Origin: Cyanobacteriota bacterium SRBZ.bins.94.201705 | Lineage (GTDB): Bacteria > Cyanobacteriota > Cyanobacteriia > Cyanobacteriales > Cyanobacteriaceae | Assembly (NCBI GenBank): GCA_030549855.1 | Contig: JAUQQP010000013.1 | Coordinates: 1-34,567, forward strand | DNA length: 34,567 nt | Reading direction: 5' to 3' | Shown here: positions 1 through 34,567 of the stretch, piece by piece | How the letters are laid out: every line of letters begins with the position of its first letter | Position numbering within the stretch: position 1 is the first letter of the stretch | The notes under the pieces: generated by a model | Database searches by the model: none | What the model saw: the letters and a program-made list of their open reading frames with translations, nothing else | What the model was told of the DNA's origin: nothing | Translations under genes and position numbers: made by a program

Positions 1-58
1 CATTTGTAGTTAGATAAAATTACTACATGTATTGATGAAAAAGCTGCCATAATACAGG

Positions 59-304
59 TTACTGCGAATCATCATTGTATACAACAATGTCTGCAAAACC
101 AATAATGGGGGGTGAAGCAACGGCGACTTGTGTAGCGGATTCTATTTTACATACATGGAAAATCCCATCACTGTTTTGAAGGGAATTGGACAAATTAGAG
201 AGTTTCTCCTCGCCGCGGATAAAGGCAGAATAAGGGAATAACTGGTCTATTTCACAGGAGGGTTGTGCTAAAGTAGACCTTTGAGGGCTTTTACTGGGGT
301 AACA
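59..304 (-). pseudogene. Possible C-terminal gene remnant
   Basis: On the minus strand a stop-free run of 81 codons ends in TAA at 59-61. The frame is closed upstream by a TAA at 305-307, and no ATG or well-placed RBS is present. The predicted peptide is protein-like, mixed polar and hydrophobic, and ends in VVYNDDSQ. I recognise no family. Lack of a start, and stops in all frames upstream, point to a truncated 3' end of a decayed gene. A chance open frame of this length cannot be excluded. Confidence 0.3.
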
Positions 305-1120
305 TTACTCATAGGCCATTTGCCTTCCCTAGGGATTTCTTTTCCCATTATTAGACTATTAACATCCCCCCATCAGGGAGAATGCTGTTTGCTGCCCCAC
401 TAGTCACTCATAGGTTTTTAACTCCAACTTTTATCTTTAAAAGCCACCTAACTGTCTGACTGTCATTGCAATAATATCGGCTATAGGAGATAGTACCACC
501 GCCAAAGCTTTTTTCCATGGTTTTCCCCGCCACCCCTATTCATCCCCTCTTTTTTAACTGTTACCTAGTCGTGTATTTTCGGAATTGTAAATTTTCGTCC
601 TTCAAAAGGCTTTTTGTTCATCCCTCCACTTCTTTGAATATATATCTTATCATCCTGCCCCTGGCACATTTACACTCTTATGACAACCTAGACTGCCGTC
701 TGCTGGTAAATTTATTTTTTCATCTAACCTCGGACACAATTACATCTTCATGGCCGTTGGTGTAGTCAATTATCTGTCTGGCTGGGAATATGTTTTTGTC
801 CAGAGGAGGTTTGTATATAGATTCGGATTAGTATTTGTGATACAAAATTTAAAAAAGGAGATTATTTGCTTCTAGAATAACAGAGTTTACCCAGAAAGGG
901 GTAAATAAAAGGAAAAATATACGAGAAAAAACTGGTTATATTTTCATAAAATGCGCCTAAATAATTGGGGCATAATTTAAAACAAAAGATGGGCTTTACA
1001 GGGTAAAAAATATTTACATTTGCATTATATAGTTACTATAAAAAAGATAAATATATTTTATTACTGTAAGATATAGGGGCTATAATTCATTACCTATGTT
1101 CATCTACATCCCAAAATAAT

Positions 1121-1447
1121 ATGATAAATCGCAATTTTTTACTGAAGAAATACCGGCAATTAAAATGCTGCAGACAACAGATATATTCCGCACTGATTTA
1201 GAACTGGACAGAGGATTATTGCCTAGCAAAAGACCCTGAGAGAAATATTCCTCTAAAGAGTATATTCCCACCATTGATAGATGTCAAGAAAAATCCTGGG
1301 CATATTATCTATATTGCCGATTATCGTACTCCGCCGGCTAAAGAAAATCGGAGGGAGAATGCCAAGACGGGATGAAGACACTCCCGGCCTATAATAGAAT
1401 ACTCTGAGTATCCCAACATGTTTGAAGATTTTGGGATTATCGTGTAA
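1121..1447 (+). pseudogene. Possible decayed gene with two in-frame stops
   Basis: One plus-strand frame starts with ATG at 1121 and runs 108 codons to TAA at 1445-1447. It is interrupted by TAG at 1199-1201 and TGA at 1373-1375. The 57-codon middle part reads as a plausible soluble protein segment (for example HIIYIADYRTPP). No family is recognised. Two point-mutation-type stops in an otherwise protein-like frame suggest a pseudogene, at low confidence. Confidence 0.28.
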
Positions 1448-1705
1448 TGAGAAAGAAATCATGCAGTCCTGTTTATTTTCCCCTTCCTAGCCGTCTGTTT
1501 CCTTAGGACTAATGTATGTATTTAATTCTCCCGTTGGTAGTAAATTCAAAGATGAAATTATCTAGGATTTTTTTCTGGGTTATGGATAAATCATATATGC
1601 AGGGATACCCCCCTTATCAGGGAGACTGTTATTGTACTGGCAGTTGATACCAAATGGCACCACAATTCCCCTCTACCATATGAGACTCCTGAAGGGGCCG
1701 TCTAA

Positions 1706-1748
1706 GAAAAAACAATGTCACCCCCGACAACATCTTATAACAGGGGGT
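1706..1748 (-). terminator. Candidate terminator downstream of tRNA-Arg
   Basis: Read on the minus strand, ACCCCC (1748-1743) can pair with GGGGGT (1725-1720). A run of six T follows (opposite A at 1707-1712). It lies about 85 nt past the tRNA-Arg 3' end and could terminate the tRNA transcript. The 17-nt loop is long for a factor-independent terminator, so confidence is moderate to low. Confidence 0.4.
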
Positions 1749-1787
1749 AATGCTGACAATCTGCTGACAAACTTATACTTGATTTAC
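1736..1787 (-). repeat. tRNA-flanking 52-nt repeat, left copy
   Basis: On the minus strand this block begins 44 nt after the 3' end of tRNA-Arg. It matches the block 44 nt after tRNA-Pro (31755-31806) at 47 of 52 positions with no gap. Its core holds TTTGTCAGCA followed by ATTGTCAGCA, i.e. two direct TTGTCAGCA repeats 11 nt apart. The far end (CCCTGTTATA) runs into a hairpin. It may be an integrase arm-type site of a tRNA-targeting element or a tRNA trailer module. Confidence 0.85.
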
Positions 1788-1831
1788 TAGCCAGATAGCC
1801 AAGAATATTGGCTTTTAGACGAAAAGGCCCA

Positions 1832-1905
1832 CGGGCACGGAGGGACTCGAACCCCCGACCTGCTGATCCGTAGTCAGCCGCTCTAATCCACTAAGCTACG
1901 CGCCC
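1832..1905 (-). tRNA. tRNA-Arg (anticodon ACG)
   Basis: A full cloverleaf can be drawn on the minus strand. The acceptor stem is GGGCGCG with CGTGCCC and discriminator G. The anticodon stem GCTGA/TCAGC encloses the loop CTACGGA with anticodon ACG, read as inosine-CG for CGN arginine codons. The T arm carries GGTTCGAGTCC. No CCA is encoded, as is common in cyanobacteria. A promoter-like pair of boxes lies just upstream. Confidence 0.95.
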
Positions 1906-1924
1906 TTGTGAGGGACACCTAGTT

Positions 1925-1953
1925 ATTGTATCACATCCGGGGGACAATTGCAA
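1925..1953 (-). promoter_or_regulatory. Sigma70-type promoter of tRNA-Arg
   Basis: On the minus strand TTGCAA (1953-1948) and TACAAT (1930-1925) are separated by 17 nt. The -10 box lies about 19 nt before the tRNA-Arg 5' end. The spacing and sequence fit a housekeeping promoter for the tRNA. Confidence 0.6.
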
Positions 1954-1959
1954 GGGGAT

Positions 1960-2394
1960 TCAGAGAAAATTGAGCATATATCCCAAAGTTGTCATAGTTA
2001 TTAGCCAAGGAAAAATCCAGAAGAGGGATTCCCAAAGTCTAGAGATGATTCTTTCTTTCCAGTTGGGGGAGTCGGGGTGGAAGATATGACGGTATCCCCT
2101 GTAGAGAATGAAGGTGAAAACCCATCCCAACAGTTTGGCAATCCAGTCGTACTCTGGGGGGTATAATAGTATTGAAACCGACAAGAGTTGTAAAATGACA
2201 CTAAGACAAAAGAAGGTGGCAAGGGGTAGATTCAACAGCATTGGTAGAAAAATCGACTCTGCCCCAATTGCCATGCTGATGTGGTAGACTATAACCCAGA
2301 AGAGGAACCACAGGGTGTTGTTTATTATTTTGTTTTTGTTTAGACTCCTGGTTAGGGTTATCTTTGATTTAATTAAACTCAGTTTGTTGCTCAT
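1960..2394 (-). CDS. Hypothetical multi-pass membrane protein
   Basis: This 144-residue protein is not a family I recognise. It has a short basic, polar N terminus. Four hydrophobic stretches follow, near residues 28-46, 48-78, 85-98 and 122-142, so it is probably an inner-membrane protein. The ATG at 2394 is preceded by AAGAGGAG five bases upstream, a strong ribosome site. The gene overlaps the last 26 nt of the upstream glycosyltransferase gene in another frame, so the two are very likely co-transcribed and translationally coupled. By context it may assist lipid-linked sugar transfer or cell-envelope work, but this is only guilt by association. The ORF is intact and ends shortly before the tRNA-Arg promoter. 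Confidence 0.7.
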   Translation of the reverse strand: MSNKLSLIKSKITLTRSLNKNKIINNTLWFLFWVIVYHISMAIGAESIFLPMLLNLPLATFFCLSVILQLLSVSILLYPPEYDWIAKLLGWVFTFILYRGYRHIFHPDSPNWKERIISRLWESLFWIFPWLITMTTLGYMLNFL

Positions 2395-4051
2395 TTTTCT
2401 CCTCTTGGGGTTTTAATAGGACAAATTCTGACTCATCATCTCCAATGGCTTCAAAGCAAAAGCCATTAATTTTATGACATTGCCTTGGAGAAAGTTGGCG
2501 AGAAGATTGCAACTCATCTAAACGCTTCTTTGGGATTAAAAGATAAGTTTTTTGGTTTATTATTTGACTTACCTCTTCCCATTCAAAGGTTGGTATATGT
2601 CTTTGGCTGTAAAAGTTAAGACTGGGCCTTTCATATTCAAAATTAATATACAGTCGCTTGTCTACTGGGACATTTTTCCTGATTAATTCTGCTACTGGTT
2701 TAACTGCAAATGCCTCGTTTAACTCCCATAGCCAATAGGCAGATGAAATGAAGACTAATAAGGAAATAAACATGCCCCAAAATAAAACGGCTATGAATTG
2801 TTCATCTCTCCGTTGTAGGAGAATAGCTACAGACAGGAAGGTTATAGACAATAGAATTAGGTTAACCAAAATATGTTTCCCCTCCGGTTGGGTTAAGAGA
2901 AAATAAATCATTCCCCCCACTGTTGCCAGGGTTAGGGTGAAGAAAAATTGACTCCAAAGAGGAGGGTATGGCTGAGAGGAGGGGAGATTTTTGGTTTCGG
3001 CTAACGCCACTGCCGTTGTTATCGCCAAGAAGGGGTATATGGGAAGGATATACCATGGCAGTTTAGTTTGCATTAGGGAAATGGCAACCAGAAAGGGGAT
3101 GATGGTGGAAAGAATGAGTCTACCCCAACTCCAGTTACGATACTCCCAAGCCTGTCTAATACCCCAAAGAGAAAGAAAAAGCCAGGGATGGTAATACTTT
3201 GCCAATTCCAGCAAATAATACCAGACTGCCCCACTATTTCCCTCCACCACCCGGAAAATCCTATTGAGGGATTGATGTTGTATAGCAGTTCTTATATATT
3301 GTTCACCGTAGTACAAATATTGGGCACTATACCAGGAAACAGATGGTAATATCCCTAGAATCACCCCACCCCAAAAATAAAATGAGGTGGCTAGTCTGGG
3401 GGTATCCCAAGTGATATACAACAAGCCTATTCCCCCAAGAAGAATAGCCACCATCCACCCCTTAGTCAAACAAAGGAGACTCAAACTAATACCAACCCCA
3501 TAACTCCACCGTAAGTCTCGTCTAGTTTTTAGCAGACAGAGAAACAGTAGTACTTCAAAACATAGTACAGCCCCATCTAACATGGCTAAACGCCCATGTC
3601 TTACCACTGGCAGGGTAGTAAGATAGACTAGGGCGGAAAAAAGGGCATAATAGCGGGGTATAAACAATTCCCTCACCATTAGGTATAATAGGGGCACTGA
3701 CAATGCGGTTAAAGAGGCACCTACAATACGGCTAGAGAATTCACTTACCCCCAGAAAACTGTAGGCTATGGCTGTCAGGGTATGAATCAAAGGAGGCTTA
3801 TTCAGATATGGTTGCTGCCAGAGGGTGGGAAATAGCCATTGCCAGTGGGAAAAAGAAGACTCGTATATCTCCCTTGCTACTTGCGCAAATGTGCCTTCAT
3901 CCCAGTCTCTCAGTGGCAGACTCCCCAAATTGTGGCAGAATAAAACTAGTGCCGCCAACAACAGGAGAAAAAAATAAAGGCATTCCCACCAATATTCTCT
4001 CGATTTTAGCCGATAATGGGGGATTTCCCAGGCAAATATCTGACGGTTCAT
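2369..4051 (-). CDS. Glycosyltransferase family 39 (ArnT/PMT-like) membrane protein
   Basis: This 560-residue integral membrane protein is probably a GT-C fold enzyme that moves a sugar from a polyprenyl-phosphate donor to a lipid or protein at the outer face of the membrane. The first transmembrane helix (about residues 25-45) is followed by the loop LRDWDEGTFAQVAREI. Its Asp-rich DWDEG motif and following helix are the hallmark of GT39/ArnT catalytic loops. Eight or more further hydrophobic helices follow to about residue 440. A soluble C-terminal part of about 110 residues contains NFEYERPSLNFYSQR, typical of bacterial members. The acceptor cannot be told from sequence. The gene overlaps the small membrane-protein gene downstream by 26 nt. 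Family call strong, substrate unknown. Confidence 0.88.
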   Translation of the reverse strand: MNRQIFAWEIPHYRLKSREYWWECLYFFLLLLAALVLFCHNLGSLPLRDWDEGTFAQVAREIYESSFSHWQWLFPTLWQQPYLNKPPLIHTLTAIAYSFLGVSEFSSRIVGASLTALSVPLLYLMVRELFIPRYYALFSALVYLTTLPVVRHGRLAMLDGAVLCFEVLLFLCLLKTRRDLRWSYGVGISLSLLCLTKGWMVAILLGGIGLLYITWDTPRLATSFYFWGGVILGILPSVSWYSAQYLYYGEQYIRTAIQHQSLNRIFRVVEGNSGAVWYYLLELAKYYHPWLFLSLWGIRQAWEYRNWSWGRLILSTIIPFLVAISLMQTKLPWYILPIYPFLAITTAVALAETKNLPSSQPYPPLWSQFFFTLTLATVGGMIYFLLTQPEGKHILVNLILLSITFLSVAILLQRRDEQFIAVLFWGMFISLLVFISSAYWLWELNEAFAVKPVAELIRKNVPVDKRLYINFEYERPSLNFYSQRHIPTFEWEEVSQIINQKTYLLIPKKRLDELQSSRQLSPRQCHKINGFCFEAIGDDESEFVLLKPQEEKNEQQTEFN

Positions 4052-4560
4052 AATTGAACTGTTAGGGGGTACAATGGGGCAAGGTTTATTTTACCTCCCT
4101 CTAGGGGGATTCTGGTTTACCAACCACTACTACAACTAGTCAGTTATCCGGGTAGAATCTCTCTTGCCCTACAACTTCTATCATATCTTGCAAGACCTAT
4201 AGGTGAGACTTTACAACAGTAAGGGTTTACAATTATAAAATCCTACAGTGCCCGCATGCCGAAATGATTTCTTTCCCGGTGGCTTGATAGGGAGATAACA
4301 GGAATATAACAATTAGACTTTTGTAACAAAAAAGGTCTACGGTGAGATTATAACACCTTTCAAGAGAAGATAGTGTAATTCTAACACCTCTAGTGGTGGC
4401 CGAAGGCTGCGGTGGGGATACTCCAACAGTTTTACCAATCCACAACTGCCAACAGAGCAATTGTAATAATTCTACTTGTCCGGGGCAGTAGTAAGATTCT
4501 AACAATACTGACAAAAAGAGGGTAGGGGATTTTATCATCTGTTAGCCTAAGACAGGGATT
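4052..4560. other. Spacer without a convincing gene
   Basis: A stretch of about 500 bases between mscS and the glycosyltransferase gene. A 101-codon minus-strand frame (4233-4538) is open but has no RBS, unusual composition and no recognisable family. Loosely repeated short motifs of the form (A/G)ATT-N-TAACA recur (for example near 4310, 4346, 4377 and 4497). They resemble those in the spacer at 11-12.3 kb. Confidence 0.5.
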
Positions 4561-5409
4561 CTAGCATTTTTGCCAGTCCGAATGAATGGCTCGGATGGGA
4601 TGGGGTAAAATAATAGAGGCTTCTTCTAGGGCTTTTTTGATGGCAATAATGGCCTTTGTTTGAATTCTCCTCACGGTTTTTTGTTGTGGAGCCGTCCAGT
4701 ATCTTATCACAAGTTGGACAGCACCGTCGCCAAAACCCACTACATCCACCTCTGGCGGAGGATTATCTACTATCCCCTCTATATCCCCCACTACCCTTAG
4801 AAGTAACTGTTGTGTTTCTTCCAGGTTGGTGTTATAATCAAGCTCCAATTCTATGTCTGTGCGACGGTGTTCAAACCCAGTCCTTACCAAGACTGAATTG
4901 GTAAAAAGGGTAGCATTAGGTATCAGAATTTTCTCTCCTTGATAAGTGCGAATAGTTGTGGTTCTAATGTCAATATGATCTACTAACCCTTGATAACCTT
5001 CAACAGCAATTTCATCTCCTACAGAAAAAGGCTCTTGTAATAATATTAACACCCCAGCGAGAAAGTTTTTTAGAATATCCTGAAAAGCAAAGCCCACTAC
5101 TACTGAACTAAGTCCCAGTGTACCGAAAAAATAACCCATATTCAAGTCTGGGAAAACAACTACTAACGCCAGAATAAACCCCAACACCCAAATTCCCAAC
5201 CCAGCCGTTTTCCTAAATAGAATCTGCAGAGAGGTACTTTTAACTGTTTTATATGCTATCTTTTGCACCAGAGTTTCCACCCATTCCGCCATGTATCTTG
5301 TCAACAGCAAAACTATTATTCCTGCCAATAGCTTGGGCAAATAGCCGACAGCAGTTGTCAGCATTTTCTCAAAGCCTGCCAGAATCATCTGGGGTATTCT
5401 CTCAAACAT
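4561..5409 (-). CDS. MscS-family mechanosensitive ion channel
   Basis: This 282-residue protein matches small-conductance mechanosensitive channels, which open under membrane tension and let solutes out during hypo-osmotic shock. There are three transmembrane segments, near residues 20-40, 67-87 and 92-124. The third is the Gly/Ala-rich pore helix, leading into FQDILKNFLAGVLILLQEPF and then GDEI, the standard junction to the beta domain. The cytoplasmic domain includes the typical run TTTIRTYQGEKILIPNATLF. Length is close to the classic MscS size, with no extra N-terminal domain. It starts 3 nt after the hemW stop, with GAGAGAAGA just upstream inside the hemW end, so it is the second gene of a hemW-mscS transcription unit. 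The functional link to hemW is unclear. Confidence 0.92.
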   Translation of the reverse strand: MFERIPQMILAGFEKMLTTAVGYLPKLLAGIIVLLLTRYMAEWVETLVQKIAYKTVKSTSLQILFRKTAGLGIWVLGFILALVVVFPDLNMGYFFGTLGLSSVVVGFAFQDILKNFLAGVLILLQEPFSVGDEIAVEGYQGLVDHIDIRTTTIRTYQGEKILIPNATLFTNSVLVRTGFEHRRTDIELELDYNTNLEETQQLLLRVVGDIEGIVDNPPPEVDVVGFGDGAVQLVIRYWTAPQQKTVRRIQTKAIIAIKKALEEASIILPHPIRAIHSDWQKC

Positions 5410-5412
5410 AAT

Positions 5413-6600
5413 TTATCTTCTCTCGTGAGAAAATTCGGCAAAAATTGTAGCCAAAATGGTGTTAGAATACAAAAAGCCGAGGGGGGATGCCAGGCGGATT
5501 TGGCCTTTATTGTCATCTAGAATGACCAATTTTTCTCGGAGAAAATGCTGAAGGGAATGAACAAGTTTTCTGACATATTCTTGGCCATATTCAGCCTCTA
5601 AGTTGGCCAAATTCACCCCCTTTGTGAGTCTTAAACCTAGCATCAAGGTTTCCAAAAATCTGTCAGTATCAGAAAGAGGAGGAATGTCCAAAATACCTCC
5701 TTTTCTCTCGTAGTCTGCCACCCAGGCATAATATTTTTGACGGGTACGAGGACGAGTAAATCGGATATTATCAGTATAACTGGCGGCACCCATGCCAAAA
5801 CCATAGTAGGGTTGATTCAACCAATAAACCTGATTGTGTCGACACTGGTAGCCAGGTTTGGCATAATTAGAAATCTCATAGTGATGATAGCCAGCAGCCT
5901 TCAGTGTTGCCACCGCCAGACAGTACATTTTTGCAGTGGTTTCCTCTGGCGGCAGTGGTTTTTTTCCTGCCTGGTATTTTTTGCCAAATACTGTTGTAGG
6001 CTCCAGTACTAGATCATAACAGGATATATGTTTGGGTTGTAATTCAATAGCCTTTTCCAGAGACTGTTGCCAGTCGTCGAGGGTTTGACAAGGCAAGCCG
6101 GAAATCAAATCCAAACCCCAATTGTCAAAGTCGGCGCGATGAATGTCATCTATTGCCTGTTGAATATCTTTGAGACGATGACTTCTTCCTATAATTTGTA
6201 ACAAGTTATCCTGAAAGGCTTGTACTCCTAAACTGAGTCTATTGATTCCCAAAGACTTGTATCTTTTTAGTCTATTTATATCAAAAGTAGCTGGGTCTAT
6301 TTCTATAGATATTTCTGCCCGATTGCTAATACCAAAATGTTGAGAGAGGGTATCCAGGATTTTAGCCAGGCCTTCCAGGTACAGCAAAGACGGTGTGCCT
6401 CCTCCAAAGAAGATAGTGTCTAAAGAGGGAGTGTTTTTAGAAGTAGCCCTGATTTCTCGACACAGAAAGTCAACATACTCTTCCTGGAGGGATAAGTAAA
6501 TGTATGCCCCATTATCCCCCAATACGGTAATGGGAAAGTCACAATAAAAACAACGACGGCGACAAAAGGGTATGTGAATATAGGCGGCATTTATGCTCAT
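5413..6600 (-). CDS. hemW: HemW-like radical SAM heme chaperone
   Basis: This 395-residue protein belongs to the HemN/HemW radical SAM family. Cys13, Cys17 and Cys20 (CRRRCFYC) form the CX3CX2C site for the 4Fe-4S cluster that cleaves S-adenosylmethionine, followed by FFGGGTPSLL. The lack of the N-terminal region of true HemN and the single-Phe CFYCDF motif place it with HemW, a heme-binding chaperone, rather than with coproporphyrinogen dehydrogenase. The oxygen-dependent oxidase hemF is elsewhere in the window (25174-26199). I place the start at the ATG at 6600, with GGGGGAT upstream. The frame stays open to 6999, but that part is low-complexity, non-homologous and antisense to ccmK3. mscS follows after 3 nt. 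Confidence 0.88.
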   Translation of the reverse strand: MSINAAYIHIPFCRRRCFYCDFPITVLGDNGAYIYLSLQEEYVDFLCREIRATSKNTPSLDTIFFGGGTPSLLYLEGLAKILDTLSQHFGISNRAEISIEIDPATFDINRLKRYKSLGINRLSLGVQAFQDNLLQIIGRSHRLKDIQQAIDDIHRADFDNWGLDLISGLPCQTLDDWQQSLEKAIELQPKHISCYDLVLEPTTVFGKKYQAGKKPLPPEETTAKMYCLAVATLKAAGYHHYEISNYAKPGYQCRHNQVYWLNQPYYGFGMGAASYTDNIRFTRPRTRQKYYAWVADYERKGGILDIPPLSDTDRFLETLMLGLRLTKGVNLANLEAEYGQEYVRKLVHSLQHFLREKLVILDDNKGQIRLASPLGFLYSNTILATIFAEFSHERR

Positions 6601-6817
6601 TTGTATCCCCCAATGGTAACCGTATTTAGGTAAGTAAAAGAGAAAGACTGTGAAACAAAATGTAACTGACTTACTGGGGAGAAAAGAGGAAAATAATAAG
6701 AGCAAATAGGAAGGATAATAAACTTTTATCAGGGGATTAAAACTAGTATTCCCTGAAGACAGCCAAAAAGTGATAAGATAACTAGTAGGCAAGGGAAAAT
6801 CTGAAAAGAAAGAATCA

Positions 6818-7126
6818 ATGCCTGAGGCAGTAGGAGTAATCCAAACGGTGGGGTTTCCTGCCATCTTGGCGGCAGCAGACGCAGTAGTAAAGGCGGCTCG
6901 TGTTACACTTGTACAATTCGAGCTAGCCGAGAGAGGCGAGTTTCTGATAGCCTTCAGAGGGCCAGTTTCGGAAGTCCAAAGGGCGATGGAAGCCGGCATT
7001 GAAGCGGGCAGTAAGGTCTATGGCGGCGTAATTCAGAGCCACTACATAGTACCTAACCCCCCACCAAACGTAGTAGACGTGTTACCGATAAGATACACAG
7101 AGAAGTCGGAACCCTATCGTTTTTGA
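6818..7126 (+). CDS. ccmK3: Carboxysome shell protein CcmK3
   Basis: This 102-residue protein is a single BMC (Pfam00936-type) domain. It opens with AVGVIQTVGFPAILAAADA and continues with a GRPVSEV-like segment and the HYIVPNPPPNVVDVLP signature. The region that lines the central pore in CcmK2 (KIGS) reads ERGE here (residues 38-41), the feature that separates CcmK3 from CcmK1/2. CcmK3 is known to work mainly in mixed hexamers with CcmK4. The gene lies 64 nt upstream of ccmK4, away from a main ccmK2-L-M-N operon, which is the usual satellite layout in beta-cyanobacteria. AAGAAAG precedes the ATG. The next gene upstream, hemW, is divergent. Confidence 0.92.
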   Translation: MPEAVGVIQTVGFPAILAAADAVVKAARVTLVQFELAERGEFLIAFRGPVSEVQRAMEAGIEAGSKVYGGVIQSHYIVPNPPPNVVDVLPIRYTEKSEPYRF

Positions 7127-7190
7127 CAGGGACGATATTGCCTATTATAGTATCTAGTTTTAAGATTATATCAGGGAGGAAAGAGAATAT

Positions 7191-7544
7191 ATGCCATCTC
7201 AAGCCGCAGTAGGCTCCATTGAGACTAGAGGGTTTCCTGGGGTTTTAGCCGCCGCCGACGCCATGGTAAAGGCGGGGAGGGTTACCCTAGTAGGTTATAT
7301 TCGCGCTGGTAGTGCCCGTTTTACCGTAAATATTCGTGGGGATGTCTCCGAGGTAAAAAGGGCGGTGGAAGCTGGGATTGAGGCTGTTAAACGCACCGAG
7401 GGGGCCATTTTAGAGTCTTGGGTTATCATCCCCCGCCCTCATGAAAACGTATGTGCTGTACTACCTATCGACTACACAGAGGCAGTTGAGCCCTACCGTC
7501 AAGCCGTTGAGGGGATTGCCTTACCTGGCAATGGACGTCGTTAA
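7191..7544 (+). CDS. ccmK4: Carboxysome shell protein CcmK4
   Basis: This 117-residue BMC-domain protein begins [31 protein letters not shown]. Its pore segment RAGS (residues 38-41) is typical of CcmK4, and the end [24 protein letters not shown] is also characteristic. CcmK4 forms hexamers of the beta-carboxysome facet and, with CcmK3, tunes shell permeability, for example under changed light or CO2. A strong ribosome site (GGGAGGAAAG) lies before the ATG at 7191. It is probably co-transcribed with ccmK3. Its stop overlaps by 4 nt the end of the convergent 2TM gene, so the two transcripts must end in or through each other. Confidence 0.95.
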
Positions 7545-7783
7545 TGGGAGTAGTCTGCCAAGACAGTTATATACAACAGGTGTATTCCTAAAATAACACT
7601 CCAGCCGAGGGTAAAGGGGGTTGTCCATACCCATTCGGGGTGGTTGAGATTGTGGAAAAACCACACCCCCGAGTTGACTGCCAAAAACAGTGCGGTATGG
7701 ACAGCAAAGTTCATTCTATCATCTAACTTCCGGTAGGCTGGATCGTTTTTCCTGTCTGGTTTTCTCGGCCAACGGGGCGGCAT
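7541..7783 (-). CDS. 2TM-domain small membrane protein
   Basis: This 80-residue protein has a basic, Pro-rich N terminus ([23 protein letters not shown]). Two hydrophobic helices follow, near residues 27-45 and 53-74, with [12 protein letters not shown] between them. The layout and the loop Trp/Pro residues match the small 2TM domain found in many cyanobacterial proteins, whose biochemical role is not known. The ATG at 7783 is preceded by AAGAAGAGAAAT. The gene converges with ccmK4 and overlaps its stop codon by 4 nt. Likely in the inner or thylakoid membrane. Confidence 0.75.
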
Positions 7784-7932
7784 ATTTCTCTTCTTTTGAA
7801 GTACTGTTTTTATGATAGCAAATTCTTGTCCAAACGTCTGATTCTTACCAGTGGAATCCTATTTTTTCCCAGCTATCCATTATCTTTATTAACTTAGCTT
7901 CTGTAAATAACCTCACTGTCTTTTTCCCTTGT

Positions 7933-8458
7933 TTAATCTTGCTTCTCTCCATCAATTCTTGGAGACCAATCAACCATCCTTTTGGGGGCAAAAGCGCGAA
8001 AAATACTAGATTCATTTAGTGGGTTAAATGCCTCTAATAATTGAAGTTTTTGGGGAGTCATTATCTGGGATGTGATTCTCTTATCCATGGCAATTAATTC
8101 AGGTTTGATAACATTGTTTTCTGGAGGCAACTCGGGTTTATAGTTGTTGATTATTGCCAGTTGGGCTTTGACAATTTTCTCTAGCTTATCGTCCACCACA
8201 AAAGCCATAATCATCTCGAAAGAATCATTCATTTCTTGGGCTTTAACTGCGGCATAATATTGCAGATGTCCGGGAATAACCTCAAATCTTTCTACCTCTT
8301 TTTCCTTCACAATTGGTGGGATAATTACACCCCCCTCCCTCCAGCATCAATATGGCTAATCTTTCGACTTTTTCCTGAGAAAAACTACCCCTTGGTATGG
8401 GGCTGTAGATACTTTCTATAAACAAAAGTACTGTTTTTAATTCCTGGGAGGCAATGAC
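7933..8458 (-). pseudogene. ParB-like partner of the adjacent ParA, apparently frameshifted
   Basis: The intact reading frame from a GTG at 8310 gives 125 residues, beginning MKEKEVERFEVIPGHLQYYA. The coding sense clearly continues upstream. The same frame reads VIIPPI before the GTG, and a second frame (about 8336-8458) reads SFSQEKVERLAILMLEGG. Removing one base from the run of six C at 8330-8335 joins them. The joined order (helical SFSQEKVERLA, then PPIV, then FEVIPGHLQYYAAVKA) matches the ParB N-terminal domain of cyanobacterial ParA/ParB-like pairs. The start is not resolved; no ATG is seen. It lies directly downstream of parA on the same strand. Either a pseudogene or a sequencing error in the homopolymer. 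Confidence 0.6.
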
Positions 8459-8477
8459 TATAATCCCATTTTTCCCA

Positions 8478-9348
8478 CTATTTCCCCCGCCACTTGGGGG
8501 AATTCATAGGATCTCTATTGTAGGCAAAAATAGACTTAGGTTCAGGAAATTGGGGGTATCCCCTATAGTGAGCTGTGCACTTGTTCAAATCTGGCCTCTG
8601 ATATATAATAGTCTTCAGAATAGGCAGACCATATCTCCTAGTTATTCTCTCTTTTATCTTCGGTAAACTGTGGTTGACATAATTGTAGATGGGGGGGATT
8701 TTGGTGGGAAGAATCCCTAAAACAACAAGGGGAGGAAAGTTATATTTCCTCTTGTCATCATTAATTCTGTCTACAAACTCCTTGACATTTTTTAAACCCG
8801 TCTCGGCGAAGATACTCAAATCACAGGGTATAATCAGGTAGTCGGCAGTAAAAAGGGCTATCTTAGCATAAACATTTAGAGAAGGGGGAGTGTCAATCAA
8901 AACATACTCATACTTGTTGCTGATTTCTGCCAGTTTTTTCCTCAAAACATTAGATAATCCTCCTCTGCTATAACTTTCTGCCAAATTGTCTTCCAGGGTT
9001 GTCAATTGAATGTGAGAGGGAATAATGTCAACACTGTTACTAAAACTGTAACTTGTATTCTTTCTTACTCCCCTGACGGAATTACTCTGAAAACTCTCTT
9101 GGAGGAAAAATGCAAATCCACCCCTTCCCCCTAAAAGAAGATTAGACACATTACAGTTTCTCAATTCATCCCTTGTATCATCCAGGGATTTCACCACGCC
9201 GGCGGCAAAGGTGGCGTTAGCCTGGGAGTCTAAATCTACAATCAACACCCTGGCATTTCTCTCAATAGCTAAAGCATCAGCGAGATTTACAACGACAGTG
9301 GTTTTCCCTACCCCGCCTTTGTTGTTAAAAAACAGCAATGATTTTCAT
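8478..9348 (-). CDS. ParA-family ATPase with an apparent N-terminal frameshift
   Basis: A partition-type P-loop ATPase. The deviant Walker A is NNKGGVGKTT, Walker A' is LIVDLDSQAN, and Walker B lies in YEYVLIDTPPSL. LPTKI and the late KERITRRYG segment fit cyanobacterial ParA proteins. The open frame begins only at TTG (9338) without an RBS. The expected start MKIIAVF is encoded at 9348 in another frame, and deleting one base from the run of six A at 9328-9333 (T on the coding strand) joins ATG AAA ATC ATT GCT GTT TTT to AAC AAC AAA. GAGGGAC lies upstream. The C terminus is short after PEPKSIF. The downstream ParB-like frame has the same kind of lesion. Possible roles: plasmid-type partition or cargo positioning. 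Confidence 0.75.
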
Positions 9349-9487
9349 ATAAACTCTTTGTCCCTCGACATAATTTAATGTAACACATTCTATATCCTGT
9401 ATTTAAGACATTTACAAAAATATACAAGGGCCAAACCAGGAGGGGTAGTGTTAGGATGGGAGAGGGAGAAGATTGTCTGGGCAAGTT

Positions 9488-9727
9488 ATGAGTGTAAGGG
9501 TAACGTTTCAACCGGATAATGTGACAGTGTCGGCAGAAACTGGAGAATCCTTATTGGCAGTGGCTAAACGGGCTGGTATCTTTATTCCTACAGGCTGTTT
9601 GATGGGCTCATGTCATGCTTGTGAGGTAGAATTAGAAGATGGCACACCCATTTGTGCTTGTATTAGTGCTATTCCTGCTGGCAATGAAGAGTTGACTATC
9701 TATCTGTACAGTGACCCTGTGTGGTAA
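9488..9727 (+). CDS. Small 2Fe-2S ferredoxin-like protein
   Basis: This 79-residue protein has a plant-type 2Fe-2S fold. Cys37, Cys42 and Cys45 lie in TGCLMGSCHACEVE, and a fourth ligand is in CAC (Cys56 or Cys58). It is shorter than photosynthetic PetF and has the LYSDPVW tail of a conserved cyanobacterial small ferredoxin group, so it is likely a soluble electron carrier of unknown partner. I choose the ATG at 9488 because family members begin near MSVRVTF. An in-frame TTG at 9473, six bases after GGGAGAAG, has the better ribosome site and would add five residues. It is transcribed divergently from parA. Confidence 0.85.
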   Translation: MSVRVTFQPDNVTVSAETGESLLAVAKRAGIFIPTGCLMGSCHACEVELEDGTPICACISAIPAGNEELTIYLYSDPVW

Positions 9728-9840
9728 AATTCCTTCTGTCATACACTGGATGTGGACAACAAGAGATAGATAACTAATCACTACTGCAGCCAAAAAGGCG
9801 GCAGATTTGGGTATTAGTCTATCCAGTCTACCCCTATGCC

Positions 9841-10311
9841 ATGCCAAGAATTGTATTAGTGCATCCGCAAATCCCCCCTAACACTGGTAATATTGCCCGC
9901 AGTTGTGCCGCTATGGATGTAGAATTGCACCTAGTGGCACCTTTGGGTTTTGAAATCGGAGATAGGTATTTAAAAAGGGCTGGACTGGATTACTGGCCCC
10001 ATGTTAAACTAACCTATCATCCCAGTGAGGACTATTTTTTGCAGTTTGCCAAGGAGAAAGGGGGAAGGCTTATTGGTTTGAGTGTCAGGGGTAAGACTAA
10101 CTATCTTGACTGTCAATACCGCGACGATGACTGGTTACTCTTTGGCAGTGAAACTGAGGGTTTACCCCAAAAGATTTTAGATGCCTGTGACCTTACTTGT
10201 TATATTAAGATGAGAAATCCTCATGTTCGTAGTCTCAATTTGTCTGTAAGTGTTTCCGTGGTTTTGTTTGAATCTCTGCGACAATTGGGATATACCGCCA
10301 CTTTTAATTAA
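9841..10311 (+). CDS. trmL: tRNA (cytidine/uridine-34-2'-O)-methyltransferase TrmL
   Basis: This 156-residue SPOUT-class enzyme methylates the ribose of the wobble base 34 in certain leucine tRNAs using S-adenosylmethionine. It opens with IVLVHPQIPPNTGNIARSCAA. The knotted cofactor site is built from LLFGSETEGLP and IKMRNPHVRSLNLSVSVSVVLFE, the two SPOUT signatures. Length equals the minimal TrmL type with no extra RNA-binding domain. The ATG at 9841 is used; a second ATG four bases earlier is out of frame. zur follows 10 nt downstream, so the two probably share a transcript, and the zur ribosome site lies at the trmL end. Confidence 0.93.
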   Translation: MPRIVLVHPQIPPNTGNIARSCAAMDVELHLVAPLGFEIGDRYLKRAGLDYWPHVKLTYHPSEDYFLQFAKEKGGRLIGLSVRGKTNYLDCQYRDDDWLLFGSETEGLPQKILDACDLTCYIKMRNPHVRSLNLSVSVSVVLFESLRQLGYTATFN

Positions 10312-10321
10312 AAGGGAAATT

Positions 10322-10741
10322 ATGAGGGGAAAACTTACTAAAAGTCAACAGAAAATCCTGGATGTATTAAAAAGCGTTGAGGGAGAAATTAGTGCCCAAG
10401 AAATTCATCATATCCTACGCAGAAATGGATTTTCTACTGGCTTGGCTACCGTCTATCGCACCCTCAAATCTTTTCTCCTCCAGGGTTTGATAAAAGAGAG
10501 AATTACTGTTGACGGCGAGTCTTTATATCAGTTGCTCAATCATAGTCATCAACACCATTTTAACTGCATTAACTGTGGTAAATCTATCCCACTTCCTGAC
10601 AATAATTGCCCTATCAATGAGGCAGTATACAAATCATTATTGCCCAACAATTTTCGCATATACTACCACACTTTGGAGTTTTTTGGTCTGTGTGAAAGCT
10701 GTCAAACTCTTGCCAATGACAAAAAACAGTCTAAAGTATAA
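10322..10741 (+). CDS. zur: Fur-family zinc regulator (Zur/FurB type)
   Basis: This 139-residue repressor of the Fur family has a winged helix near residues 5-62 with recognition helix TGLATVYRTLKSF. The dimerisation/metal part contains CINC (82-85) and CESC (124-127), the structural zinc site, and HQHHF as metal ligands. The ending YYHTLEFFGLCESC and the segment GKSIPLPDNNCP resemble cyanobacterial Zur (FurB) rather than FurA or PerR. By family it represses zinc-uptake genes when zinc is ample. I set the start at the ATG at 10322 after AAAGGGAAAT. An earlier in-frame start at 10250 would overlap trmL and add non-homologous residues. Convergent feoA lies 36 nt downstream. Confidence 0.85.
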   Translation: MRGKLTKSQQKILDVLKSVEGEISAQEIHHILRRNGFSTGLATVYRTLKSFLLQGLIKERITVDGESLYQLLNHSHQHHFNCINCGKSIPLPDNNCPINEAVYKSLLPNNFRIYYHTLEFFGLCESCQTLANDKKQSKV

Positions 10742-10777
10742 CTCCCCTGCTAGATGGACATCAAAAATAGCCCCTAA

Positions 10778-11038
10778 CTAACTGTCAGTCGGTTTAACTA
10801 GAATCAATTTGGCTTCCTCGTCTCTTAGGGCAATTGTAGTAGTAGCCCCTACTTTTACATGGAGAGTCTTTCCCCACCATATTTTGCGGAGAATTTTTAC
10901 TTTTTTACCACTTACTAATCCCAGGGATTTAAGACGGTTTGTTAAGGCTTTGCCATGAATGCCTGTTAGTATTTGACAGACAATTGCCGCCTTTCCCGTC
11001 TCTAAAGTTGTCAGGGGATGGTGGTTGGTATTTGCCAT
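10778..11038 (-). CDS. feoA: FeoA-domain protein
   Basis: This 86-residue protein is a single FeoA domain (SH3-like fold). It has LTTLETGKAAIVCQI, the central LTNRLKSLGLVSGKKVKIL segment, and a terminal strand with ALRDEEAKLILV. FeoA is a cytosolic accessory protein of the ferrous-iron transporter FeoB. No feoB is visible within the window: the downstream neighbour is zur on the other strand, and upstream is a 1.7 kb spacer. It may therefore act with a FeoB encoded elsewhere, or be a stand-alone FeoA-domain protein. The start ATG at 11038 has no strong Shine-Dalgarno match in view. Confidence 0.88.
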   Translation of the reverse strand: MANTNHHPLTTLETGKAAIVCQILTGIHGKALTNRLKSLGLVSGKKVKILRKIWWGKTLHVKVGATTTIALRDEEAKLILVKPTDS

Positions 11039-12764
11039 TTCCGTTGCCCTTCTACTGATTCTTGTCGTCCAATTCCTGTTGTTGATTTTTTTTTCCGATT
11101 ACCTAGATATGTTACCACATTTCGTCTTCCTGTTCAACTATTATAACCCAACTGTTTTATTGTTATTGGACGAAATTTACAACAACTATTAGGAGAGACT
11201 ATTGTCTGTTAGGCAAAAATCAGAATTACCCACCATTTGGTATTCATTTTGGATTAATTATGAATGATAATAGGGGGATAAATGTTTTTGTTTCTGGGCA
11301 GAATTTTCCCCTGCTACCTACCGGCAATAGCCTAGCTGTTGGACTGAATTTACAACCACTATAATTTCCAACAACTATGGGGTCGATTTTGAACTATGAT
11401 GGAGACAGATGGAGGGCATCTACAACAACTATAATTTACAACAACTGGAATCGTATACAATTGCTTATTGACGGTCAAAAGTTATAAGAGGGGGATGGCA
11501 TTTACTCTTTGATATTATCTAGATTTACTCTGCAGGGGGATGGGGTTTTTTGTCCATAAATTTAGCTGCGATAACTGGCAAAGGGATGTCTGTTTGTTGT
11601 TAGGACAAATTTACAACACCCACAATGGTATACATTCGTTTCTTGGGGGGCAAATTTTACAAAAACAGGATGATGTAGAGTTTTAATACAGGTATAGGTT
11701 TTTGCTTCCAGGCAAAACTTGGCATTACTATGGGAGATATTTGTTGGTAGTCGCGTTTGAATTGGCAATAATGTTAGGGGCATATGTTTGTCTTTCTGAT
11801 AGACAGAAGTTATAACAACTGTGCCGTGGTTTATAGTTACTATATAAGCATACACTTGTTTTTTTGTCGGGCAGGATTATTTCTTAGGTAGAATTGGCCA
11901 TGACTGTATAGGGGGTGTTTATTGACTTTTCCGAAGAGGTTGGTGGCTACAGTGAGGTATATCTCTTTGCGGTTGTACTTGTATAAGATATTTCCCTGCC
12001 GGAGGGGAAAATTGGTAATAAATAAACGCAAATTTGTTTTTTTTTATGGCATATAGGGGGAGTTACATTTTTGCGTCTGCCCAGCATATGTGATAATAAT
12101 TCTGCGGTTATATACGGGTTTTTTCTCAGTGGCAATTCAGAATAACAATACCGGTATATCCTGTCTGTTGCTATAGGCAATTCATAACAACTATACTAAT
12201 TCATAACAGCTACACATGGCTTTATACATCTGTTAATTTTAGGGATAACTTGGACTAGCCATGGGGTTGTGCTTTTGTTATAGATAATGCCGTTATTCTA
12301 AATTAGGAGTTACTAGAATACAACAACAGTCACTGGTAGAATAAGAGGTGTTTTGCCGTTGGATATTAGAAGGCGCAATAATTCGGTGGCGAAGGGAATT
12401 TTTTGTCAGTATCCCAGCGAAATTTGGAATAGCAGATTTGTTTTTTACTTCTAGACATTCCCAACAGCTGAGACAAGGTTGTGTTTTTGTGTTGCTAAGG
12501 ATAGTTAATGGTGGAGTGGGTTTAGGGGGTATAATTTACAATGGACAAAAGGGAGGTGTCTGTCGGTTATTAGGCTGGATTTATACAAAGCGGCAGAGTC
12601 ATATTTGTTGGTAGGTAAAAATAGTTTCAACCGACTATACTGATTAGTGTCTGTTAGTTGCCAGAGGGGATTTAAAGGTAGTTGAAATAGTCTCAACCAA
12701 CTGGAATGGGTGGCATATGTTGGTTGCCAAGGGGGGTTTAAACTGATTGTAAAAAAAGGGAGGG
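11039..12764. repeat. Gene-free spacer with diverged short repeats
   Basis: No convincing gene is seen; open frames here are short, lack ribosome sites and have odd composition. A motif close to ATTTACAACAACTAT recurs, always in the same orientation: near 11175, 11348, 11364, 11418, 11434, 11608, 11809, 12180 and 12200. Two pairs are tandem doublets of 16 nt (11348-11379 and 11418-11449). Many copies follow GGAC or GGCA. Blocks near 11212 and 11595 also resemble one another (TGTTAGG...CCCAC...TGGTAT). The region looks like an eroded repeat array of unknown role. Confidence 0.55.
12621..12742. repeat. Imperfect tandem repeat of about 66 bp
   Basis: ATAGTTTCAACCGACT at 12621 recurs as ATAGTCTCAACCAACT at 12687, 66 bp later. 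GTTAGTTGCCAGAGGGGATTT at about 12653 recurs as GTTGGTTGCCAAGGGGGGTTT at about 12719, the same offset. A weaker third match (GTCGGTTATTAGGCTGGATTTA) lies near 12561. The repeat ends just before the cbiD stop codon. Confidence 0.6.
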
Positions 12765-13910
12765 TTAACTGCTGGTGACTGGCCATTGTTTTTCTGATTC
12801 TTCAAGATAGTGAGATAGGATGGACTGGGCGGTGTTTCCTTTTACAATAATTTCTCGGCTTCTGGAAAACAAAATTGCCCCCACATTTACCATTTTTTCG
12901 GAGTGTTTTTGGATATAGTTGCGGCTGTTTTCTTCTATTTTGTTTGCCATAAACTTATAGACTCTGTCTTGGTAGTCACTGCCGCTAATTGTATCAAAAT
13001 TTTGGAGTATTTTTAAACCTGCCTCCACTGTTTCAGCCATAAATATTTGTCTACAAACCTCCTGGGGCACCCCGACAAAACAAGCAAGAGACGTTAAAAT
13101 TTCCAACCTAGCATCGGCGACAAAGTGATGGGTTTGGAATATATTAGCAGCTAACTTGATTAGTTTACCATGATAGCCAAACAAAAGAATAGATTTTAAG
13201 CCTAATTCTCCTGCTTTTACTAACATTGGCCCTAACCAGTTAGCGGTTTTTACTAGCTGTGCAGGGTTAAAGCCAATTTTTGTTGCTAAATCTAGACCAT
13301 TTTCGCCGATGCAAAAAACTAGATGTTCAAAATTTTTACTCTTATTATTCAAGTCCTCCAAGTATAATTCTAATTGTTCAGGGGAACTTAGGGGTTGCGA
13401 AATACCACTGGTGCCGAGTAAAGACAAACCTTCCACCACGCCAAAAGCGGCATTGGAAGTCCTTTCAGCAAGTTTTCTCCCCTCAGGTAGAATAATTTTA
13501 ACCTCCACCATTGCGTTATTTTCTAGGTGATTTAAAAGGTTAGTCTCCAGTAAATTTCTGGCATAACTATAGATAGCAGGTTGATTATTCTGTCCGACTA
13601 TTTTCCCTACGCCTTCTCCTCCCTGAATTACAATTTTTTTTTCCTGATTTGGGTGGAGGGTGACTAAAGCCCAGATGGGGGTATTTCTGGTTAAATCTAG
13701 ATTATCGCCTGGGTTTGAGCGGGTAATTGCCAAGGCCTGATTTTCCCCAATTGCTGCCACTTGTTCCACAGGAATTTTGGCTTTTACTGGAGGATTAAGC
13801 AGGTCTATTTCTACTTCTGTCACCGCTGGATTTTTCTTTTGGAGAATCTTCAAGGCTGCCACCGCAGATGCAGTAGCAAAAACTGGTAGAGTATAGCCGG
13901 ATTTTGCCAT
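12765..13910 (-). CDS. cbiD: Cobalt-precorrin-5B C1-methyltransferase CbiD
   Basis: This 381-residue enzyme adds a methyl group from S-adenosylmethionine to C1 of cobalt-precorrin-5B in the anaerobic (early cobalt insertion) route to cobalamin, or pseudocobalamin in cyanobacteria. The start KSGYTLPVFATASAVAAL, the NPGD segment, the central AFGVVEGLSLLGTSGI and the FGYHGKLIKLA motif are typical of CbiD, and the length fits. The gene stands alone: no other corrin gene adjoins it, and cyanobacterial cobalamin genes are usually scattered. The start is ATG at 13910. The ribosome site is weak; GGGGGAAAATAGGG lies further upstream on the opposite reading and does not decide it. Confidence 0.92.
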   Translation of the reverse strand: MAKSGYTLPVFATASAVAALKILQKKNPAVTEVEIDLLNPPVKAKIPVEQVAAIGENQALAITRSNPGDNLDLTRNTPIWALVTLHPNQEKKIVIQGGEGVGKIVGQNNQPAIYSYARNLLETNLLNHLENNAMVEVKIILPEGRKLAERTSNAAFGVVEGLSLLGTSGISQPLSSPEQLELYLEDLNNKSKNFEHLVFCIGENGLDLATKIGFNPAQLVKTANWLGPMLVKAGELGLKSILLFGYHGKLIKLAANIFQTHHFVADARLEILTSLACFVGVPQEVCRQIFMAETVEAGLKILQNFDTISGSDYQDRVYKFMANKIEENSRNYIQKHSEKMVNVGAILFSRSREIIVKGNTAQSILSHYLEESEKQWPVTSS

Positions 13911-14090
13911 ATTTTTTAGGGGGAAAATAGGGAGATTAAAATTATAGTTTGCTAGATATTTTCTGAGAAAATTTTACCATTAGAATTAGCAGAAATCAAG
14001 ATTTTTTTGGGGGAGAAAGGTTGTGAAAGGAATTGCCTCAATGTTTATTTGTGGGTAAAATTGTGATGTCGATTTGAAGGAGGGGAATAG

Positions 14091-14858
14091 ATGTTAGCTA
14101 AGAGAATATTGCCCTGTTTAGATGTCAATGCCGGAAGGGTAGTCAAGGGAGTGAATTTTGTCAATCTAAAGGATGCCGGGGATCCAGTGGAACTGGCTAA
14201 ACTATATAATGATGCTGGGGCAGACGAGTTGGTATTTTTGGATATTACTGCCACCCACGAGGATAGAGATACCATCATAGATGTAGTCTATCGCACTGCG
14301 GAACAAGTATTTATACCCTTGACAGTGGGGGGAGGCATCAGAACCTTAGAAAATGTTAAAAATTTGTTAAGAGCCGGTGCGGACAAAATTAGTGTAAACT
14401 CAACAGCAGTAAAGGATCCGGATTTTATTAATAGGGCGAGCGATCGTTTTGGCAGTCAGTGTATAGTGGTGGCAATAGATGCTAGAAGAAGAAAAGACCC
14501 AGAAAACCCGGGGTGGGATGTGTACATCCGGGGAGGTAGGGAGAATACGGGATTGGATGCGGTAAAATGGGCGGAAGAGGTGGCCAAAAGGGGTGCAGGG
14601 GAATTGTTGGTAACTAGTATGGATGCGGATGGCACCCAGGCGGGGTATGATTTAGAGTTGACGAGGGCGATTGCGGAAAGGGTAGAAATTCCGGTTATTG
14701 CCTCGGGAGGTGCCGGCAATTGTGAACATATCTACCAAGCCTTGACAGAGGGGAAGGCGGAGGCGGCTTTACTGGCTTCTTTGCTACACTATGGCCAGTT
14801 GACTATTCCCCAGATAAAAGAATACCTGAGTCAAAAGGGTGTTCCAGTGAGGGTTTAA
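14091..14858 (+). CDS. hisF: Imidazole glycerol phosphate synthase subunit HisF
   Basis: This 255-residue (beta-alpha)8 barrel cyclase joins PRFAR with ammonia delivered by HisH, to make imidazole glycerol phosphate and AICAR in histidine biosynthesis. The catalytic aspartates are visible: Asp11 in [14 protein letters not shown] and Asp130 in VAIDARR. Phosphate-binding loops are GGGIRT and ASGGAGN. Length equals the family norm. The start ATG at 14091 is preceded by AAGGAGGGG, a strong ribosome site. It stands as a single gene; hisH is not nearby. The neighbours (cbiD divergent, small membrane protein downstream) give no functional link. Confidence 0.97.
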
Positions 14859-14923
14859 CTGTAATTTCATTTTTCCCCTGTCGGATGTATATTAGAATAG
14901 ACTAAAACTCATATTCTTAAAAA

Positions 14924-15112
14924 ATGTTAATACCGATTCTCATATTGGACGTGGCACTGGTAGCCTGGTCATTACACCTGATGCAACAGGCTTTTGACCG
15001 CCGTGAGTTTTCCCTAATGCTGGCGGGGACATTAGTGGCGCTAGCCGCTGCCGCCATGATGGTGGTCTACTTTCTTGTAAACAACTGTCTTTCTTACTTT
15101 TCCCGCCTCTAG
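14924..15112 (+). CDS. Small conserved two-helix membrane protein
   Basis: This 62-residue protein is almost entirely two hydrophobic helices (about residues 1-20 and 30-54), joined by MQQAFDRREFSL. That charged loop and LAGTLVALAAAAMMVVYFL give it the look of a conserved cyanobacterial small membrane protein, though I cannot name a family or function. There is no clear Shine-Dalgarno sequence before the ATG at 14924. It ends one base before the 14-bp palindrome at the head of the groES control region, leaving no separate terminator, so read-through into groESL is possible. Confidence 0.6.
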   Translation: MLIPILILDVALVAWSLHLMQQAFDRREFSLMLAGTLVALAAAAMMVVYFLVNNCLSYFSRL

Positions 15113-15149
15113 TCGGTATATACCGAAAAAATCGTTCGGTAACCCGTAC
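15113..15149 (+). promoter_or_regulatory. groESL upstream control sites: 14-bp palindrome and N-box
   Basis: TCGGTATATACCGA (15113-15126) is a perfect palindrome. GTTCGGTAACCCGTAC (15134-15149) fits the N-box consensus as I recall it from cyanobacterial groE operons, GTTCGG-NNAN-CCNNAC, reported for light- and heat-responsive control independent of HrcA. The two centres are 22 bp apart, about two helical turns. Both share CGG...CCG half-sites, so one factor might bind both; that is inference. Confidence 0.65.
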
Positions 15150-15160
15150 AAGACAACCCG

Positions 15161-15190
15161 TTGCTACTGCCATCCAATTTTCGCTAAATT
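15161..15190 (+). promoter_or_regulatory. Candidate groES promoter
   Basis: TTGCTA (15161-15166) and TAAATT (15185-15190) are 18 nt apart and resemble -35 and -10 boxes of a housekeeping or heat-type sigma factor. CIRCE starts at the end of the -10 box, the arrangement expected for HrcA repression. Confidence 0.5.
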
Positions 15191-15215
15191 AGCACTCGGA
15201 AGGTGAGAGCGCTAA
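15189..15215 (+). promoter_or_regulatory. CIRCE operator (HrcA site)
   Basis: TTAGCACTC, a 9-nt spacer and GAGCGCTAA form the inverted repeat. The consensus is TTAGCACTC-N9-GAGTGCTAA, so there is one mismatch (C for T in the right arm). It lies about 60 nt before the groES start. HrcA bound here represses groESL until heat or unfolded protein titrates GroEL. Confidence 0.93.
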
Positions 15216-15276
15216 ACCGAAAAGGGCGCCCACCAAGGGTAAACCAAGTAGCAAGGAAGATTGGAGAAAGGAGTCT

Positions 15277-15588
15277 ATGGCAGCGGTAACCATTAACGTA
15301 TCCACCGTCAAGCCTTTGGGCGATCGTGTATTCGTAAAGGTAGCCCAAGCAGAGGAGAAAAGTGCTGGTGGTATCTACCTGCCAGACACCGCCAAGGAAA
15401 AACCCCAAGTAGGGGAAGTAATTAGCGTAGGGGAAGGCAGACTCAATGACAAGGGCGAAAGAATCCCCGTAGAAGTCAAGGTAGGGGATAAAGTCCTTTA
15501 CTCCAAATACGCTGGCACTGACGTCAAACTTGGTGGCGAAGACTACGTGATCCTTTCCGAAAAAGATATTCTGGCTGTCCTTTCCTAA
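15277..15588 (+). CDS. groES: Co-chaperonin GroES
   Basis: This 103-residue co-chaperonin forms the seven-fold lid of GroEL and triggers release of substrate into the folding chamber. Recognisable parts are [12 protein letters not shown] near the start, the mobile loop [18 protein letters not shown] that contacts GroEL, the roof-type region, and the end [23 protein letters not shown] precedes the ATG at 15277. It is the first gene of the groES-groEL operon, 99 nt ahead of groEL, under the CIRCE and N-box elements. The [10 protein letters not shown] lead is the usual cyanobacterial extension. Confidence 0.98.
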
Positions 15589-15666
15589 TAATTCCGCCTA
15601 TCATCCTTGTTTTGACTAGTATTGATTTTATCCTCCAGTTTTCTGTTGGTTGTTAGTTACAAGTAG

Positions 15667-17316
<1,650 letters not shown>

Positions 17317-17336
17317 TACTCTGTAATCTAGTTGTT

Positions 17337-17362
17337 ATGGGGGGTAACACCCCCTTTTTTTT
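17337..17362 (+). terminator. groESL terminator
   Basis: GGGGG (17339-17343) plus TAACA and CCCCC form a stem with a short loop, followed by eight T. It lies 20 nt after the groEL stop and before the convergent gpmI end. Confidence 0.9.
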
Positions 17363-17395
17363 ATGCCCCCCCTTTGTGTCTCTGACTGACTCGGG

Positions 17396-18994
17396 TTAGA
17401 AGGGGATAGTAATGGGTGTACGACTCACTCTCACTTCATAGGGGGGTTGTTCGATTAGGGAGACGCCTGTCATCTCTTCCGGTTGTGGCAGCTGTAAAAT
17501 CTGCAAAATAGTGGGGGCAATATCTGCTAGCTTCCCATTTTCTCTTAGTTTTACATGGCCGCCATGTCCAGGTATTTTCCTTTTCTCCCCTTCGATGAGA
17601 ATCAGAGGCACCATGTTGGTGGTGTGGGCAGTCCAAGGATTCCCTTCCTCGTCAATCATGTACTCCGCATTGCCATGGTCAGCTGTTATAATTAGGGTGC
17701 CACCCATCCCATTGACGGTTTTTATCAACTTACCTAGGCAACCGTCTACCGTTTCGATGGCCTTGATGGTGGCTTCTAAATTGCCTGTGTGCCCCACCAT
17801 GTCGGGATTGGCATAGTTGACCACCACCAGGGAGTAGATTCCCTTTTTAATGGCCTCACAGGCTACTTCTGTCACCTCCACCGCAGACATCTCCGGTTTT
17901 AAGTCATAGGTGGCCACTCTAGGACTAGGTACTAAATATCTATCTTCTCCTGGGAAGGGCTCCTCTAAACCGCCGTTGAGGAAATAAGTTACATGGGGAT
18001 ACTTTTCCGTCTCAGCAGTACGAAATTGTCTTAAACCCGCATTGGCTACTACCTCCCCTAGGATGTTTTTCAAACTCTGGGGCTCAAAGGCCACCTTAAC
18101 CGGTAAAATGGGGTCATACTGGGTGAAGGTGACAAAGTGCAAGGGTTGTATTAACTGCCGCTCAAACCCGTCAAACTCCGGCAAGGTAAAGGCGTAACAC
18201 AGTTGTCTTGCTCTGTCTGGCCGGAAGTTGAAGAAGATGATGCCATCCCCCGCCGTCACCGCCCCACTGGCTATCCTGGTAGGCTCAATGAATTCATCGG
18301 TAACCCCCCGGGCATAGGATTCCTCCAACACCTCCACTGCCGTCTTGCCACAACCGGGACCATCTATGGTATATAGTTCATAGGCCTTTTGGGTGCGTTG
18401 CCAACGACGGTCCCTATCCATGGCATAATAGCGACCACAGATGGTTACTATTTTCCCCACCCCTATTTTTTCTATGTGTTCTTGGATAGCTTTAACGTAA
18501 TTCACCCCCTCGGTGGTATTGGTGTCCCTCCCATCGGTGATAACATGAACACAAACCTCCCTCAGCCCATGTAGTTTGGCCAAATCCAGCAAGGCAAACA
18601 GGTGATCTATATGGGAGTGAACCCCCCCATCGGAACATAATCCCATTAAGTGTAATTTTCCCCCACTTTGGGCTACATTCTGGCAGATTTCTACTAACGC
18701 CGGGTTTTTGAAAAAGCTACCGTCTTCCACAGCGTCGGAAATCCTCACCAATTCCTGTGGCACAACCCTCCCCGCACCTATGTTCAAATGCCCCACCTCC
18801 GAATTGCCCATCTGCCCCTTTGGCAATCCCACTGCCTTCCCTGAGGCGTGAATTAATGTATTTGGATATACTTCTAACAGACTATCCATAACTGGGGTAT
18901 TAGCCAGGGCGATGGCATTGCCTTCCCTTTCTGGACGGTATCCCCAGCCATCTAATATCACTAGTACTACTGGTGCTACGGTCGCTTCTGTCAT
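17396..18994 (-). CDS. gpmI: 2,3-bisphosphoglycerate-independent phosphoglycerate mutase
   Basis: This 532-residue manganese enzyme interconverts 3- and 2-phosphoglycerate in glycolysis and gluconeogenesis; in cyanobacteria it controls how much newly fixed carbon leaves the Calvin cycle. Asp15 in VILDGWG and nucleophile Ser65 in [17 protein letters not shown] mark the phosphatase-like active site. The substrate-domain motifs VHSHIDHL and ITDGRDT and the metal-binding TADHGNAE and AHTTN are all present. The length, slightly over 510, is normal for cyanobacteria. In some cyanobacteria the regulator PirC binds this enzyme; no pirC is seen here. Start ATG at 18994; no strong Shine-Dalgarno sequence, GATCTCTTT lies upstream. 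It converges on groEL. Confidence 0.97.
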
Positions 18995-19202
18995 AAAGAG
19001 ATCACCCTATAAACTGTAAAAATAGTTGCAATTTGATGATAACACTGATAACTCTTGGCCGTTATGAAATTTCAATTCCACTTGACATTTCTTTGGCTTT
19101 TTCCCTTGTTAATGGGGAAATATTAAGAAAATATTAAAGCTATTGTTTGATAATAAGGGATAGGGGACAATTAAGCAAGTTTTTCAACAATTTTCGTCCC
19201 TA

Positions 19203-20084
19203 TTAACCCCCCAGCCACTGGTTTGTTAGGAAGGGAGGTAGATTTGGGGTTGCCCCTTTCTCGCTGGCAATATATGCCCCCATCTCATTAGCCTTGCGGA
19301 TTATTTCTGATGGTGGCATCCCCCGTAAGTAGCCTACTACTACTGCTGCCGCTACTCCATCCCCTGCACCCACGCAGTCGGCTTCCTGTTTTGGGGTAAA
19401 TTGGGGCACTTCTGCCGTTATTTCTCCTTTTTTGTCTATCCATTTTGTCCCCTTTTCCCCCTGAGTCAACACAATAAAATCTAGCCCATATTCCTCTAGC
19501 CAATGATATATATTCTCACTAAATCCACAGTTATGCTGCAAATATTTGGCCTCTTCTAGGTTTAGTTTTAGAATATCGGTCATTTTGATACTTTCTACAA
19601 TGATTTTGTTGTCTAGTGGAGGGTTTCTCAGGTTTAAATCTAAGAATCTTTTTCCCCTGAAATTTCTCACAATCTCCCGGATGGTATCTCGGCTTTTTTT
19701 ATTCCTTTGAGCTAAAGTGCCAAAATAAATACATTGGTAACTTTTCAGGTCATTTATTAACTCATTTTCCAAGTTCAAATAGTCCCAAGCTACATCCTCC
19801 ATTATCTCATATTCTACCTCCTTATTGTCTAAAACCCTCACTAATACTCTTCCAGTTGGCTTGTTATCGTCCCACTGAAGGTATTTAGTATCCACCCCTC
19901 TTTGCCTTAGGGATAATTCTATTTCTCTCCCCAATTCATCTTGGCCTACTCTTGTAAATAGTGCCACCTCAGCCCCTAACTGCACACAGTGTACAGCAAA
20001 ATTTAGAGGAGCCCCCCCCAAGATTTTTCCTCCTGGTAAAATGTCAAACAACGCTTCCCCTAATGCTAGGATTTTCTCTTTCAT
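19203..20084 (-). CDS. PfkB-family carbohydrate kinase, fructokinase-like
   Basis: This 293-residue ribokinase-family protein starts with ILALGEALFDILPGG. GGAPLNFAVH (residues 23-32) is the N-terminal PfkB signature that binds sugar. The C-terminal signature is DCVGAGDGVAAAVVVGYLRG, whose GAGD holds the anion hole and catalytic Asp. VEYEIMEDVAWDYL resembles bacterial fructokinases, so the likely reaction is fructose + ATP to fructose 6-phosphate. Another ketose or sugar substrate is possible. In the signature the more usual Ser/Thr or Phe after GAGD is Gly-Val. The start ATG at 20084 follows a TATAAAAT-like stretch; no clear ribosome site. It is divergent from the glutaredoxin-like gene. Confidence 0.85.
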   Translation of the reverse strand: MKEKILALGEALFDILPGGKILGGAPLNFAVHCVQLGAEVALFTRVGQDELGREIELSLRQRGVDTKYLQWDDNKPTGRVLVRVLDNKEVEYEIMEDVAWDYLNLENELINDLKSYQCIYFGTLAQRNKKSRDTIREIVRNFRGKRFLDLNLRNPPLDNKIIVESIKMTDILKLNLEEAKYLQHNCGFSENIYHWLEEYGLDFIVLTQGEKGTKWIDKKGEITAEVPQFTPKQEADCVGAGDGVAAAVVVGYLRGMPPSEIIRKANEMGAYIASEKGATPNLPPFLTNQWLGG

Positions 20085-20174
20085 ATAAAATCATAAAAAT
20101 GTAATTTTCCTTGGAAAAATATGTTATAATATCCAAAGATTTTCTAGCAATTAAATGAAAGGAAAATAAATCCC

Positions 20175-20435
20175 ATGAAGCTGATTATGTATAGCAAGCC
20201 AGGCTGTCACTTGTGTGAAGGGCTGGAGGAAAAAATAAGGGCAATTACGAAAATGAAAATAGACTTGGAAGTCAGAGATATAAATACCAACAAGGAATGG
20301 TGGGAGAAATATCAGTATGAAATACCAGTATTGTACGTAGAAACCAAAGAGGGAAGTAAATTAATCCCCCGTGTTTCCCCTAGAATTTCTGTTGGCCAGT
20401 TGACAAAAATTTTGGCACAATACCAAGAAACTTAA
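20175..20435 (+). CDS. Glutaredoxin-family thiol protein
   Basis: This 86-residue protein has a thioredoxin fold of the compact glutaredoxin-like type (DUF836-like). The CHLC active-site pair is at residues 11-14 after LIMYSKPG, and the cis-Pro segment YEIPVLYVE follows. The length is typical. It probably reduces disulfides or carries electrons in the cytosol; the partner is unknown. The ATG at 20175 is preceded by AAAGGAAAATAAA. murE begins 28 nt after the stop, so the two are likely co-transcribed. Such small proteins are often found beside murE in cyanobacteria, but I infer no pathway link. Confidence 0.85.
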   Translation: MKLIMYSKPGCHLCEGLEEKIRAITKMKIDLEVRDINTNKEWWEKYQYEIPVLYVETKEGSKLIPRVSPRISVGQLTKILAQYQET

Positions 20436-20463
20436 AGAATCATTACCAGGTGAGGAGTAAAAT

Positions 20464-21954
20464 ATGAAGTTAAGGGAATTAGTAGACCATCTGCCACAAA
20501 TTCGTCGTCTGCCTGCCAATAATGGCCATCTGGAAAGGGAAATACAAGGGATTTCTACCAATTCCCATCTCTGCAAGCCGGGGGATTTGTTTATCGGCAT
20601 GCCAGGCTTGAGGGTAGATGGAGGGGAATTTTGGCAAGGTGCTATGGCACAGGGGGCAGTGGCTTGTATAATCAGTGAGGAGGTGGCTGAGAAAATACCC
20701 CCTTCAGATGATTGTGTGATTGTGGCTGAGGATATACCAGCGGTTTGTGGGGATATAGCCGCTAGGTTTTATGGCTATCCCAGCAGTAAAATGAAAATGA
20801 TAGGGGTAACTGGCACCAATGGCAAGACTACCACTACCCATCTGATAGAATTCTTCCTCCACAAAACAGGAAAACCTACGGCTTTGTTGGGCACATTATA
20901 TGCCCGTTGGCCAGGTTATCAGAAAACGGCTACCCATACCACCCCCTTCGCCCCAGACTTACAAGCACAACTGGCACAGGCATTACAAGCCGGTAGTGAG
21001 TATGTAGTGATGGAAGTTAGTTCCCATGCCTTAGCCCAAAAAAGAGTAAGGGGATGTCAGTTTGATGTGGCTGTTTTTACTAATCTAACCCAAGACCATC
21101 TGGATTTCCACAAAGACATGGAAGATTATTTCCAAGCCAAAGCCCTACTGTTTTCCCCAGAATACCTCCGAGGCCGGGCAATTATCAACTATGATGATGC
21201 CTATGGACAAAGATTAATCTCCTCCCTCAATCCTACCCAGGTTTGGACTTATAGCGTAAACAACAGCAGGGCGGATTTTTACACCAGCAATCTCATCTAC
21301 CAGGCGAATGGGGTTAGTGGTTTATTACATACCCCTCAGGGAGAGATAGAATTCCTGTCACCTTTAGTAGGACAGTTTAACATCGCCAATTTGCTAGCCA
21401 GTGTTGCCAGTTTGCTACACCTGGGATGTCCATTAGAAGCCATCGGGGAATACCTGCCCCAGTTTCCCGGAGTGCCCGGTAGGATGGAAAGAGTACAAAT
21501 CACTCCAAATCAGCCAATTAGTGTTATAGTAGACTATGCTCATACTCCAGATAGTCTAGAAAACCTGCTCACGGCGGCACGTCCTTTTATTCCCGGCAGG
21601 ATGATTTGTGTGTTTGGCTGTGGGGGGGATAGAGATCGTACTAAAAGGCCATTGATGGGGCAGATAGCGGCAAGACTTGCGGATGTAGTGGTGGTCACCT
21701 CTGACAACCCCCGTACCGAGAATCCCCATCAGATAATACAAGACATTCTACAAGGTATTCCCGACAATGTCAAGCCCATTGTGGAAAGTGATCGGGCCAA
21801 GGCCATAGAATTGGCAATAAGGATGGCCAAACCCGGAGATGGTGTCTTAATTGCCGGTAAAGGGCATGAGGACTATCAAATCTTGGGTACAGAAAAAATA
21901 CATTTCGACGACAGGGAAGAAGCGCGTAAGGTGTTGTCCTCCCTCTATTCTTAA
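20464..21954 (+). CDS. murE: UDP-MurNAc-tripeptide ligase MurE, meso-DAP type
   Basis: This 496-residue Mur ligase adds the third residue of the peptidoglycan stem peptide to UDP-MurNAc-L-Ala-D-Glu. The ATP loop GVTGTNGKTTTTH is at residues 114-126, MEVSSHAL near 183-190, and the central VDYAHTPDS and FGCGGDRDRTKRP near 357-395 are family hallmarks. DNPR at 414-417 is the motif that selects meso-diaminopimelate over lysine, as expected for cyanobacteria. The ATG at 20464 follows GGTGAGGAG. It lies in a unit with the glutaredoxin-like gene. A hairpin with a T-run lies downstream. Neighbouring murein genes are absent. Confidence 0.97.
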   Translation: MKLRELVDHLPQIRRLPANNGHLEREIQGISTNSHLCKPGDLFIGMPGLRVDGGEFWQGAMAQGAVACIISEEVAEKIPPSDDCVIVAEDIPAVCGDIAARFYGYPSSKMKMIGVTGTNGKTTTTHLIEFFLHKTGKPTALLGTLYARWPGYQKTATHTTPFAPDLQAQLAQALQAGSEYVVMEVSSHALAQKRVRGCQFDVAVFTNLTQDHLDFHKDMEDYFQAKALLFSPEYLRGRAIINYDDAYGQRLISSLNPTQVWTYSVNNSRADFYTSNLIYQANGVSGLLHTPQGEIEFLSPLVGQFNIANLLASVASLLHLGCPLEAIGEYLPQFPGVPGRMERVQITPNQPISVIVDYAHTPDSLENLLTAARPFIPGRMICVFGCGGDRDRTKRPLMGQIAARLADVVVVTSDNPRTENPHQIIQDILQGIPDNVKPIVESDRAKAIELAIRMAKPGDGVLIAGKGHEDYQILGTEKIHFDDREEARKVLSSLYS

Positions 21955-22000
21955 CTTTTCTTATTAAGTTTTTCCCCCTCTTTAAGCCTATTATCCTCTT

Positions 22001-22038
22001 CCCCAAAACCCGACTGCTCTTTTTTTGGGGCAGTTTTT
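22001..22038 (+). terminator. Candidate murE terminator
   Basis: CCCCAAAA (22001-22008) pairs with TTTTGGGG (22023-22030), and a CAGTTTTT run follows. An alternative stem is ACTGC/GCAGT followed by T5. Either would end the murE transcript about 50-80 nt after the stop. Confidence 0.55.
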
Positions 22039-22083
22039 CTTACTCTTGTCTATCAATTTTTTTTTAACACAAATCAAAAGTAT

Positions 22084-22434
22084 TTAGGCACTAGGAATGA
22101 CACCAAATAGTTTAGCTAACCCGGCGAGTATCGCTGCCAAAAAACCAATAAGAATTCCCCTGTTTATAAATTCTTGAAACTCCAGTCTTTTCTCCAGGCC
22201 ATCAATTTTGGCCCCTAAAGTCTGTTCTATTCTTGTTATTTCCCCTTCTATCCTGGCTTGGCCTACTTTTAATTCTGTTATATCTCCTTCTATCTTCTCT
22301 AGTCTAGCCTCAATTTTTTCAAACCGCTGGTCAATTTGTTCAAACCTCCGGTCAATCTGTTGAAACCTGAGTTCGATTTGTTTAAACTGTTCTGCTAAGT
22401 ATTCTTTTAAATCTTGTGCTAGGGTAACTGACAT
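22084..22434 (-). CDS. Tail-anchored coiled-coil protein, array copy 1
   Basis: This 116-residue protein has three parts: a conserved start (VTLAQDLKEYLAEQFKQIE), a long amphipathic coiled coil, and a C-terminal hydrophobic helix (about residues 92-110, in GILIGFLAAILAGLAKLFG). That suggests anchoring by the tail in a membrane. The coil contains four RF-x-x-I-(D/E) heptads (RFQQID, RFEQID, RFEKIE, RLEKIE), then ITELKVGQARIEGEI. Similar short coiled-coil/TM proteins are common in cyanobacteria, but their function is unknown to me. It is the last of three same-strand paralogs, 36 nt after copy 2, with AAAAGGAGT before the ATG. The intergenic DNA is repeated too. Confidence 0.75.
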   Translation of the reverse strand: MSVTLAQDLKEYLAEQFKQIELRFQQIDRRFEQIDQRFEKIEARLEKIEGDITELKVGQARIEGEITRIEQTLGAKIDGLEKRLEFQEFINRGILIGFLAAILAGLAKLFGVIPSA

Positions 22435-22470
22435 CGTTTTACTCCTTTTACTGTTTTTATTCTAGTATAA

Positions 22471-22851
22471 CTAGCTACTAGGAATGACACCAAATAGTTT
22501 AGCTAACCCAGCAAGTATCGCCGCCAAAAAACCAATAAGAATCCCTCTATTTATAAATTCTTGAAACTCCAGTCTTTTGTCTAAGGCATCAATCTTCTCC
22601 TCCAGTCTAGCTTGGCCTACTTTTAAGTCTGTGATATTTGCCTCGATTTTCTCTAGTCTATTTTCAATTTTTTCAAATTTCTGTTCTACTTTCTCAAACC
22701 TCTGGTCAATTTTTTCAAATCTTTTTTCTATCTGTTCAAACCGCTGGTCGATTTGTTCAAACCTTCGGTCAATGTGTTGAAACCTGAGTTCGATTTGTTT
22801 AAACTGTTCTGCTAGGTATTCTTTTAAATCTTGTTCTAGGGTAACTGACAT
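22471..22851 (-). CDS. Tail-anchored coiled-coil protein, array copy 2
   Basis: This 126-residue paralog of the flanking genes has the same N terminus and the same C-terminal anchor (FINRGILIGFLAAILAG). Its coil has seven heptads: RFQHID, RFEQID, RFEQIE, RFEKID, RFEKVE, KFEKIE and RLEKIE, three more than copy 1. After them the segment is shorter (ITDLKVGQARLEEKIDALDKR), without the IxRxEQTLG insert of copies 1 and 3. The heptads are encoded by near-repeats of 21 nt, which invite slippage. It is separated from copy 3 by 36 nt containing the same RBS and promoter-like DNA. Function unknown; likely forms homo- or hetero-oligomers with its paralogs. Confidence 0.75.
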   Translation of the reverse strand: MSVTLEQDLKEYLAEQFKQIELRFQHIDRRFEQIDQRFEQIEKRFEKIDQRFEKVEQKFEKIENRLEKIEANITDLKVGQARLEEKIDALDKRLEFQEFINRGILIGFLAAILAGLAKLFGVIPSS

Positions 22852-22887
22852 CGTTTTACTCCTTTTACTGTTTTTATTCTAGTATAA

Positions 22888-23280
22888 CTAGCTACTAGGA
22901 ATGACACCAAATAGTTTAGCTAACCCGGCGAGTATCGCTGCCAGAAAACCAATAAGAATTCCCCTGTTTATAAATTCTTGAAACTCCAGTCTTTTCTCCA
23001 GGCCATCAATTTTCTCTTCCACTCGTTTGATTTCTCCCCCCAAAGTCTGTTCCACTCTTTTTATTTCCCCTTCTATCCTAGCCTGGCCTACCTTTAATTC
23101 TGTTATATCTCCTTCTATCTTCTCTAGTCTAGCCTCAATTTTTTCAAAGCGCCGGTCGATTTGTTCAAACCGCTGGTCAATTTGTTCAAGCCTCTGGTCA
23201 ATGTGTTGAAACCTGAGTTCGATTTGTTTAAACTGTTCTGCTAGGTATTCTTTTAAGTCCTGTTCTATGGTAACTGACAT
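22888..23280 (-). CDS. Tail-anchored coiled-coil protein, array copy 3
   Basis: This 130-residue protein is the first gene of the array in transcription order. The N terminus and tail anchor match copies 1 and 2. It has five heptads (RFQHID, RLEQID, RFEQID, RFEKIE, RLEKIE). After ITELKVGQARIEGEI there is an internal duplication of about 11 residues, GEIKRVEQTLG followed by GEIKRVEEKID, so length has changed in two places relative to its paralogs. The ATG at 23280 follows AAAAGGAGCCAAACC. A deleted fourth copy lies upstream at 23317-23405. Promoter-like TATACT in the repeated spacer could serve each gene separately. Function unknown. Confidence 0.75.
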   Translation of the reverse strand: MSVTIEQDLKEYLAEQFKQIELRFQHIDQRLEQIDQRFEQIDRRFEKIEARLEKIEGDITELKVGQARIEGEIKRVEQTLGGEIKRVEEKIDGLEKRLEFQEFINRGILIGFLAAILAGLAKLFGVIPSS

Positions 23281-23316
23281 GGTTTGGCTCCTTTTACTGT
23301 TTTTATTCTAGTATAA

Positions 23317-23405
23317 CTAGGCACTGGGAATAATACCAATTCCCATCCTAGTTGTTTAAACTCAGCTAGATGCCCTTTTAAATCCTGTTCTGTGGTAGCT
23401 GAAAT
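23317..23405 (-). pseudogene. Deleted fourth copy of the coiled-coil gene
   Basis: On the minus strand the text ISATTEQDLKGHLAEFKQL matches the paralogs' start (SVTIEQDLKEYLAEQFKQI). After a few codons the DNA jumps to their 3' end, reading GIIPSA and TAG in another frame (23317-23319). The start ATG has become ATT, and about 100 internal codons are missing. The same spacer sequence follows. This is a decayed array member. Confidence 0.7.
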
Positions 23406-23610
23406 ATCATGGATTTCCAAAGAGAGTAAGGCCAGAAAAGTTTGGTTAATCACAGGATTATAAAAAAATGTAAAAGACTATAAAATGGGGACTAATTTGT
23501 TGTTAAAAGTAGTAAAAAAAACAGCACCTTGAAAAAGACATTGCCAACTTTCAGCCTAGAATATTAGCAATAAAAAGTGTTATATAGTCGTAAGTGAGAT
23601 TGAAAGGGTT

Positions 23611-25062
23611 ATGGACAAAATGGAAATGGATAGCCAAGTGTCAGTGAGGGAAGAAATAATCCCCAAGGTGAAAATACCCACAATGTTGAGACTGGGGTTG
23701 TTTAATCTGGGGATTGGCATGTTTTCGGTGTTGACTCTGGCGGTGTTAAACCGGGTGATGATTGCAGAGTTGAAGATACCCGCCACTATTTCCGCCGGGG
23801 TGTTGGCTATCTCCCAATTAGTATCCCCCACCCGTGTCTGGTTGGGACAACTGTCTGACAGCAAAAAACTCTTTGGCTTCCACCGCACCGGTTATGTACG
23901 ACTGGGGGTAGTGGCGTCTGGCATTGCCCTGTTTCTGGCAGTCCAAATCGTCTGGTTGTTGGGGGAGAATATAATTGCCAACGGTGGCTGGCAGTGGAAT
24001 CCTGTTACTATTTTCCTGAGTATTCTTCTAGGTATTGTTTTTGTTGTACAAGGCATTGCAACTGGGGCTAGTTCTACTCCTTTTACTGCCCTCCTAGTAG
24101 ATATATCAGACGAGGATAATCGTTCTCAATTGGTGGCCACAGTGTGGTCCATGCTAATGGTAGGGATTGTAATAGGAGGGATTACAGGGAAGGTACTACT
24201 AAAGAGTGTGGCAGGAGAAGACAATGGTGGGGTAATACCCCTAGAAAGACTACAACCCCCCATAAACGGTATCTTCTTAGTAGTGCCTACGGTAGTGTTT
24301 CTCCTTACCCTTATTGCCACCTGGGGTGTGGAAAAGAAATATTCCCGGTATCGTCAACGATCTACCATTGCTGATAGGGAGGATGGTATTGGCCTAAAGG
24401 AGGCATTAAAAATACTCACCTCCTCTCGACAGACGGGTGTATTTTTCTTCTTCCTGGTGATGATTACCCTCAGTTTGTTCATGCAAGAGGCGGTTTTGGA
24501 GCCCTATGGGGCAGAAGTCTTTAAAATGGCAATAGGGGAGACTACCCTTTTGAACTCTTTTTGGGGTACTGGTATTCTTATAGGCTATAGCACCACTGGT
24601 TTTTTGGTAATACCTCGTCTGGGGAAAACTAAAACCACCCGTCTGGGTTGTATTTTGGTTGCCGTCTGCTTTTTGCTGATTATCCTAGCAGGTTTGACTC
24701 AAAACCCCAGTCTGTTGAAGGGGGCAATGTTTCTCTTTGGCATATGTGCGGGGATTACTACTATTGGCTCTATCAGTCTGATGTTAGACTTGACCTTGGC
24801 GGAGACTGCAGGTACTTTTGTAGGCGCCTGGGGTTTAGCCCAATCCCTTTCCCGTGGTGTGGCCATTGTCTTGGGAGGTTGGATTTTGGATTTAGGACGT
24901 CTTCTCTTTGACAATCCCTGGTTGGCCTACAGCTCGGTGTTTTTCTCTGAAGCACTTTGTATTTTAGCATCCCTTCTCCTCCTCAACCAGGTAAACATTA
25001 AGGAATTCTACGAGACTACCCGCAAAGCAACAGCTATGGTAATGGAGGGGAATTTAGATTAA
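23611..25062 (+). CDS. PucC/BCH-family major facilitator protein
   Basis: This 483-residue membrane protein has about 12 hydrophobic helices. The conserved opening IPTMLRLGLFNLGIGMFSVLTLAVLNRVMIAELKIPA and the loop VWLGQLSDSKKLFGFHRTGYVRLG mark the PucC/LhaA/Bch2 branch of the major facilitator superfamily. In purple bacteria PucC helps assemble light-harvesting complexes; cyanobacterial homologs are thought to handle chlorophyll or help pigment-protein assembly in the thylakoid. The gene stands next to hemF and near acsF and psaK, consistent with pigment or photosystem work. The start at 23611 (ATG) is not preceded by a strong ribosome site; an in-frame ATG at 23623 is an alternative. It converges on hemF. 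Confidence 0.85.
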   Translation: MDKMEMDSQVSVREEIIPKVKIPTMLRLGLFNLGIGMFSVLTLAVLNRVMIAELKIPATISAGVLAISQLVSPTRVWLGQLSDSKKLFGFHRTGYVRLGVVASGIALFLAVQIVWLLGENIIANGGWQWNPVTIFLSILLGIVFVVQGIATGASSTPFTALLVDISDEDNRSQLVATVWSMLMVGIVIGGITGKVLLKSVAGEDNGGVIPLERLQPPINGIFLVVPTVVFLLTLIATWGVEKKYSRYRQRSTIADREDGIGLKEALKILTSSRQTGVFFFFLVMITLSLFMQEAVLEPYGAEVFKMAIGETTLLNSFWGTGILIGYSTTGFLVIPRLGKTKTTRLGCILVAVCFLLIILAGLTQNPSLLKGAMFLFGICAGITTIGSISLMLDLTLAETAGTFVGAWGLAQSLSRGVAIVLGGWILDLGRLLFDNPWLAYSSVFFSEALCILASLLLLNQVNIKEFYETTRKATAMVMEGNLD

Positions 25063-25110
25063 TTTAATGGGGGCTTGTTTCCGTTTCTGCCACCCCCCCC
25101 TTTTTATGGC

Positions 25111-25139
25111 AAAAAAAATAAGGGCATTGTGTTGCCCTT
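25111..25139 (-). terminator. hemF terminator
   Basis: AAGGGCA (25120-25126) and TGCCCTT (25133-25139) form a perfect 7-bp stem with a 6-nt loop. On the minus strand it is followed by T-rich sequence (A8 on the plus strand at 25111-25118). It lies 34 nt after the hemF stop. Confidence 0.85.
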
Positions 25140-25173
25140 AGCAGCTATGGCTTATCACTACCCCCTCTTCTTT

Positions 25174-26199
25174 TTAACTCTTAAACTCATTCACCCAGTC
25201 TCTTTCTTTGAGATAGAATTCGGTCAATTCGGCTTCACGAGAGCCTTTTTCTGGGGTGTAGCAATACTCCCAACGTGCCAGAGGAGGCAATGACATTAAG
25301 ATGGACTCAGTGCGCCCGTTAGTTTGTAGGCCGAATACAGTACCACGGTCGTATATTAGGTTAAATTCTACATAACGGCCGCGACGATACAGTTGGAAGT
25401 TTCTCTCTCTTTCCCCATACTCCATGTTTTTACGTCTTTCTACGATGGGGATGTAAGCTTCAATGAAGGCATCGCCGCAGGTTTTCACAAAGGCAAACAA
25501 GTCTTCCCAGGTGCGGGATACTCTTCCTACCTTTTCACTGTAGGCATGGGCACGACCATTGGTATCTGGCCCACGATATAGAATACCACTGTCATCTTGA
25601 TAGTCGAAGAAGATACCACCAATCCCTCTTGGCTCTTGACGGTGTTTTATGTAAAAATACTCATCACACCAGAGTTTGAAAACAGGGTAGTATTCAGGAT
25701 GGTGGGCGTCACAAGCCTTCTTATGTACTTGGTGGAAGTGGACGGCATCTTCTACGAAACCATAGTAGGGTGTTAAGTCAGCACCACCGGCAAACCACCA
25801 AATAGGGCCTGCTTCAAAATAACGATAGTTCAAGTGTACTGTAGGCACATAGGGGTTTTTGGGGTGTAACACCATAGAGGTGCCTGTGGCGTAGAAACTG
25901 TGACCAGCTGCTTCTGGACGTTGTACCAAGATAGCCGGTGGTAGGGTGTCTCCCCAAACCTCAGAGAAGTTTACCCCTCCTTGCTCAAATACACCACCAT
26001 CACGGATTATTCTGGTGCGCCCGCCACCACCTTCTTTTCTTTCCCACAAGTCTTCCCGGAAACGGGCTTTGCCATCAACTTCTTCTAAAGCCTGACAGAT
26101 TTTATCTTGGATTTCTTGAACTAGTTTTTTTGCTCTTTCTCTGGCATCAGCTGGTTTTTTGCTTTCCGTTGCTACTGGCTGGTTTGTTAAGCTGCTCAT
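25174..26199 (-). CDS. hemF: Oxygen-dependent coproporphyrinogen III oxidase HemF
   Basis: This 341-residue enzyme oxidatively decarboxylates coproporphyrinogen III to protoporphyrinogen IX with O2, a step to both heme and chlorophyll. Family signatures are complete: [27 protein letters not shown], the [21 protein letters not shown] stretch, [15 protein letters not shown] and [17 protein letters not shown] take ATG 26199 (MSSLTNQP) as the start. The frame continues to a TTG at 26220, which is less likely. It is divergent from acsF with about 190 bp between, so the two oxygen-using tetrapyrrole genes may share a control region. pucC converges on it, with a strong terminator between. Confidence 0.97.
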
Positions 26200-26389
26200 A
26201 TTTATCTGTTGCTTTCTCAAACTTTCTTTTTATAACTATAAGGTGATTAATCTTCCTTGTCACTATTACTTAATAAAACTTAACCATGCGCCCGAAAGCA
26301 GATTGATGAACAATTGTAACAATTTATCGAACTGTTGCCATTATGGGATAGAATCAGATAAAAAAACATAACCATAAAGAGATAGAACG

Positions 26390-27451
26390 ATGGTAGTAGC
26401 AGAGGCAAAGCCGACAACCTACAAGAAGACAGAGATTAAAGAGAATTTACTAACACCCAGGTTTTATACCACTGATTTCAAAGCCTTAGCCGAATTGGAC
26501 ATCTCCAGCCAGGAAACGGAATTAAGGGCAATGCTGGAGGAGATGAGAAATGATTACAATCGTCACCACTTTGTAAGAGACGAGGAGTTCCAAAAATCTT
26601 GGGATAACATAGACGAAAAAACCCGCAAAGCCTTTATAAGTTTCCTTGAAAGGTCATGTGTTTCAGAGTTTTCTGGTTTCCTGCTGTTTAAGGAAATCTC
26701 CCGTCGCATCAAGGACAAAAACCCCCTTTTAAGTGAGATGTTCAGCCTGATGGCAAGGGATGAGGCGCGTCATGCCGGGTTTTTAAACAAGGCCATGGCT
26801 GACTTTAACATCTCCTTGGATTTGGGTTATTTGACTAGACACCGGGTTTATACCTTCTTCCCCCCTGAGTGGATTATTTATGCCGTATACCTGTCTGAAA
26901 AAATCGGCTATTGGCGTTATATCCTAATGTATCGCCACCTGGAGAAAAATCCCCAGTATCAGTTTTACCCCCTGTTTAAGAAGTTTGAAAACTGGTGTCA
27001 AGACGAAAACCGCCACGGGGATATTTTCAACGCCTTGTTACGCTCACAAACCTCCATGTGGAAAGGCTGGAAGGCCAAATTATGGTCTAAATTCTTCCTG
27101 TTGTCGGTATTTGCCACCCATGCCCTAACTGTTTGCGAGAGAAGCGATTTTTATCAAGCTGTCGGTTTGGATGCCAAAGAATACGATCGCATGGTGGTCA
27201 GAAAGACCAACAAGACGGCGGCTAAGGCCTTCCCCGTAATCCTAGACACTGAACACCCAGAATTCTTCCCCCGTCTGGAAAAATGTGCCGACTACTACCT
27301 GGAAATCTGCCGCATTGACGAAAGCAACCAACCCGGCTTCATCAAATTCCTGCGTAAATTGCCCCTACAAATAGCTATTTTCTGGAACCTGTTAAGATTA
27401 TACCTACTCAAGGGGATTGAAACCGAGCCTTTGAGAGGCACAGTGCGCTAG
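26390..27451 (+). CDS. acsF: Mg-protoporphyrin IX monomethyl ester oxidative cyclase AcsF
   Basis: This 353-residue diiron enzyme (also ChlA/ChlE) forms the fifth ring of chlorophyll, using O2 to make divinyl protochlorophyllide at the thylakoid or plasma membrane. The rubrerythrin-type diiron ligands are visible: E87 and E93 around LERSCVSEF, DEARH at 124-128 and DENRH at 205-209. FYTTDFKALAELDIS and PEWIIYAVYLSEKIGYWRY are typical. The length equals cyanobacterial ChlA1. The ATG at 26390 follows AAGAGATAGAACG. A terminator hairpin follows the stop. It is divergent from hemF and about 80 nt ahead of the convergent psaK. Confidence 0.97.
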   Translation: MVVAEAKPTTYKKTEIKENLLTPRFYTTDFKALAELDISSQETELRAMLEEMRNDYNRHHFVRDEEFQKSWDNIDEKTRKAFISFLERSCVSEFSGFLLFKEISRRIKDKNPLLSEMFSLMARDEARHAGFLNKAMADFNISLDLGYLTRHRVYTFFPPEWIIYAVYLSEKIGYWRYILMYRHLEKNPQYQFYPLFKKFENWCQDENRHGDIFNALLRSQTSMWKGWKAKLWSKFFLLSVFATHALTVCERSDFYQAVGLDAKEYDRMVVRKTNKTAAKAFPVILDTEHPEFFPRLEKCADYYLEICRIDESNQPGFIKFLRKLPLQIAIFWNLLRLYLLKGIETEPLRGTVR

Positions 27452-27486
27452 TACTTGGCTTTTCTCTTGCCAACCAGTTCATCCTA

Positions 27487-27516
27487 GAGGGCCTGTGATA
27501 TGAGCCCTCATTTTTG
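27487..27516 (+). terminator. acsF terminator
   Basis: GAGGGC (27487-27492) pairs with GCCCTC (27504-27509) and is followed by ATTTTTG. It lies about 35 nt after the acsF stop and just before the psaK end on the other strand. Confidence 0.85.
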
Positions 27517-27531
27517 TTATTATATTCCTAT

Positions 27532-27795
27532 TTACAATACCCCCAGGTTAGCTAAACCGAGAATAACACCGGCGCCCAGTATATGTCCAAAACTGGTGGT
27601 TGCCAATAAAGCTGGGAATCCCATACCACCAAAGAAAACATCCCCTGGCAATTTGGGGCCAGCACTGGGCTCTTTCATGGTAGATTTAGCAAAGGCGATG
27701 GCTATAATATTGCATATAATCATAGTTAGAGCCACACTGGGGCTCCATTGCACAGTGGTGGGGACGGCTGCTAGAAGAGTATTTAGATATGGCAT
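27532..27795 (-). CDS. psaK: Photosystem I subunit PsaK
   Basis: This 87-residue subunit sits at the edge of the photosystem I monomer and binds antenna chlorophyll. It has two transmembrane helices, near residues 18-37 and 62-84. The loop MKEPSAGPKLPGDVFFGGMGFPALLATTSFGHILGAG is the PsaK signature. A short N-terminal stretch (MPYLNTLLAAVPTTVQW) is the targeting/lead part also seen in cyanobacterial PsaK1. Whether this is PsaK1 or the high-light PsaK2 cannot be decided here. The gene is monocistronic and converges with acsF, whose terminator lies 16 nt beyond the psaK stop. Confidence 0.95.
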   Translation of the reverse strand: MPYLNTLLAAVPTTVQWSPSVALTMIICNIIAIAFAKSTMKEPSAGPKLPGDVFFGGMGFPALLATTSFGHILGAGVILGLANLGVL

Positions 27796-27924
27796 TTACT
27801 GTCCTACTCCTCACTAACTTTTCAGACTCCTAATTTTAGAGCTCCCTCTGTCAAAAATTTCCATTTTGTTGCAATACTTTGCATTTTCATTAAAAATTGT
27901 AAATTTCCACCCAACAGGGAATAA

Positions 27925-28821
27925 ATGGAAAAAAAACTAATAGTAATTTGTGGGGCAACGGCAGTAGGAAAGTCAGCCCTAGCTTTGGAAATAGCGCAAA
28001 AACTTAACACTTTTATCATCAGTGCCGATTCCCGCCAGGTGTATATAGATTTTGACATCGGTACTGCTAAACCTACCCCCGAAGAAAGGGAATTAGTGCC
28101 CCATTATATGATTGATATATGCCATCCCCAACAGGTCCTAACGGTGGCAGAATATCAAGAGCAAGTCTATGCTATCATAAACCAGGCCGATTCTGTCCCT
28201 TTGATGGTGGGGGGTACAGGATTGTACATCAAAGCCGTTACCAAAGGCTTAAAAATCCCACCGGTGGCGCCACAACCGGCATTACGGGCACAACTTGCCA
28301 AGTACAGTCAGAGGGAAAGATATAGCTTTTTGCAACAAGTGGATCCCATCGCCTGTGAGAAAATACATCCTAATGACGAGACTAGGACTATCAGGGCTTT
28401 GGAAGTATATTACGTTACCGGCAAACCTATCTCTCAACTCCAGGGGGAAAATCCTCCTCCTTATTCTATTCTGCAGATAGGATTACATTGCGAACCCAAA
28501 AAACTACAGGAAAGAATAGCCCGTCGCACCCGGGAAATGTTGAGAAGGGGGTTAGCCCATGAAACGGCTAGACTAATGCTAAAGTATGGGGAGGATTTAC
28601 CTCTACTTAATACCCTTGGCTATGCAGAAATGAAGGAATTTATTCAAGGCAAAATTACTCTCTCTCAGGCAGAGGAATTGATTGTTTTACATACCCGTCA
28701 ATTTGCCAAAAGACAACGGACCTGGTTTAATGCCTATCCTGAAATTAAATGGTTTGATGTGGACAATCCTCATCTTTTTAGGGATGTTTGGGATACAATA
28801 GCCAGATTTTTAGAACAATAA
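27925..28821 (+). CDS. miaA: tRNA dimethylallyltransferase MiaA
   Basis: This 298-residue enzyme transfers the dimethylallyl group of DMAPP to N6 of A37 in tRNAs that read codons starting with U. The P-loop GATAVGKSALALEIA is at residues 10-24. SADSRQVYIDFDIGTAKPTPEE, the GGTGLYIKAV motif and the late HTRQFAKRQRTWFN segment are family hallmarks, the last being the tRNA-binding basic region. The length is normal for cyanobacteria. The start ATG at 27925 follows AACAGGGAATAA. It is divergent from psaK. A T- and A-rich spacer of about 145 nt separates it from the next small gene. Confidence 0.96.
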   Translation: MEKKLIVICGATAVGKSALALEIAQKLNTFIISADSRQVYIDFDIGTAKPTPEERELVPHYMIDICHPQQVLTVAEYQEQVYAIINQADSVPLMVGGTGLYIKAVTKGLKIPPVAPQPALRAQLAKYSQRERYSFLQQVDPIACEKIHPNDETRTIRALEVYYVTGKPISQLQGENPPPYSILQIGLHCEPKKLQERIARRTREMLRRGLAHETARLMLKYGEDLPLLNTLGYAEMKEFIQGKITLSQAEELIVLHTRQFAKRQRTWFNAYPEIKWFDVDNPHLFRDVWDTIARFLEQ

Positions 28822-28968
28822 CCGGGGCTAGCGGGGGAAAATACAGTAACAAAATGTAGCAAAAAAATCAGCTCTCTCTTTGACAAATATTACAATAGAA
28901 ACAAGGGTGAAGGAAAAAACCCGCTAACTGGGTTTTCTAACTAGGTTTTGGCGGAAAAAGAGGGAATC

Positions 28969-29166
28969 ATGTTTGTAATTTTGCAAAAGGAAGGAATTTT
29001 AAATGCAGAGAGTGTTTGTAAAAACTGTTTGTGGGCAACCCAAAATGGCAGCCCCCGTTGGCAGTCGGGAAAACTTAGTTGTCTGGAGTGTGTGGGCAAA
29101 TCTGAATCATCCCAGTTAGAATTATACCAGTGTCAGATGGGATTCCGTCTTGTCAATATACCCTAG
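28969..29166 (+). CDS. Small protein with two CxxC pairs (putative metal site)
   Basis: This 65-residue protein is likely cytosolic and carries CKNC (residues 17-20) and CLEC (38-41), plus a lone Cys55, in a compact sequence rich in Trp, Gln and Gly. Two CxxC pairs separated by 17 residues fit a zinc ribbon or rubredoxin-like knuckle; no metal is proved by sequence. I recognise no named family, but the size and the VCKNCLWATQNG segment look like a conserved cyanobacterial orphan. I choose ATG 28969, with AAAGAGGGA five bases upstream; a longer TTG start at 28948 is less likely. A possible hairpin (AACCC...GGGTT, about 28919-28935) lies in its leader. The Tic20-like gene follows 39 nt later. 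Confidence 0.65.
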   Translation: MFVILQKEGILNAESVCKNCLWATQNGSPRWQSGKLSCLECVGKSESSQLELYQCQMGFRLVNIP

Positions 29167-29205
29167 ATTGTTGTCAATACCAACCCTATAGTTTTGAGAA
29201 AGATT

Positions 29206-29688
29206 ATGAACTGGCGCAACTATTCCCCCCAGTGGCAGGATAGACTATTTGCCTCCATTGTATATCTGATGCCTTTGGCAGATGCCCTGGAATTTGGAGG
29301 CTATCTGTTTAGACAATTCCCAGCCCTTAGCCTGATTGCAATCCCCCTCTCTCCTCTGCTTATCATCAATACCATTCCCTTTGGCGGTTTTATCCTGTTT
29401 ATTCTTCTGTTTGCCGCCGTGGTTAGAAATGCCCGCATTAGTTATTTTATTCGCTTTAATACCCTGCAGGCGTTGTTAATAGATATTTTGTTGATTATTG
29501 TAAGTCTAGTATTTCAATTCTTTTTTAGGGGGTTGGGTTTCTTTCCTTTGCTTGTTGAAACCCTGGCTAACACCATCTTTTTGGGCACCCTGGTAGCCTG
29601 TGTCTATGCAATAGTACAAGCGGCTTGGGGCAAATACCCAGAAATCCCGGCCATATCCTCCGCCGCCCGCTCGCAAATGCCCTGGTAG
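29206..29688 (+). CDS. Tic20-family membrane protein
   Basis: This 160-residue protein has a short lead (MNWRNYSPQWQDRLFASIVYLMPLADALEFG). Four hydrophobic helices follow, near residues 35-55, 56-77, 88-108 and 118-140. RLFASIVYLMPLADALEFG and the FNTLQALLIDILLII stretch are the marks of the Tic20 family, relatives of the chloroplast inner-envelope import component. In cyanobacteria the role is not established; it may be a small membrane channel or assembly factor. The ATG at 29206, with TGAGAAAG upstream, is used; a TTG 12 nt earlier is in frame. It ends 6 nt before the convergent FAH-family stop. Confidence 0.85.
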   Translation: MNWRNYSPQWQDRLFASIVYLMPLADALEFGGYLFRQFPALSLIAIPLSPLLIINTIPFGGFILFILLFAAVVRNARISYFIRFNTLQALLIDILLIIVSLVFQFFFRGLGFFPLLVETLANTIFLGTLVACVYAIVQAAWGKYPEIPAISSAARSQMPW

Positions 29689-29694
29689 GCTATT

Positions 29695-30483
29695 CTAGTC
29701 ATCGTCGGGGGCAGGTATTACTCTGTTAGTCAGTTTGCCAATGCTTTCTATCTCCACTGTAACAGTATCCCCCACCTGTAAAGGGCCAACTCCAGGGGGT
29801 GTGCCCGTCAAAATCACATCTCCTGGCAATAGGGTCATAATGTGAGAGATATAGGATACTAAATACTCAGGAGAAAATACCATGTCTGAAATCAAAGCTG
29901 ACTGTTTTGGATTGTCCTCATCGTCGTTGAGATAGGTTTTAATACAAGCCCCAGGAGTCAATTCTCTCACAATCCAAGGCCCTAATGGACAAAAGGTATC
30001 AAAACCCTTGGCCCTTGTCCACTGTCCGTCTTTTTTTTGTAAATCCCTGGCAGTTACATCATTGGCAATGGTATAGCCCCAAATCTTATCATTGGCCTCT
30101 TCTATAGGACAGTTTTTCACCCTACTTCCTATCACTAGGGCTAATTCTCCCTCAAAGTCCACTCTCTGGGACTGTTTTGGGTATACAATGGCCTCTTCAT
30201 GGGCTATTACCGCTGAGGGAGGTTTCAGAAATATCAAAGGCTCTTTTGGTACTTCAGAGCCCATCTCCGCCGCATGGGCAGAATAGTTTTTCCCCACGGC
30301 AATTATCTTGGAAGGGGCACAGGGAGGCAATAAGCGGTATTGGTCACTGTTGAGAATCTGCTGGGTAACCTGCCCATTCAACCAAGGGGGGGCATCCAAC
30401 ACTTCCACCGTGCGGTTGGGTTGTAGTCTACCGTAATAGGTCTGTCCGCCGCTGGTTTTTACCCTTACATAGCGTTGAGCCAT
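29695..30483 (-). CDS. Fumarylacetoacetate hydrolase-family protein
   Basis: This 262-residue protein has an N-terminal part of about 55 residues and the FAH-type beta domain. [33 protein letters not shown] and [11 protein letters not shown] (with metal-ligand Glu111 and Glu113) are followed by [14 protein letters not shown] and the C-terminal [18 protein letters not shown]. This motif set belongs to divalent-metal hydratases, decarboxylases and acylpyruvases, such as FAHD1-type oxaloacetate decarboxylase or acylpyruvate hydrolase. The substrate here is not known. The neighbours (Tic20-like, rpsF) offer no pathway. The ATG at 30483 is preceded by GAGAGTTTGAT. Confidence 0.88.
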
Positions 30484-30660
30484 ATCAAACTCTCAAAGGC
30501 AAATCAAAAAAAAAGTAGATGGTTGTACAATCGTCGATTTTCTGCTATAAATATATAAGCATCATTCTCCCACTGTATCAATATTTATATAAACTCCCGA
30601 GAGTGATGACGACAACCTTGCTCCCGCCAGGGGGCCTTTATAGTCCATAAGGAGAGGCGT

Positions 30661-31149
30661 ATGGGTAAACTAAGAACTTACGAGATGATGTTTATTTTGC
30701 GCCCCGATTTAACTGAGGTGCAGGTAAACAGACAATTGCACAAGTACCGTCAGTTGCTTAAACAACACGGTGCCGAAAAGGTCTCTCTTCAAATCTGGGG
30801 TAAACGCCGTCTAGCCTATCCCATCAAGAAGTACCAGGAAGGCATTTATGTCCTCACCCACTATACGGGAGATGGCCGCCAGGTGGCAGTCATAGAAAGG
30901 GATATGCGCCTCGGGGAGGAGGTATTACGCTTTCTCACCATTAGACTGGACGAACCATTTGAATTTGAAGACACGGAAATCCCCCTCATTGAAGAGGAAA
31001 CCACAATACCTGCTTCCTCCACAGCTACCACGGAGACGGTAGAAGCTGCAACAGACACCACGGCTGATACTCCAGAGGAAGTGGCGGCTGAAACGGCAGA
31101 ACAAACCCCTCAAGTGCCAGAAGGCCAGACAGCAGAAACCCCTTCTTAG
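30661..31149 (+). CDS. rpsF: 30S ribosomal protein S6 with long acidic tail
   Basis: This 162-residue protein has S6 in residues 1 to about 100: YEMMFILRPDLTEVQV, then WGKRRLAYPIKKYQEGIYVLTHY, then RFLTIRLDEP. S6 binds S18 and 16S rRNA on the 30S platform. The normal length is about 100-115 residues. Here a tail of about 55 residues rich in Glu, Thr, Ala and Pro (ETTIPASSTATTETVEA and similar) follows, which is low-complexity and likely disordered. Such tails occur in some cyanobacterial S6 proteins. GGAGAGGCGT precedes the ATG. The usual rpsR-ssb partners are absent here, so it is a stand-alone rpsF. It is transcribed toward the DUF1818 gene, 66 nt away. Confidence 0.95.
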   Translation: MGKLRTYEMMFILRPDLTEVQVNRQLHKYRQLLKQHGAEKVSLQIWGKRRLAYPIKKYQEGIYVLTHYTGDGRQVAVIERDMRLGEEVLRFLTIRLDEPFEFEDTEIPLIEEETTIPASSTATTETVEAATDTTADTPEEVAAETAEQTPQVPEGQTAETPS

Positions 31150-31215
31150 GGGACAAACCATTGCGGCAAAAGGGGCGTGGTGCTGTTACAATGGCAGACT
31201 AGGGGGTGCTAGACC

Positions 31216-31572
31216 TTGATCAAACAGGGTAAGGGATGGAGACTGGGTTGGCGGGCCGATGCCCCCGTATACAAGGGGCTAGTCGGGGCCGAAGACTGGG
31301 CCATGGAGTTGACTGAGGAGGAGATGCGTGACTTCTGTCGCCTCCTACGGCAAATCCACCAGACAGTTGCTGATTTGAGTAAACACCTAATGCCAGAGGA
31401 ATCCCTTGTCTGTGAGGTGGAAAGCGAACTGTTGTGGCTTGGGGCGGAGGGATTCCCTGACAACTATTCCCTGAGGCTCATCCTCTCCCAACCTCGACGG
31501 GCAGAGGGCACTTGGCCACCTCACGCCATCCCCGAACTTTTACAAGCCTCCCAATCCCTTGGCCTCTTCTGA
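31216..31572 (+). CDS. DUF1818-family protein
   Basis: This 118-residue soluble protein has a lead GKGWRLGWRADAPVYKGLVGAEDWA, a helical middle (LTEEEMRDFCRLLRQIHQTVADL), then WLGAEGFPDNYSLRLILSQPRRAEGTW. I recognise this as the cyanobacteria- and plastid-lineage DUF1818 family, with function unknown. The start is a TTG at 31216, the only sensible one, since the family begins right before the GKGWRLGW motif. An upstream AGGGGG (31200-31205) can serve as ribosome site. It is likely in one transcript with rpsF. The strong tRNA-Pro promoter begins within two bases of its stop. Confidence 0.85.
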   Translation: MIKQGKGWRLGWRADAPVYKGLVGAEDWAMELTEEEMRDFCRLLRQIHQTVADLSKHLMPEESLVCEVESELLWLGAEGFPDNYSLRLILSQPRRAEGTWPPHAIPELLQASQSLGLF

Positions 31573-31573
31573 C

Positions 31574-31602
31574 TTGACAGGGCCAATATCATGCGTTATA
31601 AT
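31574..31602 (+). promoter_or_regulatory. Consensus sigma70 promoter of tRNA-Pro
   Basis: TTGACA (31574-31579) and TATAAT (31597-31602), both perfect consensus boxes, are separated by exactly 17 nt. The predicted start lies about 25-30 nt before the tRNA-Pro. Confidence 0.88.
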
Positions 31603-31636
31603 TATAAGTCGTGACAATCAAGGTTCCCACTGACAA

Positions 31637-31710
31637 CGGGGCGTAGCGCAGCTTGGTAGCGCACCACTTTGGGGTAGTGGTGGTCGTGGGTTCAAATCCC
31701 GCCGCTCCGA
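31637..31710 (+). tRNA. tRNA-Pro (anticodon GGG)
   Basis: A cloverleaf is clear: acceptor CGGGGCG with CGCTCCG and discriminator A; D arm TAGCGCAGCTTGGTAGCGCA; anticodon stem CCACT/AGTGG with loop TTGGGGT and anticodon GGG for proline; T arm with GGGTTCAAATCCC. No CCA is encoded. It sits behind a perfect consensus promoter. A repeated block and a hairpin follow downstream. Confidence 0.95.
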
Positions 31711-31754
31711 TGGATCCTTATGTCCAATTTTCAACTCTCTTAATCACCCCAACG

Positions 31755-31806
31755 GTAAATCAACTATAGATTTGTCAGCAAATTGTCAGCATTACTCCCT
31801 GTTATA
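31755..31806 (+). repeat. tRNA-flanking 52-nt repeat, right copy
   Basis: Begins 44 nt after the tRNA-Pro 3' end. It is the reverse-oriented partner of 1736-1787 (47/52 identical, no gaps). It holds TTTGTCAGCA (31771-31780) and ATTGTCAGCA (31782-31791). Its last bases form the left arm of a 9-bp hairpin (31797-31818). Confidence 0.9.
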
Positions 31807-31828
31807 GCCATAACAGGGGTATTTTGTC
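31797..31828 (+). terminator. Hairpin after tRNA-Pro
   Basis: CCCTGTTAT (31797-31805) pairs perfectly with ATAACAGGG (31810-31818) over a 4-nt AGCC loop, followed by GTATTTTG. It may act as the tRNA-Pro terminator, though the T-run is short. The left arm is part of the tRNA-flanking repeat. Confidence 0.55.
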
Positions 31829-31869
31829 AAGATGGAATAAAAAAATTTTTTATAGGCAACAGAGAAAAA

Positions 31870-32139
31870 GATACCCCCTGGTAGGGGGTGGGACTTTTTA
31901 GAAAAGAGTCAAAAAATAAAATAAAATTAGTAACTTAGAAAAATAGGGGTATTTGGAGAAATAGTGTTCAGGGGACTGGATGGGAGTTTTTGAGAAGTAG
32001 GCAAAAAATAAAATAAAATCAGTGACTTAGAAAAATAGGGGTATGTAGAGATACCCCCTGGTAGGGGGTGGGACTTTTTAGAAAAGAGTCAAAAAATAAA
32101 ATAAAATTAGTAACTTAGAAAAATAGGGGTATGTAGAAA
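31870..32139. repeat. Three 90-bp tandem repeats
   Basis: Units start at 31870, 31960 and 32050, exactly 90 bp apart. Units 1 and 3 agree over at least their first 83 bases (GATACCCCC to GGGGTAT). Unit 2 is diverged in its first half but shares the AAAAAATAAAATAAAAT and CTTAGAAAAATAGGGGTAT parts. Units 1 and 3 carry a hairpin, ACCCCC-TGGT-AGGGGGT. No coding sense seen. Not a CRISPR: units adjoin without spacers. Confidence 0.9.
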
Positions 32140-32179
32140 TAAAACAAAATCTGGGTCTTGGAAAAAGAGTAGCTTATTT

Positions 32180-32670
32180 TCATTTTGTTCCTCCTATCAA
32201 TTTTAGATATATATCAATGGCAGATAAAATTATTTCTTTCCTCTCAGTTTTCTCTAGGTATATGACCCGCAATTGTTCCCCTAGATTCTCTCTTATCAAA
32301 TCTTCTCTGTACTCTTTTAGAAAATCGTGGAGAAAATTCAATAATTTAGTCTCATTCGAGAAATTACCCTTCCATTAGACCCTAAGTATCTCTCTGATTT
32401 ATCTGCTCCAATCTTCCCTCCCCTATAGGTCTTTTGAGAATTTAATATTTTTATTTTTTCTCCTCCAAAAAACTCTTTCAGGATTATTTCCGTCACTTTA
32501 TCTGAACCTGATTTAAATAACTTCTCTAAGTATTCCCTTCCTGGAATTGTTCCTATTTTCAAATTAGGTTTATATATCTCCCCTATTGTTAGTATTCCTT
32601 TTTTCACCTGCAGACAGAATAACTTTTCCAATAGGTCTTGACTTCTTTTGTTTTTCCCTAGATAGATAGT
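32180..32670 (-). pseudogene. Broken accessory reading frame, unknown family
   Basis: Two minus-strand frames join into one protein-like product. The first (32670 to 32338, with possible TTG start at 32631) reads LEKLFCLQVKKGILTIGEIY and ends in TAA-free text up to KSERYLGSNGR. The second (32374-32180) reads NFLHDFLKEYREDLIRENLG and ends IYLKLIGGTK. One extra base in the GGG near 32368-32370 would fuse them. The upstream start is also unclear, since the frame is closed by TAG just before 32670. Composition is very rich in Lys, Glu and Ile, like the gene upstream. I recognise no family. Either a pseudogene or a sequence error. Confidence 0.5.
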
Positions 32671-32704
32671 CTACCCATACAAGGGATTGTTATCATATTT
32701 ACAG

Positions 32705-33349
32705 TTACTTCTCCCTACATAAACCCTTGCCATATAGATAACCCTCCAATTCTGAAACTAGTATTGTTCTTACTCCTGGTAAAAATATTTTTTTATTATT
32801 TACTACTAATATGAATTCTTTCTCTTTGTCCTGGCTTATGAACCAGTACGTTTTTGTTTTTAGATACTGTATCTCTTGACTTCTTCTCCGTCCCCACCCT
32901 CTCTTTACTTCTATGTAGTTGTCTGGGGTTTCTAAATCTAGAATGGACTTTGTTTCTCTTGGGAATTTCGTTAGAGTATAATTTACTTGTGCTTTTATTT
33001 TCCTTGCTTCATAAAATCTCCTCAGTATTCCGTCTCCTGTATACTCTAACTCCCATTGAAATATCTTCCCTTCATACAAGATTTTTTCATTTTAACTAAA
33101 CACACTCTTTTTTATCCCTTCCTCATTCTCTTGTAAAAAACCCATAAACTTATATAAATCCATCCCAAGAGACACTAACATCCTGGCAATTGTATATAAC
33201 ACGAATTCTTTGTCGAATATTATCCACATTATCTTGTCCCTTCTTCTTCTTAATAGTTTTGCTCCCCCTTCTGATAACATTTCTTTCTCTGGTTCTCCTC
33301 TCCAAAAACTCTTATCTACTTCCTTCCAGTACACTTCTCTTCTTTCCAT
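32705..33349 (-). pseudogene. Accessory gene split by one in-frame TAA
   Basis: The frame starts at ATG 33349, with a good ribosome site (AGAGGGG seven bases upstream), and runs 85 codons to TAA at 33092-33094. The same frame then stays open for a further 128 codons to 32705, without a good start of its own (only TTG at 33079). Both halves have the same charged, aromatic composition: DKSFWRGEPEKEML and YTIARMLVSLGMDLYKF before the stop, IFQWELEYTGDGILRRFYEARK and TYWFISQDKEKEFILVV after it. Together this is a 214-codon soluble-looking protein broken by one nonsense codon. Family unknown. Readthrough, a two-gene layout or a pseudogene are all possible. Confidence 0.55.
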
Positions 33350-33805
33350 CTTTATTCCCCTCTTTCTCTTTTTATCTCCCCAACCCTATTGTATAATATT
33401 TTTTCTCTTTTGTCTATCCTACAGGCATTAAAAAAATATTAAATTTTTGGAAGAGACTCTTAACAATCTATTAAGAATTGTGACTATTAAGAAATTATAA
33501 GAAAAACAAAAAAGAGAGGCTTGGATATCAAGCTCATCTTATTGATAATTAAATTATGATAAAAGTACATGGTATAGATTATATGGAAGTGTTATAGGAA
33601 CTTTAGTGTATATCTTTTAAATAATTAAATAAAAAAAATAGTATTTGTGGAGATACTACATGTGAGGCTAAATCAAAGATAAGTAGTGGGATGAAAAGGT
33701 ATGTTTTTCCACTCACTAGTGAGTATCTAGAAGAAAGGGGCTGAAAACCCAATTGTAATCTGTGTAAACAAAATTTGATAAATGGTCCCTAGAGGGGGGG
33801 TGAGA
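33350..33805. other. AT-rich spacer
   Basis: No gene seen. CTATTAAGAA occurs twice, 16 bp apart (33468 and 33484), and a perfect 14-bp palindrome ACTCACTAGTGAGT lies at 33711-33724, upstream of the next plus-strand gene. Both could be regulator sites, but nothing in the sequence tells which. Confidence 0.5.
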
Positions 33806-34030
33806 ATGATAAATAGTGGAGACGTACAAGAAAGGGTTAATAGAATAGAATTACTTGAATTGTTGTGGGCAAGAATACATAATTGTGCTCTGAGAGAATG
33901 TTTTAGATATGGGCAACTAAATAGAGCCATAGAAGAAGCCACTAACCAGAGAGTACAAGAAGAAAACACGAAAAAACAAAATAGTCAATTTCAAGGAGAG
34001 ATTAGACCACAAGACCTATCTACTCCCTAA
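33806..34030 (+). CDS. Small hypothetical helical protein
   Basis: This 74-residue protein is unknown to me. It is charged and probably helical: VQERVNRIELLELLWARIHNCALRECFRYGQLNRAIEEATNQRVQEENTKK reads as two amphipathic helices, followed by a polar tail. No signal peptide or transmembrane segment. I choose ATG 33806, eight bases after AGAGGGGGG. The frame is open to an ATG at 33782, but that would put the ribosome site inside the gene. Such short helical proteins are common among accessory and mobile genes. It converges on the next gene, with a bidirectional-looking hairpin between them. Confidence 0.6.
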   Translation: MINSGDVQERVNRIELLELLWARIHNCALRECFRYGQLNRAIEEATNQRVQEENTKKQNSQFQGEIRPQDLSTP

Positions 34031-34096
34031 CTTACTTCTCTATTCTTTCGATACTCTTAGACAAAAAAAAATATTGTTGGCAGAATAAAATAATTA

Positions 34097-34122
34097 CCCC
34101 CCTACACTATTCGGTAGGGGGG
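34097..34122. terminator. Hairpin between convergent genes
   Basis: CCCCCCTA (34097-34104) pairs with TAGGGGGG (34115-34122) around a 10-nt loop. It lies between the ends of two convergent genes and could serve both, although no long T-run follows on either side. Confidence 0.6.
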
Positions 34123-34168
34123 AAGATGTCGGTATTAAACCCGTCCGTCTAAGATGGCCCTGTAGTCA

Positions 34169-34567
34169 CTATTTTAAATCTTCTGGGTCAAAATGTAACC
34201 CGAAAAGTAATTGGAATATCAGTATAATTAACTGACGGGCTACTGTTTTGGATTCATCAGGAACATTCTTGTAGACTTCTGATATAACTTGCTTAGCGGT
34301 TGCAACATCCACTTTTAGTTCGCCAGACTTGGCTTTAATCATTTTCTTTTTCTTTTCCATTCTCTTTGTCACTTCTGGGTCTTTTTTAAGGTATCTTCCT
34401 TTTGCTACTTCTACTCCGTGTCCCATTTCATTTTCGTAAGTGACTTCATTCTCTGTTGTGATATATTTAATCTCTGCTGCTGCTCTTCTGAATACATGTG
34501 TGCCCCGTATTTCTTCACCTAAATAATCTTTAGACCATTTTGCTAAATTTTTATTCGCTAGGCCTAC
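34169..34567 (-). CDS. Hypothetical protein, 5' end beyond the window
   Basis: The minus-strand frame is open from the last base of the window to TAA at 34169, so at least 132 residues of a longer protein are seen. An internal ATG at 34426 is not the start: the coding sense is unbroken upstream (KWSKDYLGEEIRGTHVFRRAAAEIKY). The protein is Lys/Glu-rich in the middle (TKRMEKKKKMIKAKSGELKVD). A short hydrophobic stretch near its end (QLIILIFQLLFGLHF) could be an amphipathic or membrane-binding helix. I recognise no family. Its place beyond the tRNA-Pro and repeats suggests accessory DNA. The true start and size need the next sequence. Confidence 0.6.
   Translation of the reverse strand, partial: VGLANKNLAKWSKDYLGEEIRGTHVFRRAAAEIKYITTENEVTYENEMGHGVEVAKGRYLKKDPEVTKRMEKKKKMIKAKSGELKVDVATAKQVISEVYKNVPDESKTVARQLIILIFQLLFGLHFDPEDLK

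Follow-up and report, generated by a model that had tools for sequence, protein, structure and literature searches.

Lambda Int is a tyrosine recombinase with an arm-binding domain, and the specificity of arm domains has long been studied in a few phages; phage satellites of the PICI and P4-like kinds carry an integrase together with primase or helicase genes. In PMC8138268 the arm-binding domain is described as a mark of mobile tyrosine recombinases, with a P4 cluster, and for the KplE1 integrase (IntS) integrase sites lying over the integrase promoter are described as going with negative autoregulation, which was predicted for 61.5% of 1273 tRNA-linked cases (PMC2951348). Among cyanobacteria, a tyrosine integrase that is invisible to homology searches has been described from marine picocyanobacteria, near tRNA-Phe or tRNA-Cys, where it was found with protein language models (PMC10187409), and tycheposons are described in PMC10872708 and also mentioned in PMC10187409.

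Here, a 52-nt block found beside two tRNA genes of a cyanobacterial genome is reported, which very probably forms the attL flank (P' arm) of small elements that integrate by recombination at tRNA 3' ends. The window, i.e. the whole stretch of 34,567 nt that was analysed, is the complete contig C23 of a 2.87 Mb assembly in 51 contigs. Its two putative attachment genes, called by ARAGORN and Rfam, are tRNA-Arg(ACG) at 1832-1905 on the minus strand, with the predicted core in its 3' end, and tRNA-Pro(GGG) at 31637-31710 on the plus strand. The blocks (1787-1736, minus strand, and 31755-31806, plus strand) are identical at 47 of 52 positions without gaps, where the chance expectation is about 4e-14 (equal base frequencies, all placements), and each begins 44 nt past the tRNA 3' end. 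The spacer on the tRNA-Arg side (1788-1831, minus) falls in the attL module according to the module profile, and that of the tRNA-Pro attL module lies at 31711-31754 (plus). Each block contains two 9-nt arm-type direct repeats, TTGTCAGCA, 11 nt apart from start to start: at 1770-1762 and 1759-1751 on the minus strand (TTGTCAGCA-ga-TTGTCAGCA, 1751-1770) and at 31772-31780 and 31783-31791 on the plus strand (TTGTCAGCA-aa-TTGTCAGCA, 31772-31791). A hairpin stands directly past the repeats in both cases, terminator-like on the tRNA-Arg side (TTACCCCC...GGGGGTGA, 1718-1750, minus) and of the form CCCTGTTAT-AGCC-ATAACAGGG on the tRNA-Pro side (31797-31818, plus), where TTTGTCAAG, with the core TTGTCAAG, is found at 31823-31831 (plus). 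Conserved genes occupy the DNA between the two blocks, and the gene for the oxidative Mg-protoporphyrin cyclase (AcsF) lies inside the window, pointing to a probable cyanobacterial source. The match between the blocks, their spacing, repeats and hairpins, and the conserved genes between them had all been noticed in an earlier sequence-only reading, and each was reproduced.

That reading had also proposed that the blocks are the ends of tRNA-targeting integrative elements, and integrase-like genes or their remnants are indeed present in the same islands, including those of the window. Outside tRNA-Arg lies the catalytic-domain part of a decayed integrase that reads toward the tRNA with in-frame stops (1127-1441, plus); positions 1193-1444 share 69% identity with the query from contig C22 and contain one TGA and one TAG, and by tblastn 1127-1441 matches the integrases of C11 and C31, and 1202-1441 that of C18. 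The contig begins with a stretch (1-102, minus) identical to C31 1476-1577, which sits just past the C31 integrase and its TTCACCA-type arm repeats; this is one stretch in two contexts, perhaps a strain variant or a second copy. Beyond tRNA-Pro, the element contains an 89-nt direct repeat in three copies (31869-32137, plus), of which one is 74% alike. Two of these repeats contain an inverted CCCCCTGGTAGGGGG motif, and parts of them recur in other islands. Accessory DNA with broken open frames and no convincing family match follows at 32338-33349 (minus), and then a piece of element body (33633-34122, plus) that is 92% identical over 490 bp to C18:1-490, beside the integrase associated with tRNA-Leu(CAG). 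The C-terminal 132 aa of the tRNA-Pro element's own integrase (34172-34567, minus) run off the contig and match residues 391-519 of the C18 integrase at 55% identity (tblastn, E 2.7e-49). The window's integrase fragment, modelled alone, gave a poor fold (pLDDT 45.6), the cargo proteins of relatives gave no meaningful match to the window, and the attR predicted for the tRNA-Pro element is absent from the assembly.

The association with tRNA genes extends across the genome. The exact TTGTCAGCA repeat pair occurs five times, always after a tRNA gene and without a mismatch, at Arg(ACG), Pro(GGG), Leu(CAA), Ser(GCT) and Leu(GAG). With a longer query, additional copies come up downstream of His, Leu(CAG), Thr(CGT), Cys and other tRNA genes. 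Downstream DNA was taken for 42 contexts from 43 tRNA matches, and a period-11 direct repeat (at least 8 of 9 identities, within +35 to +100 of the tRNA) is present in 12 of them, 58-61 nt past the tRNA, as against 0/39 upstream and 1/35 far downstream; every other period from 6 to 20 was found in 0 or 1 contexts in the same zone. A period-18 direct repeat at +200 to +265, i.e. far downstream, occurs in 6/35 contexts and was the one further periodicity to stand out. A module profile, trained on 12 tRNAs picked by their repeat and scored leave-one-out, exceeds 8.5 bits in 22 of the 42 contexts and falls below this cut-off in 20, the best upstream score being 0.7 bits and the best of 210 shuffles 4.8; the cut-off was set after the scores had been seen, between a lowest accepted score of 8.8 and a highest rejected score of 3.9 in this genome. 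Four of the 22 profile matches are out of register (Ser-CGA, Thr-TGT, Thr-GGT and Ser-TGA). tRNA-Ser(CGA) was called on two contig ends (C34:15-102 and C48:212-299) with differing downstream DNA, and the two calls may come from overlapping contigs or from separate genes. TTGTCAAG occurs in the first 160 nt downstream of 13/39 tRNAs and upstream of 0/39. About half of the examined tRNA genes appear to carry an element edge, many of these being decayed scars, and the arm words vary among them (TTGTCAGCA, TTTCGACC, TTGGTACCA, TTCACCA and TTTCTCA): perfect pairs of TTGTCAGCA follow five tRNAs, of TTTCGACC two, of TTTCTCA four and of TTCACCA one, with a single TTGGTACCA at three tRNAs.

The genome has members of the integrase family at about ten places, of which two are weak and six are convergent with a nearby tRNA; four copies have long open frames, one interrupted by a run of N. 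Three detached attR sites were found, in each of which a tRNA 3' end lies beside integrase sequence together with the very repeat word found in the same tRNA's attL, in line with the integrative-element reading. On C22 the order is integrase start, two copies of TGTCAGCA, two inverted TGCTGACA, the 3' end of tRNA-Ser(GCT) and a second left end, which has TTTCGACC repeats. On C18, two to three copies of TTTCGACC and a tRNA-Leu(CAG) 3' end stand beside the integrase, and on C7 one TTGGTACCA and a tRNA-Ser(GGA) 3' end stand beside a decayed integrase. Positions 1089-1350 of L070 (C22) form a tandem junction of attR, tRNA-Ser(GCT) end and the attL of another element with a different word. C31 has an integrase and arms with no adjoining tRNA end seen. 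An intact-looking integrase at C11:66531-68063, 129 nt from tRNA-Glu, shows no arm repeats at its start and may be a copy that was stranded or retained. The attR listing also gave His and Thr ends at the edges of loci, which proved to be cut whole tRNAs and were dropped, and no complete element was seen in this genome because several contigs end beside modules.

The integrases themselves are best described as a divergent, tyrosine recombinase-like family, judging from motifs, context and att structure. In an alignment of 10 proteins the boxes R (YGLRISE), K (KTG), HxxR, GH and Y appear in order in most rows; R285, K348 and R417 are invariant and THxxR, GH and Y are mostly kept, the exceptions being Y for H414 in L175 and L179, Q for the second H in C31, and L173 and L174, which end before the Y. 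The best PDB profile match was an integrase, at E 0.078 and aligned at the right boxes. Tyrosine recombinase family models gave no match in Pfam, in NCBIfam (6 proteins) or in PHROGs (2 proteins), and annotation would miss such elements because their integrase matched no recombinase model in these collections. The arm repeats provide an independent handle, since one can look instead for a repeat of period 11 some 60 nt downstream of a tRNA.

Related elements with both boundaries visible are found in other genera. Of 388 genomes of the class, 11, this one among them, gave matches in a profile search, and 13 loci (of 15 integrase matches) were fetched from nine of the ten others. A tRNA was called in 8/13, and five of these eight have a second copy of the tRNA 3' end at the distal end, so that the elements of relatives, too, are bounded as tRNA-targeting elements were expected to be: 20 bp of tRNA-Pro for an element of about 7.2 kb (L169), 25 bp of Ser for about 7.3 kb (L170), 24 bp of Leu for about 5.9 kb (L172), and 28 bp of Met (L174) and 14 bp of Thr (L179) for elements of about 2 kb. 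In all five the integrase occupies the tRNA-distal end and is oriented toward the tRNA. L178 and L180 have no tRNA-end repeat among the eight loci with tRNA and integrase; L179 and L180, from two genomes, are nearly identical elements and do not count as independent cases. A sixth locus, L171 of genome G008, has an attR that matches 22 nt of tRNA-Ala(CGC), whose own downstream DNA bears the same arm word. At about 9.70-9.86 kb of this locus, past the attR, stands TGTACAGTGCCAAATTAATTGTCATCGATGACAAATTACTGTCATTGTG..., which we take to resemble the end of a Tn7-like or type V-K CAST element. A period-11 repeat (8 or 9 of 9) lies near the start codon of 14/14 integrases, a count made without a control. 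Primase/helicase genes (Prim-Pol, PriCT-2, DUF3987 or VapE-like) are present in L169, L170 and L172, and L171 has a VapE-like piece beside a Tn3-type transposase; L174 and L179 hold little beyond the integrase. No packaging gene was named among the ORFs searched, which were part of the ORFs of at least 100 aa in four islands.

In G008, period-11 repeats at 57-60 nt follow 5/39 tRNAs and precede 0/39, with a best module profile score of 6.6 bits. A search of 8 relatives with the flank of the G008 Ser element, and of 10 with that of the Pro element, showed no empty site, because the Ser flank is partly the attL of another element, which in G010 stands after tRNA-Leu(CAA), and the Pro flank, present in 10/10 relatives, has no tRNA in the fetched loci. 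Matches to the repeat pattern in 3/59 relatives (L006-L009, four places with 3 mismatches each) had no tRNA in the fetched loci and were rejected as chance; the control, the pattern reversed, gave three matches in that search. Relatives of the integrase were not found in genome_contigs or viral_contigs by peptide-pattern scans, an insensitive method, or in plasmids or phages by tblastn with the L172 integrase as the single query.

The competing interpretation offered by the sequence-only reading was a conserved tRNA 3' trailer or terminator module; in its fuller form this would be a host module spread by gene conversion, whose hairpin ends or processes tRNA transcripts. The nearly constant distance between module and tRNA fits this, and the hairpin part of the proposal stood: a hairpin forms right after the repeats in nine of ten tested copies (counted with no shuffle control; the tenth, Arg(TCT), folds otherwise), and that of the Pro(TGG) copy has a paired change (CCTCC/GGAGG). 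However, a trailer predicts no attR copies beside integrase genes, and it is precisely there, and at detached tRNA 3' ends, that the same arm words recur; the words also differ between tRNAs while the two copies agree, and 20 of the 42 contexts lack a module above the cut-off. The same-genus relative G001 also speaks against a trailer, as it has no clear module at 35 tRNAs, with a best profile score of 5.1 bits vs 4.8 for the best shuffle, period-11 repeats at 1/35 vs 2/35 upstream and TTGTCAAG at 0/35. Its Thr(GGT) and Pro(TGG) flanks show a faint in-register likeness to the module and may be old scars. A trailer or terminator origin is thus improbable. With this hairpin in the module, the tRNA transcript may be terminated by the element end, in which case the hairpin would be a feature of the module and not an alternative to it.

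Two further explanations fare worse still. That the block is an ordinary dispersed repeat or MITE lying near tRNAs by chance would accommodate some weaker matches without a close tRNA (L021, L022/L023 and L024), but L022/L023, the C22 copies without a whole tRNA, include an attR/attL junction, all five exact pairs are tRNA-linked, and the 12 contexts with a repeat keep the same register to the tRNA to within a few nt, making this highly improbable. The end of a Tn7-like or type V-K CAST element guided to tRNA genes was first suggested by the distance of about 61 nt to the GTT of the T loop, and both the fixed distance after several tRNAs, given the distance rule of V-K systems, and the short repeated motifs near the end would agree with it. 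Tn7-like and V-K CAST ends begin with TGT, however, and the block does not; the other end carries a tRNA 3'-end copy and a tyrosine recombinase-like gene, which is not expected of a DDE transposon. This candidate was rejected as contradicted by the attR structure, with its tRNA ends and integrase genes, and is almost certainly wrong.

The interpretation as the attL flank of integrative elements builds on direct observation of positions, repeats, attL/attR pairing where both ends are seen, tRNA repeats and integrase homology within the family. The proposed integrase, about 470-520 aa long, is encoded at the tRNA-distal end of the element in the orientation facing the tRNA; its core-binding and catalytic domains would recognise a core of 20-25 bp, the tRNA 3' end, and its N-domain, of about 110 aa, would attach to paired direct repeats spaced by one helical turn (11 nt). 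These arm repeats would lie about 60 nt past the tRNA at attL and just before or over the integrase start codon at attR, and recombination would keep the tRNA intact and duplicate its 3' end at the other end of the element. Each element lineage has arm words of its own, common to attL and attR. Catalysis, arm binding by the N-domain, recombination, excision and autoregulation are the activities predicted from sequence for such a system, and negative autoregulation is plausible by analogy of layout.

The integrases likely have an N-terminal arm-reading domain. For eight elements, the true pairing of attL and attR words scores 63/64, reached by 2 of 40,320 pairings with the true one included, in a test with two post hoc choices: a wider attL range for the Met element, adopted once its repeats had been noticed near +153, and a pairing of the Ala element through its tRNA core. 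The integrases of C18 and C22, which have different words, share 80% identity in the core-binding and 95% in the catalytic domain (99 residues compared) and 45% in the N-domain, and those of L170 and L171, with one word common to both, share 82% in the N-domain and 43% and 51% elsewhere. Across 14 integrase sequences, some truncated, N-domain identity correlates modestly with word identity (Mantel partial rho 0.28, p 0.04; 8-nt arm words hand-typed and aligned at the CA end), and the same correlation is not significant for the seven nearest integrases. These data hint at a modular address, in which the core-binding and catalytic part picks the tRNA and an exchangeable N-domain recognises an arm word which can pass from one lineage to another, although we regard this only as a tentative proposal that may well not hold. 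If true, orthogonal words would let many related elements share a genome without cross-excision and would allow docking at about half of the tRNAs, also with elements in tandem behind the same tRNA.

The number of tRNA genes that bear element scars is unusually high for one small genome, and because the words match at both ends, the specificity of arm domains can be tested in a natural series of 14 integrase sequences. The literature consulted, mostly openly readable papers, contained no account of matched arm words or of so many tRNA genes with such ends per genome. Three elements of about 6-7 kb resemble the PICI and P4-like satellites in combining an integrase with primase/helicase genes, with no capsid, packaging or helper link shown. 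The integrase described in PMC10187409 is likewise cyanobacterial, missed by homology searches, retains key catalytic residues and is found in islands beside tRNAs; by that description, rather than by sequence, it differs in its typical use of tRNA-Phe and tRNA-Cys, whereas many tRNAs are used here. Tycheposons, compared in the same way, are also tRNA-bounded elements with a tyrosine recombinase that use several tRNAs, but are described as 4-200 kb in size at seven tRNA genes in Prochlorococcus (PMC10872708), whereas the five bounded cases here are about 2-7 kb. The elements also resemble those of the arm-binding tyrosine recombinases of tRNA-targeting phages and ICEs, in which the tRNA 3' end is the core, the element end lies beside the tRNA, arm-type sites stand some tens of nt off, and the integrase lies by an att site with arms that can overlap its promoter or start. 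Unlike those systems, the elements here match none of the family models tried, the integrase stands at the tRNA-distal att site and reads toward the tRNA, the arm words differ between copies of one genome, and about half of that genome's tRNA contexts bear the module.
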